Part shown: piece after piece, positions 1-64,000 of the stretch | Layout of the letters: every line of letters starts with the position of its first letter | Position numbering within the stretch: the stretch's first letter is position 1 | NCBI RefSeq assembly: GCF_000178115.2 | Contig: NC_014828.1 | Span: forward strand, 1-64,000 | DNA length: 64,000 bases | Direction: 5' to 3' | Source: Ethanoligenens harbinense YUAN-3 | GTDB lineage: Bacteria > Bacillota > Clostridia > Oscillospirales > Ethanoligenentaceae | The notes under the pieces: model-generated | Told to the model about the DNA's origin: nothing | What the model saw: only the letters and a program-made list of their open reading frames with translations | Database searches by the model: none | Made by a program: the position numbers and the translations under genes

Positions 1-80
1 ATCAAATGCATCACTATATGCGCATCTTTCTCTGCAGATGCAGATTTTTTCAAACATATAGATCCATGGTGAAAACCAGC

Positions 81-114
81 CTGTTTGCCGCCGTGACGTC
101 ACGGCGGCAAACAG
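81..114. repeat. Perfect 34-bp palindrome upstream of dnaA
   Basis: Two 17-base arms (81-97 and 98-114) are exact reverse complements with no loop, and the centre reads TGACGTCA. No T-tract follows on either strand, so it is not an obvious intrinsic terminator. It lies about 215 bases before dnaA, in the region that normally carries origin elements. It could be a protein-binding site, a cruciform-forming element or a terminator remnant. Confidence 0.7.
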
Positions 115-285
115 CGTCCCCGCATGGTCTGTTTGGGTTATCCCCTGTCCGCCGGTGTCGTGCCAGCGGGCTTTTTCTGCTAATTTCTGCAAAAGAAAGC
201 GGGCAAACCGTTTTTGACGCTGTTTTCACCGCTTTCCCTGCGTTTTCAGGTATCGATTCACATCTTTTCAACTTTTTCAACAGAG

Positions 286-307
286 TTTTCCACAGCTTTG
301 TGGATAT
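286..307. other. DnaA-box pair upstream of dnaA
   Basis: TTTTCCACA at 286-294 on the plus strand matches the DnaA-box consensus TTWTNCACA. On the minus strand, 307-299 reads ATATCCACA, one mismatch from TTATCCACA. The two boxes face each other just before the dnaA ribosome-binding site, which fits an upstream oriC sub-region and dnaA autoregulation. This is motif matching only. Confidence 0.6.
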
Positions 308-330
308 TCGGAGCGGAGGTATGGACACAC

Positions 331-1674
331 ATGCAGTCCTTTAAAGAAGTCTGGGAAGGGGTTTGCCTCTTCTGCAAAGAAAAAATCAGCGATGTGGCAT
401 TTAAAACATGGATTTACTGCATGGAACCCGTGGAACTCCACTCCAATGAAGCGGTCTTTTTTGTCCGTTCCGATTTTCAGCGCAACATCATCTACGACCG
501 CTACAAGCAGCTGTTGAAAGACGGGTTCGAGCATATTCTGGGCTTTCCTGTCGATATCCGCATCGTGACGGAAGACGACAAACCAAACGGCTACCGTTCC
601 CAATACGACTTCGTCGTCACCCAGAACCCGGAAGACATCGAGCAGACCTACGCCAGCGCCGATTATGAATACACGTTCGACACGTTCATCGTCGGTTCTT
701 CCAATAAATTCGCGCATGCGGCCTCGATGGCCGTGGCATCCACGCCAGCCATGGCCTACAATCCCCTGTTCATCTACGGCGGGTCCGGGCTGGGCAAGAC
801 CCACCTGCTGCACGCCATCCGCCATGAGATTCTGAAAAACAACCCAAACAGCAAGATTTTATACATCAAAGGCGAAGATTTTACCAATGAACTGGTGGAA
901 TCCATCCGACAGAACAGCCAGATCCAATTCCGCAACAAATACCGCCAGACCGACGTGCTGCTGGTGGACGATATCCAATTCGTGGCGGGCAAAGAATCCA
1001 CCCAGGAGGAATTCTTCCATACGTTCAACTCGCTCTACGAATCCAAAAAACAGATTGTACTCACGTCCGACCGGCCGCCCAAAGAGATCCAGACACTGGA
1101 AGACCGCCTGCGCACACGCTTTGAGTGGGGCCTGCTGGCAGACATCCAGCCCCCGGATTTTGAAACGCGTCTCGCCATTATCCGGCGCAAGGCCGAGCTG
1201 CTCGGCATCAACATCCCGGATGAAGTGGACGAATACATTGCAAACCGGCTGAAGAACAACATCCGCCAGCTGGAAGGCGCCGTCAAAAAAATCAAAGCCT
1301 ACAACCTTCTCACGGGTGACCCGCCTTCCATCGCCATCGCACAGAACGCCATCCGCGACATTCTCAACGACAACCAGCCGGTCCCGGTCACCATCGACCG
1401 CATCATCGGCGAGGTCTCGCGCACATTCGGCGTGTCCGCGGATGATATCAAGGGCAAGATGCGATCGGGGAACGTATCGACCGCCAGACAGGTCTCCATG
1501 TACATCATCCGGGAAATCACACAAATGTCCACATCCGCCATTGGAGAAAAATTTAACGGACGTGACCATTCCACCGTCGTCTATGCGATCCAGAAGGTAG
1601 AGGACGACATGAAAAACAAACCGCATCTGAAAGCAACCGTGGAAGACATCATTAAAAACATCCGCGCCAACTGA
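331..1674 (+). CDS. dnaA: Chromosomal replication initiator protein DnaA
   Basis: DnaA binds DnaA boxes at oriC and, in its ATP form, melts the origin and loads the helicase. The product is 447 aa, the usual length. The sequence shows an N-terminal interaction domain, an AAA+ core with Walker A GGSGLGKTHLL and Walker B LLVDDIQF, and a C-terminal helix-turn-helix domain with the signature GRDHSTVVYA. The start at 331 is chosen because CGGAGGT lies about 10 bases upstream and the protein then begins MQSFKEVWEG. A longer frame opening at 214 would add 39 unrelated residues. DnaA boxes flank the gene on both sides. dnaN follows after 306 bases, the standard Firmicutes order. Confidence 0.98.
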   Translation: MQSFKEVWEGVCLFCKEKISDVAFKTWIYCMEPVELHSNEAVFFVRSDFQRNIIYDRYKQLLKDGFEHILGFPVDIRIVTEDDKPNGYRSQYDFVVTQNPEDIEQTYASADYEYTFDTFIVGSSNKFAHAASMAVASTPAMAYNPLFIYGGSGLGKTHLLHAIRHEILKNNPNSKILYIKGEDFTNELVESIRQNSQIQFRNKYRQTDVLLVDDIQFVAGKESTQEEFFHTFNSLYESKKQIVLTSDRPPKEIQTLEDRLRTRFEWGLLADIQPPDFETRLAIIRRKAELLGINIPDEVDEYIANRLKNNIRQLEGAVKKIKAYNLLTGDPPSIAIAQNAIRDILNDNQPVPVTIDRIIGEVSRTFGVSADDIKGKMRSGNVSTARQVSMYIIREITQMSTSAIGEKFNGRDHSTVVYAIQKVEDDMKNKPHLKATVEDIIKNIRAN

Positions 1675-1980
1675 CTTTTCCACCACGGCGGGTTTCCCCT
1701 TTTTCCCCCGCTCTCTTTCCAACACAGCGCCCCACACCATTCTTTCCACCAATCCTTCCACTTTTCGCGTCATTTCACTCCACAGCATTCACCCACCGGT
1801 GGAAAAAACCAAAAGCTTCCCCAAAAGTTCGACACCCTTCCGCAGCCCACTTCACAACGGTCCTGTGCCGCCAGCCCCGATTCCGACAGGCTTCGCGCCT
1901 TTTTTCCACAAATCCACGGCCCCTACTACGTCTTCTCTTAAAATAAGCTATTCTATTCTGTAAAGAAAGGAACACGGATC
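1675..1980. other. Probable oriC (dnaA-dnaN intergenic region)
   Basis: This non-coding stretch holds several DnaA-box-like sequences. TTTTCCACA at 1902-1910 is exact, TTTTCCACC at 1676-1684 has one mismatch, and a minus-strand box with one mismatch lies at 1798-1806. Further TTCCAC-type half matches occur between 1740 and 1790. The final 50 bases before dnaN are AT-rich (about 1935-1965), suitable as an unwinding element or the dnaN promoter. Position between dnaA and dnaN matches the second half of bipartite Firmicutes origins. The exact unwinding element cannot be fixed by eye. Confidence 0.65.
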
Positions 1981-3090
1981 ATGCAATTTCGATGCAATAC
2001 CAAAAAGCTTGCGGAAGCGCTCGCCGTAGCCGGCCGCGCCGTTTCCTCCAAGACCTCCATGCCTGCTTTGGAAGGCATCCTTATCCGCACAGGCGACCAC
2101 CAGATCATTCTGCAGGCCTATGACCTCGAGCTCGGCATTTCCACCACCATCGAAGCGGAATGCCGATCGGATGGCGAAATCGTGCTCAACGCGAAAATTT
2201 TTGCCGATATGGTCCGCAAACTGCCGGGAGACACCGTCGAAGTCAAAAGCGACGACAAACTGCTGACCATCGTGACAAGCGGCGCCGCCGAATTTACCAT
2301 CCTGGGTACGCCAGCAGTGGAATTTCCGGAATTGCCCTCCCTTTCGGACGGCGCTTCCATCGAACTGCCTGAAAACCTGCTGAGCAGTATGATCCGGCAG
2401 ACGATTTTTGCCATCTCCACCGACGAAAGCAACCCCATTCACACCGGCATCCTGTTTGAACTGCAGGAAAAAACCCTGCGCCTGGTGGCGGTGGACGGAT
2501 TCCGCCTGGCCATTCGCACCGAGCCTGTTACACAGGACGGCAGTTTCGCATTTGTTGTTCCCGGTAAAACACTGGCGGAGATATCCAAGCTGCTGCACTC
2601 TGAAAGCGATGAGAAGATCACCGTTACCGTCGGTGAAAAGCACATCCTGTTCGACATCGCCGGGTACACGGTCATCTCCCGCCTGTTGGAAGGGCAGTTT
2701 CTGGACTACAAAAGCGTACTCGGCGGCAACACCACCGCGCATGCGCGCGTGAACGCGCGTGCGCTGACGGACAGCATCGACCGTGCCTCCCTGCTCATTA
2801 CCGACCGCCTGAAATCACCGGTGCGCTGCATCTTCGAATCAGACCGCATCCGCATCAAATGCAGCAGCAGCATTGGCAAGGTTTATGACGAAGTCAGCGC
2901 CGCTTTTGAAGGCGAGCCTTGTGAAATGGGTTTTAACAACCGTTACCTGATGGATGCGCTTAAAGCAGCCGACTGCGACGAAGTGCGCATCCAGCTCGGC
3001 GGGCCGCTTTCCCCCATGAAGATCTGCCCACCGGACGGCGACGCCTTCATCTTTCTGGTGCTGCCCGTGAGGCTGAACGCCGATGGCTGA
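1981..3090 (+). CDS. dnaN: DNA polymerase III beta subunit (sliding clamp)
   Basis: The beta clamp is a homodimeric ring that tethers DNA polymerase III to DNA. The product is 369 aa, typical of the family, and begins MQFRCNTKKLAEAL. It contains the conserved early stretch TSMPALEGILI and ends with MKICPPDGDAFIFLVLPVRL, close to the usual C-terminal MPIR-type tail. An AAAGGA ribosome-binding site lies about 9 bases upstream. It overlaps the following S4-domain gene by 8 bases, which implies co-transcription of dnaN, the S4 gene and recF. Confidence 0.97.
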   Translation: MQFRCNTKKLAEALAVAGRAVSSKTSMPALEGILIRTGDHQIILQAYDLELGISTTIEAECRSDGEIVLNAKIFADMVRKLPGDTVEVKSDDKLLTIVTSGAAEFTILGTPAVEFPELPSLSDGASIELPENLLSSMIRQTIFAISTDESNPIHTGILFELQEKTLRLVAVDGFRLAIRTEPVTQDGSFAFVVPGKTLAEISKLLHSESDEKITVTVGEKHILFDIAGYTVISRLLEGQFLDYKSVLGGNTTAHARVNARALTDSIDRASLLITDRLKSPVRCIFESDRIRIKCSSSIGKVYDEVSAAFEGEPCEMGFNNRYLMDALKAADCDEVRIQLGGPLSPMKICPPDGDAFIFLVLPVRLNADG

Positions 3091-3298
3091 ACCGATTGAA
3101 ATTCAGACCCCGTTCATTAAGCTGGAACAGCTTTTAAAACTTGCAGGCGCTTTTCCAACCGGAGGCGGCTGCAAGGAAGCCATCCAAAGCGGACAAGTGC
3201 AGGTTAACGGGGCCGTCTGCTTACTGCGGGGTAAAAAGCTCCATCCCGGCGATCAAGTAACATGCGGCGGCCACATTTGGCAGGTCATAACCCCATGA
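3083..3298 (+). CDS. S4-domain RNA-binding protein (YaaA/RlbA type)
   Basis: This 71-aa protein is almost entirely one S4 fold. The sequence IKLEQLLKLAGAFPTGGGCK is followed by the loop that receives RNA and by GDQVTCGGHIWQV. In Firmicutes a small S4 protein sits between dnaN and recF and is linked to ribosome assembly or binding. The gene overlaps dnaN by 8 bases, and its TGA overlaps the recF ATG as ATGA. Translational coupling across the three genes is therefore likely. The exact molecular role is not established here. Confidence 0.9.
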   Translation: MAEPIEIQTPFIKLEQLLKLAGAFPTGGGCKEAIQSGQVQVNGAVCLLRGKKLHPGDQVTCGGHIWQVITP

Positions 3299-4422
3299 TC
3301 GTTCACCGCCTGTCTTTACAGGGATTCCGAAACCTGGAACAAACCGTGCTGGAACCCGACCCGTCGGTCAATATCTTCTATGGGCAAAACGCGCAGGGCA
3401 AAACCAACCTGTTGGAAGCTATCTGGTTGTTCACCGGCGCGCGCAGCTTCCGCGGCGCGAAAGACAGCGAACTGGTCGGTTTTCAGGCTGAAAAAGCCGA
3501 TCTCAGCCTTTCGTTCACCGCCGGCGGCCGATTGCAGGAAGCGGTTCTCTCCATCCGGGAGGGACGCCGGTACGCGCGACTCAACGACGTGCCGCTGCAA
3601 AGTCCGGCCGGCCTGTCCGGGGAATTTTGCGCCGTTATTTTTTCGCCCGAACACCTTTCACTGGTCAAGGATGGGCCTTCGGTCCGCCGCGCGTTCCTCG
3701 ATGAGGCCATTTGCCCCCTGCGCCCGCGCCACGCGGCCATCCTTGCCGCTTATCACAAAGCGCTCATTCAACGCAATGCTCTGCTCAAAGACATCCCGCA
3801 TCATATGGACCTGCTGGATACGCTGGACGTCTGGGATGAACGCGTCGGCAAACTGGGCGCGGCCATTCTTCACGCAAGGCTGCGCTACCTAGCCCGGCTG
3901 CTCCCCAAGGCGGAACGCCTGCACCAGTCTATCTCGAACAGCCATGAGCAGGCCGCTTTCCGGTATGAGAGCGCAAAAGGACTGCAAAATGTGCTGGATG
4001 ATCCCGGCCGCCACGCGTCGGAAATCGAACAGGCATTGCGTGCGGCGATGCGAGAGCGCCGCCGCGCCGATCTGGAAACCGGCGTCACCGGCGTTGGTCC
4101 ACATCGGGACGATCTGACGATTTCAGTCGCGGAGCGGCCCGCCCGCTCCTTTGCTTCGCAGGGGCAGCAGCGCACGGCGGCGCTGGCGCTGAAACTGGCC
4201 GAAGCGGAAGTGCTGACCGACGTGATGGGGGAACCGCCGGTGCTTCTGCTCGACGATGTGTTCAGCGAACTGGACGGTTCCAGGCGGGATTATCTCATGC
4301 ACCACATCGATGGTGCGCAGGTCTTCATTACCTGTTGCGACCCACAGGAACTCGCGTCCTCCGCGGGCGCGGTCTTTTCCCTCTCAAACGGGCAAATTCG
4401 TCGCGGTTTTCATGCGTCTTGA
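3295..4422 (+). CDS. recF: DNA replication and repair protein RecF
   Basis: RecF is an ABC-type ATPase of the SMC/Rad50 family that helps RecO and RecR load RecA at gapped DNA and stalled forks. The 375-aa product has an N-terminal Walker A (GQNAQGKTNLLEA), an ABC signature-like FASQGQQRTAALALK, and Walker B LLLDDVFSELD near the end. The start at 3295 gives MIVHRLSLQGFRN, the normal RecF N-terminus, and overlaps the preceding stop as ATGA. A frame opening at 3262 would add an unrelated extension. Context (dnaN-S4-recF-remB-gyrB) is canonical. Confidence 0.96.
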   Translation: MIVHRLSLQGFRNLEQTVLEPDPSVNIFYGQNAQGKTNLLEAIWLFTGARSFRGAKDSELVGFQAEKADLSLSFTAGGRLQEAVLSIREGRRYARLNDVPLQSPAGLSGEFCAVIFSPEHLSLVKDGPSVRRAFLDEAICPLRPRHAAILAAYHKALIQRNALLKDIPHHMDLLDTLDVWDERVGKLGAAILHARLRYLARLLPKAERLHQSISNSHEQAAFRYESAKGLQNVLDDPGRHASEIEQALRAAMRERRRADLETGVTGVGPHRDDLTISVAERPARSFASQGQQRTAALALKLAEAEVLTDVMGEPPVLLLDDVFSELDGSRRDYLMHHIDGAQVFITCCDPQELASSAGAVFSLSNGQIRRGFHAS

Positions 4423-4478
4423 CATAAATGGCAGCCTCATTTCCGTATAGTTGCTTTTCCTGATAAAAGGAGGAGACC

Positions 4479-4763
4479 ATGTATCTGCATATCGGACAGG
4501 ATACCGTTGTGCGCCTGCAGGACATCGTCGGCATCTTTGATATCGATACCACCAGTATTTCGGCCATCACCCGCGAATACCTCAAGCATGCCCAACAGGC
4601 GGGGCTGGTCGTCAATGTCACCGAGGAGCTTCCAAAATCCTTTGTGGTCTGTCATGAAAAAAGCAAAAGCGAGGACGGGCCGCATATCAAAGTATATATT
4701 TCGCAAATCTCGTCAACAACTCTTTTAAAGAGGAGCGCGGCGCCCGGATTCACCGACGCATGA
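4479..4763 (+). CDS. remB: RemB/YaaB-like extracellular matrix regulator (DUF370)
   Basis: The 94-aa product starts MYLHIGQDTVVRLQDIVGIF and continues with the conserved DTTSISAITREYL segment of the DUF370 (RemA/RemB) family. In Bacillus, RemA is a DNA-binding regulator of biofilm-matrix and osmoprotection genes, while RemB (YaaB) sits between recF and gyrB as here. A strong AAAGGAGG lies about 8 bases before the ATG. The C-terminal 20 residues are variable. The family call is firm; the regulatory role is inferred from homologues. Confidence 0.85.
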   Translation: MYLHIGQDTVVRLQDIVGIFDIDTTSISAITREYLKHAQQAGLVVNVTEELPKSFVVCHEKSKSEDGPHIKVYISQISSTTLLKRSAAPGFTDA

Positions 4764-4783
4764 CGATATGGTTTACCGTTTGA

Positions 4784-6805
<2,022 letters not shown>

Positions 6806-7059
6806 TAGGCAGACTGAGCCTGCACGCAGATTCAGGCAAGCGCCGTTTGAACCGGTCATTTTTAGCCTGAACGGGAAGGCGCCGGGAGACCGTCCGGATA
6901 TAGTCGAAAAACACAAAAAAGATAAAGGCCCCTCCACCGGGCGAAACCCGGACAACAAGCAAAGAAAAAAGGTTTCGGGCATAAACACGCGCCGCGTGTT
7001 GTATCCGCACGGCTCTGATTTGTTTTACGATCGACCCTGAGCCAGGAAAAGAGGATTCG

Positions 7060-9600
7060 ATGAATTTTGATGGACAAAAGCTGATACCGGTCGAGATACG
7101 GGAGGAAATGGAAAAATCCTTTTTGGAATATTCCATGTCGGTTATCGTGTCGCGTGCGCTGCCGGATGTCCGCGATGGACTCAAGCCGGTGCACCGCCGC
7201 ATCCTGTACGCGATGTATGAGGACAACCTGCTGCCGACCAATGCCTACCGCAAATCGGCCACCACGGTCGGTAATGTGCTCGGCCGCTATCATCCGCACG
7301 GCGACGCGTCGGTCTACGACGCGCTGGTGCGCATGGCGCAGAGCTTTTCGCTGCGCTATCCGCTGGTAGACGGCCACGGCAACTTTGGTTCGATCGACGG
7401 CGACGGCCCGGCGGCCTACCGGTATACCGAGGCGCGCATGTCCCGCATCTCGCTGGAGATGCTGCAGGACATCGAAAAGGAAACGGTGGATTTTCAGCCG
7501 AACTTCGACGATGTGCGCAAGGAACCGATCGTCATCCCGTCGCGTTTTCCGAATATTCTGGTCAACGGCTCGTCGGGCATCGCCGTGGGCATGGCGACCA
7601 ACATTCCGCCGCACAATCTGGGCGAGGTCATCGACGGTATGGCCCTGCTCATCGACAATCCGGACGCCACGCTGGAAGAACTGACGGCGCACATCCAGGG
7701 GCCGGATTTCCCCACCGGCGGCATCATCATGGGGCGCGCCGGCATCCGGGAAGCCTATGTCAAGGGCCGCAGCCGCATCACGTTGCGCGCCAAAGCCACC
7801 ATTGAGGAGGACGACAACGGCCGCAGCCGCATCATCGTCACCGAGATCCCCTATATGGTGAGTAAGGCGCGCATCGTCGAGGGCATCGCGGAGCTGCACA
7901 AGGAAAAACGCATTGAGGGCATTTCCGACCTGCGCGATGAATCCGACCGCGAGGGCCTGCGCATCGTGGTCGAACTCAAGCGTGACGCCAATCCGCAGGT
8001 GGTGCTCAACCGGCTGTATACCTACAGCCAGTTGCAGGAAACGGTGCCGGTCATCATGCTTGCGCTGGTGAATGGGCACCCCAGAGTGCTGCCCCTGCGC
8101 GATATCCTCACCGAATACATCCATTTTCAGGAGCAGGTCGTCACAAGACGCACCCAATACGACCTGCGCAAGGCCGAAGAGCGCGCCCACATCCTCGAAG
8201 GCTTGAAGATCGCGCTGGATTTCATCGACGAGGTCATTCGCATTCTGCGCGCGTCCAAGTCCATTCCCGAAGGCAAGGCCGCCTTGATGGAGCGCTTTGA
8301 GCTGGACGATATTCAGGCGCAGGCCATTGTGCAGATGCGACTTGGCCAGCTCACCAATCTGGAGCGCGAAAAGATCGAGGAAGAACTGGCCGCGCTGGAA
8401 ACCAAAATTGCGAATTTTAAAGCTATCCTCGCGGACGAGCAGCGCATTCTGCAGATTGTGAAAGAGGAAGCGCTTGAGGTCAAAGCGAAATTCGGCGACG
8501 AGCGCCGTACCCGCATTGAAAACGTTAGCGGTGAGGTAGATGTCGAAGACCTTATCCCTGTCGAAGATGTGGTGCTCACACTTACCAATTTCGGCTATAT
8601 CAAGCGCCTGCCCGCGGCCGCTTACCATTCTCAGCGGCGCGGAGGGCGCGGGGTTAACGGTCTCACCCGCCGCGAAGAAGACGTGGCCCGGGAACTGTTT
8701 GTCTGCTCCACGCATGATTTTGTGCTGTTTTTTACCAGCCACGGGCGGTGCTACCGGCTCAAAGGCTATGAAGTGCCGGAAGGTTCCCGCACGTCCAAGG
8801 GGATGAATGTGGCCAACATCCTGCCGGTGGCGCAGGATGAAAACATCACCGCCATGATTAAGGTGCCCAAATTTGAGGAAGACTGCTACCTGGTCATGGT
8901 CACGAAAAAAGGCATCGTCAAGCGCACGTCGCTTAAGGAATACGACACCGCGCGCAAGGCGGGCGTGATCGGCATTCTGCTGGAGGAGGATGACGAGTTG
9001 GTGGGCGTGTTGCTTACCGACGGCAGCGCCCATATTCTTGTAGGTACCCGAAATGGCGTCGCCATCCGTTTTGTGGAGACCGACGCGCGCCCGATGGGCC
9101 GCGCCGCGCATGGTGTGAAAGCCATTTCGCTGGAAGGCGGCGATTATGTGGTGGGTGTGACGGTGCCCAACGGCGCCGGCAGCCTGCTGCTCATCACTGA
9201 AAACGGCTATGGCAAACGTGTGCCGTTTGAGGATTTCCGCGTGCAGAACCGCGGCGGCAAGGGGCTGACCAGTTACAACATCAATGAGAAGACCGGCCCG
9301 GTCGCCGGTCTGCGTGTGGTGGAAGAAAGCGACGATGCGCTTTTCATCTCGTCGGACGGCGTCGTCATCCGCGTTCCGGTCGCTGAGATCCCCGTTTATT
9401 CGCGCTATGCGCAGGGTGTGCGTGTGATGCGCGTGGGCGAAGAGACCAAGGTGGTCACCGTTACCAGCGCCGCGCATGAGGAAGAAAGCGAAGAAGAATC
9501 GGAGACCTCCCCGGAAGACGCGGAGCAGCCGGAAACGGAAACCGCTGAAAACAGTGAGAAGCCGGACGGCGGCAGCACAGACAACAAACCCCAGAGTTAA
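7060..9600 (+). CDS. gyrA: DNA gyrase subunit A
   Basis: GyrA is the DNA breakage-reunion subunit of gyrase. The 846-aa product has the catalytic tyrosine at Y122 in [11 protein letters not shown] and the GyrA-box QRRGGRG in the C-terminal wrapping domain. Six beta-pinwheel-like repeats follow, then a strongly acidic Glu/Ser-rich tail of about 40 residues. The quinolone-determining region reads [12 protein letters not shown], so position 83 (E. coli numbering, which coincides) is Ala rather than Ser. An AAGAGGA ribosome-binding site precedes the ATG. The 254-base gap after gyrB contains no gene I can support. Confidence 0.97.
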
Positions 9601-9705
9601 GTAAAAACAAAAAAATTTCCTGTCCGGCCATTTTTAGCAGAACAATCCGCGCAGGAATTTCTGTTTTCCCATTGGATACACTATCTGCGAAAGGAGCGGA
9701 TAGTG

Positions 9706-9882
9706 ATGTTATGGGTAATCGCGGGCGTCCTTCTGGTTTTGTGGCTGGTCGGCATACTGGCCGCCTATACGCTGGGCGGGCTCGTCCATTTGCTTTTGAT
9801 TGCCGCGCTGGTGCTGATTATTGTCAAAATCGTGCAAAGCATTCGCCATACGACGGACCAGCATCATGAGCCGATGAAATAG
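9706..9882 (+). CDS. Tiny membrane protein, lmo0937/DUF5670-like (copy 1)
   Basis: This 58-aa ORF reads MLWVIAGVLLVLWLVGILAA and then GGLVHLLLIAALVLIIVKIV, giving two closely spaced hydrophobic segments joined by a Gly-Gly-Leu turn. That pattern is characteristic of the small lmo0937-family membrane proteins. AAGGAG lies about 10 bases upstream of the ATG. An intrinsic terminator follows directly. A paralogue lies 120 bases downstream. The function of the family is not known; in other bacteria members are often stress-associated. Confidence 0.75.
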   Translation: MLWVIAGVLLVLWLVGILAAYTLGGLVHLLLIAALVLIIVKIVQSIRHTTDQHHEPMK

Positions 9883-9890
9883 AAGGGTTA

Positions 9891-9926
9891 AAGCCATCGG
9901 GCCCCATAGGGGTCCGATGGCTTTTT
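9891..9926 (+). terminator. Intrinsic terminator after the first tiny membrane gene
   Basis: AAGCCATCGGGCC pairs with GGTCCGATGGCTT (one G-U pair) around a short loop and is followed by six T residues. Confidence 0.9.
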
Positions 9927-10001
9927 TGTGTAATTGTATTTCCTTCCGCCTTATGGTATGCTCATATAGTCGAAATATATGCAAGAAAGAGGAGGAAAGC
10001 C

Positions 10002-10151
10002 ATGTTTTGGGCGATTATCGCGGTTTTGTTTATCCTCTGGCTGTTGGGTGTCCTTCTGGCGCATGTGTTCGGCGGGCTGATTCATCTGCTGCTCATCCTG
10101 CTGATTGTGCTGGTCATCGTGAAGATCATACGGAACATACGCAGACTATGA
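10002..10151 (+). CDS. Tiny membrane protein, lmo0937/DUF5670-like (copy 2)
   Basis: This 49-aa ORF starts MFWAIIAVLFILWLLGVLLA and continues GGLIHLLLILLIVLVIVKII. It has the same two-helix layout and Gly-Gly-Leu turn as the gene at 9706, so the pair is a tandem duplication that has diverged. A strong GAGGAGG lies about 9 bases before the ATG. It ends with a basic tail (IRNIRRL), suggesting a cytoplasmic C-terminus. The gene has its own flanking terminators, so the two copies can be expressed separately. Confidence 0.75.
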   Translation: MFWAIIAVLFILWLLGVLLAHVFGGLIHLLLILLIVLVIVKIIRNIRRL

Positions 10152-10156
10152 CGTGC

Positions 10157-10202
10157 AAAAAAGTTATCCACCGTTTTTTGAAAAACGGTGGATAACTTTT
10201 TT
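10157..10202. terminator. Bidirectional intrinsic terminator
   Basis: A near-perfect 22-bp stem (AAAAAAGTTATCCACCG and its complement) with a tiny loop has T runs on both strands. It separates the plus-strand small membrane gene from the minus-strand lysozyme gene that ends at 10218. Confidence 0.92.
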
Positions 10203-10217
10203 GCCATTCTTTATGTA

Positions 10218-10955
10218 TCACAGCGACAGAAAATAAAATGCGAAACGAGAACCATGGTATCGGTCAAGATCCACAGAGCCGTCCACGCCCGGCAGCTTGC
10301 CCTTTTCAGAATACTGCCAGAACGTCCAGTCTTTGATATTCGGCTTGGTTTTGTAATTGATGATCCAGAACGGATAATCGGAAAACTGGTCGTATAACAG
10401 GTCAAACATCCGGGCAGACACATAAAAGACCGGTTTTTGTCCGTAGTGCGCCTGCACCAGTTTAACATAATCGGCGACCTGCTGTTTAAAATCGCTTTCC
10501 TGTGTGACGGAGGACTCGATGTCGATGGCGGGGGGCAATTCGCCGCTTTCTTTCGGCACGGTGGCAATGAAATTTTTTGCCTGGTCTTCTCCGCTGCTGG
10601 ACGTGGAGAAGAAATGATAGGCGCCCACTTTCAGCCCTGCCGCGGCCGCTCCGCTCCAGTTTTGTTTGAAACGGGCGTCCACATAGGCTTTGCCCTCGGT
10701 GGCTTTGAGGTAAACGAAACGCACCCCGCTGTTCTGCCGGATTGCCTTCCAACTGATGGCCCCCTGGTAATGTGAGGCGTCCATCCCCAAGATGGTGGTG
10801 GGATAGAACCAGTACCACGCGCCGAACGCGACCAGACCCGCCAACACCACACAACCGGCCGTGATGCTGATGATGCGCGCAATCTTCGGAAGCGCGGAAA
10901 ATTTGTTCCACAGACTGGAGAAAAACCCTTTGATGGTTTCCAAAACGGTTTTCAT
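10218..10955 (-). CDS. Membrane-anchored GH25 lysozyme (muramidase)
   Basis: The 245-aa product has a cytoplasmic N-terminus, one transmembrane helix (about residues 30-50, ISITAGCVVLAGLVAFGAWY) and an extracellular GH25 domain. The domain shows GMDASHYQGAISW with the first catalytic Asp, the DIE triad (AIDIESS), and a late WQYS strand. GH25 enzymes cleave the beta-1,4 bond between MurNAc and GlcNAc in peptidoglycan. The start at 10955 is chosen because GAGGGGG lies about 6 bases upstream; an alternative at 10973 lacks this. The gene is monocistronic with its own promoter and a shared terminator. Confidence 0.9.
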   Translation of the reverse strand: MKTVLETIKGFFSSLWNKFSALPKIARIISITAGCVVLAGLVAFGAWYWFYPTTILGMDASHYQGAISWKAIRQNSGVRFVYLKATEGKAYVDARFKQNWSGAAAAGLKVGAYHFFSTSSSGEDQAKNFIATVPKESGELPPAIDIESSVTQESDFKQQVADYVKLVQAHYGQKPVFYVSARMFDLLYDQFSDYPFWIINYKTKPNIKDWTFWQYSEKGKLPGVDGSVDLDRYHGSRFAFYFLSL

Positions 10956-11041
10956 AGATGCCCCCCTCGGCAATCATCCGACAAGCCAACAGACAAAACC
11001 AGCACAAACTTGTCAAAATCCGTCGCATTTTCTTCCTTTTC

Positions 11042-11070
11042 AGTATAGCACACCCGAAAACCGCAGGCAA
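11042..11070 (-). promoter_or_regulatory. Sigma-A-type promoter for the GH25 lysozyme
   Basis: On the minus strand TTGCCT (11070-11065) and TATACT (11047-11042) are separated by 17 bases. The predicted start lies about 80 bases before the lysozyme ATG. Confidence 0.6.
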
Positions 11071-11090
11071 GAAAAGTCCGGCGGCTGGTG

Positions 11091-11148
11091 TTGACAAACA
11101 ATGCAAAACCGTATATTATAAGCATACTTATTATAAGTGTACTTATAA
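11091..11148 (+). promoter_or_regulatory. Promoter with two tandem MarR-type operators
   Basis: TTGACA (11091-11096), a 17-base spacer and TATTAT (11114-11119) form a strong promoter. Two inverted repeats of the form ATAAG-N4-CTTAT lie at 11118-11131 and 11133-11146, 15 bases apart. The first overlaps the -10 box and the second covers the start site. The downstream gene is a MarR regulator followed by an efflux pump, so autorepression relieved by ligand is the natural reading. Confidence 0.8.
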
Positions 11149-11200
11149 ATAAATGTGGGTCGTGCCGGTTTGCGGCACGGCCGGGCGGAGGTGAAAACAG

Positions 11201-11656
11201 ATGGATATTTCAGATGGGTTGCCGTTATCGGGCGAATCCAGCGGGTATCTGTTTAGCCAAACCTACAACCGATGGCACACGGAGATCAAGAAGCGGCTGC
11301 GAAAAATGGAAATCACGCATCCGCAGTTCAGTGTGTTGGCCTCGTTGGATTGTCTGACACAGCAAAAGGCATTTGCCACACAAGCGGAGATTGCCAAGCG
11401 GGCCGGCATGGATGTGATGACGGTCTGCGGGATCATCCATACCCTGGAAGGCAAGCGGTTTTTGAAGCGGACGGCCAACCCAAACGACGCGCGCGCCAGC
11501 GCGGTCTATCTGTTGGAAAAAGGGCGGATGAAGCTGGAAGAGGCCTTTCCGGCAGTCCGGCAGATCGACGAGGAATTTTTTGGCCGGCTGGGCGATGCGC
11601 GCGCAACGTTCAATGCTCTGCTCGCCGTTATCCTTTCTGAACAGCCGGGTGAATAA
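11201..11656 (+). CDS. MarR-family transcriptional regulator
   Basis: The 151-aa product has the winged-helix MarR fold. EITHPQFSVLASLDCL is followed by the recognition region QAEIAKRAGMDVMTVCGIIHTLEGKRFLKRT and the wing NPNDARASAVYLLEKGRMKL. MarR dimers usually repress adjacent genes and release DNA when they bind small phenolic or drug-like ligands. GCGGAGGTG precedes the ATG. The gene lies directly behind two tandem palindromic operators and 41 bases before an MFS efflux gene. It is probably an autoregulated local repressor of that pump. The ligand is unknown. Confidence 0.9.
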   Translation: MDISDGLPLSGESSGYLFSQTYNRWHTEIKKRLRKMEITHPQFSVLASLDCLTQQKAFATQAEIAKRAGMDVMTVCGIIHTLEGKRFLKRTANPNDARASAVYLLEKGRMKLEEAFPAVRQIDEEFFGRLGDARATFNALLAVILSEQPGE

Positions 11657-11697
11657 CGGGATCGGGAAGCAAAAGAGAAAACGGGAGGGTGCCCATT

Positions 11698-13104
11698 TTG
11701 GAATTATCGAAAACAAGAAAAAATCTGATTCTGGCGGTGTCCTGCGTGGAAGCGTTCATGGCCACGCTGGACGGCAGCATCGTCAACATCGCGCTGCCGG
11801 ATATTTCCAAACAGATGCGTGTGGAAATCAGTGCGGTGCAGTGGGTCAGCACCGCTTATCTGTTGGCCATTGTGCTGCTGTTGCTTTTGTGGGGCAAGCT
11901 GGCCGACCTGCGCGGAAAAAAAGGCGTCATCATCACGGGTTTTCTGTTTTTTGCCGCGGGTTCCGCGCTGTGCAGTTTCTCCAAATCACTGGAATTTCTC
12001 ATCATTGCCCGCATTATCCAGGCGGTGGGCGCGGGCGCCATGATGTCGCTCAGCCAGGGGATCGTCACCAGCACATTTGCGCCGGGCGAACGCGGCAGCG
12101 CGCTTGGGCAGGTGGGCATGATGGTGGCGCTGGGCAGTCTGGCCGGCCCGTTTCTGGGCGGCATTCTGGTCAGTGCATTCGGCTGGCCGTCTATTTTCAT
12201 CATCAACGTGCCTATTGCGGTGGCGTCGGCCGTGCTGGCGTTCTGCGTGCTTCCTTCTCATATGGAGAATCCGGAAAAACAGACATTCGACTGGAGGGGC
12301 GCCGTTCTTTTTTCTGCGGGTATCCTGGTGCTGTTTTTGACGTTGCTGTTGGCCCAACAGGGCAGCATCTCGTCCATTTGGCTGCTGCCCGCGGTGGCGG
12401 TGGCCGCCGCGGCGCTTTTTGGTTTCATCTATACGGAGCGGCGCGTCCCCGACCCGCTGGTGCATCTGGGGCTTTTCCGGAAGCAGCCGTTCAGTCTGGG
12501 ATTGCTGCAGGGTTATCTGATCTTCATCGCTCTGAGCGCCACGCTGCTGTTTATCCCATTTTATTTGCAGGACCTGTTGCGGTATGACGCTTTCCACGCC
12601 GGATTGATCGTTGCCGTCTACCCTATCGTGCTGGCATTTGTATCCCCGCTCAGCGGGCGGTTGGCGGACCGTATGTCCACCCGGCCGCTCACTGCTTCGG
12701 GCACCGGCATTTCGGCTGCCGCCCTGTTCGTTCTCGCGTTCGTCCGGCAGGATACGCCGATGTGGGTCATCATAGTGGCCCTGGCTGCGCTCGGCGTGGG
12801 TAACGGGCTGTTCCAGTCGCCCAACAATTCGGATATTTTCAATACGGTGCCGCCTGCCCAGCTCGGCATCGCCGGCGGCATCAACGCGTTGTTTCGCAAT
12901 CTGGGGTTTGTGTCCGGCACGGCCTTCTCGGTTCTCATTTTTTCATTCACCGCCGGTCTGAATGTCAATTCCATCTCCGGGACAATGGATGCGCATGCCT
13001 TCATGCGCGGTTTTTCCCCGGTATTTTTATTCTGCGGGGCCTGTGCGGCCGCGGCACTGGCGCTTTGCTTCGTCCGCATTGCGAAACGCACACGGACGGC
13101 GTGA
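11698..13104 (+). CDS. MFS multidrug efflux transporter, DHA2 (EmrB/QacA-like) family
   Basis: The roughly 468-aa protein is very hydrophobic, with about 14 predicted membrane segments, the size of DHA2 drug:H+ antiporters. It contains the DHA2 N-terminal motif FMATLDGSIVNIALPDI, motif A GKLADLRGKKG, and motif C-like GSLAGPFLGGIL. Such pumps expel drugs or toxic metabolites using the proton gradient. The start is probably TTG at 11698 (ELSKTRKN), 8 bases after GGGAGGG. A GTG at 11689 is possible but overlaps that site. It is co-transcribed with the upstream marR gene. The substrate is unknown. Confidence 0.9.
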   Translation: MELSKTRKNLILAVSCVEAFMATLDGSIVNIALPDISKQMRVEISAVQWVSTAYLLAIVLLLLLWGKLADLRGKKGVIITGFLFFAAGSALCSFSKSLEFLIIARIIQAVGAGAMMSLSQGIVTSTFAPGERGSALGQVGMMVALGSLAGPFLGGILVSAFGWPSIFIINVPIAVASAVLAFCVLPSHMENPEKQTFDWRGAVLFSAGILVLFLTLLLAQQGSISSIWLLPAVAVAAAALFGFIYTERRVPDPLVHLGLFRKQPFSLGLLQGYLIFIALSATLLFIPFYLQDLLRYDAFHAGLIVAVYPIVLAFVSPLSGRLADRMSTRPLTASGTGISAAALFVLAFVRQDTPMWVIIVALAALGVGNGLFQSPNNSDIFNTVPPAQLGIAGGINALFRNLGFVSGTAFSVLIFSFTAGLNVNSISGTMDAHAFMRGFSPVFLFCGACAAAALALCFVRIAKRTRTA

Positions 13105-13155
13105 GCAGCCGCAAATGGGAATCTGCCGGAAATCCTCTTTTTTTGCCGCTTTCTC

Positions 13156-13184
13156 TGGACATTTTAGCCCTCAGGGTGTATACT
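13156..13184 (+). promoter_or_regulatory. Promoter of the pyrimidine operon
   Basis: TGGACA (13156-13161) and TATACT (13179-13184) are separated by 17 bases, giving a good sigma-A match upstream of the PyrR attenuator. The transcript would have a leader of about 210 bases before pyrR. Confidence 0.7.
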
Positions 13185-13236
13185 GATAAAAATACAGGTC
13201 AACACAGCAAGAGCGGGCGGCTGCCCGCCAAGTTCG

Positions 13237-13338
13237 CCTTTTAAACCGGTCCCGTGAGGCTGGAAAGGGTTGGATGATCGAGCACAAGATCCATCATCGG
13301 TACATTCAACGGCCCGGGACATGCCTGGACCGTATTTT
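13237..13338 (+). promoter_or_regulatory. PyrR-binding RNA and transcription attenuator
   Basis: GGTCCCGTGAGGCTGG (13248-13263) has the conserved PyrR-binding loop (GNGAGG type) on a stem CCGGTC/GGCTGG, with an outer CCTTT/AAAGG pair. A terminator hairpin follows: ACGGCCCGGG (13309-13318) pairs with CCTGGACCGT (13324-13333), then ATTTTTA. Known logic in Bacillus: with UMP/UTP bound, PyrR stabilises this anti-antiterminator and the terminator forms, shutting off the pyr operon. The position just upstream of pyrR supports the same mechanism here. Confidence 0.85.
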
Positions 13339-13399
13339 TATACGATATTTGTGCATAAATATACAAAAATTGCGGATGAGTATCCAAAGAGGGCGCGGT

Positions 13400-13954
13400 A
13401 TGCAGAAGATCAAGGCCGAAATTATGGATGAAAAAGGGATGTGCCGCGCCACGGCGCGCATTTCCTATGAAATCGTGGAACGCAACCACGGCACGGCGAA
13501 TGTTTGCATCATCGGCATTCGCCGGCGGGGCGCAGTGATTGCGGCGCGCATCGCGGAAAAACTGGCCGACATCGAAGGCGCGCCCGTATCCACCGGTTTT
13601 CTGGACATCACACTCTACCGTGATGATCTGGACGCGAAGGACGGCCCGGCGCGCGCTCCGCTCGGCTCCGATATTCCGTTCGAGGTGACAGGCCGACGGG
13701 TGGTTCTGGTGGATGATGTGCTGTTTACCGGCCGAAGCGTACGCGCCGCCATCGACGCCATTATGGACAGAGGGCGGCCGGAGCGCGTGCAACTGGCGGT
13801 GCTGATCGACCGCGGTCACCGGGAACTGCCCATCAGTCCGGATTTTGTGGGGAAAAACGTGCCGACGTCGCAAAACGAAACGGTGGCTGTGCGGGTGACG
13901 GAGTTTGACGGGGAAAACCGCGTGGTAATCTGTGAGAACGGAGGAAAAGCATGA
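13400..13954 (+). CDS. pyrR: Bifunctional pyr operon regulator/uracil phosphoribosyltransferase PyrR
   Basis: PyrR binds pyr mRNA leaders in response to UMP and also has uracil phosphoribosyltransferase activity. The 184-aa product carries the PRPP loop [20 protein letters not shown] and the early segment [16 protein letters not shown]. The start at 13400 ([13 protein letters not shown]) is preceded by AAAGAGGG at 7 bases, and the resulting length fits the family. Its own leader carries a PyrR-binding loop, so it is autoregulated. The stop overlaps the pyrC start as ATGA. It is the first gene of a seven-gene pyrimidine operon. Confidence 0.95.
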
Positions 13955-15237
13955 ACGGGCTGTTGCTGATCAAAGGCGCGACGCTGGTAGACCCGGAGGA
14001 GGTCTATGCAGGCGTGGGCGATCTGCTGGTGAAAGACGGCAAAATTGCCGCGGTCGCCGAATCGGGCGGTAACCTGGCGGCTCCTGCGGGCACCACGGTG
14101 CTGGATGCGCGCGGGCTCTATCTTTCCCCCGGATTGGTAGACATGCATGTCCATCTGCGCGATCCCGGGCAGACGCACAAGGAGACCATCGAAACCGGCT
14201 GCGCGGCTGCGGCCGCCGGGGGCGTCACCGCGCTGGCCGCCATGCCAAACACATCCCCCGCGGCCGACACCCCGGCGGTGCTCGTTTATGAGGCCGCGCA
14301 GGCGGAACCTACCGGCGTGCGGGTGTTTCCCATCGCGGCGGTGAGCAAGGCGCAGGCGGGCGATGAACTGACCGATTTTGAGATGCTGTCGGAAGCGGGC
14401 GCGGTGGCGTTTTCGGACGACGGCCACCCCGTGCGGGACGCGGCGCAGATGCTGGAAGCCATGCGGCGGGCCCACGCGCTGGGCAAGCGGGTGATCTCCC
14501 ACTGCGAGGATGAAAGCCTTGCGGACGCGGGCATTGTCAGCGATACGGCGGCAAAGCGACTGGATGTGCCCGGTATCCCGGCCGCGACTGAGGCGGTGCA
14601 CGCCGCAAGAGAGGCGGTGCTGGCGGAAAGCACCGGCACGCCCGTGCATATCGCGCATGTGAGCAGCCGATTCACCGTCGCGCTGCTGCGCGACGCCAAG
14701 CGGCGGGGCGCGCCGGTCACCTGTGAGACCTGCCCGCATTATTTCAGCCTGGACGACAGCCTGCTGGACGCGCGAGATGCGGATTACCGCATGAATCCTC
14801 CGCTGCGGGAAAAAGCGGATGTGGCCGCCGTGATCAAAGGGCTGCGGGATGGTACCATCGACGCCATCGTGACCGACCACGCGCCGCATACCGCGGGAGA
14901 AAAAGCCGACTTTACCGCGGCGCCCAACGGCGTGGTGGGGCTGGAAACGTCGCTTGCGGCAGGTATCACCTATTTGGTGCGGCCGGGGCACCTTTCCCTG
15001 CCCCAACTGATCCGGAAAATGACCACCGTGCCGGCGGACCTGCTGGGAATCCGTGCGGGGCGGCTGAAAATCGGCACGCGCGCGGATATGGTGCTCTTCG
15101 ACCCCGCCGCGCCGTGGACGGTGCGGCCCGAAGCGCTGCACAGCAAATCGCACAACACACCGTATAAAGGTATGACACTCTATGGCGAGGTGCGTTACAC
15201 CATTTCGGACGGATGCATCATCTTTTCCAAAACATGA
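13951..15237 (+). CDS. pyrC: Dihydroorotase
   Basis: Dihydroorotase cyclises N-carbamoyl-aspartate to dihydroorotate, the third step of UMP synthesis. The 428-aa product has the metal-binding motif [16 protein letters not shown] near residue 65, the HIAHVSSR segment, and the late TDHAPH motif containing the catalytic Asp. This is the class I (long) type found in Gram-positive bacteria. It overlaps pyrR by 4 bases. A 174-base spacer with three short hairpins separates it from pyrF. No pyrB lies in this operon, so the carbamoyl-aspartate substrate must be made by an enzyme encoded elsewhere. Confidence 0.95.
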
Positions 15238-15260
15238 GATGCCGCGCCTGCCTCGTGGAT

Positions 15261-15389
15261 GCGGGCCGTACCCGTTTCAGGCTGTGCGCGTGCTTCATTT
15301 AAATAGGAAAGCGGGCCGTGCCCGCTTTCGGTTGAGCGGATGTAGCTCTATGTAATCTTGTTTGAACGGGAACGCGGGTCATGCCCGCT
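15261..15389 (+). repeat. Three tandem short hairpins between pyrC and pyrF
   Basis: Three related stem-loops occur in one intergenic spacer: GCGGGCCGTACCCGTTTC at 15261, GCGGGCCGTGCCCGCTTTC at 15310-15328 and GCGGGTCATGCCCGCTG at 15373-15389. Each forms a 4-6 bp GC stem. Spacing is about 50 and 62 bases. They may stabilise or process the mRNA, or be a locally multiplied element. No T-tract marks them as strong terminators. Confidence 0.55.
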
Positions 15390-15411
15390 GTGCCCGCCGG
15401 AGGAATTGCCG

Positions 15412-16344
15412 ATGGATACATTGCGTAAAAAAATAGCCGCCCGCCAGAACCCCACCGTGGCGGGGCTGGACCCCGATTTTGCCAAGCTGCCCGCGTTCCT
15501 GCGCGAGCAGGCGGTGGCGCGCCGCGGCAAAACGCTGGAAGCGGCGGCCGACGCGGTGCTGGCGTTCAACCGGGCAATCATCGACGCGCTCTGCGACGTG
15601 GTGCCCGCCGTCAAGCCGCAGGCGGCTTATTATGAGCTGCTGGGCTGGCCGGGTGTGCGAGCACTGGCCGAAACCATCGCCTATGCGCGCGAAAAGGGCC
15701 TGTTCGTTATCACCGACGCCAAGCGCGGCGACATCGGCTCCACCATGGCGGCCTACGCTAGGGCGCATCTCGGTACGGTGGAGATCGAGGGCGCGGAAAT
15801 CACCCCGTTCGGTGCGGATGCGCTTACCGTCAACGCCTATCTGGGCAGCGACGGGGTGCTGCCCGCGCTGGAGGTCTGCAAGGCGCACGGCAAATGCATT
15901 TTCGTGCTGGGCAAAACGTCCAACCCCTCCTCGGGGGAGATCCAGGACAAACTGGTGGACGGCGAGCCGGTCTATTCGTTGTTGGGACACCTATGCGCAC
16001 ATTGGAGCGGGATGGCGGCGGGCGGTGAACCGTCCGGGCGTTACGGCACGGTGGGGCTGGTGGCGGGTGCCACCTACCCCGCTCAGCTTGCCGAGCTGCG
16101 CCAGAACCTGCCGCATACCTTTTTCCTGGTGCCGGGCTATGGCGCGCAGGGCGGCGGCGCCCGGGACGTGGCGCCCGCATTCGATGAAAACGGCGACGGC
16201 GCCATCGTCAACAGCTCCCGCGCCATCCTGTACGCCTGGCGGAAAGAGGGCTGTAACGAGCGCGATTTCGCGGGCGCGGCCCGGCGCGAAGCACTGCGCA
16301 TGAAGGAAGATCTGAACGCCGTTCTGGCGGATCATTCAAAATAA
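15412..16344 (+). CDS. pyrF: Orotidine 5'-phosphate decarboxylase (type 2)
   Basis: This enzyme decarboxylates OMP to UMP, the last step of the pathway. The 310-aa length and motifs (TVAGLDPDFAKLP near the start, FVITDAKRGDIGSTMAAYA with the catalytic Lys/Asp array, and FLVPGYGAQGG) mark the longer type 2 PyrF group rather than the 230-aa Bacillus type. The start at 15412 follows GGAGG at 9 bases. The gene stands between pyrC and carA in the operon. pyrE, which supplies OMP, is not in this window. Confidence 0.94.
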   Translation: MDTLRKKIAARQNPTVAGLDPDFAKLPAFLREQAVARRGKTLEAAADAVLAFNRAIIDALCDVVPAVKPQAAYYELLGWPGVRALAETIAYAREKGLFVITDAKRGDIGSTMAAYARAHLGTVEIEGAEITPFGADALTVNAYLGSDGVLPALEVCKAHGKCIFVLGKTSNPSSGEIQDKLVDGEPVYSLLGHLCAHWSGMAAGGEPSGRYGTVGLVAGATYPAQLAELRQNLPHTFFLVPGYGAQGGGARDVAPAFDENGDGAIVNSSRAILYAWRKEGCNERDFAGAARREALRMKEDLNAVLADHSK

Positions 16345-16398
16345 ACTGCAACGGCGCCGCGCCGCACGGCGGGCGCTGAAAAAGAAAAGGAGCTTCAC

Positions 16399-17487
16399 AT
16401 GACCAAGGCATACCTGTTGTTGGCGGACGGGACGGTGTTCGAGGGCGTGTCCATCGGTGCGCGCGGCACCTCCATCGGCGAGACGGTGTTCAACACCGGC
16501 ATGACGGGCTATCAGGAAACGCTGACCGACGCCTCCTATTACGGGCAGATCGTTACCCAGACCTATCCGCTGGTGGGTAATTACGGCGTGAACGGCGAGG
16601 ATGTGGAATCCCGCCGGTCTTGGGTGCGGGGCTATATCGTCCGCGAAAACTGCGAGCAGCCGAGCAATTTCCGCTGCGCCGGTTCGCTGGACACCTTTTT
16701 GAAAGAACAGGGCGTGGTGGGCCTTTGCGGCATCGACACCCGCCGCCTCACCCGCTTGCTGCGCGAGCACGGCGTGATGAACGGCGCTATCACGGACAGC
16801 CTGGCGGAAAAAGACGCGCTGCTGGAAGCGATTAACGCCTATTCCATATCCGGCGCGGTGGAGGCCGTCACGGTGGAAAAACCGTTCACTGAAGGATCGG
16901 AAAACGGCCTGCGCGTCGCGCTGCTCGACTACGGCTATAAAGTCAACATTCTGCGCAGCCTGGTGGCGCGCGGCTGCCGGGTCACCGTCTTTCCGGCAAG
17001 CGCTTCCCCGGCGGACGTGCTCGCCTCGCGTCCCGACGGTATCATGCTTTCCAACGGCCCGGGCGATCCCTCGGCCTGCGGCAAACAGATCGAAAACCTG
17101 CGCGAGATCTTCCGGAGCGGCGCGCCTATCTTCGGTATCTGCCTGGGCCATCAGCTCATGGCGCTGGCGCAGGGTGGCCGCACCGAAAAGCTCAAATACG
17201 GCCACCGCGGCGCCAACCACCCGGTGAAAGACCTTGCGCACGGGCGCACCTACATCACCAGCCAGAACCACGGCTATGCGGTGGTGGACGGCAGCATCGG
17301 CGCGGAGGTCGGCGCGGTTAGCCACGTCAATCTCAACGACGGCACCGTGGAGGGCGTGCGCTACAAAAACGCGCCGGTCTTCACCGTGCAGTTCCACCCC
17401 GAAGCTTCGCCGGGCCCGCACGATTCGGCCTACCTGTTCGATGAATTTGTCGCGTTGATGAAGGAAAGGAATCTGCAACATGCCTAA
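16399..17487 (+). CDS. carA: Carbamoyl-phosphate synthase small subunit
   Basis: CarA is the glutaminase subunit that supplies ammonia to CarB for carbamoyl-phosphate synthesis. The 362-aa product has the CarA N-terminal domain ([18 protein letters not shown]) and a class I glutamine amidotransferase domain with the nucleophile Cys in [12 protein letters not shown] and the His-Glu pair in [17 protein letters not shown] precedes the ATG. It overlaps carB by 8 bases, indicating coupled translation. The position inside a pyr operon suggests UMP-controlled expression. Confidence 0.97.
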
Positions 17488-20400
17488 GAATCCGGATATC
17501 CATAAAGTGCTGGTCATCGGTTCCGGCCCCATCGTCATCGGCCAGGCGGCGGAATTCGATTATGCGGGCACGCAGGCCTGCCGGGCGCTGCGAGAAGAAG
17601 GCATCGAGGTGGTGCTGGTCAATTCCAACCCCGCCACCATCATGACCGACAAGCTGATGGCGGATAAGATCTACATCGAGCCGCTCACCCCCGAAGTGGT
17701 GGAACGCATCATCGAGATCGAAAAGCCGGACAGTATCCTCCCCACGCTGGGCGGGCAGACCGGCCTGAACCTCGCCATGCAGATCGCGGAGGAAGGCTTT
17801 CTTGAAAAAGCGGGCGTGAAATTGCTCGGCACCCGCCCGGAGACCATCCGCAAGGCAGAGGACCGGCAGGCGTTCAAGGACACGATGGAAGCCATCGGGG
17901 AGCCGTGCATTGCGTCCGAAGTGGTGGAGTCCATCGAGGGCGCGGTGGCGTTCTCCGAAAAGATCGGCTACCCGGTCATCATCCGCCCGGCCTATACCCT
18001 CGGCGGCAGCGGCGGCGGCATCGCGGAGACAAAAGAGGAACTCGTCGATATCGCTACCAACGGCCTGCGCCTTTCCCGCATCCATCAGATTCTGGTGGAA
18101 AAGTGCATCGCGGGCTGGAAAGAGATCGAGTATGAGGTCATCCGCGACGCGCTCGGCAACGTCATCACCGTTTGCAACATGGAAAACATCGACCCGGTGG
18201 GCATCCATACGGGCGACTCTATCGTGGTGGCCCCGTCGCAGACCCTTTCGGATAAAGATTACCAGATGTTGCGCTCGGCGTCGCTGAATATCATCTCGGC
18301 GCTGGGCGTGGAGGGCGGCTGCAACGTGCAGCTGGCCCTGCACCCCGACAGCTATGAGTACGCCGTCATCGAGGTCAACCCGCGCGTGTCGCGCTCCTCG
18401 GCGCTGGCCTCCAAGGCCACCGGCTATCCCATTGCCAAGGTCGCGGCCAAGATCGCCATCGGCTACACGCTCGACGAGATCAAAAACGCCGTCACCGGCA
18501 AGACCTATGCCTGCTTCGAACCGGCGCTCGACTATTGCGTGGTCAAGTTCCCGAAGTGGCCGTTCGATAAATTCGTTTATGCCCGCCGCACGCTTGGCAC
18601 CCAGATGATGGCGACCGGCGAGGTGATGGCCATCGGTAACTCGTTCGAGCTGGCCATGATGAAGGCCGTGCGCTCCATCGAACTCAAACTCACCACCCTG
18701 TCGAGTCCCAAGCTGGCGGAAAAAACGGATGGAGAGATCCGGGAACTGTTGCACAATCAGGACGACGAACGCATCTTCGTGGTATATGAAGCCATCAAGC
18801 GAGGCATTTCGGCGGACGATATTTTCGCCGTCACTAAGATCGACCGCTGGTTCTTAGCCAAATTCGCGCATCTCGCCTCCGTCGAGCAGGGGCTGCAAGA
18901 CGGTGCGCTCATCGAGGAACGCTATCTGGAAGCGAAAAAATGCGGCTTCCTCGACGGCGACATCGAGCGCCTGTCCGGGCAGAAAATTCCGCAGAAGCGC
19001 CACGCGGTCTATAAGATGGTGGACACCTGCGCGGCCGAGTTTGCCGCCGAAACACCCTATTTCTACTCCACCTGGGACGAGGAGAACGAGGCGGCGCAGT
19101 ATCTGGACGAGCACAAAAACGGCAAAAAGAAGGTGCTGGTGTTCGGCAGCGGGCCCATTCGCATCGGGCAGGGCATCGAGTTCGACTACTGCTCGGTGCA
19201 CTCGGTCTGGGCGCTGCGCGAGAACGGTTATGAGGCCGTCATCGTCAACAACAACCCCGAAACGGTCTCCACCGACTTCGACACCGGCGACCGCCTCTAT
19301 TTCGACCCGCTCACGCCGGAAGATGTGGACAACATCATCGCCACCGAACAGCCGTGGGGCGTGGTGGTGCAGTTCGGCGGGCAGACCGCCATCAAGCTGG
19401 CCAACCATCTCGCGGCGCGCGGTGTGCGCATCCTCGGCACGAGCGCGGACGGCGTGGACGAAGCGGAAGACCGCGAGCGCTTCGACGCGGTGCTCGAGAA
19501 ATGCGGCATTCCCCGCCCCGCCGGGCATACAGCCCTCACCGCGGAGGAAGCGCTGGAAGCAGCCCGCGCGCTGGGCTATCCGGTGCTTCTGCGTCCGTCC
19601 TACGTGCTGGGCGGGCAGAACATGATTATCGCCTATGCCGACACGGACGTAACCGAATACATGGGCATCATCACCGCGCACGGCATCGACAACCCCGTGC
19701 TCATCGATAAATACCTTATGGGAAAAGAGGTGGAAGTGGACGCCATCTGCGATGGCGAGGACATCCTCGTCCCCGGTATCATGGAGCACATCGAGCGCGC
19801 GGGCGTGCATTCGGGCGACTCCATCTCGGTCTACCCGGCGCAGACGCTTTCGGCGGCTGTGCGCGCTACGGTGCTCGACTATACCGAAAAACTGGCCAAA
19901 GCGCTGAAGGTCATCGGCATGGTCAATATTCAGTTTGTGGTGTATAATGAAACCGTGTACGTCATTGAGGTCAACCCGCGCTCGTCCCGCACCGTGCCGT
20001 ATATCAGCAAGGTGACCGGCGTGCCGATGATCGACCTCGCCACCCACTGCATGCTGGGCCAAAAGCTGAAAGATCTCGGCTATGGCACCGGCCTGTGGCC
20101 GGAGGGCGGCTATGTGGCCGTGAAAGTTCCGGTGTTCAGCTTTGCCAAGCTGCACGGCGTGGACACGCTGCTTGGGCCGGAGATGAAGTCCACCGGCGAG
20201 GTGCTGGGCATCGCCAAAACATTCGACGAGGCGCTGCTCAAGGGGCTGACGGCGGCGGGTTACCGCCTGAAAGGCCGCCACGGCAACGTCCTCTTCACAG
20301 TGAAGGACAGCGACAAGCAGGAGATCATCCCGCTGGCCGAGAAATTCGCCAGACTGGGTTATACCCTCTATGCCACGGCGGGCACGGCGCTCACGCTCAA

Positions 20401-20683
20401 CAGCAACATGGTGGCGGCCAACACCGTGCGCAAGCTGGGTGAGCCGGAACCGAACATCGGCACGCTGCTCGACAGCGGCAAGATCGACTATGTGATCTCC
20501 ACGGCCACCACCGGCCGTGCCCCGCAACTTGACGACGTGCGCATCCGCCGTAAGACGGTGGAACGCTCCATCCCCTGCCTCACCTCGCTGGACACGGCAA
20601 GCGCGCTGCTTTCCTGCCTGGAGATGGAAAAGAGTATGGCCGATGTCCCGCTGGTGGACATTGCGCATCTGGAGCGCCGCTGA
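17480..20683 (+). CDS. carB: Carbamoyl-phosphate synthase large subunit
   Basis: CarB makes carbamoyl phosphate from bicarbonate, ammonia and 2 ATP. The 1067-aa product has the expected duplicated ATP-grasp halves. The first starts with [20 protein letters not shown] and the second, at about residue 550, with [21 protein letters not shown]-terminal MGS-like allosteric domain covers roughly residues 935-1067, where UMP and activators bind in homologues. The conserved metal-binding segments [20 protein letters not shown] and [20 protein letters not shown] are both intact. It overlaps carA by 8 bases. Confidence 0.98.
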
Positions 20684-20723
20684 GCGCGTGTTACACATCC
20701 GACCGCTTAGAAAGGGGCTTTGT

Positions 20724-21491
20724 ATGACGATATCCGCTCTTCCCTGTCCCGTTTTGTCCAGAGAAAACATTGCGGCGGGCGTGTATGACGTGTGGCTCTC
20801 CGCGCCGCAGGCGGAGCAGGCCAAACCCGGGCAGTTCGTGGGCGTGCGATGCGAAGGTTTCACACTGCGCCGCCCCGTCAGCATCTGCGAGATTGACCGC
20901 GCGCGCGGCCGCCTGCGGCTGATTTTTGAGGAGCGCGGTGAAGGCACACGATGGATGACGAGCGTGCGCGTTGGCGAAACGATGGACCTGCTCGCTCCGC
21001 TTGGCAACGGATTCAATCTGGGTGACGCCGGGCGCGCGGCCGTCTTTGTGGGCGGGGGCATCGGGGTGCCGCCGCTGCTCGAAGCGGCCAAGCCGTTTGC
21101 CGGGCATGCCGACGCCATCCTCGGCTTTCGCAGTAAGCCCAATGTGATCTTAAAAGCGGATTTTGAACGTTTCGGCGCGCACGTCACCGTTGTCACGCAG
21201 GACGGCACCGAGGGCGAGACCGGTGTGGTTACGCCGCCGCTGGAAAAGCGGCTCGACAGCGCACCCTGCGGCGTGATTTTCGCCTGCGGCCCGCGGCCCA
21301 TGCTGGCCGCCGTGGCGGGGGTGGCGGAAGCGCGCGGCATTCCCTGCTTTGTCTCGATGGAGGCGCGCATGGCCTGCGGTGTGGGTGCCTGTCTGTCCTG
21401 CGCCATCCCGGTGAAAGTGGGCAACGAGGTGCAGAACTGGCATGTCTGCAAGAACGGGCCGGTGTTCGACGCGGCCAGAATCGTGTGGTGA
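20724..21491 (+). CDS. pyrK: Dihydroorotate dehydrogenase B, electron transfer subunit
   Basis: PyrK carries FAD and a [2Fe-2S] cluster and passes electrons from PyrD to NAD+. The 255-aa product has the FAD-binding RRPVSICEI motif, the NAD-binding GGGIGVPPLLEA motif, and a C-terminal cluster motif ACGVGACLSCAIPV with a final Cys in WHVCKNGPVF. The start at 20724 follows GAAAGGGG at about 8 bases. It lies immediately before pyrD, as in other class 1B systems. Confidence 0.95.
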   Translation: MTISALPCPVLSRENIAAGVYDVWLSAPQAEQAKPGQFVGVRCEGFTLRRPVSICEIDRARGRLRLIFEERGEGTRWMTSVRVGETMDLLAPLGNGFNLGDAGRAAVFVGGGIGVPPLLEAAKPFAGHADAILGFRSKPNVILKADFERFGAHVTVVTQDGTEGETGVVTPPLEKRLDSAPCGVIFACGPRPMLAAVAGVAEARGIPCFVSMEARMACGVGACLSCAIPVKVGNEVQNWHVCKNGPVFDAARIVW

Positions 21492-21496
21492 GCAGT

Positions 21497-22432
21497 ATGG
21501 AAAATACAATGGACAAGCAGAGTTCCGCCCTCGCCGTCACGGTGGCGGGCGTGACTTTCCGCAACCCGGTGATCGCGGCCAGCGGCACGTTTGGCTTCGG
21601 GCGCGAATACGCCAAGGTGTTCGACCTGTCCGGTCTCGGCGGCATCGCCCTCAAGGGCATGACATTAAAATCCCGGTCCGGCAACCCGTCGCCCCGCGTG
21701 GCGGAGACGCCTTCGGGCATGCTCAACTGCATCGGCTTGCAGAACCCGGGCGTGGAGTATTTTCTGAAAAACGAACTGCCGTTTTTGCAGAAGCAGGGCA
21801 CCAGGCTGATTTCCAACATCGCAGGCGACGCGCCGGAGGACTACGCGGCGCTGGCCGCCCGGCTGGACGGCGAGCCGGTTGACATGCTCGAACTGAATAT
21901 CTCCTGCCCGAACGTGAAAACCGGCGGCATGGCGTTCGGCGTTACCTGTGAGGGTGCGGCGGAGGTTACGCGCGCGGTGCGCGCCGCCACCAAAAAACCG
22001 CTTTGTGTCAAGCTTTCACCCAATGTGACCGACATCGCCTCCATTGCGCAGGCGGTGGAGGACGCGGGCGCGGACGCGCTTTCGCTCATCAACACCCTGC
22101 TTGGCATGCGCATCGACATTCGCACCCGCCGCCCCATTCTTTCCAACAACGTGGGCGGGCTGTCCGGTCCGGCGGTGTTCCCGGTGGCGCTGCGCTGCGT
22201 CTGGCAGGTGGCCAAGGCGGTGCGGATTCCCGTCATCGGCATGGGCGGCATCGCCACCTGGGAGGACGCCGTGCAGATGTTCCTTGCAGGCGCATCCGCC
22301 GTCCAGGTGGGCACCGCCACCTTCACCGACCCTTATGCCATGCTGGCCATTCGCGACGGGCTGGCGGATTATCTGGAAACGGAGCATATCGCGCACATCT
22401 CTGAGCTGACCGGGCAGATTCGCCCGAACTGA
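21497..22432 (+). CDS. pyrD: Dihydroorotate dehydrogenase B, catalytic subunit
   Basis: This FMN enzyme oxidises dihydroorotate to orotate with NAD+ as acceptor through PyrK. The product is about 311 aa. It has the catalytic Cys segment ELNISCPNVKTGGMAFG, the substrate-binding NPVIAASGTFGFG and INTLLGMRIDI, and the FMN phosphate site GMGGIATWEDAVQ. The start is placed at the ATG 21497 (MENTMDK), which overlaps no ideal ribosome-binding site. ATG 21509 is an alternative, and translation is probably coupled to pyrK. It is the last gene of the pyr operon. Confidence 0.95.
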   Translation: MENTMDKQSSALAVTVAGVTFRNPVIAASGTFGFGREYAKVFDLSGLGGIALKGMTLKSRSGNPSPRVAETPSGMLNCIGLQNPGVEYFLKNELPFLQKQGTRLISNIAGDAPEDYAALAARLDGEPVDMLELNISCPNVKTGGMAFGVTCEGAAEVTRAVRAATKKPLCVKLSPNVTDIASIAQAVEDAGADALSLINTLLGMRIDIRTRRPILSNNVGGLSGPAVFPVALRCVWQVAKAVRIPVIGMGGIATWEDAVQMFLAGASAVQVGTATFTDPYAMLAIRDGLADYLETEHIAHISELTGQIRPN

Positions 22433-22450
22433 CGAACAAGGGGCGTGCGG

Positions 22451-22679
22451 ATGGGCGTTTTAAAAGATATTCTGGTCGCATTGGGTGCACTGCTTGTGTA
22501 TGTTGCCTGCCTCAATCCGGGCGGGGATCATTTTTGCGCAGATGAACGATTCGTTTTCGCTGATAAATGACTTTTACTTTGCCGTCCTTATTCCCGTTTG
22601 TACGGCGGCGGTCATATCGGAAATCCGTAAGCTGAAAAAACAGCAAATGGTTTTCTACCGTTTCCACGCCGCCGGTTGA
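22451..22679 (+). other. 354-base gap with possible tiny membrane ORF(s), perhaps frameshifted
   Basis: A 39-aa ORF (22451-22570) starts MGVLKDILVALGALLVYVAC after AAGGGGCG. An overlapping ORF in another frame (best start 22542, ending 22679) reads MNDSFSLINDFYFAVLIPVC and ends in a basic tail. Each has one hydrophobic segment. Together they could be the halves of one small two-helix protein split by a frameshift near 22500, or both may be chance. I recognise no family. Confidence 0.25.
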
Positions 22680-22694
22680 AAAACCGGCGGCGTG
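22665..22694 (+). terminator. Strong hairpin at the end of the pyr operon
   Basis: CACGCCGCCGGTT pairs perfectly with AACCGGCGGCGTG around a GAAA tetraloop. There is no T-tract, so it may act as a weak terminator or as a 3'-end stabiliser of the pyr transcript. Confidence 0.6.
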
Positions 22695-22786
22695 CCGGCT
22701 GTCCAGAGAAAAAACATACCTTTTTCTTCAAATTTATGGTATACTGTAGGGACAGGTAAACCACAGGCAGGGGGGCAATACACAAG

Positions 22787-23452
22787 ATGACCCGTATTTA
22801 TCTCATTCGTCACGCGGAGGCCGAGGGCAACCTTCGCCGCATTTTTCAGGGACATACCGACGCCGATATCAGCACCAACGGCCAGCGACAGCTCGAACGG
22901 CTGTCGGAGCGGTTCGAGCCGGTGCATCTGGACGCGCTCTACGCCAGTCCACTCAAGCGCGCGTATAAGACCGCGCAGGCGGTGGACGCCGTCCGGCATC
23001 TGCCCATCATTACGCTCGAGGGGCTGATGGAGATCAACGGCGGTTGCTGGGAGGGCAAGCCCTGGGCCAAGCTACCCGCGCTCTACCCGCAGGACAACGA
23101 CGCGTGGGAAAACCGCCCGTGGGATTTCGCGCCCGCAGGCGGTGAACCCATGCGGCAGGTGTATGCCCGCATGTGGGAAACGCTCGGCGGCATCGCGCGG
23201 CGGCACCCGGGCAAAACGGTAGGCGTCGCTTCCCATGGCTGTGCCATCCGCAACTATCTTTGCCAGGCGCACGGTTGGCCCATCGAACGGCTGGGCGAGG
23301 TGGGCTGGTGCGACAACACGGCGGTCAGCATCATCGAATACCGGGAGGGCGGTCAGGTCACCATCACGATGGAGAACGACGCGTCCCATCTCGATGACGA
23401 GCTTTCCACTGTTGCCAAACAGGACTGGTGGCGGAGGAGTACCCGCGCATGA
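22787..23452 (+). CDS. Histidine phosphatase family protein (phosphoglycerate mutase-like)
   Basis: The 221-aa product begins MTRIYLIRHAEAEGN, the RHG-type catalytic motif with the phosphorylated His. The second catalytic His is in VGVASHGCAIRNYL. Known relatives include phosphoglycerate mutase, alpha-ribazole phosphatase and broad phosphatases. The substrate cannot be assigned. A TATACT -10-like box lies at 22740-22745, and a G-rich site precedes the ATG. The stop overlaps the ruvX start as ATGA, so it leads a three-gene unit with ruvX and an RNA methyltransferase. Confidence 0.85.
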   Translation: MTRIYLIRHAEAEGNLRRIFQGHTDADISTNGQRQLERLSERFEPVHLDALYASPLKRAYKTAQAVDAVRHLPIITLEGLMEINGGCWEGKPWAKLPALYPQDNDAWENRPWDFAPAGGEPMRQVYARMWETLGGIARRHPGKTVGVASHGCAIRNYLCQAHGWPIERLGEVGWCDNTAVSIIEYREGGQVTITMENDASHLDDELSTVAKQDWWRRSTRA

Positions 23453-23880
23453 AAGTGATGGCAGTGGACTACGGCGACGCGCGTACCGGCATCGCGCTGT
23501 CCGACCCATCCGGCTTTCTGGCCAGCCCGGTCTGCGTGATCCATGAGACCGATGAGACGCAGATTTTGGCTAAAACGGCGGAGCAGGTCGCGCGCACGGG
23601 CGCGGAACGTGTGGTGGTGGGCCTGCCCAAAAACATGAACGGCACGCTCGGCCCGCGCGCCGAAAAGGCGCAGGCGTTTGCAAAAGCGCTGGAAGCTGCC
23701 TGCGGCGTGCCGGTGCTGCTGTTCGACGAGCGGCGCACCACGCTTACCGCGCAGGTGTATTTCAACGCCACCAACACACGCGGCAAAAAGCGTAAGAACA
23801 GCATCGACGCCGCTGCCGCCACCATCATTCTGCAGGATTATCTCGATTCGGTGAGGAATACACCCAATGGCAAAGCGTAA
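23449..23880 (+). CDS. ruvX: RuvX/YqgF pre-16S rRNA nuclease (putative Holliday junction resolvase)
   Basis: The 143-aa product has the RNase H-like YqgF fold with VMAVDYGDARTGIALSD (first catalytic Asp), VVVGLPKNMNGT, DERRTT and the terminal SIDAAAATIIL with the late Asp. YqgF processes the 5' end of 16S rRNA in E. coli; a resolvase role has also been proposed for the family. The start at 23449 follows GGAGGAG at 8 bases and overlaps the upstream stop. It overlaps the next gene by 14 bases. Confidence 0.92.
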   Translation: MKVMAVDYGDARTGIALSDPSGFLASPVCVIHETDETQILAKTAEQVARTGAERVVVGLPKNMNGTLGPRAEKAQAFAKALEAACGVPVLLFDERRTTLTAQVYFNATNTRGKKRKNSIDAAAATIILQDYLDSVRNTPNGKA

Positions 23881-25282
23881 GGCCAGGCCGCCGGTGCCGC
23901 AGGCCGTTCCCCCTGCGGCGTTTCTTGCGCGTATGCGCGGCCTTCTTGGTGAAGCAGACTTTGCGGCGTTTGAAGCGGCGCAGACCGCACCGGTGCGGCG
24001 CGGTCTGCGGCTCAATCTCCTCAAGTGCCGGGATGCGTCCGCGTTTGCCCGGATTGCCGGTTTTTCGCTTTCCCCTCTCCCCTTTTCGCCCGAGGGGTTT
24101 TCTGTTGAGGGCGGCGATGTGAGCGGGCGGCATCCCTGGCACCACGCGGGCGTGTTTTATCTACAGGAGCCGTCGGCCATGTCGGCGGTGACGGCGCTCG
24201 ATCCGCGGCCTGGGCAACGCGTGCTTGATCTCTGCGCCGCGCCGGGCGGCAAGTCCACCCAGATCGCCGCCCGGCTGGGTGGGCAGGGGCTGCTTGTTGC
24301 CAATGAAATCGTGCCGGGGCGGGCGAAGATCCTGCTTTCCAATCTGGAACGCTTCGGGGTGCGCAACGCCTGTGTGTACAATGAAACGCCCGAACGGCTC
24401 TGTGCGGCGTTTCCCGGTTTTTTCGACGCGGTGCTGGTGGACGCGCCCTGTTCCGGCGAGGGTATGTTCCGGCGGGAGCCTGCCGCCGCCGCGGAATGGA
24501 CGCCGGAGACCCCGGCTGCCTGCGCAAGACGGCAGCGCGCCATTCTGGACTGGGCCAAAACAGCCCTGCGCCCCGGCGGCGTGCTGGTCTATTCCACCTG
24601 TACGTTCGCACCGGAGGAAAACGAGTGCGTGGTCGCCGCGTTTTTGAAAGAAAACCCCGATTTCAGCATGGAACCCATTCCATGCGCGTTCGGCCGCCCG
24701 GCGCGCCCGGATTGGGGGGGCGGAGAGCCTTCGCTGGAGCTGGCCCGCCGCATCTTTCCACAGGACGGCGGCGAGGGGCATTTTGTGGCCCGCCTGCGCA
24801 TGGGCGCCGGCGCGGCGGCGGGTACAGCCCGTTTCCATGCTCAAGAGAATGGTGACGGAATGGATGACGCACAGGCGGACGTTCTGCTGCGGGCGTTTTT
24901 TGCCGAACAGTTCGGCGAGCCGCCGTATGGGCGGCCGCATGCGGCGGGCGAGGTGCTGTTTTTACTGCCGGAAGAGCTGCCGGCGTTGCCGCAGGGCCTG
25001 CGTCTGCTGCGCGCGGGAGTCTGCGCCGGGCGTATCAAAAGCGGGCGGTTCGAACCGACGCACGCGCTCTATCTGGCGGCTGCGCCGGGCGCGTGCCGCA
25101 GGGCAGTCGATCTGCCGCTTGGCGATGCGCGTCTGGCGGCGTTTCTGCATGGCGAGCAGATAGAGGCGGACGGAGCTGCCGGGTATATCGCCGTGTTGGC
25201 GGCCGGGCATGCCGTGGGGTTTGGCAAGGCGTCCGGCGGGGTGTTGAAAAACCATTATCCCCGTGCGCTTCGTACCCTGTGA
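23867..25282 (+). CDS. RsmF/NOL1-NOP2-Sun family RNA (cytosine-5) methyltransferase
   Basis: The 471-aa protein has an N-terminal RNA-binding segment and a Rossmann methyltransferase core. SAM-binding motif I is LDLCAAPGGKSTQIAARL, motif IV is DAPCSGEGMFRREP and motif VI is VYSTCTFAPEENE; the two Cys residues are the catalytic pair of m5C enzymes. A C-terminal region of about 150 residues resembles the RsmF/YebU PUA-like extension (RIKSGRFEPTHAL). It probably methylates a cytosine in rRNA; the exact site is not predictable. It overlaps ruvX by 14 bases. Confidence 0.88.
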   Translation: MAKRKARPPVPQAVPPAAFLARMRGLLGEADFAAFEAAQTAPVRRGLRLNLLKCRDASAFARIAGFSLSPLPFSPEGFSVEGGDVSGRHPWHHAGVFYLQEPSAMSAVTALDPRPGQRVLDLCAAPGGKSTQIAARLGGQGLLVANEIVPGRAKILLSNLERFGVRNACVYNETPERLCAAFPGFFDAVLVDAPCSGEGMFRREPAAAAEWTPETPAACARRQRAILDWAKTALRPGGVLVYSTCTFAPEENECVVAAFLKENPDFSMEPIPCAFGRPARPDWGGGEPSLELARRIFPQDGGEGHFVARLRMGAGAAAGTARFHAQENGDGMDDAQADVLLRAFFAEQFGEPPYGRPHAAGEVLFLLPEELPALPQGLRLLRAGVCAGRIKSGRFEPTHALYLAAAPGACRRAVDLPLGDARLAAFLHGEQIEADGAAGYIAVLAAGHAVGFGKASGGVLKNHYPRALRTL

Positions 25283-25374
25283 GTACGTGGCGCCGTGTGC
25301 CCGGCATGTTCCATGTATCGGGTTTTGAAAACATAGATCCATCTAGGTCAGACGGATGAGGCAGGGGGTGCACC

Positions 25375-26592
25375 ATGGACGTTTTTTTGGCGACACAACC
25401 TATATTTGACGCAGAAAACCGCGTTTTCGGGTATGAGATCCTTTATCGGGAAAACGAAACAAATACGTTTTCCGAAGAGACCGATGCCGATTTTGCCTCG
25501 GGTAACACGCTTGTGCGCTGCTTTATGGATTTTGGCCTTCCCACCCTTACCAACAATACGCGCGCTTTTGTTAATTTTACTACCGAGTTCATCAAAAATG
25601 AGGTCGCAACGCTTTTCCCCAAAGACCAGCTTGTGGTCGAAATCCTGGAAACCGTAGAAATCACCGGGGAGATTCTGGACGCCTGCCGAAAACTGAAAGC
25701 ACACGGCTATCTGCTGGCGATCGACGATTTTGTCTATCAGCCCGGATATGAAAAGCTGCTTCCGCTGGTGGACATCATCAAAGTAGATTTTAAACAGTCC
25801 GGACCCGCCGAGCAGGCGGAGATCATCCGGAAATACGGGCGGCCCGGCCTGTCTTTTCTTGCGGAAAAAGTGGAAACACAGGAGGAACACGACCGTGCGC
25901 TGAAGCAGGGATACGCATATTTCCAAGGGTACTTTTATGCCAGGCCGTCCATCAACCGCGCCAAGAAGCTGACACCTTACAGTCAGACCCGCATACGGCT
26001 GATCAATCTGCTCAACGAACCGGAACCCGATTTCCGGCAGATTGCCGGTTTGGTGGAGACAGACATTGCGTTCTCCTATGAGATCCTGCGTCTGGTCAAT
26101 TCGGCTTACTACAGCCCGGCCAAACCCATCACATCCATTTCGTTTGCCATTTCGGTGCTGGGCATAGAAGAGCTGCGCAAGTGGCTGTATATCGTTTTCA
26201 TATCCGGCCTGCAGGAAAACCAGCCGGGCGAATTGGTGCGGACCAGTCTGCTGCGCGGAAAAGTCATGGAAAATCTCGCGGAAGCGGCCGGGCGTCCGCA
26301 CCAGAAAAGCACCATGATGACCATCGGCATGTTCTCCTTGCTGGATGTACTGCTGGAGCGCCCCATGGCGGAGGCCATTGAGGGCCTTCATTTTCCGGAA
26401 GAGATCAAAAACGCCTTGATCGGTTCCGGAGGGGAAGATTTTCTGCATAGCTGCGAGGAGGTTGCCATCTGCTATGAGCACGGCGTTTGGCAGAAGGCCA
26501 CACAGCAGGCCGGACGGATCGGCATCACGCCCCAGATGCTGCAGACAGCCTACGCCAACGCTGTCAAATGGATGGAGACGTTCTATCTGTAA
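25375..26592 (+). CDS. EAL-HDOD domain signalling protein (YuxH/CdgJ-like)
   Basis: The 405-aa protein has an N-terminal EAL-type domain (about residues 1-200) and a C-terminal HDOD domain (about 205-400). The EAL signature reads YEILYR, with E21, N67 and the IDDF and IKVDF acidic/Lys motifs present. The loop normally DFGTGYS is DFVYQPGYE, and the QGY(F/L) end is QGYFYARP. Whether it hydrolyses c-di-GMP is therefore uncertain. HDOD proteins usually act as signalling scaffolds. GGCAGGGGG precedes the ATG. The GGDEF protein at 48.4 kb and two c-di-GMP riboswitches make a signalling link plausible. Confidence 0.88.
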   Translation: MDVFLATQPIFDAENRVFGYEILYRENETNTFSEETDADFASGNTLVRCFMDFGLPTLTNNTRAFVNFTTEFIKNEVATLFPKDQLVVEILETVEITGEILDACRKLKAHGYLLAIDDFVYQPGYEKLLPLVDIIKVDFKQSGPAEQAEIIRKYGRPGLSFLAEKVETQEEHDRALKQGYAYFQGYFYARPSINRAKKLTPYSQTRIRLINLLNEPEPDFRQIAGLVETDIAFSYEILRLVNSAYYSPAKPITSISFAISVLGIEELRKWLYIVFISGLQENQPGELVRTSLLRGKVMENLAEAAGRPHQKSTMMTIGMFSLLDVLLERPMAEAIEGLHFPEEIKNALIGSGGEDFLHSCEEVAICYEHGVWQKATQQAGRIGITPQMLQTAYANAVKWMETFYL

Positions 26593-26716
26593 AATACGCG
26601 CCGGGCGGTGCGTGTGGGTTGCGCCGCGGCGCCTGTTTGTGTTAAAATAAAAGCATTGTCCGCCGTGCGGAGAAACCACAAATGTACTCCGTGAGGATAA
26701 CGGGAGGGATTTTCCA

Positions 26717-27445
26717 ATGTCAGGCCATTCCAAGTGGAAAAATATCATGCACAAAAAGGAGAAGAGCGATGCGCAGCGCGCAAAGATCTTCACCAAGATC
26801 GGGCGCGAAATCGCGGTGGTCGTCAAACAGGGCGGCGCGGACCCGAATTCCAACTCCAAGCTGTATGATTTGATCGTGAAGGCAAAAGCCAATAATGTGC
26901 CCAACGACAATATAGACCGGATCATCAAAAAAGCGGCCGGCGGCCAGGAAAAGGACGATTATGAAGACATCGTCTATGAGGGCTACGGGCCGTGCGGCGT
27001 TGCGGTGGTGGTGCAGACTCTCACCGACAACCGCAACCGCACCGCCGGCGACCTGCGGCACTATTTTGATAAATTCGGCGGCAACCTCGGGCAGACCGGC
27101 TGTGTGGGCTGGATGTTCCAGGAAAAAGGCGTAATCGTGCTCGAGAAGGCTTCCGTCAACGAAGACAAACTGATGGAAGACTGCCTGGAAGCCGGCGCGG
27201 TGGATTTTAACTCGGACGAGGAAGTGTTCGAGGTGTTCACCGACCCGTCCGAGCTGCCCGGCGTGCGGGGGGCCCTGTCGCAAAAAGGATATGAGTTCCT
27301 TTCCGCCCAGGAGGAGCGCATCCCGGCCAACTATGTGCGCATCGACGGCGAGGATGACCGCAAAAAGATGGAAAACCTGCTCGACGCCCTCGAGGACGAC
27401 GATGATGTCCAGAACGTCTGGCACAACTGGGAAAACGATGAGTAA
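26717..27445 (+). CDS. YebC/PmpR family protein (TACO1-like)
   Basis: The 242-aa product starts MSGHSKWKNIMHKKEKSDAQ, the family signature, and retains the three-domain layout with the acidic tail LLDALEDDDDVQNVWHNWE. Family members were long called transcriptional regulators. More recent work on homologues supports a role in relieving ribosome stalling, for example at proline tracts. AACGGGAGGGA precedes the ATG. It is a single-gene unit closed by a strong terminator. Confidence 0.95.
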   Translation: MSGHSKWKNIMHKKEKSDAQRAKIFTKIGREIAVVVKQGGADPNSNSKLYDLIVKAKANNVPNDNIDRIIKKAAGGQEKDDYEDIVYEGYGPCGVAVVVQTLTDNRNRTAGDLRHYFDKFGGNLGQTGCVGWMFQEKGVIVLEKASVNEDKLMEDCLEAGAVDFNSDEEVFEVFTDPSELPGVRGALSQKGYEFLSAQEERIPANYVRIDGEDDRKKMENLLDALEDDDDVQNVWHNWENDE

Positions 27446-27468
27446 GGGAACGATTTCACATAGAAAAG

Positions 27469-27507
27469 CCTCCCGGCGTGCGGTACCGCATACCGGGAGG
27501 TTTTTTT
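27469..27507 (+). terminator. Intrinsic terminator after yebC
   Basis: CCTCCCGG pairs with CCGGGAGG around an inner self-complementary TGCGGTACCGCA, followed by seven T residues. Confidence 0.93.
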
Positions 27508-27541
27508 GCGGCCGAAACCGCCGGATAAAAGTTTCGGCCGT

Positions 27542-28165
27542 TCAGGTCAGCCGCACGACGATCCGGTGCAGAACATCCACGGCGTCTTCCAGGTTTGCCG
27601 AGGCATCCTTGATGTGGTGATACACCTCCCGCTGCCGGAGAGCGTGCATGGGGTCGTTGCTCTTGAATACGATCGTCATGCCGTCCTGATATAGCTGCTC
27701 GATCGCGATATGGGTATCCCGCATTTTGGAAAAATCCTCTTCCGATTTGGAGGGATTCCCCTCCAGATCTTTGGCCGAGCGGTAAAAGATGGCCGTCCCA
27801 TCCTTCAGTTTTCCGACCATGCGGGTGATGGTATCGTTTGGCTTGACACCGTAAGCCCTCATGGAAAGCAGCGTGGATTTGGTATACTGGATGACTTTGT
27901 CCATTGCCGATGAAAGCGAATAGATGTCCACCCGGTCGAACGGCGTGGCAAACGCTTCGATCAGGCTCTTTTCCAGGAGTCTGCGGGCGGTGTCCGATTC
28001 TTTCACATGACCGAGCAGGGCGTCGCTGTCGGCCTCGGAACCGCTGTCCAGCCAGCGGGCAAGCGTCTCGACTGCCAGCTCGTTGATATTGGCCTGCCTG
28101 TCGATCATTTCATAAAAATGATATTTAACCGGAAACAGCCTGTCCAGGATATTTCGTGCATCCAT
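27542..28165 (-). CDS. DUF47/PhoU-like protein, partner of phosphate permease
   Basis: The 207-aa all-helical protein matches the DUF47 (TIGR00153) PhoU-like family: MIDRQANINELAVETLARWL, SLSSAMDKVIQYTKS and YHHIKDASANLEDAVDVLHRIVV. Such proteins form helical bundles that bind metal clusters and are usually paired with PiT permeases, modulating phosphate uptake. The start at 28165 (MDARNILD) has GGGAGG about 10 bases upstream; an upstream ATG at 28189 lacks this. It lies 20 bases after the pit stop on the same strand, so the two form an operon. Confidence 0.88.
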   Translation of the reverse strand: MDARNILDRLFPVKYHFYEMIDRQANINELAVETLARWLDSGSEADSDALLGHVKESDTARRLLEKSLIEAFATPFDRVDIYSLSSAMDKVIQYTKSTLLSMRAYGVKPNDTITRMVGKLKDGTAIFYRSAKDLEGNPSKSEEDFSKMRDTHIAIEQLYQDGMTIVFKSNDPMHALRQREVYHHIKDASANLEDAVDVLHRIVVRLT

Positions 28166-28185
28166 GTTTTGCGCGCCTCCCTGCA

Positions 28186-29226
28186 TCACTTGAATATGAA
28201 CGCGAACAACGCATAGATCGACGCGGAGACTGCGGCGGACAGCGGGATGGTAATAACCCAGGCCACGATGATGTCTTTCACGATTGCCCAGTGAACCATC
28301 CGGTATTCATCCGCGGCGCCAACGCCCATCACGCTTCCCACCACGACATGTGTGGTGGAAACGGGCGCGCCGAATGCGGTGGCCAGCAGGATGGAGCCCA
28401 CCGACGCCAGCTGTGAGTTTAGGCTGTGGATGGGGCGGATGTTGTAGATGCCCCGGCCGACCGTTTTCATAATGCTCCAGCCGCCCAGCATGGTGCCGAT
28501 GAACATGACCGTCCCGCCGCAGATGCGCACCCACAGCGGCGCCGTGCTGATGACCGTTCCGCCGCCTGCGGCCAGCGCCAATGTGAACAGCCCGATGATC
28601 TTCTGGGTGTCGTTCGCCCCGTGGCTGAAAGCCAGGCAGGCCGCGATCGCCCATTGTATCCGCCGGATCCGGGTGTTGATGGAGAACCTGGCGTTCCGCA
28701 GCAGCAGGTTCATCACTTTTTCAAGAACGAAAGCGAGGGCAAAGCCAAGCAAAGGGGAAAAAAGCAGTGCCGCAACGATCTCTGCAATCCCGGTGAGTTG
28801 GTGGCTTGCGCCGGTCAGCTCGTTCCAGCCCCACAGCACATGCCGATAGCCGGAAGAAACAAGGACGGCGCCGATGATGCCGCCGACCAGCGCATGCGTG
28901 GAGCTGGAGGGCAGGCCCAGTCTCCAGGTAATCAGGTTCCATGCGGCTGCGCCGAGGATGGCGGCCAGCAGGACGGGCAACAGCGCGGTGTTTGCCGGCA
29001 GGTCGATCACCTTGGAGATCGTACTCGCCACCTGGCTTCCCCCGAAAACCGCGCCGAGCAGCCCGAAAGCGGAAGCCAGGCCGATCGCCTGCTTGGGGGT
29101 GGCGGCGTCGCAGACGATAAAGGTGGCCACGACGGAGCTCGCGTCGTGGAGGCCGTTGGTCAATGCGAAAACCAGACCGATTGCAAAGACCAGAAACAAA
29201 ATCAGGGATACATGGACGGCTATCAT
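28186..29226 (-). CDS. pit: PiT family inorganic phosphate transporter
   Basis: The roughly 346-aa protein has about 10 membrane helices and the duplicated PiT signature: TNGLHDASSVVAT in the first half and FSHGANDTQKIIG in the second. It also has SSSTHALVGGIIGA and PVSTTHVVVGSVMG repeat segments. PiT permeases import metal-phosphate complexes with H+ or Na+. The start at 29226 (MIAVHVSLILFL) follows GGGAGTGAGCAGG. Starts at 29241 or 29316 would add a hydrophilic extension. The downstream DUF47 gene is its usual partner. Confidence 0.9.
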   Translation of the reverse strand: MIAVHVSLILFLVFAIGLVFALTNGLHDASSVVATFIVCDAATPKQAIGLASAFGLLGAVFGGSQVASTISKVIDLPANTALLPVLLAAILGAAAWNLITWRLGLPSSSTHALVGGIIGAVLVSSGYRHVLWGWNELTGASHQLTGIAEIVAALLFSPLLGFALAFVLEKVMNLLLRNARFSINTRIRRIQWAIAACLAFSHGANDTQKIIGLFTLALAAGGGTVISTAPLWVRICGGTVMFIGTMLGGWSIMKTVGRGIYNIRPIHSLNSQLASVGSILLATAFGAPVSTTHVVVGSVMGVGAADEYRMVHWAIVKDIIVAWVITIPLSAAVSASIYALFAFIFK

Positions 29227-29231
29227 CCTGC

Positions 29232-29387
29232 TCACTCCCATATGGATTTTCCGCGCCGGGCATAAGAGATCCGGGCACTTCCCGCGCGTTTTGTATCCTT
29301 CAGGCATGCGGGGCATTTTGCCGCATCGGAACCATATGCGGGGTCAGGCGCGTTTTTCGGAACGGGGTCATACAGTCCGGCCCTCAT
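29232..29387 (-). CDS. Possible small ORF in the pit leader (unrecognised)
   Basis: In the 397-base region between pit and queH, a 51-aa minus-strand ORF starts MRAGLYDPVPKNAPDPAYGS and contains CPACLK before a basic tail. A GAGGGCGGCGG sequence lies just before its ATG, and its stop is 5 bases before the pit start. It could be a translated leader, but the amino-acid content may be chance. No family is recognised. The rest of the region shows only a TATAAT-type box (29516-29511). Confidence 0.25.
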   Translation of the reverse strand: MRAGLYDPVPKNAPDPAYGSDAAKCPACLKDTKRAGSARISYARRGKSIWE

Positions 29388-29510
29388 ATTCCGCCGCCCT
29401 CTGCGTGCCGGCATGAGCAAACATCCGGCACCGTTCTTACTGTCGGGTAGGGTAGGGTTCCTGCCCTGACGGCAGGCGGACACGGGGGCGCAAGGCCGCT
29501 TTTCGTTCAC

Positions 29511-29516
29511 ATTATA
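29511..29516 (-). promoter_or_regulatory. Possible -10 box of the pit-DUF47 operon
   Basis: TATAAT on the minus strand, with no convincing -35 hexamer at normal spacing. The implied leader would be about 280 bases. Confidence 0.35.
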
Positions 29517-29623
29517 TGCCAAATATCGACAGTTGAACAGCTTTTTGGGGGAAACGCGGAAGCCTGTTCGGTCTGCGGATCAAAAGCGGCCTTTCCCCTT
29601 GCCCGCGAAAAAGGCGGTTTGGG

Positions 29624-30268
29624 TCATGCTTTCTGCGGCGGCGCGGCTGCCGTGCCGCTCTGCCGTTTTGAGAAGACACAGCCGCAGAAATTCTGGCGGT
29701 AGAGGCCATATGTTTCGGAGAGCCGGATAGAGCGCAGATAACCCCCGCGTTTTTTGAAATCGGCCGCCAGATACGGCACGCCCCAGCGCCGTGCGCACGC
29801 TTCCCCGATTTCGGCCAGAGCCTGTGCGTTTTTATGCGGGCTGACCGAAAGTGTGGTGGTGAAATAATCGAATCCGCCGGCTTTGGCGGCTCGAGCGGTT
29901 GCTTCAAGCCGCAGGCGGAAACAGACCGCACAACGCGCGCCTCCTTCCGGTTCGTTTTCCAGTCCGCGCGCGGCTTCCAGAAAACGCTCCGGAGCATAGT
30001 GGCTTTCCAGAAACCCCACCGGGTGTGGGACGGGCAGAGCGGCGATCAGCCGTTTTTGTTCCGCCAGCCGTTTTTCATATTCTTCTTTGGGGGCGATGTT
30101 CGGGTTTTCATAAAAAACGGTGATTTCAAAATGCGAGGCCAGATATTCCAGCACATAGCTGCTGCACGGCGCGCAGCAGCTATGCAGCAGCAGGCGCGGC
30201 GTTTGGTGCGCGCGGGCAAGCGCGTCCAGCGTCTGATCCATCTGTTTTTGATAATTGGGCTTTTGCAT
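29624..30268 (-). CDS. queH: Epoxyqueuosine reductase QueH (DUF208)
   Basis: QueH reduces epoxyqueuosine to queuosine in tRNA, replacing QueG in many anaerobes. The 214-aa product carries the family Cys motifs: HSCCAPCSSYVLEYL near residue 29, CAVCFRLRLEATA in the middle and NFCGCVFS near the end; these bind an iron-sulfur cluster and metal. SVSPHKN and DFKKRGGY are also conserved. It follows thiD by 12 bases on the minus strand and probably shares its promoter. Confidence 0.93.
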   Translation of the reverse strand: MQKPNYQKQMDQTLDALARAHQTPRLLLHSCCAPCSSYVLEYLASHFEITVFYENPNIAPKEEYEKRLAEQKRLIAALPVPHPVGFLESHYAPERFLEAARGLENEPEGGARCAVCFRLRLEATARAAKAGGFDYFTTTLSVSPHKNAQALAEIGEACARRWGVPYLAADFKKRGGYLRSIRLSETYGLYRQNFCGCVFSKRQSGTAAAPPQKA

Positions 30269-30280
30269 CAGAGGCTCCCT

Positions 30281-31108
30281 TCAGAGGAGGTCGGCGGAGC
30301 CGAAGGTCGCGGCATAGAAATGATTGACCGGGCCGTGCCCGTGCCCAAGGGTTTCGGCGTGGGCGATCGCCTCGGAAATGTAGGTTTTAGCGACACGCAC
30401 GGCGTCGGGCAGAGGCTTGCCGTTTGCCAGCGCCGCCGCCACGGCGGAGGAAAATGTGCAGCCGGTGCCGTGCGTGTTCCGGGTGGCAACGCGGGGCTGC
30501 GGCAGCAGCAGAAAATCCCGGCCGTCGAAAAAAACATCCACGGCGTCGCCGTCGAGATGCCCGCCCTTCACCACTACGGCCCGAGCACCGAGAGCAATCA
30601 GATCAACGGCGGCGGTGCGCATGTCCTCCACGGTGCGGACCTCGCGCCCGGTCAGCACCGTGGTTTCCGGCAGGTTTGGGGTGATCAGCGCGGCCAGCGG
30701 CAGCAGTTGCCGGGTGAGCGCGTGCACGGCGGCAGGGTCCAGAAGCGCGTGTCCGCTGGTGGATACCATCACCGGGTCCAGCACCACCGGCACGCCGGGG
30801 TGTTTGCGCAGTTCGCCCGCAATAGCGGAGATGACGTCCGCGTCGGCCGTCATGCCGATCTTCACGGCGTCTACCCGGATGTCTTCAAATAAGCAGCCGA
30901 TCTGGGCGGCCACCAGACCGGGCTTCAGGGCCTGCGCCTCGCGCACGCCGCAGGTGTTCTGCACGGTCGCCGCCGTGATGGCGCTCATGCCGTATACGCC
31001 AAATGCCGCAAACGTTTTCAAATCGGCTTGAATGCCGGCGCCGCCGCTCGGGTCCGAGCCGGCGATCGTGAGCGCGTGCCGCAATCCAATCGTCCCTTTC
31101 CTTGTCAC
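30281..31108 (-). CDS. thiD: Hydroxymethylpyrimidine/phosphomethylpyrimidine kinase
   Basis: ThiD phosphorylates HMP and HMP-P in thiamine synthesis and belongs to the ribokinase family. The product is up to 275 aa with ALTIAGSDPSGGAGIQADLKT at the N-terminus, the VVLDPVMVSTSGHALL segment and the catalytic NTHGTGCTFSSAVAA anion hole near the end. The start is uncertain: GTG 31108 (MTRKGTIGL) or TTG 31084 preceded by GGAAAGGGA. No TPP riboswitch consensus is seen in the leader. queH follows on the same strand. Confidence 0.92.
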   Translation of the reverse strand: MTRKGTIGLRHALTIAGSDPSGGAGIQADLKTFAAFGVYGMSAITAATVQNTCGVREAQALKPGLVAAQIGCLFEDIRVDAVKIGMTADADVISAIAGELRKHPGVPVVLDPVMVSTSGHALLDPAAVHALTRQLLPLAALITPNLPETTVLTGREVRTVEDMRTAAVDLIALGARAVVVKGGHLDGDAVDVFFDGRDFLLLPQPRVATRNTHGTGCTFSSAVAAALANGKPLPDAVRVAKTYISEAIAHAETLGHGHGPVNHFYAATFGSADLL

Positions 31109-31143
31109 GGGGCCGCTTTTCCGCCCTGTGTGAAATTGTTTTC

Positions 31144-31172
31144 AGTATAAAAGCCCGCCTGGCGTTTGTCAA
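31144..31172 (-). promoter_or_regulatory. Promoter of thiD-queH
   Basis: On the minus strand TTGACA (31172-31167) and TATACT (31149-31144) are separated by 17 bases, an excellent sigma-A match. Confidence 0.8.
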
Positions 31173-31262
31173 GAACGGGTGGCTTGGCACCTCCCTGTTC
31201 ATAAAAAATCCATATTACAATGTCAAAAAAGTGCCGGAGGGATGAAAGAGCTTTGTTATAAA

Positions 31263-31292
31263 TTGACAAAACGGAGAGATTTTTGTTTTAAT
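31263..31292 (+). promoter_or_regulatory. Promoter of the TetR-family gene
   Basis: TTGACA (31263-31268) and TTTAAT (31287-31292), 18 bases apart, lie just upstream of the TetR gene and face away from the thiD promoter. Confidence 0.55.
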
Positions 31293-31310
31293 AATAGAAA
31301 GGGTGATGGT

Positions 31311-31940
31311 ATGAACAATGGGAAGCCTGTGCGCGTACCGCGCCAGACCCGCAGCTTGGCAACAAAAGGGAAATTGCTGGCCGCGGCTAAGGAACTTTTT
31401 TGTGAAGTTGGATATTATAAGACCACCGCGAACGCGATCGCCAGAAAGGCGGGCACGGCGGTGGGTAGCTTTTACGCTTATTTTCCGGATAAAGAAGCCG
31501 TTTTTGCGGAACTGATGGAGCGACTTTGCCAGCGCCTGCGCACGGTGCTGGAACAATGCGCGAAGCAGCTGCGCCAGCCCGACTTCGACCCGAAAGTGTG
31601 GATAGCGCAAATGGCGAGGCAATCGGTGGAGGTCTACGTGAGCGAGCCGAAATTTTCCCCGCAGATCGCCGTTCTGTATTATAACAGGGAACCGCGTGTG
31701 ACCGCCATGATGCAGCGCGAGCAGTCGTTCATTCAGCAGATGATCCGCAGCTATTTCGCCCTGGCGGGAGACAGCCTCAGCATTCGGGACCCGGAGGTGT
31801 CGGCTGTTGTTGTGCAGAAGATCCTGATCCAGCTTCCCGAAAAGGTTTTATACGATTGGGAAAATATCGGGCAGGAAGAGATCATCAACGCCACGATTGA
31901 TTTGCTGCAGCGGTATCTCACCAACTACCATAAATCTTAA
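31311..31940 (+). CDS. TetR/AcrR family transcriptional regulator
   Basis: The 209-aa product has an N-terminal TetR helix-turn-helix (LLAAAKELFCEVGYYKTTAN, IARKAGTAVGSFYAYFPDKEAVF) and a C-terminal ligand domain of about 140 residues. The start at 31311 (MNNGKPVRVPRQTR) follows AAAGGG and fits the family length. A frame open from 31179 would add 44 unrelated residues. No obvious target gene lies in the same direction. It is divergent from thiD, so either thiD-queH or a distant gene could be regulated. The ligand is unknown. Confidence 0.88.
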   Translation: MNNGKPVRVPRQTRSLATKGKLLAAAKELFCEVGYYKTTANAIARKAGTAVGSFYAYFPDKEAVFAELMERLCQRLRTVLEQCAKQLRQPDFDPKVWIAQMARQSVEVYVSEPKFSPQIAVLYYNREPRVTAMMQREQSFIQQMIRSYFALAGDSLSIRDPEVSAVVVQKILIQLPEKVLYDWENIGQEEIINATIDLLQRYLTNYHKS

Positions 31941-31968
31941 AGGTTTCCGTTTTGAGACAAGGCCGGGT

Positions 31969-32649
31969 TTAAAGCGCGCGCAGGTCCACCTGCCGTTCGA
32001 ACAGGCGCAGGGCGTCCGCGCCTGTTTCCCACTCCGGCCAGACCCGCGCCACCTCGCGCCAGAAAGCCGGGGAATGATCGTGATGACGGATGTGTGCCAG
32101 CTCATGCGCCACCACATAGTCCACGGCGGGCGGCGGCGCGCAGAGCAGCCGCCAGGAGAAGCGCAGGCGGTTGTCTTTGCCGCATGAGCCCCAGCGTGAA
32201 CGCGCGCTGCCCACAGTCAGGCTTGGGTAGGACAGACCCGCCTGTTTAGCAAAAAAGGCCGCGCGGGCGAGCAGCCGTTCTTCAGCCCGCGCGGTGAAAA
32301 AGGCGGCCGCGGCCCGCGCGGGGTCCCGGGATGGCAGATAAAACGCATTGCCGTCCCAGACCGGCGGGTCCGGGAGGTCGGCGTCTTCCCGCGCAGCGAC
32401 GGGATATGGCCTGCCCAGATACCACAGGGTGCCGCCCGGCTCCGCCGCCGCGCAGGCGCGCTGCGCGGCGCGTTCGCGCATGCGTTTGCGTGCGCTCTCG
32501 ACCCAGCGCTGCTTTTCACACAGGAACGATTCGATGGCGGCGGCAGGCATCCGCTGCGGGGCGCGGACGATGACCTCCCCATCCTGCCTGATCTGGATGG
32601 CAACGGTTTTGCGTGTGCTGCGCACCAGTGTGTAGGGTATCTGCGCCAT
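31969..32649 (-). CDS. YgjP-type M48-like zinc metallopeptidase
   Basis: The 226-aa product carries the zinc site VVAHELAHIRHHDHSPAFW with the HExxH motif (HELAH) and a downstream His, and the preceding SRWGSCGKDNRLRFSWRL typical of YgjP/DUF45 proteins. The N-terminal half is a beta-rich YgjP domain (IPYTLVRSTRKTVAIQI). These are cytosolic SprT/WLM-like peptidases of unclear substrate. The start at 32649 follows GGAGG at 7 bases. It converges with the TetR gene and is divergent from the hydrogenase gene. Confidence 0.85.
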   Translation of the reverse strand: MAQIPYTLVRSTRKTVAIQIRQDGEVIVRAPQRMPAAAIESFLCEKQRWVESARKRMRERAAQRACAAAEPGGTLWYLGRPYPVAAREDADLPDPPVWDGNAFYLPSRDPARAAAAFFTARAEERLLARAAFFAKQAGLSYPSLTVGSARSRWGSCGKDNRLRFSWRLLCAPPPAVDYVVAHELAHIRHHDHSPAFWREVARVWPEWETGADALRLFERQVDLRAL

Positions 32650-32824
32650 GTTTGAGCCTCCGTCCGCCTGCCCGGCATTTTTATACAGTATACAACGGCA
32701 CACCTGTTTTGCCAAACGGTCGCGGTTTTGCGTTTTTCGTGGTACAATACGATTGTGTACGGGAATCCGCCGTGCGCGGCCCGTCTGAACGTGCGCGCGG
32801 CAAAGGACGAGGGGGGGCTTTATC

Positions 32825-34078
32825 ATGGAAGAATATCAGGAAATGAGCCGCAGGCTCCAGAAAGCTACGGCGGAAGGGCGCCTTCAGGATGAGATCGACG
32901 CTATCCGCGCATCCGGCTCTGAGAAGGAGAAACAGCAGTTGGACATGTTGCTCCACCCGGAAAATTATCCGCCGGTGGTGCGGCTGGAGGACTGCATGTG
33001 TTCGACGGACCATCAGGCGGCCTGCGAGGTCAGCTGCCTGTTCGAGGCCATCGGCCGCGACCGGGACGGCAAGCTGGTCATCACGGGGGACTGCGTGGGC
33101 TGCGGGCAGTGCGTGGAGCGGTGTGAGCAAAAAGCGCTGGCCGGGCGCAAGGACCTCATCCCGCTGCTTAAGCTGCTCCGGGAGCGCAGCACCCCGGTCT
33201 ATGCTATGATTGCTCCGGCGTTTTCGGGGCAGTTCACCGCCGAGGTCACGTCCGGCCGGCTGCGCACAGCGTTTAAGCGGCTGGGGTTCTACGGCATGAT
33301 CGAAGTGGCGCTGTTCGCAGATATCCTTACCCTCAAGGAAGCGCTGGAGTTCGACCAGACGATTCAAAGCGATGAAGATTTCATGCTCACCAGCTGTTGC
33401 TGCCCCATGTGGGTGGCGCTCATCAAAAAAGGGTTCAGTGAGCTCATTCCCCATGTGCCGCCGTCGGTTTCCCCCATGGTGGCCTGTGGGCGCACCATCA
33501 AGAAAATACACCCCGAGGCCAAGACGGTCTTCATCGGCCCGTGCATCGCCAAAAAGGCCGAGGCGCGCCAGCCCGACGTGGCCGATGCCGTGGATTTTGT
33601 CCTGACCTTTGACGAGGTGGGCCAGATGTTTGCGGACGCGGAACTCGACCTGCCCAATCTGCCCGAAGACATGAGCGACCACTCCTCCACAGCCGGACGT
33701 ATCTACGCGCGCACCGGCGGCGTGAGCCAGGCGGTGCAGGCAACGCTCGACCGCCTGCGCCCCGACCATAAGATCCCGCTGCGGGCTATCCAGGCCGACG
33801 GCATCGTGGCCTGCAAACAGCTGCTGGCCGATCTCAAGGACGGTAAGATCAAAGCTAATTTCATGGAAGGCATGGGCTGTAAGGGCGGCTGTGTGGGCGG
33901 GCCCAAATCGCTGTTGCCAAAAGAAGAGGCGACCGGGCATGTCAACGCCTACGGCGAGCAGGCCGGCTACGCCACACCGGCCGACAACCCCTATGTGCTG
34001 GAGATTTTGCGACGACTGGGATTCGATACCATCGAAAGCCTGCTCGAGCGGGACAATACCTTTATCCGCGAGTTTTAA
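32825..34078 (+). CDS. [FeFe] hydrogenase, group B-like
   Basis: The 417-aa protein has two N-terminal iron-sulfur sites (Cys at 57, 59, 67, 71 and at 90, 93, 96, 100, the latter CVGCGQCVERC) and the H-cluster domain. The three H-cluster motifs are L1 TSCCCPMW (189-196), L2 IGPCIAKKAEA (237-247) and L3 EGMGCKGGCVGGP (348-360). L3 with MGC...GGCVGGP differs from the classic MACPGGC of group A and matches the group B pattern as I know it. It probably uses ferredoxin to make or oxidise H2 in the cytoplasm. It needs HydE, HydF and HydG for maturation; hydE and hydF are in this window. It is a single gene with GAGGGGGG before the ATG. Confidence 0.88.
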   Translation: MEEYQEMSRRLQKATAEGRLQDEIDAIRASGSEKEKQQLDMLLHPENYPPVVRLEDCMCSTDHQAACEVSCLFEAIGRDRDGKLVITGDCVGCGQCVERCEQKALAGRKDLIPLLKLLRERSTPVYAMIAPAFSGQFTAEVTSGRLRTAFKRLGFYGMIEVALFADILTLKEALEFDQTIQSDEDFMLTSCCCPMWVALIKKGFSELIPHVPPSVSPMVACGRTIKKIHPEAKTVFIGPCIAKKAEARQPDVADAVDFVLTFDEVGQMFADAELDLPNLPEDMSDHSSTAGRIYARTGGVSQAVQATLDRLRPDHKIPLRAIQADGIVACKQLLADLKDGKIKANFMEGMGCKGGCVGGPKSLLPKEEATGHVNAYGEQAGYATPADNPYVLEILRRLGFDTIESLLERDNTFIREF

Positions 34079-34080
34079 CA

Positions 34081-34118
34081 AAAACCGGTGCGTCGGGATG
34101 TTCCCGCCGCGCCGGTTT
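34081..34118 (+). terminator. Hairpin after the hydrogenase gene
   Basis: AAACCGGTGCG and its near-complement CGCGCCGGTTT enclose CGGGA/TCCCG. Only three T residues follow, so it is a moderate terminator candidate. Confidence 0.6.
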
Positions 34119-34147
34119 CGGCATCTGTAGGAGAGAGACAAAACACC

Positions 34148-34452
34148 ATGAAAAACAGAAAATAGCTCCGGGCTCTTCTCATCCTGGCCGCGGCGGTGTG
34201 TGTCGCCGCAGGAGCTTTTGCGGCGGGCCTGCTCCATTTGGGGACGGGCGGCGCGTCCTCACGGGGAGCGTCTTCCTCGCAGGCGGCGGGTTCTTCTTCA
34301 CAACAAGCCTCTTCTTCACAGTCCGCCAGAATATGGGCGACTACACGACCATGATCGGCACCTATCTGGTGGATCAGCACAACGGCATTCTCTATAAACA
34401 AAACACCGTAAGCGGACAGTATGAACGGCAGTCGTTCCGTGCGGAGATGTGA
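34148..34452 (+). pseudogene. Decayed gene for a small exported Ser-rich protein
   Basis: AGGAGAGA precedes ATG AAA AAC AGA AAA TAG, so codon 6 is a stop. Reading through gives a signal-peptide-like LRALLILAAAVCVAAGAFAA followed by a Ser/Gln-rich linker. Near 34330 the coding signal moves to another frame, which continues DYTTMIGTYLVDQHNGILYK and ends at 34452. One nonsense change (probably CAG to TAG) plus one frameshift would explain this. It looks like a recent pseudogene of a short anchored or secreted protein. No family is recognised. Confidence 0.6.
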
Positions 34453-34501
34453 TGGACGGATTTCCGTAAAAGTTTTCCTGTTTAGCACGGAAAAATGTGT
34501 A

Positions 34502-34529
34502 TTGACTAAAATCTCACAAGGGTTATAAT
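34502..34529 (+). promoter_or_regulatory. Promoter of serC-serA
   Basis: TTGACT (34502-34507) and a perfect TATAAT (34524-34529) are 16 bases apart. The leader of about 120 bases contains a perfect GGCGCGCGC/GCGCGCGCC hairpin at about 34551-34574. No T-box or riboswitch consensus is seen. Confidence 0.8.
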
Positions 34530-34654
34530 GAAAAGAGTGGCGGATTTCCGGCGCGCGCGGTATGGCGCGCGCCGCGCCCAAACCCTCTTTGCGGGCAGCG
34601 CGCCCGCCCGACCGAAGCCCGTTTGCCGGGCAAACAAAACTGGAGGTTATACGA

Positions 34655-35740
34655 TTGAACAGCAGGGTTTACAATTTTTCCGCCGGCCCGTCCATGTTGC
34701 CGGAGCCGGTGCTCTCACGCGCCGCAAGCGAGATGCTCAACTATCAGGGCTCAGGCCAGTCCGTGATGGAGATGTCACACCGGTCAAAAGTTTTTGATGG
34801 CATCATCGTGCGGTGCGAGGAGCTGCTGCGCAAAGTATTGGGCATTCCGTCAAACTACAAAGTCCTGTTTTTGCAGGGCGGCGCTTCCAGTCAGTTCGCC
34901 ATGATCCCGCTCAACCTGATGAACGGCAGCGGCAAGGCCGATTATATCCTCACCGGCCAGTGGGCCACCAAAGCACAGAAAGAGGCCGCGCGCTATGGCG
35001 ATGCGCGTGTTGTCGCCTCCTCGAAAGATAAGACGTTCACCTACATTCCCAAAACGACTGCCGCCGACTTCGATCCGGAAGCGGATTACGCCTATATCTG
35101 CATGAACAACACCATCTACGGCACCAAATACGCCGAGCTGCCGGACACCGGCAAGGTGCCGCTGGTCGCGGACGTGTCCTCCTGCATCCTCTCCGAGCCG
35201 CTGGATGTGTCCAAATTCGGTCTGGTTTTCGCGGGCGCGCAGAAAAACATGGGCCCGGCCGGCCTGACCGTCGTCATCGTCCGCGAGGATCTCATCGGCC
35301 ACGCGCGTGATATCACCCCCACCATGTTCAACTACCAGACCCATGCCGACAACCGTTCCCTGTTCAACACCCCGCCGTGCTATGCCATCTATATCTGCAT
35401 GCTGGTGCTGGAGTGGCTGGAGGAACTGGGCGGTCTGGAGGAAATGGCCAAGATCAACCGCAAAAAGGCGGGCATCCTGTATGATTTCCTCGACAATTCC
35501 AAGCTGTTCCGCGGCACGGTGGAAAAGGAATACCGTTCGCTGATGAACGTGCCGTTTGTCACCGGCAGCGACGAGCTGGACAAAAAGGCCGTCAAAGAAG
35601 CCGAAGCGGAAGGCTTCATCAACATCAAGGGCCACCGCACGGTGGGCGGCCTGCGCGCGAGCATCTACAACGCCATGCCGCTCGAGGGCGTGGAGAAACT
35701 GGTGGATTTCCTGGGCCGGTTCGAAAAAGCCAACAGCTGA
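34655..35740 (+). CDS. serC: Phosphoserine aminotransferase
   Basis: SerC converts 3-phosphohydroxypyruvate to phosphoserine with glutamate, the second step of serine synthesis. The 361-aa product begins NSRVYNFSAGPSMLPEPVL after the initiator and has the PLP-lysine region FGLVFAGAQKNMGPAGLTVVI and the terminal GHRTVGGLRASIYNAMP, all family hallmarks. The start is a TTG at 34655, 8 bases after TGGAGG. An in-frame ATG at 34562 would give a 31-residue extension lacking homology. serA follows after 29 bases. Confidence 0.95.
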   Translation: MNSRVYNFSAGPSMLPEPVLSRAASEMLNYQGSGQSVMEMSHRSKVFDGIIVRCEELLRKVLGIPSNYKVLFLQGGASSQFAMIPLNLMNGSGKADYILTGQWATKAQKEAARYGDARVVASSKDKTFTYIPKTTAADFDPEADYAYICMNNTIYGTKYAELPDTGKVPLVADVSSCILSEPLDVSKFGLVFAGAQKNMGPAGLTVVIVREDLIGHARDITPTMFNYQTHADNRSLFNTPPCYAIYICMLVLEWLEELGGLEEMAKINRKKAGILYDFLDNSKLFRGTVEKEYRSLMNVPFVTGSDELDKKAVKEAEAEGFINIKGHRTVGGLRASIYNAMPLEGVEKLVDFLGRFEKANS

Positions 35741-35769
35741 CCGGCTCCCGATAGAGAGGGGTTCTGGCA

Positions 35770-36933
35770 ATGTATCAAATCAAGACCATCAACAAGATTT
35801 CCCCGTCGGGCCTCACGCGTTTTGCGCCCGGCGAATTCCAATATGGCGACGAGATCGAAAACCCGGATGCGTTCATCGTGCGTTCCGCTTCGCTGCACGA
35901 AGTGGAACTGCCCGCTTCGCTCAAAGCCATCGCGCGCGCCGGCGCCGGCGTGAACAACATCCCGGTGGACAAATGCAGCGAAGAAGGCATCGTGGTATTC
36001 AATACGCCGGGCGCCAACGCCAACGGCGTGAAGGAGCTGCTGATTGCCGCGCTTATCCTGTCTTCACGCAATGTGCTTGATGCGGTGGCTTGGGCCAAAA
36101 CGCTCAAGGGCCAGGGCGCGGATGTGCCCAAGCTGGTTGAAAAAGGCAAGAAACAGTTCGTCGGTCCCGAGATCGCGGGCAAGAAGCTGGGTGTGATCGG
36201 TTTGGGCGCCATCGGCGTCAAGGTGGCCAACGCCGCGCACGCGCTGGGCATGGAGGTCTACGGTTACGATCCGTATCTGTCGGTGGAAGCGGCGTGGGGC
36301 ATCTCCCAGGGCATCCATCACGCGGCCAGCCTGAACGTCATCTACGAGCAGTGCGATTACATCACCATTCACGTGCCGCTCACGCCCGAAACGCGCGGCA
36401 CCTTCAACGCGGAATCCATCGCCGCCATGAAGAAAGGCGTGCGTCTGTTCAACCTCGCGCGCGGCGAGCTGGCCGTTCCGGCGGACATCGTCGAGGCGCT
36501 CAAGTCCGGCCAGGTGGCGTCTTATGTGGTGGATTTCCCGTGCGACGAGCTGCTGGATGTGCCGGGCGTCATCCCCATCCCGCATTTGGGTGCGTCCACG
36601 CCGGAATCCGAGGATAACTGCGCAGCTATGGCGGCGGACGAACTCATTGCGCTCCTCAAGACCGGCGCCATCCGCAATTCCATCAATTTCCCGAACGTGG
36701 ATATGCCGCTTTCTTCGCCTGCACGCGTGACCGTCATCCATAAAAACGTGCCGAACATGCTCTCGCAGATTACGGCTTGCTTCGCCAACGCGGGCATCAA
36801 TATTGACAACATCATCGACAAGTCCAAAAAAGAGATGGCCTACACCATCATCGATGCGGCGGACAAAAAACTGGATGCCGTGGCCGACGCCCTGCGCGCC
36901 GTGGACGGCGTTATCCGCGTACGCGTCATCTAA
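35770..36933 (+). CDS. serA: D-3-phosphoglycerate dehydrogenase with ACT domain
   Basis: SerA oxidises 3-phosphoglycerate with NAD+ to start serine synthesis. The 387-aa product has the nucleotide-binding KKLGVIGLGAIGVKVANAAH, catalytic Arg in FNLARGELA, and the catalytic His in IPHLGASTPESEDNC. A C-terminal ACT domain (VTVIHKNVPNMLSQITACFA) probably mediates serine feedback. This short form lacks the intervening ASB domain. It is in an operon with serC, as in many Clostridia, and ends at a bidirectional terminator. Confidence 0.93.
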   Translation: MYQIKTINKISPSGLTRFAPGEFQYGDEIENPDAFIVRSASLHEVELPASLKAIARAGAGVNNIPVDKCSEEGIVVFNTPGANANGVKELLIAALILSSRNVLDAVAWAKTLKGQGADVPKLVEKGKKQFVGPEIAGKKLGVIGLGAIGVKVANAAHALGMEVYGYDPYLSVEAAWGISQGIHHAASLNVIYEQCDYITIHVPLTPETRGTFNAESIAAMKKGVRLFNLARGELAVPADIVEALKSGQVASYVVDFPCDELLDVPGVIPIPHLGASTPESEDNCAAMAADELIALLKTGAIRNSINFPNVDMPLSSPARVTVIHKNVPNMLSQITACFANAGINIDNIIDKSKKEMAYTIIDAADKKLDAVADALRAVDGVIRVRVI

Positions 36934-36975
36934 CAGAACCGATCGCTCCGCAGTGGGCAGCCCGCCGCGGCATTG

Positions 36976-37017
36976 AAAAAACAGCCCTTTTCCGATTACC
37001 GGAAAAGGGCTGTTTTT
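36976..37017. terminator. Bidirectional terminator after serA
   Basis: AAAAACAGCCCTTTTCCG pairs perfectly with its complement around ATTAC and is flanked by T runs on both strands. It serves serA and the converging minus-strand YtxH-like gene. Confidence 0.93.
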
Positions 37018-37036
37018 GGCGCGCCAAAAACGCAAA

Positions 37037-37225
37037 TCAACGCATCATATATTGTGCGTTCTGAACCAGTTCGCCCATGGCATGAAGCGCGCGGTTGGCG
37101 TTTTTCCGCACGTTGTTGCGCTTACGGCGGTCCATCGGCCAGCCGGCAATCATGCCTACGGCGGCTCCTGCCACTACCCCGGCGATGATGCCCTTGGTTA
37201 CATTGGACATGGAATGCTGTGTCAT
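37037..37225 (-). CDS. Small YtxH-like membrane protein
   Basis: The 62-aa product has one glycine/alanine-rich membrane segment, KGIIAGVVAGAAVGMIAGW, followed by a basic amphipathic stretch (DRRKRNNVRKNANRALHAMG). This matches small YtxH-domain proteins, which are single-pass membrane proteins of unknown or stress-related function. AAAGGGAAGGGAA precedes the ATG. It is monocistronic, flanked by the serA terminator and a parS-like palindrome about 180 bases upstream. Confidence 0.65.
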   Translation of the reverse strand: MTQHSMSNVTKGIIAGVVAGAAVGMIAGWPMDRRKRNNVRKNANRALHAMGELVQNAQYMMR

Positions 37226-37405
37226 GGTGTGTTCCCTTCCCTTTCCGAACCTTGCCGATATTTAAACGGTTGTACGCCTGCGGGAATCGGCCTGTGCAGG
37301 GTGCCGACTGAGACTTCAAAGCAAGCCCGGTTGCTTTGAATCGTTAGTAGTTTCCCCCATGTTTGTGAAAACATGATTTCTATTTGCTGGAAGCGCGCGC
37401 AACAA

Positions 37406-37439
37406 AAACGGCGGTGTTCCACGTGGAACACCGCCGTTT
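37406..37439. other. parS-like site inside a perfect 34-bp palindrome
   Basis: The core TGTTCCACGTGGAACA (37415-37430) is a fully symmetric version of the ParB/Spo0J binding site (B. subtilis consensus TGTTNCACGTGAAACA, one substitution). Flanking bases extend the symmetry to 34 bp with no loop, and A and T runs border it, so it may also terminate the minus-strand DUF4015 gene that ends at 37451. parS sites cluster near origins, and this one is 37 kb from dnaA. Binding is inferred. Confidence 0.65.
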
Positions 37440-37450
37440 CGCCTGCACCT

Positions 37451-38680
37451 TTATTTTGCCGCCACGCCGGTGAGATTGTACCCGCCGGTGGCATAGAAGA
37501 CAAAATGGTCGATACCTGCGGCTTTCAGGGCGGAGACCTCGGCGTTGACCGTATCCGCCGTAACGGTGCCGCTGCCGCTCACCGTACCCGCCTGGATAAA
37601 CGGCACCATGTCGCCATATTTGGACGCATTCAACGTTTTCAGGCCCTGTGCGGCAGCGGAAACAGCCGCGCCGAAATCGCTGATCGGATTTGGAAGAGCG
37701 GTGCCGCCCACGGTCAGCCCGTCCAGGGAAACCGGTGTGAGCAGCGGGCTGACCGTATCCGCGCCGTAGCCGAACGGATCTTGATCCTGCCCCAGACTCG
37801 CCTGCCCGCTGCCGACCGCCGCGTTTGCCGGCAGCACCAGTGTGACGGTGCCGCCCGTGGTGTGGACTTTTTGCGTGACCGCCGCTACAAAGCTCTGGAG
37901 AGCGCTTTCCTTGGACGGCAGGTTGTCGCCGTACCATACGTGGTTCTGTGCGCCGGACGGGAACTGCACATTGTCCAGGTAAATCTGCTTGAAGCCCATG
38001 GAGGCTGCCTCGGCCGCCAGGTCGGTAAGATATTGCACTGTGGTGGCGGAATAGGGATTGAGCCAGCGGTTCCCGCTTTCATCCAGCCAGTTGGTGCTGT
38101 GGTTGCCGGCGTATTTCACCGCGGCATCCCGCATCACGGTGGGGGCCAGCGGGTCCTTGAAACAGCTGATACGCGCGGCGGGGGTCATCCCGCTTTGGGT
38201 GATGGCCTGCGCGATGGCGGCGCCGTCCAGCGCGCCCGAGGCAACGATGCCGTTGTTCTGCACCTCACTGATCTTGGACGCGTAGTGCAGAACACCGTCA
38301 TCGCTTTTGAGCTCGGCAATGGCTGTGGTGACCCCTGCGCTTTTGGCGGCCTGCAGGGTCTGGCTGATGGTTGCGGTGGTGAGCGTGCCGCCCGGCAGGT
38401 AAATGCCACGCATGGCTGTGGCCGCTGCGGAAGAGGTTGAACCCGAGGAGGAGGACGGCTTGGAAGCGGCGTGGGATGCGGAGGATACGTGGGAAGCCGC
38501 ACTTTCCACGGTCTTTCCCGCATCGCCTTTCAGTACCCGCTGCAGGGGCACATAGATATTCCAGCCGATGAAGACCAGTGCGGCGACCGCCACCACGATC
38601 AGAGCAGTCATGAGCGGGTTGCTCCCGCCCCGTTTGTGTCGCCGCCCGCTGGGATCGAATTGATAACGTTTTCTTGCCAC
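37451..38680 (-). CDS. Membrane-anchored putative glycoside hydrolase (DUF4015-like)
   Basis: The 409-aa product has a basic cytoplasmic N-terminus, one membrane helix (LMTALIVVAVAALVFIGWNI), a Ser-rich linker of about 35 residues and an extracellular TIM-barrel-like domain. That domain has MRGIYLPGGTLTT, AIAELKSDDGVLHY, GFKQIYLDNVQFPSG and HFVFYATGGYN, resembling the DUF4015 family of putative glycosyl hydrolases. Substrate and activity are unproven. The start is GTG 38680 after GAGGTG; an ATG at 38722 is less likely. It is divergent from mecA. Confidence 0.75.
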   Translation of the reverse strand: MARKRYQFDPSGRRHKRGGSNPLMTALIVVAVAALVFIGWNIYVPLQRVLKGDAGKTVESAASHVSSASHAASKPSSSSGSTSSAAATAMRGIYLPGGTLTTATISQTLQAAKSAGVTTAIAELKSDDGVLHYASKISEVQNNGIVASGALDGAAIAQAITQSGMTPAARISCFKDPLAPTVMRDAAVKYAGNHSTNWLDESGNRWLNPYSATTVQYLTDLAAEAASMGFKQIYLDNVQFPSGAQNHVWYGDNLPSKESALQSFVAAVTQKVHTTGGTVTLVLPANAAVGSGQASLGQDQDPFGYGADTVSPLLTPVSLDGLTVGGTALPNPISDFGAAVSAAAQGLKTLNASKYGDMVPFIQAGTVSGSGTVTADTVNAEVSALKAAGIDHFVFYATGGYNLTGVAAK

Positions 38681-38933
38681 TTTTATGCACCTCGTTTTGC
38701 ACACGCCGATGCTGCGGACCATGTGCGCCTGTCCTGTATATTTTCACCGCGAAAAAGGCCCGTGACGATAGTTTCTCCTTGTTCGGAACGTGTATGCTCT
38801 GCCGTCCGCAATTGCGGAGGCAGGGCCGCGTTTTCAGGTATGAAAAAGCCGCCGAAAGGATAGCCTGACCGGGACGTGCACCCTGCGCGCGCGGATGGCT
38901 CTCCGGGCTTTTTTCCCATCCTTTATTCACCTC

Positions 38934-38963
38934 TTGCACACCGCCGCAAATTCAAATTATAAT
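38934..38963 (+). promoter_or_regulatory. Promoter of the mecA-like gene
   Basis: TTGCAC (38934-38939) and TATAAT (38958-38963) are 18 bases apart. The 424-base region between the DUF4015 gene and mecA holds no supportable gene otherwise. Confidence 0.65.
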
Positions 38964-39104
38964 GTAGTAAGGATTTTTACAGAACATTGCGGTATGTGCC
39001 GGGGAGCAAGGGCCTGCCGCATTTCCGGCCGTTTGTCATCCCCTGATACAACGGATACGGTTCTTCTTGCCCAAATATGACGCGTGGGAGGCGATTTTGC
39101 CTGC

Positions 39105-39713
39105 ATGAATATCGAAAAACTGTCGCCGGACAAACTGCGTGTGACCCTTGAAAGCGCGGAACTCGACCGGTATGACCTTGATTATATCTCCATCAGCAAC
39201 GAAAGTCCCGGCACACAGCGGATGCTCAAGGATATTCTGCTGGCGGCGTTTTCATCGGTGGGTTTCTCCACCAAAGGGAGCCGCCTGTTCATTGAGGTGC
39301 TGCCCGGCAAAAATGAAGGGTGCGTACTTTACCTGACCAAAGTGGAAGAAACTCACAGCGGCGCCGGAGGGGATGCGCCCGCTCCGCGCAGGGCCAAAAC
39401 CTCCCACGGCGGATATTTGCTTGCCTGCCATACGCTGGAAGACCTCATCGGCGCGGTAGGCCGCTTTACCGAATACCCCGATATCCCGTTGCACCGCAGC
39501 GCCCTCTACAGTCTGAACGGCGAATACCATCTGGCGTTTTCACCGGTGCGTTTCGGGTTGGACCATGCCAGGATGCGGGCGTTGTTGGCCGAACTGTCTG
39601 AATACGGGCAGGCCGAAGAAGCGACACCCCTGCGCGAAGCCGTTCTGGCCGAGCACGGCAGCACCATCCAGCAGGATCGCGCCGTTGAGCAGTTCATTCG
39701 TTATTTCCAGTAA
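39105..39713 (+). CDS. mecA: MecA-like adaptor protein for ClpCP
   Basis: The 202-aa product begins MNIEKLSPDKLRVTLESAEL and contains a long variable linker and a C-terminal domain (YLLACHTLEDLIGAVGRF, SALYSLNGEYHLAFSP). This matches the MecA/NegA adaptor layout, in which the N-terminus binds substrates and the C-terminus binds ClpC. The start at 39105 fits the family N-terminus, although GGGAGG is 13 bases away; a GTG at 39084 would lie on that site. Its substrates are unknown. Confidence 0.8.
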   Translation: MNIEKLSPDKLRVTLESAELDRYDLDYISISNESPGTQRMLKDILLAAFSSVGFSTKGSRLFIEVLPGKNEGCVLYLTKVEETHSGAGGDAPAPRRAKTSHGGYLLACHTLEDLIGAVGRFTEYPDIPLHRSALYSLNGEYHLAFSPVRFGLDHARMRALLAELSEYGQAEEATPLREAVLAEHGSTIQQDRAVEQFIRYFQ

Positions 39714-39736
39714 GGCATGAAAAAGCTGTCCGCCGT

Positions 39737-39773
39737 CCGCTCCCGCGCTTTCCGGCGCGAGGGCGGTTTTTTA
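39737..39773 (+). terminator. Intrinsic terminator after mecA
   Basis: An imperfect CCGC/CGCGC stem closed by GCGCG/GGGCGG ends in six T residues that run into the rpe stop codon. Confidence 0.75.
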
Positions 39774-40415
39774 TGCGCGCAACGTGCGGATAGCCGCAGC
39801 CATATCCGCTGCGCCGAAAACGGCACTGCCGGCTACCAGCACGTTTGCGCCGCTCTGCACCGCGTTCACAGCGGTCTGGGCGTTAATGCCGCCGTCCACC
39901 TCGATGTCCAACGCAAGGCCGCGGCGCGCGCATTCCTGCCGGATGGCGGCGGCCTTCCGCAGCGTTTCCGGGATGAGTTTCTGCCCGCCGAAACCGGGTT
40001 CCACCGTCATCACCAGCACCATGGAAAGCTGGTCGAGAAATGGGAAGACCGTTTCGGCCGGCGTGCCGGGCTTGACGGAAAGCGCCGCGCCCACGCCCGC
40101 TTCGTGCAGGCGGTTGAGCAGCGCCTGCGGCTGTTTGCAGGCTTCGATGTGCAGGGTGACGCTGTCCGCCCCCGCGTCCAGAAACGCGCCGAGCAGCGAG
40201 CCGGGGTCGTCCATCATCAGGTGCACGTCAAACGGTAGAGGGGTGCAGCCGCGCAGCGCGCGCACCACCGGAGGGCCGAACGTGAGGTTCGGCACAAAAT
40301 GCCCGTCCATCACGTCAATGTGGACCAGATCGGCCCCGGCCGCCTCGATCTTCTGCAGTTCTTCCCCCAGACATGAAAAGTCTGCGGAGAGGATGGACGG
40401 TGCGATTTTTACCAT
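39771..40415 (-). CDS. rpe: Ribulose-phosphate 3-epimerase
   Basis: Rpe interconverts ribulose-5-phosphate and xylulose-5-phosphate in the pentose phosphate pathway. The 214-aa TIM-barrel protein has IAPSILSADFSCLGEELQKI, HIDVMDGHFVPNLTFGPPVV with the metal and acid residues, DVHLMM, VMTVEPGFGGQKLI and EVDGGIN, all intact. It is monocistronic, with a good promoter upstream and no start ambiguity. Confidence 0.97.
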   Translation of the reverse strand: MVKIAPSILSADFSCLGEELQKIEAAGADLVHIDVMDGHFVPNLTFGPPVVRALRGCTPLPFDVHLMMDDPGSLLGAFLDAGADSVTLHIEACKQPQALLNRLHEAGVGAALSVKPGTPAETVFPFLDQLSMVLVMTVEPGFGGQKLIPETLRKAAAIRQECARRGLALDIEVDGGINAQTAVNAVQSGANVLVAGSAVFGAADMAAAIRTLRA

Positions 40416-40479
40416 AATAAAAGTCTCATTTCTGTGCGCCTGTTTTCAGCCGGCCGCAGCCGGATGCCCGCCGATTTTT

Positions 40480-40508
40480 ATTCTAAACCACTCATCTGCA
40501 AAGGTCAA
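40480..40508 (-). promoter_or_regulatory. Promoter of rpe
   Basis: On the minus strand TTGACC (40508-40503) and TAGAAT (40485-40480) are 17 bases apart, giving a leader of about 60 bases. Confidence 0.75.
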
Positions 40509-40649
40509 CAGGTTATTGGGCGCGGAAGCCGCCGCTTTCCCGTAAAACCGGGCCGTTTTTGCCTGTTGGGCCGTCTTCCCTTCTCTGCCGGCCGGGTGCC
40601 GGGAGGGGGACACGCCGCATAAACTGAACTAAGGAGGGCGGCAAAATCC

Positions 40650-40728
40650 GTGGGCGGGCCGTTCCGGTGGCGGCGCAGCCGCCTATGCGCGGCCGGAACG
40701 GTGCTCCCGCGAGGAGCAGCCTGCCCGC
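40650..40728. ncRNA. Structured RNA candidate: three-way junction
   Basis: GTGGGCGGGC (40650-40659) pairs with GCCTGCCCGC (40719-40728) to close a junction with two arms. Arm 1 is CGTTCCGG/CCGGAACG (40660-40667 with 40693-40700), topped by GGCGGC-GCA-GCCGCC. Arm 2 is TGCTCC/GGAGCA (40702-40718) with a CGCGA loop. It is upstream of the rpe promoter, so it is not an rpe leader, and no plus-strand gene follows for 1.4 kb. A terminator lies 10 bases downstream. No known class is recognised, and the strand is not settled. Confidence 0.45.
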
Positions 40729-40737
40729 TTTATATAG

Positions 40738-40784
40738 AACGCCAGAGGCCGTCCGGGTATCCCCCGGGCGGCTTCTGGCGTTTT
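40738..40784. terminator. Strong hairpin with T-tract next to the structured RNA
   Basis: AACGCCAGAGGCCGTCCGGG pairs along its full 20 bp with the right arm (40763-40782), with G-U pairs, and is followed by TTTT on the plus strand. It could end a plus-strand small RNA or serve the minus-strand aldo/keto reductase gene that stops at 40800. Confidence 0.75.
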
Positions 40785-40799
40785 GAACGGGTAAGGCGC

Positions 40800-41912
40800 T
40801 CAGAGCGCGGCAGCCACCTCCGCCAGCCTTTTCAGTTCCTCCGGGATAGCAAGGTGCTGCGGGCATTTGCTCAGGCAGGCGCCGCAGGCGATGCAGGCGT
40901 CGTATTTTTTGTCCAGCATGCCCCAACGGCGCACGCGGCCGGGATTGGGGCCGAATCGCTGGAACCCGTTGTAAAAATCGAAGTTGCCCGGGATGTCCAC
41001 ACCCGCCGGGCAGGGCATGCAGTAGCGGCAGCCGGTGCAGGCGATATGGGGAATGCGTTCCAGCTCCGCCACTGTCTGCGCGAGAGCGGAGCGCTCTCGT
41101 TCGTCCAGTGGGTCGAACGGCGAGCAGGTCCGCAGATTGTCGCGTACCTGCTCCGGGTCGGACATGCCGCTGAGAATGACGTTCACGCCCGGTCGGGAGC
41201 CGACGAACCGCAGCGCCCAGCTCGCCAGCGAGCGTCCGGGCGTGGTCTGTCTGAGCGGCCCGGCGGCCACTTCCGGCAGCGCGGCCAGGTCGCCGCCGCG
41301 CACCGGCTCCATCACCACGGTGAACAACCCGCGCTGCTCCAGCATGTCGCAGAGCTCGCCTGCGCGCTGGCCCTTTTCGTCCAGATAATTATACTGGATC
41401 TGGGCGAAATCCCAGTCGTATGCGTCGAGGATCTCGCGGAACAGCTCCGGTGTGTCGTGGAAGGAAAACCCAATGTAGCGGATCTTCCCCTGCGCGCGTT
41501 TTTCCTCGGCAAAGCGCAGCATATCCAGCCGCTTGACGGCGGACCAGTTGTTCACGGTCATCGAATGCATCAGATAAAAATCAATATATTCCAGCCCCAG
41601 ACGTTCCAGTTGTTCATTGAAGATGCGCTCGAGGTCGTCCCGGGTCTTCGGCAGCCAGACGGGCATTTTGTCCGCCACATAAAAGCTTGCGCGCGGGTGC
41701 TTTTTCAGGATGGAGCCCATCACGCCCTCAGACTTTCCGCCGTGGTAAACATAGGCCGTGTCGAAATAGTTTACGCCCGCGTCGTATGCGGCGTCGAGCA
41801 TCCGCTCAGTCTCGGCATAATCGATGGCGCCGTCTTTCTGCGGCAGGCGCATGCAGCCGAATCCGAGCAGTGAAGTTTTGATTCCCGTTTTTTGGGTGGT
41901 CCGCATTTCCAT
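40800..41912 (-). CDS. Aldo/keto reductase with C-terminal 4Fe-4S ferredoxin domain
   Basis: The 370-aa product has an aldo/keto reductase barrel (LGFGCMRLPQ, AAYDAGVNYFDTAYVYHGG with the catalytic Asp/Tyr, DFYLMHSM) and a C-terminal ferredoxin-like region with CTGCRYCMPCPAGVDIP and CIACGACLSKCPQHL. This fusion is common in anaerobes and probably reduces or oxidises an unknown carbonyl/alcohol with NADPH and/or ferredoxin. The start at 41912 (MEMRTTQKTG) follows GGAGGG at 6 bases; longer frames upstream are unlikely. Confidence 0.9.
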   Translation of the reverse strand: MEMRTTQKTGIKTSLLGFGCMRLPQKDGAIDYAETERMLDAAYDAGVNYFDTAYVYHGGKSEGVMGSILKKHPRASFYVADKMPVWLPKTRDDLERIFNEQLERLGLEYIDFYLMHSMTVNNWSAVKRLDMLRFAEEKRAQGKIRYIGFSFHDTPELFREILDAYDWDFAQIQYNYLDEKGQRAGELCDMLEQRGLFTVVMEPVRGGDLAALPEVAAGPLRQTTPGRSLASWALRFVGSRPGVNVILSGMSDPEQVRDNLRTCSPFDPLDERERSALAQTVAELERIPHIACTGCRYCMPCPAGVDIPGNFDFYNGFQRFGPNPGRVRRWGMLDKKYDACIACGACLSKCPQHLAIPEELKRLAEVAAAL

Positions 41913-42154
41913 AAAAAGCCCTCCGTTTCCATCAAGCCAAACAATTTCCATCGGTATTGTAGCGCAGATTTCGGTAAAAAACAATCGACGGTGCGCATGT
42001 GGCAAAGAATCCCGAAAAAAAGGAGGGAAAACGGGTAAAAATATGGTACAATACAACTGTTGCGCGGCAAACGGATCAAAACGGGGAGGAAACACCGGGA
42101 AACCGGCGCGCTCTCTGCGCAAAAGGTCGCGCGGAGTTTGGAAAGGAAGCGGAA

Positions 42155-43606
42155 ATGAACCGATCTGTGAAGGAAGTCTATGATGTGCTCATCGTGGGCA
42201 GCGGGGCGGCCGGCCTGCACGCCGCGCTCAGCCTGGACGCCGGATTTTCGGTGCTGGTGCTGAGCAAGGATGCGGCCGATGTCTGCAACAGCGCCTATGC
42301 GCAGGGTGGTGTAGCCGCAGTGCTCAACCCGCAGGAAGACAACGAGGAGCTGCATTTTCAGGATACGATGATCGCCGGGGGCCATCGCAACGATCCCGCC
42401 GCCGTGCGCGTGCTGGTGCATGAGGGCCCCGCCAGTGTGCTGGAGCTGCGCGAGCTGGGTGTGGCGTTCGACACCGGACGGGACGGCGCGCTTGACCTCA
42501 CGTTGGAGGGCGGGCACTCCCGCCGCCGCATCGCCCATCACGAGGATCAGACCGGCGCGGAGATCGTGCGCGGCCTGCTGGCGGCGCTTGCCGGGCGGCC
42601 GAACATCTCCCTTGCGGCCGACACCGTGCTCACCCGGCTGGAAAAGGACGCGGGCGGTTTCCACGCGCTCATCGAGCAGGGTGGCGCGTTCGCTACCGTG
42701 AACGCCCGGTTCTGCATCCTGGCCACCGGCGGCATCGGCCGGGTGTTTCGCTATACCACCAACTCCCCCGTCGCCACCGGCGACGGCATCGTGTTCGCGG
42801 AAAAACTGGGCGCGCGCATCAAGGGGATGAACCTGGTGCAGTTCCATCCGACGGCGCTCGCGCGCGGACCCGAAGAACGGTTTCTCATCTCCGAGTCGGT
42901 GCGGGGCGAGGGGGCAAAACTGCTCAACAGCCGCGGCGAACGCTTCATGCAGCGCTACGACGGCCGCGGCGAGCTTGCCCCGCGGGACGTGGTCTCCCGC
43001 TGCATCATGGAGGAGGCCCGCCGGACCGGCAGCAACGAGTTCTATCTCGACATCACGGCCGAGCCGGCCGATTTTGTGCGCGGCCGCTTCCCGGCCATTT
43101 ACCGCAAATGCATGGAATATGGCATTGACATGACCAAGGACCGTATCCCGGTCTACCCCTGCCAGCACTACCTGATGGGCGGCATCGACGTGGATCTGAA
43201 CGCCCGCACCACGGTGGACGGGCTGTATGCCGTGGGTGAGTGTTCCCACACCGGAGTGCACGGCGCCAACCGGCTGGCCAGCAATTCGCTGCTGGAGGCG
43301 CTGGTGTTTTCGCGACGTGCCGCGGCGGACATTCTTGCCGCTGGCCATGCTCCCGCCGAGGTGCGCCCGTTGACGCCCGCCCAGGGTAAGCCCGCGCCCG
43401 TGGAGCTGCGCGAAACCATTCAGGGAATGGTGCAGGAAAGTTTTTTTGTTACGGCCAATTTGGAAAAGGCGCGTGAAAATCTGCCGCGTGTCGAGGCCAT
43501 CGCGCGGCAGATGGAAGACGGCTACGCCGATTCGCGCGGGCTGACAGAGCTACGCAGCCTGGCCGGTGTGGCGGCCCTGATTCTCAAGGAGGTGCTTTCC
43601 GCATGA
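42155..43606 (+). CDS. nadB: L-aspartate oxidase
   Basis: NadB is an FAD enzyme that oxidises aspartate to iminoaspartate for de novo NAD synthesis; in anaerobes fumarate serves as acceptor. The 483-aa product has the FAD-binding YDVLIVGSGAAGLHAALSL, the active-site region SNEFYLDITAEPA, HYLMGGIDVD and the FAD-binding ECSHTGVHGANRLASNSLLE. The start at 42155 (MNRSVKEVYD) follows AAAGGAAGCGG. It overlaps nadC by ATGA. nadA is not adjacent. Confidence 0.95.
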   Translation: MNRSVKEVYDVLIVGSGAAGLHAALSLDAGFSVLVLSKDAADVCNSAYAQGGVAAVLNPQEDNEELHFQDTMIAGGHRNDPAAVRVLVHEGPASVLELRELGVAFDTGRDGALDLTLEGGHSRRRIAHHEDQTGAEIVRGLLAALAGRPNISLAADTVLTRLEKDAGGFHALIEQGGAFATVNARFCILATGGIGRVFRYTTNSPVATGDGIVFAEKLGARIKGMNLVQFHPTALARGPEERFLISESVRGEGAKLLNSRGERFMQRYDGRGELAPRDVVSRCIMEEARRTGSNEFYLDITAEPADFVRGRFPAIYRKCMEYGIDMTKDRIPVYPCQHYLMGGIDVDLNARTTVDGLYAVGECSHTGVHGANRLASNSLLEALVFSRRAAADILAAGHAPAEVRPLTPAQGKPAPVELRETIQGMVQESFFVTANLEKARENLPRVEAIARQMEDGYADSRGLTELRSLAGVAALILKEVLSA

Positions 43607-44439
43607 TTCTGCCCATGCATTACGACGAGGTCATTCTGCGCGGACTCAAAGAGGACATCAATTACATTGACGTGACCACCGACAACCTCATCCCGGAGGA
43701 GCAGCAGTCGGGCGCCGTGTTTCTGGCGAAGGAGGACGGCGTGCTCTGCGGGCTGGACGTGGCCCTGCGCACGCTGCGCCTGTTGGATGCCGGGGTGACG
43801 GCGGAGGTGCTCCGCAAAGACGGCGACATGTTGCAAAAGGGCGAGATCATCGCGCGCGTGCACGGCAACACCCGCGCGCTGCTCAAGGGCGAGCGCACGG
43901 CGCTCAATCTGCTTCAGCACCTGTCGGGCATTGCCACCGCCACCGCGCGCGCCGTGCAAACGGTGGAGGGCACCTGCGCCAGCGTCTGCGACACCCGCAA
44001 GACCCTGCCGGGCCTGCGCGTGCTCGAAAAATATGCCGTGACGGTGGGCGGCGGAAAAAACCACCGCTTCAACCTGTCGGACGCCGCGCTCATCAAGGAC
44101 AATCACGTCGATGCGGCGGGCGGCATTGGCAAGGCGGTGGCCACGCTGCGCGCGCGCGTGGGGCACACGGTCAAAATCGAGGTGGAGACCCGGGATCTCA
44201 AGGAGCTTGCGGACGCGCTGGCCGCGGGGGCGGACATCATCATGCTCGACAACATGAGCCTGGAGGACATGCGCGAGGCTGTGCGCGTCACGGCGGGGCG
44301 TGTGCCGCTGGAGGCTTCCGGCGGCGTCACGCAGGAGACTCTGCGCGGCATTGCGGAAACCGGCGTGAATCTCATTTCCATCGGCGCCCTTACCCACTCG
44401 GTGAAAGCGCTGGACATCTCCATGAAGCTGCGGGACTGA
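43603..44439 (+). CDS. nadC: Nicotinate-nucleotide diphosphorylase (carboxylating)
   Basis: NadC converts quinolinate and PRPP to nicotinate mononucleotide. The 278-aa product has EDINYIDVTTDNL, the PRPP/quinolinate-binding DTRKTLPGLRVLEKYAVTVGG, LIKDNHV, KIEVETRDLKEL and LEASGGVTQETL, all typical of the family. Its ATG overlaps the nadB stop, so the two are translationally coupled. Quinolinate must come from a quinolinate synthase (NadA) encoded elsewhere or from an unlinked source. Confidence 0.96.
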   Translation: MILPMHYDEVILRGLKEDINYIDVTTDNLIPEEQQSGAVFLAKEDGVLCGLDVALRTLRLLDAGVTAEVLRKDGDMLQKGEIIARVHGNTRALLKGERTALNLLQHLSGIATATARAVQTVEGTCASVCDTRKTLPGLRVLEKYAVTVGGGKNHRFNLSDAALIKDNHVDAAGGIGKAVATLRARVGHTVKIEVETRDLKELADALAAGADIIMLDNMSLEDMREAVRVTAGRVPLEASGGVTQETLRGIAETGVNLISIGALTHSVKALDISMKLRD

Positions 44440-44520
44440 ACCGCGCGTTTCCCCAAATGAAGACATCGGCCCGTGCGCGGGGGCGTGATTGTAAAATTTC
44501 ACAAAGTCCATACAAAGTTC

Positions 44521-44549
44521 TTGAAATTTCGACACGATAGCGTTAATAT
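44521..44549 (+). promoter_or_regulatory. Promoter of the riboswitch-controlled peptidase gene
   Basis: TTGAAA (44521-44526), a 17-base spacer and TAATAT (44544-44549) lie just upstream of the c-di-GMP riboswitch. Confidence 0.75.
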
Positions 44550-44575
44550 ATAAATATATAAAAAGTGCATATTGT

Positions 44576-44661
44576 AAATAGCAAACTTGTCGAAAGGCAG
44601 GGGCGCAAAGCTACGGGTCTAATGCTTCCGTTCGGAAGCGATGATCGCCGGGTTGCCATTT
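44576..44661 (+). promoter_or_regulatory. Cyclic di-GMP-I (GEMM-I) riboswitch
   Basis: The aptamer has the GEMM-I core: GCAAACTTGTCGAAAGGCAG, then GGGGCGCAAAGCTACGGGTC, a TCTAATG turn, a CTTCCG/CGGAAG arm and the terminal CCGGGTTGCC. P1 is formed by AAAT-GCAA with TTGC-ATTT. The expression platform downstream contains an alternative stem: TTGCCA (44653-44658) and GTAC (44662-44665) can pair with GTAC (44681-44684) and TGGCAA (44687-44692), excluding both P1 and the terminator. Ligand binding should therefore favour termination, an OFF switch for the peptidase gene. Confidence 0.9.
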
Positions 44662-44675
44662 GTACATAGAATGAG

Positions 44676-44717
44676 AACAGGTACCGTGGCAATGGGTTTG
44701 TCGGGTATCTGTTTTTT
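44676..44717 (+). terminator. Riboswitch-controlled intrinsic terminator
   Basis: AACAGGTACC (44676-44685) pairs with GGTATCTGTT (44704-44713), followed by T residues to 44717. The 5' arm is shared with the antiterminator stem described for the riboswitch. Confidence 0.85.
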
Positions 44718-44816
44718 ATTTGCACAAATTTGGGCGGACAACATGCGCTTCCACTTATTTGCAAACAAAGTGAACGGATCATTTTGCGAAAACAAATACT
44801 GGGAGTTGAATGAGTC

Positions 44817-47363
44817 ATGAAAAACAGATTGGTAAAGGTAGTCGGCGTGGTTTGCGCCGTCGGGTTCTTTGCGGTGTTCGACTGCGGGCTGGCGTTGGAA
44901 GCGGCGGCGTCCGCCGTTTCCACGGCGAGCCTCTCGTCGGTCGCCATTCAGGAAGACGGCCCGCAGTCCGTGTCCGGCGGCAGTTATGCCGCGTCGCGCT
45001 ACACCGTTCCCCATGCGGGAGCAAGCGCCGTTCGGCTGTATGGCGCATCGAACATCCCGTCTTCCTACGACCTGCGCGCGCAGAACAAGGTCACGTCCGT
45101 AAAAAACCAGGGCAGCGAAGGCGACTGCTGGGCCTATGCCGCGATGGGTTCGTTGGAATCGACTCTCAAGCCCGCGGAAGACGATACGTTTTCCGAAAGC
45201 GCGCTGGAAAGCAACTCCGGGTTCGACTTGGGGGTAAACGCCGGCGGCAACGATCAGATGTCCACAGCCTATCTGGCGCGGTGGAGCGGCCCGGTGAACC
45301 AGAGCGGGACTTCCGGCGTGCAGAAGCATGTGCAGAATGTGGACTGGCTGCCCGGCAGGTCGGGCTATGGCGACACAACGGCCGATAACGCCATCAAACA
45401 GGAGCTCCTGGCCGGTACGGCGGTGACCGCTTCGCTCTATTACGGCAGCGGATATTATACAAGCGGCACCAGCAGCTATTATTATAACGGCAGCTCCGTC
45501 CCCAATCATGAAATCGATGTGGTGGGCTGGGACGACAATTATCCCGCCGCCAATTTTGCCGGGAGCTCGGCCGGCACCCCCGCGCACAACGGCGCGTTTC
45601 TTTGCCAAAACAGCTGGGGCACCGGCTGGGGCGCAAACGGTTATTTCTATGTGTCGTATGACGACACCGCGTTCGGCCGGGATGGCTGCGCCGCATTCAA
45701 CGATGCGGAATCCACCGGCAATTACAGTGAGGTCTATCAGTATGACCCGCTGGGGTTCACGGCTTCCACACCGGGCAGCTCCGGTGTGCAGTGGATGGCC
45801 AATGTGTTTAAAGCCGAAGACAGCAACAGCCTTACCGCCGTTAGTTTTTACACGCTTTCCCCGTCGATGGGGTATCAGATTTATGTGATCCCACAATACA
45901 CGAGCTCGCTGAGCAGTGATACGCGCACGTTGGTGGCCTCGGGCACCGAATCGTCGGCCGGATACCACACGGTATCGTTTTCCTCTTCCGTGGCGCTCAC
46001 ACAGGGCAGTTCGTTTGCGGTGGAGGTGCGGTTTACCACCAGCGGCGCCTCGATTCCGCTGGAAATGCCGATCAGCGGCTATTCCAGCAAGGCTACCGCT
46101 TCCTCCGGGCAGAGCTATATCTCTTACGACGGAAACGGATGGGCGGATACGACCCAGGCCTTCGGGCTTTCAAACATCAACGTCTGCTTGAAGGCATTTA
46201 CCAAAGCGCCCGCCTCCGGCAGCAGTTCATCCGGCAGCAGCTCGTCCGGCAGCTCATCCAGCAGCGGTTCGTCCGGCAGCAGCTCGCTGGGCGGCGCTTC
46301 CTCTTTGGGATCTTCCGTCAAGCCGAATCCCTCCCTTCCCGCGAAAATCGCGGTGGACAGCCCATCCGATTCCATGCAGTACGGCAATGTGACGGTGTCC
46401 GGCTGGGCACTGAGCGGATGGGGCATCACCCGGATCGATATGTACCTTGACCTTGGCACCCCCTGGCAGAAGGGCGGGTACTCCACCAAAGCGGTCAACA
46501 GCCGGCCGGATGTGCAGGCTGTCATGGATCCCCAAAACCAGTATCCGAACAGCGCCACCAGCGGCTACAGTCTGACCATCCCCGCGGGCGACCTGACGGT
46601 GGGCCGGCACACCGTCTATGTGGCGGCCATCGCAAACGACGGGTCGGTGGACTGGGCCGTGCGCGGTTTCTGGGTCGGCCCGTCGGCTGCCGGCAATCTG
46701 GACAGCCCGGCAGATACCGTCAACTGCGGCGATGTGACGGTGTCCGGCTGGGCGCTCAACCACGCGGGGATGAATCGTGTGGATGTCTACGTGGATCTCG
46801 GCACGGCGCAGCAGAAATTTTATTCCACGCTGGTGAACATACCCCGCCCCGATGTGAAGACGATCATCGATCCCTACGGGCATTATATCGGCAGTACCAC
46901 CAGCGGTTACAGTCTGACTATTCCGGCGGAAGACCTGACGGCGGGCCGGCATACGGTGAATGTGGCGGCCATCGGGAATGACGGCACGGTGCAGTGGTTT
47001 GTGCGTGGATTTACGGTTGGGCCGGATGCCGCCGGCAATCTGGACAGCCCTTCCAATTCCATGCAGTACGGCAATGTGACGGTATCCGGCTGGGCGCTCA
47101 ACCACGCGGGCATCCAGCGTGTGGATGTCTATGTGGATCTCTACACGGCGCAGCAGCAGTTTTACAGCACATCGGCCCACCTGTCCCGGCCGGATGTGCG
47201 GGCGGTTGTCGATCCCTGCGGGCGGTATATTGGCAGTACCAACAGCGGTTTCAGCCTGACCATTCCGGCGAGCGCTCTGACGGCGGGCCGGCATACGGTG
47301 AATGTGGCGGCAATCGGGAACGACGGCACGGTGCAGTGGTTTGTGGGCAGCTTTAACCACTGA
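44817..47363 (+). CDS. Secreted papain-like cysteine peptidase with lectin-like and three Ig-like repeat domains
   Basis: The 848-aa protein has a signal peptide (about 1-32, KVVGVVCAVGFFAVF) and a C1A peptidase domain (about 80-300) with catalytic Cys104 in GDCWAYAA, His231 in VPNHEIDVVGW and Asn265 in CQNSWGTGWG. A lectin-like domain follows (about 305-465), then a Ser/Gly-rich linker and three repeats of about 110 residues, each with NVTVSGWAL or DVTVSGWALN and SLTIPA..LT.GRHTV.VAAI. The repeats resemble surface-binding Ig-like modules. It is probably exported and cell-wall or polysaccharide associated. Expression should be off at high c-di-GMP, as for adhesin-cleaving proteases in other Clostridia (analogy only). 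Confidence 0.88.
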   Translation: MKNRLVKVVGVVCAVGFFAVFDCGLALEAAASAVSTASLSSVAIQEDGPQSVSGGSYAASRYTVPHAGASAVRLYGASNIPSSYDLRAQNKVTSVKNQGSEGDCWAYAAMGSLESTLKPAEDDTFSESALESNSGFDLGVNAGGNDQMSTAYLARWSGPVNQSGTSGVQKHVQNVDWLPGRSGYGDTTADNAIKQELLAGTAVTASLYYGSGYYTSGTSSYYYNGSSVPNHEIDVVGWDDNYPAANFAGSSAGTPAHNGAFLCQNSWGTGWGANGYFYVSYDDTAFGRDGCAAFNDAESTGNYSEVYQYDPLGFTASTPGSSGVQWMANVFKAEDSNSLTAVSFYTLSPSMGYQIYVIPQYTSSLSSDTRTLVASGTESSAGYHTVSFSSSVALTQGSSFAVEVRFTTSGASIPLEMPISGYSSKATASSGQSYISYDGNGWADTTQAFGLSNINVCLKAFTKAPASGSSSSGSSSSGSSSSSGSSGSSSLGGASSLGSSVKPNPSLPAKIAVDSPSDSMQYGNVTVSGWALSGWGITRIDMYLDLGTPWQKGGYSTKAVNSRPDVQAVMDPQNQYPNSATSGYSLTIPAGDLTVGRHTVYVAAIANDGSVDWAVRGFWVGPSAAGNLDSPADTVNCGDVTVSGWALNHAGMNRVDVYVDLGTAQQKFYSTLVNIPRPDVKTIIDPYGHYIGSTTSGYSLTIPAEDLTAGRHTVNVAAIGNDGTVQWFVRGFTVGPDAAGNLDSPSNSMQYGNVTVSGWALNHAGIQRVDVYVDLYTAQQQFYSTSAHLSRPDVRAVVDPCGRYIGSTNSGFSLTIPASALTAGRHTVNVAAIGNDGTVQWFVGSFNH
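46340..47360 (+). repeat. Three tandem repeats encoding the C-terminal Ig-like domains
   Basis: Each unit of about 330-350 bases includes a near-identical GACGGTGTCCGGCTGGGC-type segment (about 46390, 46737 and 47080) and a GGCCGGCATACGGTGAATGT-type segment. Units 2 and 3 are more similar to each other than to unit 1, suggesting a recent internal duplication. Confidence 0.75.
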
Positions 47364-47379
47364 TTTCCCAATATACAAG

Positions 47380-47428
47380 ACAGGCGGCACAGAAAGAACG
47401 TCAAGTCCTTTCTGTGCCGCCTGTTGTT
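47380..47428. terminator. Bidirectional terminator after the peptidase gene
   Basis: ACAGGCGGCACAGAAAG pairs perfectly with CTTTCTGTGCCGCCTGT (17 bp). It lies between converging genes. Confidence 0.85.
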
Positions 47429-47444
47429 CGGATAAAAGAAAAAC

Positions 47445-48044
47445 TCACTCGACGGGAGGTTTACGCGGCAGCATGCCGCCCACAGCGTCGATATCTCCGG
47501 TCATCAGAGCGACCGCGCCCCGGTAGACGGTGGCGGGGTCGTGCAGAAACTGCTGCCGCACCGCTTCCGCCTGTGCGCGGTCGGGCACCAGCAGCGAAAT
47601 GGAGAGCAGCGTGTCTTCCCCATCCAGCACTGTGCAGCGCACGGCGAACCCGGCGCCGGAGGGCGTGATCTCCACTTTGTTTTCCGCATCGCGCTTCTGG
47701 CGCGCCAGAAGCCGCACACCCGCGCGCACCGCTTTTTCCCGCACGGAGAGGGGCAGGCGGCGTTCAAACATATCCGCCGTGCCCGCGCCCAGCCGCGTGG
47801 CTTTATATGCCTTTTCGCCGTCCTGTTCCACCTGGTCGACATGGCCGGAGAGCAGCAGAGCGTGAAGCGCGTCCGCCAAAGTGAAGTAATTGACCAGGCC
47901 GTCCTGCTGGAGCGCTTCGGCCAGTGTCTGGAGCGGAAGGGGCTGTTTCAGGTTTTTCAGCAGATAGCAGATGAGGATCTTGACGTCGTCCGCATCCCGC
48001 AGGCCGCCGGGGTCCACTCCGCCGCCAAACGCACCGTTTTCCAC
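47445..48044 (-). CDS. DUF4364 family winged-helix protein
   Basis: The roughly 199-aa protein resembles DUF4364: an N-terminal winged-helix part (DVKILICYLLKNLKQPLPLQ, LAEALQQDGLVNYFTLADAL) and a C-terminal beta-rich domain (KVEITPSGAGFAVRCTVLD). The family is found in Clostridia and is of unknown function, probably regulatory. GTG 48044 is preferred because GGAGGG lies 6 bases upstream; the ATG at 48050 abuts that site. No operon partner is apparent. Confidence 0.75.
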   Translation of the reverse strand: MENGAFGGGVDPGGLRDADDVKILICYLLKNLKQPLPLQTLAEALQQDGLVNYFTLADALHALLLSGHVDQVEQDGEKAYKATRLGAGTADMFERRLPLSVREKAVRAGVRLLARQKRDAENKVEITPSGAGFAVRCTVLDGEDTLLSISLLVPDRAQAEAVRQQFLHDPATVYRGAVALMTGDIDAVGGMLPRKPPVE

Positions 48045-48182
48045 GATCATCCCTCCGTTTTGAAAGCAGCTTTGCCCAAACGCCCCGGAACCAATCCGGC
48101 TGCGTCTGTCCTAAATGTAACATAAAAGGGGAAGAATGAAAAGCCCCGACCCGCAGGTTTCTCAACACGCGCATAGATCTCC

Positions 48183-48211
48183 TTGACTGGTGAAAAAAAC
48201 CGTTTTATACT
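48183..48211 (+). promoter_or_regulatory. Promoter with a long leader before the GGDEF gene
   Basis: TTGACT (48183-48188) and TATACT (48206-48211) are 17 bases apart. The leader to the start codon at 48389 is about 170 bases and contains distant partly complementary stretches (AGTGAA near 48267 and TTCACT near 48342). I recognise no riboswitch in it. Confidence 0.7.
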
Positions 48212-48388
48212 GAAAAAAGCAAATAAGCAAAATGTTTTGCACACTTTTTATTGAACGGCTGTGCGCAGTGAAGAAATAAGGGCATCACCCCCCGCGGTTT
48301 TCCGCGTGTTTTCGTATGAGATATCATCTCCCTTCTTTATTTCACTCCCTTTCTCATATATACTTTGACATTTTGAGAGTGATATTTT

Positions 48389-49996
48389 ATGAATGTATTA
48401 TCGCTGATCTCTTTTTTTAATTGCATTGGCTTTTCTTGTTTTGCAATCTGCATAGCAAAGTCCGAAGCGACTGGCGGTGAACGCCGGTCGGGGACGCTGA
48501 TCAATATCAGTGCGGCCGTGTGGGCGTTCGCGTATACGTTTTTCTATAGCGCCGCCGATCAACATGCGGCGTGGTTCTGGCTGAAAGTCGGCGCTTTGGG
48601 CTGGTGCACCCTTCCCTGTTTCTCCACATATTATTATGTGCAGCTCTCCGAGGCGGATAAACATTTGGGAAAAGGCTGGCGGAACCTGCTGTTTTTTCTG
48701 TTCCCCGCCGTTTTGACCCTGAGCAATTTGCTTTCGACGAAAACCTCCGTTGCTTACGCTCTGGTGGAAAGCGACAGCGGGTGGGGATGGACTTATGTCA
48801 ATTCGCCGGACTCGATCCGGCTGTGGGTGTATATTGCCTATCTCCTGTTTTATTTCGGCGTCGGTTTTTATCTGGTTTTCCGTTGGGGAAAGCGGAAGAA
48901 GCTGATTTATTTTAAGCGGCAGGCCAACCTGATCGTTTATATATTCGGGCTGATCGTGGTGCTCGGCTTGTTTTCCGATTTGGTTCTGCCGCTGTTTTCT
49001 CATTTCTTCCCGCCTCCGGCCGTTCTGTTTCTGATCGTGGTGCTTTATGGAGACTGGGTGATCACGGCCCGGTTGAATTTTCTGGCGGTCTCCGATCAGA
49101 TCAAATCCCGATTGATGCTGGAGACCATCACGGACGCGGTTCTTGCCGTCAACAGAAGAGGGGGCATCATCAGAGCCAATCGGGCCGCATCCGATCTGTT
49201 CGGCATTCCGGCTCAAACGTTGATCGGCCGGTGCATACGCACATTTTTGGCCGACCCCTTGGTGCTTTCAAAAAATCTTCAGAATCTTGTGGATAAGCAC
49301 ACCCGGAAGGACATGGACATCAAGATCAGAAACGTGGATGGGCGCGTCATCCCAACAGTCGTTTCCGCTTCCATTGCAGAAAACAGCGCCCACGGATTTT
49401 TAGGGGTTGTGCTGTCTTTCCACGACATTTCCAGGCAAAAAGAAATGGAGAATGCACTGAGAGACGGGCAGGAACGATATAAGTCCCTGGCGTCTGATTA
49501 CTATCATCTTGCCAATTATGATGTGTTGACCGGCCTTGCAAACAGAAGGCATTTTTTTGAGCAGGTCGGTCGGTTGCAATTCGAAAGTGGCCTGAGCAGT
49601 GCGGGGATCGCACTGATTTTTATGGATCTGAACGGTTTCAAAAAAATCAACGACCAATACGGGCACGCAATAGGCGACCAGTTGCTGGTCGAGGCATCAA
49701 AAAGGCTCCGTGCCTGCAGGGGAGAAAAAGATATCCTGGCACGGATGGGCGGCGACGAGTTTGTTCTTCTTCTTGTCGACGCGGATATCCATGGGGCCGG
49801 AGAAAGAATCGGGCAAATCCGAATGCAGTTTCAAAAACCCATCGTTTTGGGCGCCGTGGAGCACATGGTCGGCATTGCGGCCGGATTTTCCGTATGCCTG
49901 AAAAAGCGGCTCGAAAAGGATGATATCAGCTTTCTGCTGCGCGAAGCGGACGAAGCGATGTACAAAGACAAGCAGATGCAGAAGCATTCCGGATGA
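48389..49996 (+). CDS. Membrane diguanylate cyclase (7TM sensor, PAS, GGDEF)
   Basis: The 535-aa protein has about seven N-terminal membrane helices (about 1-235, resembling the histidine-kinase N-terminal 7TM sensor domain), a PAS domain (about 245-350, ITDAVLAVNRRGGIIRANRA) and a C-terminal GGDEF domain with intact active site ARMGGDEFVLLL. It should make c-di-GMP from two GTP in response to an unknown membrane signal. The inhibitory I-site (RxxD five residues before GGDEF) reads GEKD, so product inhibition may be absent. It is a single gene with a weak ribosome-binding site. Confidence 0.92.
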   Translation: MNVLSLISFFNCIGFSCFAICIAKSEATGGERRSGTLINISAAVWAFAYTFFYSAADQHAAWFWLKVGALGWCTLPCFSTYYYVQLSEADKHLGKGWRNLLFFLFPAVLTLSNLLSTKTSVAYALVESDSGWGWTYVNSPDSIRLWVYIAYLLFYFGVGFYLVFRWGKRKKLIYFKRQANLIVYIFGLIVVLGLFSDLVLPLFSHFFPPPAVLFLIVVLYGDWVITARLNFLAVSDQIKSRLMLETITDAVLAVNRRGGIIRANRAASDLFGIPAQTLIGRCIRTFLADPLVLSKNLQNLVDKHTRKDMDIKIRNVDGRVIPTVVSASIAENSAHGFLGVVLSFHDISRQKEMENALRDGQERYKSLASDYYHLANYDVLTGLANRRHFFEQVGRLQFESGLSSAGIALIFMDLNGFKKINDQYGHAIGDQLLVEASKRLRACRGEKDILARMGGDEFVLLLVDADIHGAGERIGQIRMQFQKPIVLGAVEHMVGIAAGFSVCLKKRLEKDDISFLLREADEAMYKDKQMQKHSG

Positions 49997-50139
49997 AGAT
50001 TCCGGAAGAGGCCGGGTGCCATTTCACCCGATGGTTTTCTTTGCCGGAAAGTTGGCCGGTGCGGCCCGTTTTTTGTCTCCTTTTGCCGGACATATCATGT
50101 AGGCCCACACATGCGGGAATGAAAAATTCCGGGTTGCAC

Positions 50140-50168
50140 TTGCCAACCGGGAAAACGTGTGTTATAAT
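50140..50168 (+). promoter_or_regulatory. Promoter of the FMN riboswitch-ribU transcript
   Basis: TTGCCA (50140-50145) and TATAAT (50163-50168) are separated by 17 bases, directly upstream of the FMN aptamer. Confidence 0.8.
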
Positions 50169-50184
50169 TGGGAAAAATCCAAAT

Positions 50185-50310
50185 GTCTTTGGGGCGGGGT
50201 GCAATTCCCCACCGGCGGTTATGCGGCCTTTGCGCCGACGAGCCCGCGAGCAGTTTTTGTTGACACGGTGCGATTCCGTGGCCGACGGTACAGTCCGGAT
50301 GAAAAAAGAC
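50185..50310 (+). promoter_or_regulatory. FMN riboswitch (RFN element)
   Basis: The conserved RFN blocks are present: GGGGCGGGGTGCAATTCCCC, ACCGGCGGTTATGC, GAGCCCGCGAGC, GATTCCGTGGCCGACGGTAC and AGTCCGGATG. The ends GTCTTT and AAAGAC form P1. FMN binding in such leaders turns expression down. The downstream terminator and ribU fit that role. Confidence 0.95.
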
Positions 50311-50326
50311 GCATGCACTGCGAAAT

Positions 50327-50360
50327 GGCCCCGGGTATTGTTATATCCCGGGGCTTTCTT
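50327..50360 (+). terminator. Terminator in the FMN riboswitch expression platform
   Basis: GGCCCCGGG and its partner CCCGGGGC (50347-50354) form a stem followed by TTTCTT, between the aptamer and the ribU ribosome-binding site. Confidence 0.8.
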
Positions 50361-50400
50361 GGTTTTCTGCGCGTCCCACAACGAGAAGGGGAGCTTTTTC

Positions 50401-50979
50401 ATGTACACACGACAGCAGAAGACCCTGCGAATGATTATATTGGGGTTGCTGGCCGCCATCTCCATCGTCCTGTATTATTACGAGGTGCCGTTTTTTTCAA
50501 ACTATCTGAAATTGGATTTCAGCGACCTGCCCGCGGCGGTTGCCGCTATTCTGTTCGGCCCGCTGGCCGGGATCGTGGTTGAGTTGATCAAAAACCTCAT
50601 CTTTTTTCTTACGCGCGATATCGGCGTGACGATGGGTTATGGCTCGCTGATCAATTTCATTGTGGGCACGGCGCTGGTTGTCCCGCTCTCGTTGGTCGTC
50701 CGTGCGTGGATACACCGGGGGCATAAATGGCTGACCGCCATCCTTTTGGGAGGGATCGCCGGGCTGGCGTCCATGGTCGCGGTTGGCGTGGTTGCCAATT
50801 ATCTGATTGCACCGCCCTTTTTCCTGCATGTGCTGCACATTCCGCTGGGTGGCACGGCGCTTTGGGCCGCCATTGGTTCGGCCACGATCCTCAATCTGGT
50901 GAAGCCGGTATTGACGGCGGCCGTGCTGATTCCGGTGATGGCTGCGGTGCAGAAAAACACGCATGCCCTGAAGGTGTGA
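50401..50979 (+). CDS. ribU: Riboflavin ECF transporter substrate-binding subunit RibU
   Basis: RibU is the membrane S component that binds riboflavin and works with the shared ECF energising module. The 192-aa protein has about six hydrophobic helices and the family features LKLDFSDLPAAVAAILFGPL, GIVVELIKNLIFFL and GYGSLINFIVGTALV. The start at 50401 (MYTRQQKTLR) follows AAGGGGAG. The upstream FMN riboswitch strongly supports the assignment. No ECF ATPase genes lie nearby, so it probably uses a shared module encoded elsewhere. Confidence 0.93.
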   Translation: MYTRQQKTLRMIILGLLAAISIVLYYYEVPFFSNYLKLDFSDLPAAVAAILFGPLAGIVVELIKNLIFFLTRDIGVTMGYGSLINFIVGTALVVPLSLVVRAWIHRGHKWLTAILLGGIAGLASMVAVGVVANYLIAPPFFLHVLHIPLGGTALWAAIGSATILNLVKPVLTAAVLIPVMAAVQKNTHALKV

Positions 50980-51036
50980 GCGCTGGATGCCGATATCGTT
51001 TCTCCAGAAGTTTTCCACTCTTTTGCATGTCTGTGG

Positions 51037-51064
51037 TTGATTTTTTTGCCGCCTGTGGTATAGT
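51037..51064 (+). promoter_or_regulatory. Promoter upstream of the nucleotidyltransferase-like gene
   Basis: TTGATT (51037-51042) and TATAGT (51059-51064) are separated by 16 bases. Confidence 0.6.
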
Positions 51065-51151
51065 GGTACCAGTACATATACATATGGGATATGCGGGCGA
51101 AAGCAGACAAACACAGCGAACCCTGCGGTTGGCGGCGGTCCTGTTTTTCTG

Positions 51152-51961
51152 ATGCCTACGGCAGCCTTGGGGTGTGATACGGTGTTTGAACACCATCAGG
51201 CCGCGATCGAAGCGGCCACAAAAGAATTGTCCACGTGGGACGAAGTGCTGGGCGTCATCATCTATGGATCGGTGGCGCATGGCTTTGCACTGGAAAATTC
51301 GGATGTTGACATCAAGATCGTTTGCACCGACGATTTTTTCACTGCCAAAGAGCATATGGGCAATGTCAGTTATTTCGACCGGGATGCCACCCCGTATGAG
51401 GGCGGCTATGTGGACGGTGAGTTTATCACACCGATGCATATTGAGCGGATCGCCGCGGACGGCAGCGAATCCGCCCGGTTCGACTTTCAGGATGCCATTG
51501 TTACCTTCGACCGTCAGGGCGGGCTGGAAGATCTGGTGCGGGGAGCCGCCCGTTACCCGGTGGAGCAGAAGCGCCGGAAAATGGTTCGGTTTTACGCGCA
51601 GTTTTCCGCGTGGAAAGCGCATTATTACGAGGCGCTGCGTCGGGATAATCACTATTTGGCGCATCTTTCGGCGCTGCAGTTCGCGCTGTATGCCGGGCGG
51701 CTGTTTCTCGCCTATAACGAGACGCTGTTTCCGGGGCACAAGTGGTTTTTGCAGGTGCTTTCGGGCGTGCCGCAGAAGCCCGCGGGGCTGATGCGCTGCC
51801 TGAACACGCTGGTTGACCAGAAACGCGCGGAAGATGTGGAACGGTTGTACAACATGGTGTCGGATTTTGCCTGTTGGCCGCACGATTCCAGCCAGGACCG
51901 GCAGTTTCTGTGGGATGTCCGTATGGGACGTATCGAAGATTTTCCGTTCGCGGCGGACTGA
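51152..51961 (+). CDS. Nucleotidyltransferase-domain protein (KNTase-like)
   Basis: The 269-aa product has the minimal nucleotidyltransferase motif IIYGSVAHGFALENSDVDIKIV, with GS followed by DxD, and an alpha-helical C-terminal half typical of antibiotic-resistance-like or uncharacterised NT proteins. Substrates are unknown. It may nucleotidylylate a small molecule or protein. The ATG at 51152 has no good ribosome-binding site; GTG 51182 is a possible start that would still keep the motif. It is monocistronic and ends at a shared terminator with hydF. Confidence 0.75.
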   Translation: MPTAALGCDTVFEHHQAAIEAATKELSTWDEVLGVIIYGSVAHGFALENSDVDIKIVCTDDFFTAKEHMGNVSYFDRDATPYEGGYVDGEFITPMHIERIAADGSESARFDFQDAIVTFDRQGGLEDLVRGAARYPVEQKRRKMVRFYAQFSAWKAHYYEALRRDNHYLAHLSALQFALYAGRLFLAYNETLFPGHKWFLQVLSGVPQKPAGLMRCLNTLVDQKRAEDVERLYNMVSDFACWPHDSSQDRQFLWDVRMGRIEDFPFAAD

Positions 51962-51990
51962 CTGTGCGCGCGGACGTTTGAACAGAATGG

Positions 51991-52028
51991 AAAAGCAGGC
52001 AACCGGATAAACGGCTGCCTGCTTTTTT
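51991..52028. terminator. Bidirectional terminator between the NT-domain gene and hydF
   Basis: AAAAGCAGGCA pairs with TGCCTGCTTTT, with T residues on both sides. It overlaps the hydF stop codon. Confidence 0.9.
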
Positions 52029-53271
52029 AGGATGCGGTTTCCGGGTCTTGTTTGGCAAATGCAAGCGCTGCAGCGGGGAACGGCCCCAGCGCCCGCTCCA
52101 GAATGCCCTGCACATAGGCGATCAGCATGCCGTAATTGGTCACATCCACGCCGTGGGCCTGCGCATAGTGGATACGGTACTGCATTTCCCGGCGGGTGAG
52201 CATGCAGCCGCCGCAGTGTACCACCACGGCATACTGCTCCATGTTGCGCGGAAAATCCAGACCGGATGTCCAGTCGAACTGTACGTCTCCCCCCACCAGT
52301 CGGCGGATCCAGCGCGGGATCTTTACCTTGCCGATGTCGTCCGACTGCCGGTGGTGGGTACAGCCCTCCGCGATGAGCACCCGCTCGCCCGGTTTCAGCG
52401 AGGCGATGCGTCGCACGCCCTTGGTTAATGCCGCGAGGTCGCCTTTCTGGCGGGCAAACAGGATGGAAAACGAGGTGAGCGGGATGTCCGCCGGTGTGTC
52501 CGCCGACACTTTGAGAAACGCCTGCGAGTCGGTGATGACCGCGGCGGGTTTCTGCCGCAGGTTTTCGAGCGTGTAGCGCAGTTCCTGCTCTTTGGTTACC
52601 ACGGCGATGGCGTCGCGCTCCAGGATGTCGCGGATGGTTTGCTGTTGAGGCAGAATCAGGCGGCCCTTCGGCGCGGCTTTGTCGATGGGCGTCACCAGCA
52701 CGGCGGTCTGCCCTTCTCCGACCAGCCCGCTGGTCAGGCCAAGCTCCTCCGTGTCCGGCAAGACGGTGCGCGCCAGCAGTTCCCGCAGGGCGGGCACGCC
52801 CTCCCCTGTTTTGGCGCTCACCGCGGCGGTGGGAGCTGCGGCAGCCGCTTTCAGCGCGTCCAGTTCGTCCGTACTCACCGCGTGCGTATCACATTTGTTG
52901 AGCACCACCACGAACGGTACCCGCCGTTTGCGCAATTCTCCGATGAACGCCGTCTCAAAGTTGCCGACACCGTCCGCCGCGTCCGCCACCAGCACGGCGA
53001 GGTCGGTGCGCCGCAGTTCTTCATAGGCTTTTTCCACCCGCAGGCCGCCCAGCTCGCCGGTGTCGTCCAGGCCGGCGGTGTCGGTTAGCAGCACCGGCCC
53101 GAGCGGCAGGATCTCCATTGTTTTATGCACGGGGTCGGTGGTGGTGCCGGGCACGTCGGACGTGACGGCGACCGGCTGCCCGGCGATAGCATTGAGCAGT
53201 GAGGATTTACCCGCGTTGCGCCGCCCGAAAAAGGCGATGTGCGTGCGGTTGGCGATGGGTGTGGTGTCCAT
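52027..53271 (-). CDS. hydF: [FeFe] hydrogenase maturation GTPase HydF
   Basis: HydF is the scaffold on which the diiron subcluster of the H-cluster is assembled and delivered to apo-hydrogenase. The 414-aa product has an N-terminal GTPase domain (FFGRRNAGKSSLLNAIAGQ, SDVPGTTTDPV, DTAGLDDTG, NKCD), a middle dimerisation region and a C-terminal iron-sulfur-binding domain with CTHHRQSDDIGK and VVHCGGCMLTRREM. It is the last gene of a minus-strand operon hydE-aspA-cupin-hydF, 34 bases after the cupin gene. Confidence 0.96.
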   Translation of the reverse strand: MDTTPIANRTHIAFFGRRNAGKSSLLNAIAGQPVAVTSDVPGTTTDPVHKTMEILPLGPVLLTDTAGLDDTGELGGLRVEKAYEELRRTDLAVLVADAADGVGNFETAFIGELRKRRVPFVVVLNKCDTHAVSTDELDALKAAAAAPTAAVSAKTGEGVPALRELLARTVLPDTEELGLTSGLVGEGQTAVLVTPIDKAAPKGRLILPQQQTIRDILERDAIAVVTKEQELRYTLENLRQKPAAVITDSQAFLKVSADTPADIPLTSFSILFARQKGDLAALTKGVRRIASLKPGERVLIAEGCTHHRQSDDIGKVKIPRWIRRLVGGDVQFDWTSGLDFPRNMEQYAVVVHCGGCMLTRREMQYRIHYAQAHGVDVTNYGMLIAYVQGILERALGPFPAAALAFAKQDPETAS

Positions 53272-53305
53272 GAAAATCTCCTTGTCTGACGGGCGGACGC
53301 GGCGA

Positions 53306-53782
53306 TCAGGCGTCCGGGTCGTTCTGATAATAGTTCACCGCGCCGGAAAGCGGAAAGAATGTGCCCGGCTGTCCCTCAAGGAGCAGCCCGGCTTTGCCGG
53401 AATGTGGATAAAACGCCACGTCGGCGGCAGCGGTCGTGTCGCAGTCCAGATACACCAGCGGCTCCGTATCGGAGGTGTTCCATAGCCGGTGCGCGCCGCT
53501 TTCCCCGCAGGGAAACACCAGCACGTCCCCCGCCGCCACGGTTTTCTCACCGTCCGGCGTTTCCAGACGCCCGCATCCGGAGATGATGTAAAATACTTCC
53601 GTGATGTTCATGTGGTAATGGTAAGGAAAAGCCGCTTTGTGCGGCGGCACTTCCATAATGGCGACGGTGCACCGGTTTTCGGCGCGTTTGGGTACGATGA
53701 GGTGCTTGTCAAAGGTATAGGCGCCGTGTTCTTCATGCCGGGCGGGTGTGTGCTCCCGGTTGGCGATCACGATTTTTTCCAA
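53306..53782 (-). CDS. Cupin-domain protein in the hydrogenase-maturation operon
   Basis: The 158-aa product has one cupin barrel. The first motif PYHYHMNITEVFYIISGCGR and the second motif GDVLVFPCGESGAHRLWN supply likely metal ligands (His residues and Glu). The start is probably TTG 53782 (LEKIVIANREH), 8 bases after AAGGAG; an ATG at 53809 is an alternative. It lies 30 bases after aspA and 34 bases before hydF on the same strand. Cupins are diverse; the link to H-cluster assembly is by context only, and no enzymatic role can be assigned. Confidence 0.85.
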   Translation of the reverse strand: MEKIVIANREHTPARHEEHGAYTFDKHLIVPKRAENRCTVAIMEVPPHKAAFPYHYHMNITEVFYIISGCGRLETPDGEKTVAAGDVLVFPCGESGAHRLWNTSDTEPLVYLDCDTTAAADVAFYPHSGKAGLLLEGQPGTFFPLSGAVNYYQNDPDA

Positions 53783-53812
53783 GTTCGACAGCTCCTTTCG
53801 GGGCAGCACGTT

Positions 53813-55195
53813 TTATCCGCGCCCGGAGGTCATGGCAATGGGGTCGAGCAGGCGGTCGATCTCTTCCGGGGTGAAGCGGCCGTCTTCCAGCAGCGCCTGT
53901 CTCACGGTCTTGCCGGTGTGCAGGCAGTCTTTGGCAATCCGGGAGGCCGCGTCGTAGCCGATATGGTCGATGAGCGCCGCCGCGAGCGAAGGGCTTTGCT
54001 CCGCCAGTGCCGCGCAGCGTGCGCGGTCGGGTTCGATGCCCGCCACGCATTTTTTGGTAAAGATGAAGACGGCCTGCCGCATCAGGTCGAGCATTTCGAG
54101 CAAATTTTTGGCGATGAGCGGCAGAAAGGCGTTCAGCTCCAGATTGCCCGCCTGCGCCGCCAGCGTCACAGCCAGATCGTCCGCCATGATCTGATAGGCC
54201 GCCTGTGTCACCGCCTCGGGGATAACGGGGTTGACCTTGCCGGGCATGATGGAGGAGCCAGCCTGCATCGCGGGCAGGTGGATCTCTCCGAATCCTGCGC
54301 GCGGTCCGGAGGAAAGCAGCCGCAGGTCGCCCGCAATTTTGGCGAGGTTCACCGCCGCGGCCTTTAAAAGGCCGGAGACTTCCGCAAATACGTCGCAGTT
54401 CTGCGTGGGGTCGATGGGGTCTTCCGCGCGGGCGAGGCCCAGCCCGGTCAGCTCCCGCAGGTGCTCCGCCGCCGCGAAGACATAGGCGCGCGGGGCGTTT
54501 AAACCCGTGCCCACCGCCGTGCCGCCCAGATTGACCTGCCGCAGGCGTTCTTCTACTTTGTACAGCCGCCAGCGGTCGCGTGCAACCGCCTGTGCCCACG
54601 CGCCGAATTCCTGCCCCAGTGTGATGGGCACGGCGTCCTGCAATTCGGTGCGGCCGATTTTCAGCACGCAGGAAAATGCTTCTTCTTTTTCCTGCAAGGC
54701 GGTTTGCAGACGGGCGAAGCCTTCGCTTACCGGTTTGAGCATGCGGATGGCCGCCACCCGCACCGCCGTGGGGAATACGTCGTTGGTGGATTGCGAGCGG
54801 TTGACGTCGTCGATGGGGTGCACCAGCGTATAGTCGCCCTTTTTCCCGCCCAACAGCTCGATGGCCCGGTTGGCGATCACTTCGTTGGCGTTCATGTTGG
54901 CGGAGGTGCCCGCCCCGCCTTGCAGCGCGTCGGTGATAAACTGGTCGGAAAACCCGCCCGCGGCGATCTCCGCGCAGGCTTTTTCGATGGCTTCCGCCTT
55001 TTCCGGCGGAAGCAGGCCGGCGTCCCGGTTGGCTCGCGCGGCCGCCTGCTTTACCATCGCCAGCGCCTTCACCAGTTCAGGGTGCAGCCGCCGCCCGGAA
55101 AGCGGAAAATTCTCCCGCGCTCTGGCGCTGTGGACACCGTAATAGGCGTCGTCGTCTATCTGATAACTTCCCAGCAGATCCCGTTCCGTCCTCAT
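53813..55195 (-). CDS. aspA: Aspartate ammonia-lyase
   Basis: AspA cleaves aspartate to fumarate and ammonia. The 460-aa product has GAGTSANMNANEVIANRAIE, the HPIDDVNRSQSTNDVFPTA segment, and the fumarase/aspartase signature GSSIMPGKVNPVIPE. Its ATG overlaps the hydE stop (ATGA). AspA genes are known neighbours of hydEFG in anaerobes; supply of ammonia for the dithiomethylamine bridge of the H-cluster is a plausible reason, and fumarate could also serve NadB. A frame open from 55294 would add 33 unrelated residues. Confidence 0.93.
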   Translation of the reverse strand: MRTERDLLGSYQIDDDAYYGVHSARARENFPLSGRRLHPELVKALAMVKQAAARANRDAGLLPPEKAEAIEKACAEIAAGGFSDQFITDALQGGAGTSANMNANEVIANRAIELLGGKKGDYTLVHPIDDVNRSQSTNDVFPTAVRVAAIRMLKPVSEGFARLQTALQEKEEAFSCVLKIGRTELQDAVPITLGQEFGAWAQAVARDRWRLYKVEERLRQVNLGGTAVGTGLNAPRAYVFAAAEHLRELTGLGLARAEDPIDPTQNCDVFAEVSGLLKAAAVNLAKIAGDLRLLSSGPRAGFGEIHLPAMQAGSSIMPGKVNPVIPEAVTQAAYQIMADDLAVTLAAQAGNLELNAFLPLIAKNLLEMLDLMRQAVFIFTKKCVAGIEPDRARCAALAEQSPSLAAALIDHIGYDAASRIAKDCLHTGKTVRQALLEDGRFTPEEIDRLLDPIAMTSGRG

Positions 55196-56262
55196 GCGCG
55201 CGCCGCCTTTTCCACCCGGTCGGCGTGGTCGCCGCGCCCGAAGTCGGGGATAAAGCCCGCCGAAGCAATGCGCCGCGAGAGGCATTGCAGGCATTCCGCC
55301 GCTTCTTCCCCGGTGCAGATTTTGTTGTCGTACAGCATGTAGTCCTTGCGGTGGGTCACGGGCGAGAGGTTGGGCATCACTACGTTTGCCCCGGCCCGCA
55401 GGCCCTTTTCACGTCCCAGCGGGTCCACGGTGCCCAGCGCCGTGGTGGCGGGCAGCAGCACCTTCGGCAGCATCAGCCGCAGCAGCGAAAGGAGCACCAG
55501 CGTGAAATCCGCCGTGGGGGTGGGCAGACCGGCATAACGCGTGTCGTGGTGCGGCACGAACGGTCCGATGCCCACCATATGCGGCTGCAACTCGCGCAGA
55601 AACAGGAAATCTTCTGCGAGGGTCTCGTCGGTCTGTCCCGGTGATTCCACCATGAAGCCCGCCCCCACCTGGTAACCGATGGCCCGCAGGTCATACAGGC
55701 ACTGCTTGCGGTGTGCGAGCGAGAGCTCCGGCGGGTGCAGCAGCCGGTAATGCGCGTCATTTGCCGTTTCGTGCCGAAGCAGAAAGCGGTCGGCCCCCGC
55801 GTCATAATACCGCTTGTAGCTTTCAAAAGATTTTTCCCCGATGGAAAGGGTAACGGCGCAGTCGGCGTGGCGTTCCTTCAGGCCGCTCACGATCTCGCAG
55901 ATGCGCGCGTCGGTATACCACGGGTCTTCCCCGCCCTGCAAAACGAAGGTGCGGAAGCCGAGCGCATAGCCTTTGGCGGCGCAGGCCCAGATTTCCTCCG
56001 CAGTCAGGCGGTAGTGGCGGGCGTTCCGGTTCCCGGCGCGGATACCGCAGTAATAGCAGTCGTTTTTGCAGTAGCTGGTGAACTCGATCAGCCCGCGAAA
56101 ATAGACGTTTTTCCCATAATATGGCCGTCTGGCTGCATCGGCCGCGTTAAACAGCGCGGCGCGCTCCGTTTCCCCGGCCAGCCGGGCTTTGGCGATGAGC
56201 GCCGCCAGCGCCGGTTTATCGCCGTGGCGTACAATGTCCGTGCATTCCGCTGCATGCAGCAT
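55192..56262 (-). CDS. hydE: [FeFe] hydrogenase maturation radical SAM protein HydE
   Basis: HydE acts in building the diiron subcluster. The 356-aa product has the radical SAM motif EFTSYCKNDCYYCGIRAGN (CxxxCxxC), SAM-binding FVLQGGEDPWY, and GVESPGQTDETLAEDF-like barrel segments. A TATAAT box on the minus strand at 56321-56316 may be its promoter, but no good -35 is visible. It opens the hydE-aspA-cupin-hydF operon. hydG is not in the operon or window, so it must be elsewhere if maturation is complete. Confidence 0.94.
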   Translation of the reverse strand: MLHAAECTDIVRHGDKPALAALIAKARLAGETERAALFNAADAARRPYYGKNVYFRGLIEFTSYCKNDCYYCGIRAGNRNARHYRLTAEEIWACAAKGYALGFRTFVLQGGEDPWYTDARICEIVSGLKERHADCAVTLSIGEKSFESYKRYYDAGADRFLLRHETANDAHYRLLHPPELSLAHRKQCLYDLRAIGYQVGAGFMVESPGQTDETLAEDFLFLRELQPHMVGIGPFVPHHDTRYAGLPTPTADFTLVLLSLLRLMLPKVLLPATTALGTVDPLGREKGLRAGANVVMPNLSPVTHRKDYMLYDNKICTGEEAAECLQCLSRRIASAGFIPDFGRGDHADRVEKAARA

Positions 56263-56397
56263 ATAGGGACCCTCCGTAGAACGCCGCGTAGCGGCATGGT
56301 GTGCTGTTTCCCTTGATTATAACATGCCGCCCGCAAAAACAAAAGCCCGGCCTGCGATGCCGGTTTTGCAGAAAATAGCCGCAAAACGCCGCGGCGC

Positions 56398-56426
56398 TTG
56401 AAAAGCGTCCGGTGCGCGTTTATAAT
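56398..56426 (+). promoter_or_regulatory. Promoter of the Mn-dependent pyrophosphatase
   Basis: TTGAAA (56398-56403) and TATAAT (56421-56426) are 17 bases apart, about 80 bases before the gene. Confidence 0.75.
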
Positions 56427-56508
56427 GGAACTGTGATAGCAGAGGCTGCGGCATGCCGCCGGGTAACGGCGTGCGCGGCCGAATTCAGTGCAGAGGATGC
56501 GAAAATAC

Positions 56509-57843
56509 ATGAGCCAGACAGTATATGTGACCGGGCACCGCAACCCGGATACCGATTCCATCTGTTCGTCTCTCAGCTATGCCGCGCTCAAGCGCGCGCT
56601 GGGCATGAACGCCGTCGCGGCGAGACTGGGCAAGGTGAACCGCGAGACGGCGTTCATCCTGTCGCATTTTGAGGTGGACCCGCCGGAACTGCTCGCTTCA
56701 GTGCGCGGGCAGGTCGAGGATATCACGCTCGAAGAGATCAAGCCGCTCTCGCCGTCCACTGCGCTGCAAACGGCGCTTGAGGCACTCTATGCGGAAAAAA
56801 GCGGCCCGCTCCCGGTGGCGGATGCGGATGGGCGGCTGGCCGGCCTTGTGTCGGCCGGGGATATTGCCGCGCTCGCGCTCACTTATCTGAGCGGCGGGGA
56901 AGCAGACGGCACCGCGGCCGGACTGCGGCAGAAATTTCAGGGCCTGCCGGTGTCGGATGCGATGCGCACTTCCGGCTATGATGTGCTGCACCCCGCCGAT
57001 TATATCAGCGACGCCCGCGCCACGCTGGAAGCCGACTCCGCCGGGCGGGTTCCGGTGGTGGACGAAACGGGCAGCTACCTTGGGTTCTGCACGCTGGCGC
57101 TGCTGGAAACCTACCGCCGCAAGCAGGTGATCCTGGTGGATCACAGCGAGCGGACGCAGACGGTGGACGGTCTGGATGAGGCCGACCTGCTCGAGATCAT
57201 CGACCATCACCGCATTGGCGACATCCAGACCCCCGGACCCATCTATTTCCGCAACGAGCCGGTGGGCTGCTCGGCAACCATTGTGACCAAACTCTACGAT
57301 GAAAACGGTGTCGTGCCCGAGCCGAAGATCGCGGGCTTGCTCTGCTCGGCTATCCTTTCGGATACGGTTAAGTTCAAGTCCCCTACCTGCACGCCGGTGG
57401 ATAAAGCAACCGCTCTGCGCCTGGCGGACATCGCCGGCATCGACATAGACGGCTACGCCAAACAGATGTTTGAGGCGGGTGCGTCTCTGGAAGGCATGTC
57501 GCCGGATGAGATCATTCACAACGACTATAAGGAATATATCATCAGCGGCAAAAAACTGGGCATCTCGCAGGTGACCATGGCCACGCTCTCAAGCTTCGCG
57601 GGCTACCGCGAGCCGGTGCTCTTCCGCAGCGCGGAAATGCTCGAGCAGGAAGGCTATGCCGCCGTGATGGTCATTGTGACGGCCATCCTTGATGAGCAGA
57701 CCGAAGTGCTGTTCAAAGAGACCGAGCCGGGTCTGGTGGCGCTGGCGTTCGGTGACACGAAAGACGACTGCAGCTTCCTGATGGAGGGTGTGGTATCCCG
57801 TAAGAAGCAGATCGTACCGCGGCTCACCCGCGCACTTTCGTAA
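56509..57843 (+). CDS. Manganese-dependent inorganic pyrophosphatase with CBS domains
   Basis: The enzyme hydrolyses pyrophosphate to drive biosynthesis. The 444-aa product is a family II (DHH) pyrophosphatase with TGHRNPDTDSICSS, VDHSERTQ, IDHHRIGDI, and the C-terminal DHHA2 domain with the late SRKKQIVPRL. A regulatory CBS pair (about 75-190) is inserted between the first motif and the rest. There is no DRTGG domain. Homologues of this CBS type are controlled by adenine nucleotides. The start at 56509 (MSQTVYVTG) has AGAGGA 11 bases upstream. Confidence 0.93.
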   Translation: MSQTVYVTGHRNPDTDSICSSLSYAALKRALGMNAVAARLGKVNRETAFILSHFEVDPPELLASVRGQVEDITLEEIKPLSPSTALQTALEALYAEKSGPLPVADADGRLAGLVSAGDIAALALTYLSGGEADGTAAGLRQKFQGLPVSDAMRTSGYDVLHPADYISDARATLEADSAGRVPVVDETGSYLGFCTLALLETYRRKQVILVDHSERTQTVDGLDEADLLEIIDHHRIGDIQTPGPIYFRNEPVGCSATIVTKLYDENGVVPEPKIAGLLCSAILSDTVKFKSPTCTPVDKATALRLADIAGIDIDGYAKQMFEAGASLEGMSPDEIIHNDYKEYIISGKKLGISQVTMATLSSFAGYREPVLFRSAEMLEQEGYAAVMVIVTAILDEQTEVLFKETEPGLVALAFGDTKDDCSFLMEGVVSRKKQIVPRLTRALS

Positions 57844-57870
57844 AGTTTCCCCACCCCCTATTCGCGCAAA

Positions 57871-57911
57871 CAGAAAAACACCTCCCCGGCATGAAGGGAG
57901 GTGTTTTTCTG
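57871..57911. terminator. Intrinsic terminator after the pyrophosphatase gene
   Basis: CAGAAAAACACCTCCC pairs perfectly with GGGAGGTGTTTTTCTG (16 bp), with T runs in both directions. Confidence 0.93.
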
Positions 57912-58036
57912 TTTCTTTGGCGGCAGTGCAAAGAAACAATGGCAGATTGGGGAGGTAGTTTATAACAAGCCGGCCCCCTTGAGAAAAGGCCGAGTTATAA
58001 AGTGGAGGGAGAAGGCGCGGTTTCGCATATACAACG

Positions 58037-58074
58037 AAACGGACACCCATTTTATAACAAGGTGCCCGTTTTTT
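58037..58074. terminator. Hairpin downstream of the orphan riboswitch
   Basis: AAACGGACACC (58037-58047) faces GGTGCCCGTTT (58061-58071), then more T on the plus strand. On the minus strand the same stem is fully paired using one G-U and lies 19 bases after the riboswitch, where an expression-platform terminator would be expected, although few U residues follow. Confidence 0.55.
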
Positions 58075-58092
58075 CAAACAAGTGAACAAAAA

Positions 58093-58164
58093 GGCAACCC
58101 GGCTATCATCGTGATGAAACATTAGACCCGTGGCTTTGCGTCCCCGCCTTTCGACGGGTTTGCC
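58093..58164 (-). promoter_or_regulatory. Orphan cyclic di-GMP-I riboswitch
   Basis: Read on the minus strand it has all core GEMM-I parts: GGCAAACCCGTCGAAAGGCG, then GGGGACGCAAAGCCACGGGT, CTAATG, a short arm and CCGGGTTGCC, with P1 GGCAA/TTGCC. A good minus-strand promoter lies just upstream. Downstream are hairpins and then the pyrophosphatase gene on the opposite strand. I find no convincing coding sequence for it to control, only a 22-codon ORF without a ribosome-binding site. Confidence 0.88.
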
Positions 58165-58201
58165 GATACATTTTGCAATATTTATACAATTCTCACAATT
58201 T

Positions 58202-58230
58202 ATTATAGCATGTCAGGCAGAGGATTGCAA
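58202..58230 (-). promoter_or_regulatory. Promoter of the orphan riboswitch
   Basis: On the minus strand TTGCAA (58230-58225) and TATAAT (58207-58202) are 17 bases apart, placing the start about 35 bases before the aptamer. Confidence 0.75.
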
Positions 58231-58472
58231 GTGTATTTCCGTATCTTTTTCAAGGTGTGGGAAGGGCTAAACCGAACCACCGCCACGTAAAGCGGGAGCG
58301 TTATAACGATATGCTTCTGGAAAATAGACCCGCGCAGCCGTGCAAACGCAGGTTTTGGTTCATTTTGTATGGCGCAGTCCTGCGTTTGCCGGAAAAGTGC
58401 ATGCAGGTCCTGAAAAAACCATATTATATAATAAGCCCACTCTTTTTTTGAAGGAATGCATGCAAAAATAAA

Positions 58473-58501
58473 TTGCTGTAAAATGTGGCGTATGCTATCA
58501 T
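58473..58501 (+). promoter_or_regulatory. Promoter of the iron alcohol dehydrogenase
   Basis: TTGCTG (58473-58478), a 17-base spacer and TATCAT (58496-58501). The rest of the 727-base region between the pyrophosphatase and this gene holds the orphan riboswitch, hairpins and no supportable gene. Confidence 0.5.
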
Positions 58502-58570
58502 CTTTCTGGAAAAAAGCCACCGCTTCTATTCGGCTTCTGAAAATTTTGGTATTTGAAAGGTGATTGCATT

Positions 58571-59740
58571 ATGGCAAGATTCACATTGCCGCGGGACATT
58601 TATTTCGGCAACAACGCGATTGAAGAACTGAGCAACCTCAAAGGCCACAAAAAAGCGTTTGTCGTTACCGGCGGTCACTCCATGCAGAAATTCGGGTTTC
58701 TCGATAAGCTGGAGGACGTGCTGAAAAAAGCGGGCTTGGAAGTGCAGCTTTTTGCGGGCGTGGAGCCCGACCCGTCTGTTGAGACCGTCTATAAGGGCGC
58801 CGAAGCCATGCGCGCTTTCCAGCCGGATGTCATCGTTGCCATCGGCGGCGGTTCTCCCATCGATGCCGCCAAGGCGATGTGGGTCTTCTATGAATATCCC
58901 GAGAAGAAATTCGACGATATCAAAGACCCGTTCTCCCTGCCCAAGCTGCGGCAGAAAGCCATCTTCGTGGCCGTGCCCTCCACCAGCGGCACCGCGACCG
59001 AAGTGACGGCTTTCTCGGTCATCACCGACTATTCCACCAAAGTCAAATACCCGCTGGCCGACTTCGAAATCACGCCGGACGTTGCGGTGCTCGACTATGC
59101 GCTGGCGCAGACCATGCCTCCCAAACTGACCGCCCACACCGGCATGGACGCCCTCACCCACGCCATTGAAGCCTATGTCGCCGTGGCGCGTTCCCCGTTC
59201 AGCGACCCACTGGCCATCAAAGCCATCCAGTGGGTCTTCGATAACCTCTCCGATTCCTACAACGGCAACAAAAAAGCGCGTGAGCGCATGCATGTGGCGC
59301 AGTGCCTGGCCGGCATGGCGTTTTCCAACGCGCTGCTGGGCATCTGCCACTCGCTGGCCCACAAGATCGGCGCGCAGTTTGATCTGCCGCATGGCCTGTG
59401 CAACGCCATCCTGCTGCCTTATGTCATCAAATACAACTCGGTCGTTTCCATGAAGGATTACGCCGACATTGCCCGCTCGCTCGGCCTGCCGGGCGGCACC
59501 GACAAGCAGCTCACCCATTCCCTCATCGAAGCGGTGAAAACCCTCAATGCCCGTGTGGGTATTCTCCCCACGCTGCGTGAAAACGGCGTGACCGACGAAC
59601 TTTTCAACGCGCACATCGACTTCATCGCCGAGCAGGCCCAACTGGATCCCTGCACGGGCGCAAACCCGCGCGGCACCACGCCGGGCGAGCTGAAGAAGGT
59701 TCTGGAATGCGCGCTGGACGGCTCGCCGCTGAACTTCTAA
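58571..59740 (+). CDS. Iron-containing alcohol dehydrogenase
   Basis: The 389-aa product belongs to the group III (iron) alcohol dehydrogenases. It has the NAD(P)-binding AIGGGSPIDAAKAMWV, the TSGTATEVTAFSVIT segment and the metal site with MDALTHAIEAY, ICHSLAHKIGA and the His in LPHGLCNAILLPYV. It probably reduces acetaldehyde or butyraldehyde to the alcohol, disposing of electrons in fermentation. The start at 58571 (MARFTLPRDIYFG) follows GAAAGGTGA. Codon use is strongly biased towards C-ending codons, as in highly expressed genes. Confidence 0.93.
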   Translation: MARFTLPRDIYFGNNAIEELSNLKGHKKAFVVTGGHSMQKFGFLDKLEDVLKKAGLEVQLFAGVEPDPSVETVYKGAEAMRAFQPDVIVAIGGGSPIDAAKAMWVFYEYPEKKFDDIKDPFSLPKLRQKAIFVAVPSTSGTATEVTAFSVITDYSTKVKYPLADFEITPDVAVLDYALAQTMPPKLTAHTGMDALTHAIEAYVAVARSPFSDPLAIKAIQWVFDNLSDSYNGNKKARERMHVAQCLAGMAFSNALLGICHSLAHKIGAQFDLPHGLCNAILLPYVIKYNSVVSMKDYADIARSLGLPGGTDKQLTHSLIEAVKTLNARVGILPTLRENGVTDELFNAHIDFIAEQAQLDPCTGANPRGTTPGELKKVLECALDGSPLNF

Positions 59741-59790
59741 GAAATCTCCTTGCCTCATAACCTGTCATAGATTTGTTTTCACTGCATTTT

Positions 59791-59822
59791 CGGCCGCGGC
59801 GTTTGCTGCGGCTGTTTCTTTT
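59791..59822 (+). terminator. Terminator after the alcohol dehydrogenase
   Basis: GCCGCGGC (59793-59800) and GCTGCGGC (59805-59812) form a stem followed by a T-rich run TGTTTCTTTT. Confidence 0.75.
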
Positions 59823-59903
59823 GCCCGTTCACGCGTTTCCCTGCGTCTGTCAGGTCGTCTTTCCACAAAAGACCAGGTTTTTGTTCGCCTGAACCGAAGG
59901 GGC

Positions 59904-59973
59904 CGCCCTGCCATGCGGAGCATGCCGGGAATACTGCAAGTATTCCTGCGTTTTTCGCGCGGCAGGGCGTTTT
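59904..59973. other. Branched hairpin element upstream of hydS
   Basis: CGCCCTGCC (59904-59912) pairs with GGCAGGGCG (59961-59969) and encloses a second perfect stem GGAATAC-TGCAA-GTATTCC, and is followed by TTTT. It lies between the alcohol dehydrogenase terminator and the hydS promoter. It may be a second terminator or a small structured RNA. I recognise no known class. Confidence 0.5.
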
Positions 59974-60034
59974 ATCTCCCAAAGACCGGTTTGCATTTTG
60001 TTTTTAAGCAAGGTATATTTAATATGGTTTTTGG

Positions 60035-60063
60035 TTGCGGAAAAATGGATTTCATGATATAAT
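60035..60063 (+). promoter_or_regulatory. Promoter of the hydS operon
   Basis: TTGCGG (60035-60040) and a perfect TATAAT (60058-60063) are separated by 17 bases, about 75 bases upstream of hydS. Confidence 0.7.
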
Positions 60064-60144
60064 GACATCATTGACAAATAATTAACAATATTATGGCAAA
60101 TGGGACGGCGTGCGGTGGGCCGCCGTGCCGGAGGAATAGCGGGA

Positions 60145-61866
60145 ATGAACACGATCATGGGACTGAGCAGGGCGGATTGCAGGGGATGTTATAAATGCAT
60201 CCGCGCCTGCCCCGTCAAATCTCTTTCCTGCCTGGATGAGCAGGTGCGGGTGGTGGATGGGGAATGCATCTATTGCGGCCGCTGTCTGCTCATCTGTCCG
60301 CAGAACGCCAAATATATCCGCGACGACCTGGAAAAGGTGCGGTCCGCCATCGCTGCGGGGGAAAAGCTGTACGCGTCGGTGGAGCCGTCCTGCCAGGCCG
60401 CCTTCCCGGGGGTGGATATGGGCAAAATGGCCTCGGCGCTGAGCGCGTTGGGGTTTGTGCATGCCGAGCCGGTCACAGTGGGCGCGGCGCAGGTCACCCG
60501 CGCATATGACGCCGCCTCCGTGTCGTGGAAAGCGCCCAACCTCATCACTACCGCCTGCCCGTCCATCTATCTGCTGGTGCAGCGGCATTATCCCGAGCTG
60601 GTGGAGCAGCTGGCGCCCACGGTCAGCTTTGCCGTTGCCCATGCGCGCATTATCCGGCAGATCTACGGGCCGCGTGCGCGGGTGGTTTCCATCGGGCCCT
60701 GCATCTCGCAGAAGCATGATGCGCAGGACGGGGAGAGCGGAAATGCCCTGTATGCTTCGCTCACGTTCAGCGAGCTGGCTGCGTGGTTCGCATCCGCCGG
60801 GATTGACCCGCGGGAGATGAAACGCAAACCCATGGGCACCGTAGCGTACGACTATTTTGCCCGACCGGGCGGCGTGATCCATCACCTGGCCAAGGAAACG
60901 CGCCGCAAGTGGGAATGCGTGGCGGTGGACGGGGTGGATCGCTGCGCCGAAGTGCTGGAATCCGTCCGGAGGGACGGGCTTTCCGGTTATTTTCTGGAAC
61001 TCACCGCCTGTGCGGGCGGCTGCCTGGGCGGCCCCATTCTGCGGATGATGAATGTTCCCTATCTCACGGCCAAAGATGCGCTGGTGCATGGCCCCAGGCA
61101 GGAGACGCCCGGTCCCCGCCTGCTCACACAGGGTGTGGAGGCAGACCTCAGCCGTTCGTTCCGCAAACTGGCGCCCCGCCGCTCCCCCATCCGGGAAGAA
61201 GAGATCGCGTCCGTTCTGGCCCGCATGGGCAAAACATCGGTCAAGCAGGAGCTCAACTGCGGCTGCTGTGGATACAGCACCTGCCGCGAAAAGGCCGTGG
61301 CGGTCATCCACGGCAAGGCGGATATCAGCATGTGCGTGCCGTATATGCGTGAACTGGCGGAGAGCATGTCCGCGACGGTGGTGGAAAACATCCCCACCGG
61401 CGTGCTCATCCTTAACGAGAAACTGCAGGTCGAGCATATCAACCCCGCGGCTGTAGCTCTGCTGCACGTGCGGGGCGAGATCTGCGGCCGGTCGGTGGGC
61501 GCGCTGCTGCCGAGCAACGACTTTTATCAGGTGCTGAGCACCGGGGAGAACATCCTGCACCACAAAGTGCGGTATGAGAAACCGGGCATCGTGGTTTCTC
61601 AATCGGTGGTGCGCGTACAGAGCGCCCGGACGGTGATCGTGCTGCTTGAAGACATCACCCACAAGGAGCTGGAAAGCGAAAAGCACCGTGTGATGACCGA
61701 GGAGACCGCGCAGTTCGCGCGCGAAGTGGTGGAAAAACAGATGCGGGTGGTGCAGCAGATCGCCGGGCTGCTGGGGGAAACGGCGATGGAGACCAAGCTG
61801 GCGCTCTCCAAGCTCACCAACACGCTCGTGGAACAGGCGGGTGAGGAGCATGACGCAAGCCATTGA
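60145..61866 (+). CDS. Sensory [FeFe]-hydrogenase-like protein with PAS domain (HydS)
   Basis: The 573-aa protein has two 4Fe-4S ferredoxin motifs (CRGCYKCIRACP and CIYCGRCLLICP, residues 12-51), an H-cluster-like domain with divergent motifs L1 TTACPS (135-140), L2 IGPCISQK (183-190) and L3 TACAGGCLGGP (287-297), another iron-sulfur motif NCGCCGYSTC (371-380), a PAS domain (about 410-510) and a C-terminal helix. This layout matches group C sensory hydrogenases, thought to sense H2 or redox state and signal through a partner. The start at 60145 follows GGAGGAAT. It overlaps the downstream phosphatase-like gene. Confidence 0.9.
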   Translation: MNTIMGLSRADCRGCYKCIRACPVKSLSCLDEQVRVVDGECIYCGRCLLICPQNAKYIRDDLEKVRSAIAAGEKLYASVEPSCQAAFPGVDMGKMASALSALGFVHAEPVTVGAAQVTRAYDAASVSWKAPNLITTACPSIYLLVQRHYPELVEQLAPTVSFAVAHARIIRQIYGPRARVVSIGPCISQKHDAQDGESGNALYASLTFSELAAWFASAGIDPREMKRKPMGTVAYDYFARPGGVIHHLAKETRRKWECVAVDGVDRCAEVLESVRRDGLSGYFLELTACAGGCLGGPILRMMNVPYLTAKDALVHGPRQETPGPRLLTQGVEADLSRSFRKLAPRRSPIREEEIASVLARMGKTSVKQELNCGCCGYSTCREKAVAVIHGKADISMCVPYMRELAESMSATVVENIPTGVLILNEKLQVEHINPAAVALLHVRGEICGRSVGALLPSNDFYQVLSTGENILHHKVRYEKPGIVVSQSVVRVQSARTVIVLLEDITHKELESEKHRVMTEETAQFAREVVEKQMRVVQQIAGLLGETAMETKLALSKLTNTLVEQAGEEHDASH

Positions 61867-62515
61867 CGCCTGTGCGCAAAGCATCGCGCGGTTCGGAGAA
61901 AGCCAGATCGGTGATGCGGCCAAGCTGTTTTACGGGCAGGACTGTGTGACGGCGGTGCTGGTGGATGGCGGCGAAACGATGAGCGGCTGTGTGCTCTCCG
62001 GCATGGTGACCAGCATGTTCGGTTCGGCGCTGTCCCATCCCGTCGCGGTGGACGAAGCGGTGGCCACGGTGGCGGGCATGCTGCCGGTGAGCGGCGGCCG
62101 GGAACCGGTGTTGCTCACCGTGGCGCAGATGCGCGCGGACGGCGCCGCCTACCTTGCGCGGCTGGCCATGCCGCAGGCGGTCTTCCTGCGGCGTGGGCGG
62201 GTGCTGCCGCTCGTTTTCACGCCCCGCCGATGCGGCCCCGTTGTGCTGGAAGAGGCGCGCCTGCAACTCAAGTCCCGCGACACGCTGGTCTGCTTCGGGC
62301 ATGGCGTTGCGCGTGCAGGCGAGGGCGTACCCTATGCCGCGGGTTGGGAAAACGTTTTGCTTCCCGCCTATTTGCAGGCGGCCTATACGCCGTCCGTTCC
62401 GGCCGGGAAACTGGTGGAGCTGCTGCTCGGCATTAGCTGCTCGCTCTGTGGTGAAAAGCCGCGCAGCGATCTTTCGGCCGCCGTGCTTCGCTACCGTGCC
62501 GTGCGGGAGGGATGA
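61850..62515 (+). CDS. Degenerate PPM/SpoIIE-like phosphatase-domain protein
   Basis: The roughly 221-aa protein sits where HydS systems commonly encode a PP2C/SpoIIE phosphatase. It has a PPM-like start (QIGDAAKLFYGQDCVTAVLVDG) but the usual DGMGSG region reads DGGETMSG. The later segment expected as SDG is CFGHGVARAGEG, so a metal-binding Asp appears to be His151. It may be a non-catalytic binding partner or a much diverged enzyme. The gene overlaps hydS by 17 bases and ends 2 bases before the next gene. The start is unsettled (ATG 61850 or GTG 61841). Confidence 0.6.
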   Translation: MTQAIDACAQSIARFGESQIGDAAKLFYGQDCVTAVLVDGGETMSGCVLSGMVTSMFGSALSHPVAVDEAVATVAGMLPVSGGREPVLLTVAQMRADGAAYLARLAMPQAVFLRRGRVLPLVFTPRRCGPVVLEEARLQLKSRDTLVCFGHGVARAGEGVPYAAGWENVLLPAYLQAAYTPSVPAGKLVELLLGISCSLCGEKPRSDLSAAVLRYRAVREG

Positions 62516-62517
62516 CG

Positions 62518-64000
62518 ATGCCCTGCTACAAAACGCTTTCGTTGGAGATCCGTGAGCCTGGGCGGCGGAAACGGGAACTGATGGATACCGCCCTGCTGTC
62601 CTATACCCGCGCGTTGGAGCAACTGCTGCGGCAGTGCCGGGAGCCGGTGCAGGCGCTGGCCCGGGGCGGCCGGCGCGTCACGCGTGCGCAGGTGCAGGCG
62701 CTGGCGGACAAGGATATGCTGCGTGCACTCAATGTTTACGGTGTGCAGCCCTTCAAGGACTCGCTCAAGCAGGATTTTGCCACTATTTTGCTCAGTTTTG
62801 CCGCGCGCTGGCAGAAGTCGGGCGGCCAGGCGGGCTATCCCTGTGTCCGCCTGGAGCCGGAGGAGGCGGATGCGCGGATCCGCGCCCTGACGGACGCTTA
62901 CGATGCGGGAATGCTTTCGGCCGCAGAGATGCGCGGGCGGCTGGCGGTTGTGCTTGCGCACAGTGGGCGGGTGCATCCGCTCTATTTCGGGCGGTATGCC
63001 GCCGCGCGGGACTATTGCCTGCTCTATGATCCCGGTACCGGGCGTTTTTTCGCCAAGCTGCACCTGCTCAATGCCAAAAGCCGTTTGCCGCCGGCGCCTT
63101 TCGGGCGCGAACTGCGCGTAGTGGCGCCCGGTCTTCCGTCTGCTCAGGCAACGGACGGCCCCCGGCGGTTCATCGTGGTGCCGCTGTCGTTCGGCAAAGC
63201 GCAGCAGGAGGTGCTGCGGCAGGCTCTGGACCATCCGCAGATTCTCCGCACGGCAAGGCTGGTGCGGCACGGCGACGCATACCGTCTGGTGCTGAGCGTG
63301 GAGGTATCCTGCAATGCGTGCGTGGTGCCGCAGGCGACGATGGGCGTGGCGCGAGCAGCCGCGGCGCTGGCCTGCACGGTGTGCGGCAGGGATGGCGCCG
63401 TGCAGGGAAACGCCATGCTCTCCGCGAGAGGCGGGCAGATGCTGTTCTGCCTGGCGAAGGAGATCACTGCGCGCGCATTGGAGGCACGCGCACAGGTGGT
63501 GCTGGAAGCAAACGGCGGTCGGGGCGACGGCTTTCTCCTGCGGGATGGCGGCCGTTTCCAGCCGGAGGTGTTCCCTGCCGGGCAATATATGCGGCTGGAG
63601 CATATCCTGCGGTATAAACTCGTGGAAGCGGGGCTGCCTCCGCCTGTATGTGTCAGCGGCAGCGGCTTGAACATCACCTGCCCCCGCTGTGGGGCGGTTA
63701 CCCGAAAAAACCGTCTTTCCCCGCAGATGTTCGCCTGTGTTGCCTGTGGATACGCAGCGCCCTTTCCGTTCGTGGGCAGCCGCAACCTTGCCGTCCGGCT
63801 GCAGAAATACGCGGGCAACAAGGTGCCCGTGTATGTGCGGGAGGAAAACGGCATGCGGCACTATTTCAACGACGCGCTGGGTTTTTCCTGCACGGTGCCC
63901 GCCGAGGACGGAGAGACCGTGGTGTTTTACGAGTTGAGCCTGATGGCGAAAGGCCGGCAGGAGGACTGGTGCGAAGGCAAAAAATACGCCATGCTCTGCA
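62518..64000 (+). CDS. TnpB/Cas12-like protein, predicted nuclease-dead (partial, runs off window)
   Basis: The frame is open from 62518 to the window end (494 aa, no stop). The N-terminus (YKTLSLEIREPGRRKRELMD) and FIVVPLSFGK...YRLVLSVEV resemble TnpB/Cas12 wedge regions. The C-terminal half has a RuvC-I strand ATMGVARAAAALA (GIDxG expected, Asp is Ala278), RuvC-II VVLEANGG (Glu330 kept), the bridge-like LEHILRYKLVEAGLPPPVCV, a zinc finger CPRCG..KNR..FACVACGY (Cys 388, 391, 407, 410) and RuvC-III PFPFVGSRNLA (Asp of DxNAAxN is Pro417). Both catalytic Asp are lost. About 70 further residues are unlike TnpB. GGGAGGG lies 6 bases before the ATG. It is tightly coupled to the phosphatase-like gene. 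Confidence 0.72.
   Translation, partial: MPCYKTLSLEIREPGRRKRELMDTALLSYTRALEQLLRQCREPVQALARGGRRVTRAQVQALADKDMLRALNVYGVQPFKDSLKQDFATILLSFAARWQKSGGQAGYPCVRLEPEEADARIRALTDAYDAGMLSAAEMRGRLAVVLAHSGRVHPLYFGRYAAARDYCLLYDPGTGRFFAKLHLLNAKSRLPPAPFGRELRVVAPGLPSAQATDGPRRFIVVPLSFGKAQQEVLRQALDHPQILRTARLVRHGDAYRLVLSVEVSCNACVVPQATMGVARAAAALACTVCGRDGAVQGNAMLSARGGQMLFCLAKEITARALEARAQVVLEANGGRGDGFLLRDGGRFQPEVFPAGQYMRLEHILRYKLVEAGLPPPVCVSGSGLNITCPRCGAVTRKNRLSPQMFACVACGYAAPFPFVGSRNLAVRLQKYAGNKVPVYVREENGMRHYFNDALGFSCTVPAEDGETVVFYELSLMAKGRQEDWCEGKKYAMLC

Follow-up and report, generated by a model that had tools for sequence, protein, structure and literature searches.

A c-di-GMP-I riboswitch without a recognised gene in Ethanoligenens harbinense, and candidate riboswitch-linked noncoding RNAs in its order

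Organisation and coding capacity of the 58089 locus

We analysed a window comprising the first 64,000 nucleotides of the Ethanoligenens harbinense YUAN-3 chromosome and focused on an aptamer on its minus strand, at 58089–58173 (hereafter the 58089 locus). The aptamer lies between two plus-strand genes: a convergent DHH/DHHA2/CBS family II inorganic pyrophosphatase gene (56488–57843, assigned from its Pfam domains), whose stop codon is 245 bases away, and a divergent gene for an iron-containing alcohol dehydrogenase (Fe-ADH; 58571–59740). The next minus-strand gene starts at 56262, beyond the pyrophosphatase gene, and encodes a radical SAM protein that we take to be HydE-like.

The Rfam scan of the window returned three riboswitches: FMN at 50181, c-di-GMP-I at 44570 on the plus strand, and c-di-GMP-I-GGC at 58173–58089 on the minus strand. 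By E-value, the last one was best assigned to RF03167, the c-di-GMP-I-GGC model, which it matched over model positions 1–80 of 80 at 71 bits (cut-off 59; E 8.2e-15 for the 64-kb window); it also matched RF01051 over model positions 1–87 of 87 (78.7 bits, cut-off 35). As this general model gives 78.7 bits, the GGC sub-class label is marginal and the clan is certain. Judged by these matches, the element is a complete c-di-GMP-I aptamer, with c-di-GMP as its predicted ligand. A sigma-A-type promoter (TTGCAA-17-TATAAT, 58202–58230, minus strand) with 10 of 12 consensus bases and a TG extension (extended -10) precedes it, 28 nt separating the -10 element from the aptamer. By itself the promoter match is weak evidence, since six such sites occurred in the 3.5 kb scanned against 1.8 expected.

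Downstream of the aptamer, the minus strand carries two hairpins (1 and 2), each followed by a C/U-rich stretch, and then a 19-bp inverted repeat. Hairpin 1 (58037–58071, 12 bp) is a candidate ligand-dependent terminator that none of 200 shuffles matched in folding (z -3.56), and a weak U tract (CGUUGUAU) follows its stem: with a T score of 3.1 against a median of 4.1, it ranked 35th from the weak end among the 110 aptamers with a scoreable hairpin in our survey of 131 (see below). Hairpin 2 (57959–58001, 8 + 10 bp) has a poor U tract and may be a second terminator or the terminator of a lost gene; folded as 57955–58010, it was likewise equalled by 0 of 200 shuffles (z -3.53). The perfect 19-bp inverted repeat at 57868–57914, which reaches 20 bp in the partial-transcript fold, forms a bidirectional intrinsic terminator shared with the convergent pyrophosphatase gene. 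Because it is symmetric and flanked by T runs on both sides, it should also end the minus-strand RNA, and it is the likely 3' end of that transcript. The first-pass annotation of this DNA had described a complete GEMM-I aptamer on the minus strand, the TTGCAA-17-TATAAT promoter upstream, and hairpins followed by the convergent pyrophosphatase gene downstream, all of which our analysis bears out.

Minimum-energy folds of partial transcripts pointed to two alternative structures. The aptamer core helices and hairpin 1 coexisted for transcripts ending at 58036–58020, while for ends at 58050–58045 and from 58005 on, the segment 58106–58092 paired in most lengths with 58067–58054 and hairpin 1 was lost. 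These alternative helices, a candidate antiterminator spanning 58054–58106 on the minus strand, pair the 3' strand of the aptamer with part of hairpin 1, namely its 5' arm and loop. Between 91 and 179 of 1000 shuffles showed complementarity as good, in a weak test by which the protease riboswitch of the same genome was likewise not significant. Such alternation of a terminator and an antiterminator is typical of OFF switches. We also observed an exact 11-base repeat, CTTGTTATAAA on the minus strand, at 58050–58061 in the loop of hairpin 1 and at 57958–57969 in the 3' arm of hairpin 2; either copy could pair with the segment 58005–57994.

We then examined the coding capacity of the transcript. 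Inside 58195–57868, none of the 17 minus-strand starts opening at least five codons matched the Shine-Dalgarno consensus at more than 4 bases, the best being a TTG at 58034 (24 codons). A 177-codon minus-strand ORF starts at 58122, inside the aptamer, and crosses the pyrophosphatase gene in antisense; it had no Shine-Dalgarno sequence, and none of the four ORFs of the region (this one and two plus-strand ORFs included) had a Pfam match. No codirectional ORF of at least 60 codons with a Shine-Dalgarno sequence was detected within 1000 nt of the aptamer. Cis-acting gene control calls for a codirectional gene on the same transcript, and none was found here; what we found is a riboswitch RNA without a conserved ORF, the merRNA type of arrangement discussed below. 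The locus is thus one more orphan c-di-GMP-I riboswitch, of a kind already described, and its anatomy is quite probably that of a gene-less transcription unit.

Other c-di-GMP elements and history of the locus

The E. harbinense genome (one contig, 3,008,576 bases) contains three c-di-GMP-I aptamers. The one at 44570 (plus strand) has the normal arrangement, being followed by a strong terminator-like hairpin and preceding a gene for a papain-family protease with lectin-like and Ig-like domains. The third (2083111–2083199, plus strand; L093:7111-8815) has an intact terminator-like hairpin with an opposite-strand IS66 transposase gene directly behind it. A diguanylate cyclase gene (GGDEF, 124 bits) is present in the window at 48389–49996.

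The sole genome of the same genus that we found (G001, 62% complete) carries a hydE-like gene, the pyrophosphatase gene (69% identical) and a hydrogenase/PAS gene contiguously, with neither the Fe-ADH gene nor the aptamer between them. An ortholog of the Fe-ADH was sought in G001–G003 (60–76% complete) and none was found (best 46%); relatives that are 70–75% identical occur in distant families of the class. Based on this gene order and on the distribution of the Fe-ADH, either this lineage acquired or rearranged the interval from 57915 to about 60090, or G001 lost it, and by these comparisons the aptamer/Fe-ADH block is specific to this lineage. We rejected the Fe-ADH gene as the carrier of the riboswitch, as the 19 loci with its closest relatives had no c-di-GMP aptamer.

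The 171-nt tail (57916–58086) had no relative in the 393 other genomes of the order, the search finding only the tail itself. When the whole locus was compared with 79 genomes, matches elsewhere were confined to the aptamer and to short stretches near the terminator and pyrophosphatase ends; plasmid matches fell only around the aptamer (three plasmids) and phages gave none. The unique tail and a neighbourhood that differs from that of G001 point to a recent arrangement and leave no basis for a test of conservation. The first-pass annotation had proposed synteny in related strains as a way to see whether a gene had been deleted: in the one same-genus comparison, with G001, the aptamer/Fe-ADH block is missing between the same neighbours. 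Separately, plasmid pTVN of Thermocaproicibacter melissae (L311, 19 kb) carries a c-di-GMP-I-like stretch about 280 bases upstream of genes for a hypothetical protein and a methyl-accepting chemotaxis protein.

Gene-less aptamers and aptamer/CU-tail units in the order

RF03167 had a match in 27 of the 79 relatives' genomes, and RF01051 in at least 103 of the 394 genomes of the order. We surveyed 131 aptamers with available DNA, taken from the matches listed and from the window, with matches under about 65 bits mostly left out. The first-pass criterion was an ORF in the same direction, at least 60 codons long and preceded by a Shine-Dalgarno sequence, within 1000 nt, and unclear cases were then read by eye; several of the flagged aptamers proved to have genes with unusual starts or cut by contig ends. 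Finally, 12 of the 131 aptamers were judged by eye to lack a plausible codirectional gene: those at 58089 and 2083111 in E. harbinense (G000), and those on G001:C81, G003:C292, G007:C208, G224:C3, G175:C1, G091:C22, G086:C149, G327:C4, G345:C57 and G236:C13. G003:C292 was counted as gene-less although an ORF lies at 378 nt, which we discounted.

Some orphans resembled one another. Aptamer and terminator were 80–85% identical across three families in G001:C81 (L068), G224:C3 (L214) and G175:C1 (L288), and the downstream DNA of G001:C81 and G003:C292 (L090) was 82% identical over 994 bases, with a sigma-like and an HTH gene (by eye). In G007:C208 (L071) and G232:C6 (L206), the aptamer and terminator were followed by ORFs of 12–13 codons, MIICFYSIWRLK and MGIICIPFYRRWN, with a strong Shine-Dalgarno sequence (by eye).

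We also found an aptamer/CU-tail unit in six genomes of one family (f2), four of them from one genus (G046, L065:1000-1270; G078, L067:1000-1225; G085, L251; G086, L244) and two from another (G090, L210; G091, L219). The unit comprises a promoter that agrees with the consensus at 11 or 12 of 12 bases and is placed 14–16 nt before the aptamer, the c-di-GMP-I aptamer, a terminator (in G046, G078, G085 and G086), a tail motif (CATTCTTCY..ACCCATCT, with a variant in G091) and a further hairpin, which has a T run behind it in five units. What comes next varies: argS with its own promoter in G078, another ORF and then argS in G046 (by eye), thrS with its own promoter in G090, and convergent ORFs resembling cysK in G086 and RimI in G091 (names by eye); the G085 unit is cut by the contig end.

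The exact tail motif was present in 7 of 393 genomes, namely five of the six f2 genomes, G083 and G271, the last being a member of another family whose match looks like chance; it was absent from the family f1 relatives G001–G003. In G083, which belongs to the same family as the six, the motif and a terminator hairpin (L313:1440-1602) are preceded by a long C/T-rich stretch in which no aptamer was seen, and the contig ends about 100 nt upstream. A search of the six genomes with a 20-base complement of the tail, allowing up to 3 mismatches, gave two non-self matches, which both belong to G085 (L322:1501-1520 and L323:1501-1520) and sit at the ribosome-binding site immediately before an ATG; no non-self match came from the other five genomes. 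Ribosome-binding sites are purine-rich, and for this reason, together with the lack of matches in the other five genomes, the two near-complements are suggestive only.

The f2 units are like the 58089 locus in having a promoter, an aptamer, a noncoding tail with a C/U-rich stretch, a further terminator hairpin and unrelated neighbours, but their tail motif is conserved and was not found in the E. harbinense tail. A resemblance between the two tails noticed by eye was rejected, as a profile of the six tails omitted the 58089 locus even at E 100. We regard the f2 unit as a candidate c-di-GMP-controlled small RNA, and as more novel than the 58089 locus.

Interpretation of the orphan riboswitch

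Gene-less riboswitches of this class have been described elsewhere. In Clostridioides difficile, one report lists 5 of 12 class I c-di-GMP riboswitches without a detectable downstream coding sequence (Cdi-1-4, -5, -6, -7 and -10; PMC6200980); they are comparable by description to the 58089 locus, but come with RNA-seq data, in which their reads are very low (PMC6200980). Two of these orphans, cdi1_4 and cdi1_5, precede the antitoxin RNAs RCd11 and RCd12 (PMC7699646; also PMC11477304), and for the former, terminated transcripts of about 140 nt and read-through transcripts of about 400 nt are reported (PMC7699646). The shared layout is a class I riboswitch before a noncoding RNA, with short and long transcripts that are also predicted at 58089; RCd11 and RCd12 are, however, antisense RNAs to a toxin gene with a second promoter downstream of the riboswitch (PMC7699646), whereas at 58089 no toxin gene was recognised (by eye; the two plus-strand ORFs have no Pfam match). 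In Bdellovibrio bacteriovorus, merRNA is a noncoding RNA that contains a c-di-GMP riboswitch but no conserved ORF and has been proposed to store c-di-GMP; it is 445 nt long and massively expressed in attack phase (PMC3627812), while the 58089 locus resembles it in sequence anatomy alone. In the literature searched, with most subscription journals outside it, we found no paper on the 58089 locus or on E. harbinense and c-di-GMP.

We tentatively favour, at somewhat less than even confidence, a c-di-GMP-I riboswitch that stands alone and yields nothing but a functional short noncoding RNA. Minus-strand transcription would start near 58195. With c-di-GMP bound, the aptamer would keep its own 3' strand, hairpin 1 would form and an RNA of about 160 nt would end near 58036. 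In the ligand-free state, hairpin 1 would lose its 5' arm and loop to pairing with the 3' strand of the aptamer. Polymerase would read through as far as the bidirectional terminator, and the resulting RNA of about 325 nt would contain two C/U-rich stretches complementary to the Shine-Dalgarno sequence. The OFF direction, the sizes of the two RNAs (about 160 and 325 nt) and any action in trans are our inferences. A search of the E. harbinense genome with the 20-base complement of the first C/U-rich stretch, allowing up to 3 mismatches, gave no target.

The closest rival is that the gene of the riboswitch was lost or displaced during rearrangement of the block, leaving the aptamer and promoter behind, with hairpin 2 perhaps as an old operon terminator. 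Most of the 131 surveyed aptamers do have a codirectional ORF close by, the G001 region is contiguous without the Fe-ADH gene and aptamer, and the Fe-ADH has no ortholog in G001–G003, so the block has been rearranged; the IS66 transposase gene behind the terminator at 2083111 indicates that decoupling happens in this genome, and the weak U tract of hairpin 1 also counts for this reading. Against a remnant, the aptamer, promoter and hairpins look intact, and there is no gene debris, given that the four ORFs lack Pfam matches and that no match to the tail came from plasmids, phages or other genomes of the order. We slightly favour the functional noncoding RNA on account of these intact parts and of the noncoding products of several orphans in the order and in C. 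difficile. We also counted for it the competing folds as the RNA grows, the missing credible ORF, the two hairpins and strong shared terminator, the RCd11/RCd12 and merRNA precedents, the six f2 units and the GGDEF gene in the window; we counted against it the tail without relatives, an antiterminator no better than chance, the weak U tract and the missing trans target. The unique tail and the rearranged neighbourhood, with the block missing in G001, keep the remnant close behind and almost as likely.

Other readings are clearly less probable. Read-through RNA or polymerase could interfere with the convergent pyrophosphatase gene at low c-di-GMP, as for antisense-acting riboswitches, an arrangement to which a survey reports the c-di-GMP family to be the most prone (152 antisense against 2,554 sense; PMC9943018). 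The aptamer is convergent and its 245-base distance from the pyrophosphatase stop satisfies the rule of at most 500 nt from the 3' end of the gene (PMC9943018), but the strong 19-bp bidirectional terminator intervenes, there is no sign of read-through past it, and the orthologous pyrophosphatase gene of G001 does without such an arrangement, which makes antisense action unlikely. A ligand sponge, that is, an abundant RNA storing c-di-GMP, had been put forward in the first-pass annotation and shares its anatomy with merRNA (PMC3627812), a published precedent beyond which we found nothing specific in its favour here; one aptamer and an ordinary promoter do not indicate the extreme abundance needed, and we hold this reading to be very improbable. 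Equally slim is the chance that the riboswitch controls an unrecognised small peptide, also raised earlier: two other orphans (G007:C208 and G232:C6) are followed by 12–13 codon ORFs with a strong Shine-Dalgarno sequence, but at 58089 no start exceeds a 4-base match to that consensus. Overall, the first-pass reading of an orphan without a plausible minus-strand ORF stands, none of the 17 starts having a convincing ribosome-binding site, whereas its small-RNA and lost-gene alternatives are not separable by the present comparisons.

A wider proposal, which we regard as speculative and on balance unlikely, is that c-di-GMP-I aptamers were joined more than once in the order to noncoding bodies and became c-di-GMP-gated trans-acting small RNAs. 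The functional noncoding RNA proposed for the 58089 locus would be one of these and the f2 unit a conserved one, whose CU-rich tail is complementary to ribosome-binding regions and whose two non-self near-matches in G085 both lie just before a start codon. Riboswitches that sense c-di-GMP are usually assumed to control the gene next to them. Should many gate small RNAs instead, base pairing would carry the signal to unlinked genes, and for that share of riboswitches any survey linking each one with its neighbour would be wrong.

What the first reader, a model, noticed from the sequence alone, without database searches (positions are those of the whole stretch)
62518..64000. Nuclease-dead TnpB/Cas12-like gene embedded in a hydrogen-sensor operon
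The protein shows the ordered C-terminal signature of TnpB/Cas12 (RuvC-I, RuvC-II, CxxC...CxxCGY zinc finger, RuvC-III), but the first Asp is Ala278 and the last is Pro417, while Glu330 remains. It starts 2 bases after the stop of a phosphatase-like gene that overlaps hydS, so all three are likely translated together. Nuclease-dead TnpB homologues exapted as RNA-guided repressors (TldRs) are known, but I know of none in an [FeFe]-hydrogenase sensor operon. A C-terminal extension of at least 70 residues is also unusual. It may be a new RNA-guided or DNA-binding output module for H2 or redox sensing.
Basis: partly seen in the sequence, partly recalled or inferred. Interest (0 to 1): 0.93.

Follow-up and report, generated by a model that had tools for sequence, protein, structure and literature searches.

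The report
Hydrogen-sensor operon's RNA-guided gene switch
Next to a bacterial hydrogen sensor sits a DNA-cutting enzyme of the CRISPR kind that has lost its blade; with a small RNA made right beside it, it appears to find the switches of the cell's hydrogen-making genes, which would make it the long-missing link between sensing hydrogen and controlling hydrogen production.

Summary
The gene continues to 64056 (512 aa) and has a confident TnpB/Cas12f fold plus a C-terminal HicB-like domain. At least 33 Clostridia have homologues behind hydS and a SpoIIE-type phosphatase; all 33 aligned lack the RuvC-I Asp. None looks like a transposon copy. Directly downstream, each genome scanned encodes one structured RNA with a covariation-supported pseudoknot, ending in a conserved short guide (TATCT..; TATTTA.. 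in the Ethanoligenens/Caproiciproducens clade) and, in nearly all, a terminator. The guide's first 5-6 nt, behind an (A)ACCN motif, recur upstream of hydS-operon and bifurcating-hydrogenase (nuoEF-hydA) promoters: 25 of 54 promoters, always facing the promoter, versus 2 of 157 unrelated promoters; guide and site change C to T together. Sites sit at -59, -78 or -88/-90, upstream of the -35, with a Rex operator at the start site. Best reading: an RNA-guided, probably activating, transcription factor for hydrogen metabolism, linked to the HydS sensor. Binding and activation are inferred; the organism's own nuoE promoter carries the predicted TATTTA site. Novelty: a new variant of the TldR/dCas12f kind.

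The parts
62518..64000 (+). Nuclease-dead TnpB/Cas12f-like protein gene (continues past the window, stop codon ends at 64056; 512 aa). TnpB/Cas12f fold in P0001 residues ~1-437, zinc finger C390/C393/C409/C412, C-terminal HicB-like domain ~438-514. Beyond the window, in the same numbering (G000:C1): guide-RNA scaffold 64077-64185, putative guide UAUUUAUAUAAA 64180-64191, terminator 64192-64222.
   Evidence: RNA:
61850..62515 (+). Short, degenerate SpoIIE/PP2C-type phosphatase homologue (about 222 aa; full-length 390-aa SpoIIE-domain proteins sit here in most other species)
   Evidence: 25-29% identity to relatives; a relative matches PF07228 at 1e-17, this one matches no Pfam family
60145..61866 (+). 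hydS, sensory [FeFe]-hydrogenase: ferredoxin domain, H-cluster domain, FeS domain, PAS
60035..60088 (+). Putative hydS promoter (TTGCGG-17-TATAAT) with a Rex-like palindrome TTGACAAATAATTAACAA at 60071-60088
   Evidence: sequence
60019..60031 (-). AAAACCATATTAA, a TAM-like site with only 4 nt of guide match, just upstream of the hydS promoter; one of only 3 AACCNTATTWA sites in the whole genome
58571..59740 (+). Iron-containing alcohol dehydrogenase, upstream neighbour of hydS (in some other species adhE lies inside the operon)

Best explanation
The gene encodes a domesticated, nuclease-dead TnpB/Cas12f relative that works as an RNA-guided transcription factor of hydrogen metabolism. SHOWN by computation: its fold, the loss of catalytic residues, the conserved operon with the H2/redox sensor HydS and a SpoIIE-type phosphatase, one conserved RNA encoded right downstream with a supported pseudoknot, and recurrence of (A)ACCN + guide sequence in hydrogenase promoters. 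INFERRED: the protein binds this RNA; the RNA's 3' end (UAUCU../UAUUUA..) is a short hard-wired guide; the complex reads the ACC-type motif as TAM and opens about 6-10 bp upstream of the promoters of the electron-bifurcating hydrogenase operon (nuoEF-hydA) and, in several lineages, of the hydS operon itself. Because the sites lie upstream of the -35, always in the same orientation, at -59, -78 or -88/-90, I think it activates transcription like a class-I activator, opposed by the redox repressor Rex bound at the start site; HydS and the phosphatase would set its activity according to H2 or redox state.
For: Fold: AF2 pLDDT 87.8, Z 19.5 to Cas12f1 over 332 residues, Z 15.5 to TnpB, Z 15.2 to a dCas12f. 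RuvC-I Asp lost in 33/33, RuvC-II Glu in 23/33. Operon conserved. RNA: 95.9% of cells paired versus 18-52% for slid controls, 11 of 16 pairs with compensatory changes, pseudoknot 100% paired with both-sided changes; one strong copy in each of 23 genomes, next to the gene. Sites: 25/54 target promoters on the forward strand with own guide, 0/54 on the reverse strand, 3/54 when guide position 4 is swapped; 2/157 unrelated promoters and 0/12 nuoE-paralogue promoters; 19/47 versus 0.8 expected in shuffles. Guide/site position 4: C/C 24, C/T 3, T/T 5, T/C 0. Held-out nuoE promoters not used to find the motif: 4 of 7 have it at the expected place, including this organism's own (ATACCA-TATTTACAATG). 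Geometry: promoters scoring 11/13 or better all have guide starts at -59, -78 or -88/-90, with a Rex operator (12-14/14) at -2/-3.
Against: The guide-target match is short: usually 5-7 nt, 8-10 in a few species; such a short guide is unusual. The C/T change is one, perhaps two, evolutionary events, so the Fisher p of 3e-4 is not phylogeny-corrected, and part of the promoter set served to discover the motif. No site was found in Christensenella, Caloramator and several others. Genome-wide, the TAM+guide motif is only modestly more frequent than its reversed control (179 vs 118), so specificity must come from more than these letters. In the window's own hydS promoter the site is degenerate and reversed, and the core of its nuoE promoter could not be placed with confidence. 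No expression, binding or phenotype data; activation is inferred from geometry alone. The link to HydS signalling is only genomic.
Confidence: 0.72

Rival explanations
1. It is RNA-guided but represses, as TldRs do: the complex blocks RNA polymerase or other factors at these promoters.
For: Known TldRs repress by promoter or gene-body binding (PMC13418256). Deletion of hfsB, the hydS homologue, raises adhE expression in Thermoanaerobacterium (PMC5707799), so some branch of this circuit is repressive (no homologue of this gene was found there).
Against: Sites lie about 24-55 bp upstream of the -35 and never over the promoter core, with one orientation and distances near whole helix turns, which roadblock repression does not require; a Rex operator already occupies the start site.
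Confidence: 0.17
2. The ACCNTATCTA sites are read by an ordinary DNA-binding protein, and the matching letters in the RNA are coincidence or decoy; the dead TnpB acts only on RNA or through its extra domain.
For: The match is only 5-7 nt; Rex and other regulators already act at these promoters; the genome-wide motif excess is small.
Against: Polarity is exactly that of TnpB/Cas12 (TAM 5' of the guide match, guide at the RNA 3' end), matches use each genome's own guide (25 vs 3 of 54 when one base is swapped), and unrelated promoters lack them.
Confidence: 0.1
3. Ordinary TnpB remnant of an IS200/IS605 or IS607 element, or a decaying gene.
For: TnpB-like fold; the Ethanoligenens-genus relative G001 has frameshifts in a low-quality MAG.
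Against: No other PF07282 match in the genome, one RNA copy per genome, conserved synteny, zinc finger and RNA over more than 30 species, no transposase neighbour seen.
Confidence: 0.01

Closest known systems
TldR (TnpB-like nuclease-dead repressors; fliC- and csrA-associated)
   Same: RuvC-dead TnpB-type protein, guide RNA encoded just downstream, stable association with non-transposon genes, host promoters or genes as targets (PMC13418256)
   Different: Associated with a hydrogen sensor and phosphatase; guide hard-wired and conserved across families with only ~6 conserved nt; sites upstream of promoters with activator-like geometry; HicB-like C-terminal domain; closest structures are Cas12f rather than TnpB
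Cas12f (type V-F, e.g. AsCas12f1 7wju, SpCas12f1 9i8y)
   Same: Closest fold and profile match; zinc-finger TNB domain; scaffold with a pseudoknot next to the guide (the last from memory)
   Different: No CRISPR array seen, catalytic Asp lost, one fixed RNA, chromosomal metabolic operon
dCas12f associated with an ECF sigma factor (PDB 9n9c/9n9m; sigma link and function from memory)
   Same: Nuclease-dead Cas12f used to direct transcription
   Different: No sigma factor gene recognised in these operons; sites precede ordinary sigma-A-like promoters
HydS/HfsB sensory [FeFe]-hydrogenase systems (Ruminococcus albus, Thermoanaerobacterium)
   Same: Same sensor and neighbouring serine phosphatase (PMC11837493)
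   Different: Output so far unknown; no TnpB-like partner is described in the papers searched

Membership tests
TldR / exapted RNA-guided transcription factors | TnpB/Cas12-type fold with inactivated RuvC centre | tested here: met
   RuvC-I Asp lost in 33/33
TldR / exapted RNA-guided transcription factors | Guide RNA encoded immediately downstream | tested here: met
TldR / exapted RNA-guided transcription factors | Guide matches host regulatory targets next to a TAM | tested here: met
   met as sequence recurrence, short match
TldR / exapted RNA-guided transcription factors | Physical gRNA binding and guide-dependent DNA binding | not testable with these tools
   needs RIP-seq and ChIP-seq
TldR / exapted RNA-guided transcription factors | Repression of the target | not testable with these tools
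   site geometry argues for activation
TldR / exapted RNA-guided transcription factors | Descent from the TnpB lineages that gave known TldRs | not tested
   no tree with known TldRs was made; structure ranks Cas12f above TnpB
Type V-F CRISPR-Cas12f | CRISPR array supplying varied spacers | tested here: not met
   one fixed RNA per genome; no repeat array within about 5 kb
Type V-F CRISPR-Cas12f | Intact RuvC catalytic triad | tested here: not met
IS200/IS605 or IS607 TnpB | Mobile, multi-copy, with transposase or element ends | tested here: not met
   conserved synteny
dCas12f-sigma systems | Cognate sigma factor gene adjacent | tested here: not met
   no sigma-like gene recognised among operon neighbours (neighbours judged partly from sequence)

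The most novel reading that the evidence does not exclude
A hydrogen-responsive, RNA-guided class-I transcription activator: a sensory hydrogenase and phosphatase control a dead Cas12f whose permanently wired guide of about 6-10 nt selects hydrogenase promoters, so that a CRISPR-type protein has become an ordinary metabolic regulator with a TF-sized recognition site.
Probability: 0.55. Interest if true: 0.95.

Novelty: new variant of a known kind. Interest (0 to 1): 0.9.

Why it matters
HydS/HfsB has been suspected for years to regulate hydrogenase and ethanol genes, but its role is called unclear (PMC10055695) and the pathway from sensor to promoter is unknown; hfsB deletion raises adhE expression and ethanol yield (PMC5707799). 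This finding names a candidate output protein, its RNA and its binding sites, testable in Ruminiclostridium cellulolyticum and other biofuel organisms. It would also extend RNA-guided transcription factors from phage and flagellar contexts to core energy metabolism and show how short and fixed a guide can become.

Tried and rejected
A 12-nt exact match of the putative guide upstream of a nifH-like gene (G000:C1:2481717) was set aside: it lies in a 9-nt-arm palindrome and has no supporting comparison. The first genome-contig scan with the single protein found nothing; the profile scan worked. Rfam has no matching family at its gathering score. I first scored the RuvC-III Asp as lost in all members; alignment to AsCas12f shows Glu or Asp there in 29 of 33, so only RuvC-I is universally lost. 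A tandem AACCRTATC...AACCRTATC search found the four related genomes' hydS promoters plus a few probably chance hits. AAAACCRTATYT genome-wide does not define a clear regulon: most hits inspected are inside genes. Single-sequence folding of the scaffold alone is not unusual (z -1.1); support comes from covariation. The C-terminal domain's only clear structural match is a putative antitoxin of HicB-like fold (3k6q, Z 8.8, rmsd 2.6 over 84 residues, Foldseek E 0.04; 'HicB-like' is my naming); no RNA-polymerase-binding fold was listed. The original TldR paper (Wiegand 2024) was not held, so its list of TldR clades could not be checked.

Full report
WHAT IS THERE. The window is bases 1-64000 of a complete 3,008,576-bp chromosome; the size suggests Ethanoligenens harbinense (from memory). 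The frame at 62518 continues past the window and stops at 64056. ATG 62518 matches the starts of homologues better than ATG 62512. Upstream on the same strand are a phosphatase-like gene (61850-62515) and hydS (60145-61866); before them lies an iron alcohol dehydrogenase (58571-59740).

FAMILY AND OPERON. The single protein found one relative in 59 near genomes, a same-genus MAG (49% identity, frameshifted). A class-wide search of 391 genomes found 14 more family members at 29-38% identity, and all 14 have hydS and the phosphatase upstream on the same strand. A profile scan of 84,980 species gave 28 named loci, some of them the same genomes: Caproiciproducens, Caloramator, Christensenella, Petroclostridium, Ruminiclostridium and others. 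hydS is found in 28 of 28 and the phosphatase in 27. The common order is [nuoE-nuoF-hydA] - small 2Fe-2S protein - hydS - phosphatase (PF07228) - [adhE in one group] - this gene. In the window's organism nuoE lies elsewhere on the chromosome.

PROTEIN. Alignment of 33 members: the RuvC-I Asp is replaced in all 33, the RuvC-II Glu in 23; the RuvC-III position is Glu or Asp in 29 and Pro here; four zinc cysteines in all. The profile matches Cas12f chains in the PDB at E 3.9e-12. AF2 gives pLDDT 87.8, pTM 0.72; best matches are Cas12f1 (Z 19.5, rmsd 3.4, 332 residues), TnpB Z 15.5, dCas12f Z 15.2. Residues about 438-514 form an extra domain, present across the family, whose only clear match is a HicB-like antitoxin fold.

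RNA. Right after the stop codon, this genome and the same-genus relative share a conserved non-coding stretch, and nearly every other homologue has its counterpart. It has a GGUGC...GCACC stem-loop whose loop GCUGC pairs with GCAGC at the RNA 3' end, and further hairpins. In 29 sequences 95.9% of cells pair; slid controls give 18-52%; the pseudoknot pairs in all, with GC to AU double changes. A covariance model finds one strong copy in each of 23 genomes; other hits are far weaker (best 4e-4). After the pseudoknot strand come 8-17 nt and, nearly always, a terminator. The first five are TATCT nearly everywhere and TATTT in the Ethanoligenens/Caproiciproducens clade. I take these as the start of the guide; the position is that of TnpB and Cas12f guides.

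TARGETS. Four related genomes carry one or two copies of AAAACC[AG]TATCT upstream of the hydS operon promoter, and Caproiciproducens carries AAAAACCATATTTA there. nuoE promoters of Ruminiclostridium and others carry ACC[GT]TATCTA. Counted over 54 hydS and nuoE promoters: 25 have [AG]CCN plus the genome's own first five guide bases on the forward strand, none on the reverse strand, and 3 if base 4 is swapped. Controls: 2 of 157 unrelated promoters, 0 of 12 nuoE paralogues, 0.8 of 47 in shuffles against 19 seen. Part of this set served to find the motif, so the cleaner test is the seven nuoE promoters fetched later: four have the site at the expected place, among them the window's own organism (ATACCA-TATTTACAATG, about 142 nt before nuoE, near G000:C1:2,804,059), with the T its guide predicts. 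Caproiciproducens nuoE promoters lack it at the usual place.

GEOMETRY. Where the promoter is clear (score 11/13 or better), the guide start lies at -59, -78 or -88 to -90, upstream of the -35 and always pointing to the gene; a Rex operator lies at -2/-3. The distances fall close to whole helix turns. That is the geometry of a class-I activator opposed by a repressor at the start site. The step from geometry to activation is inference.

MECHANISM. Most likely the protein-RNA complex reads the ACC-type motif, pairs 6-10 bases and helps RNA polymerase at hydrogenase promoters; HydS, through the phosphatase, tells it about H2 or redox. Rex adds NADH control. In the window's clade the phosphatase is short (about 222 aa) and this copy matches no Pfam family, so the signalling step may differ.

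COMPARISON. It works like TldRs and dCas12f transcription systems. Of TldR features, dead RuvC, downstream RNA and host targets are met as far as sequence shows; RNA binding, guide-dependent DNA binding and repression are untested. It is not CRISPR (one fixed RNA, no array seen) and not an insertion copy. Papers searched name flagellin and CsrA associations for TldRs, no hydrogenase one; the founding paper was not available, so absence from its lists is not proven. HydS's role is called unclear in current literature (PMC10055695).

LIMITS. Short matches, shared ancestry among the species, no site found in Christensenella, Caloramator and others, a degenerate site at the window's own hydS promoter, and no experiment.

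Noticed in passing
window 58089-58173 (-): A c-di-GMP-I-GGC riboswitch (71 bits, gathering 59) lies on the minus strand in the stretch upstream of the alcohol dehydrogenase; what it controls was not resolved.
   Followed up: no
window 58417 (+): AAAAACCATATTATATAATAAG lies about 150 nt upstream of the alcohol dehydrogenase start; TAM-like with 4 nt of guide match, or about 10 if one base is bulged.
   Followed up: partly
G000:C1:2481717-2481729 (L053): The only other exact TATTTATATAAA in the genome lies about 55 nt upstream of a nifH-like gene, inside a palindrome GTATTTATA..TATAAATAC.
   Followed up: partly
window 61850-62515; Caproiciproducens L131-L133: In this clade the phosphatase appears cut to about 220 aa, and the window's copy no longer matches PF07228, although hydS and the dead TnpB are kept.
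   Followed up: partly
L108 55-69 (-), Christensenella: Two TATCTGT copies 14 bp apart upstream of nuoE match the local guide for 7 nt but with a different flank (CCRTT) and were not seen in the related species.
   Followed up: partly
L170, L171, L244: AAAACCGTATCTGA(C/T)CC, a TAM plus 7-8 nt of guide match, occurs inside what looks like a conserved gene following a nuoE paralogue in three related genomes; probably coding conservation.
   Followed up: partly
L004/L005 (same-genus MAG G001): The homologue has in-frame stops that look like frameshifts near an A-run; the downstream RNA is intact, so a sequencing error in a poor MAG is likelier than decay.
   Followed up: partly
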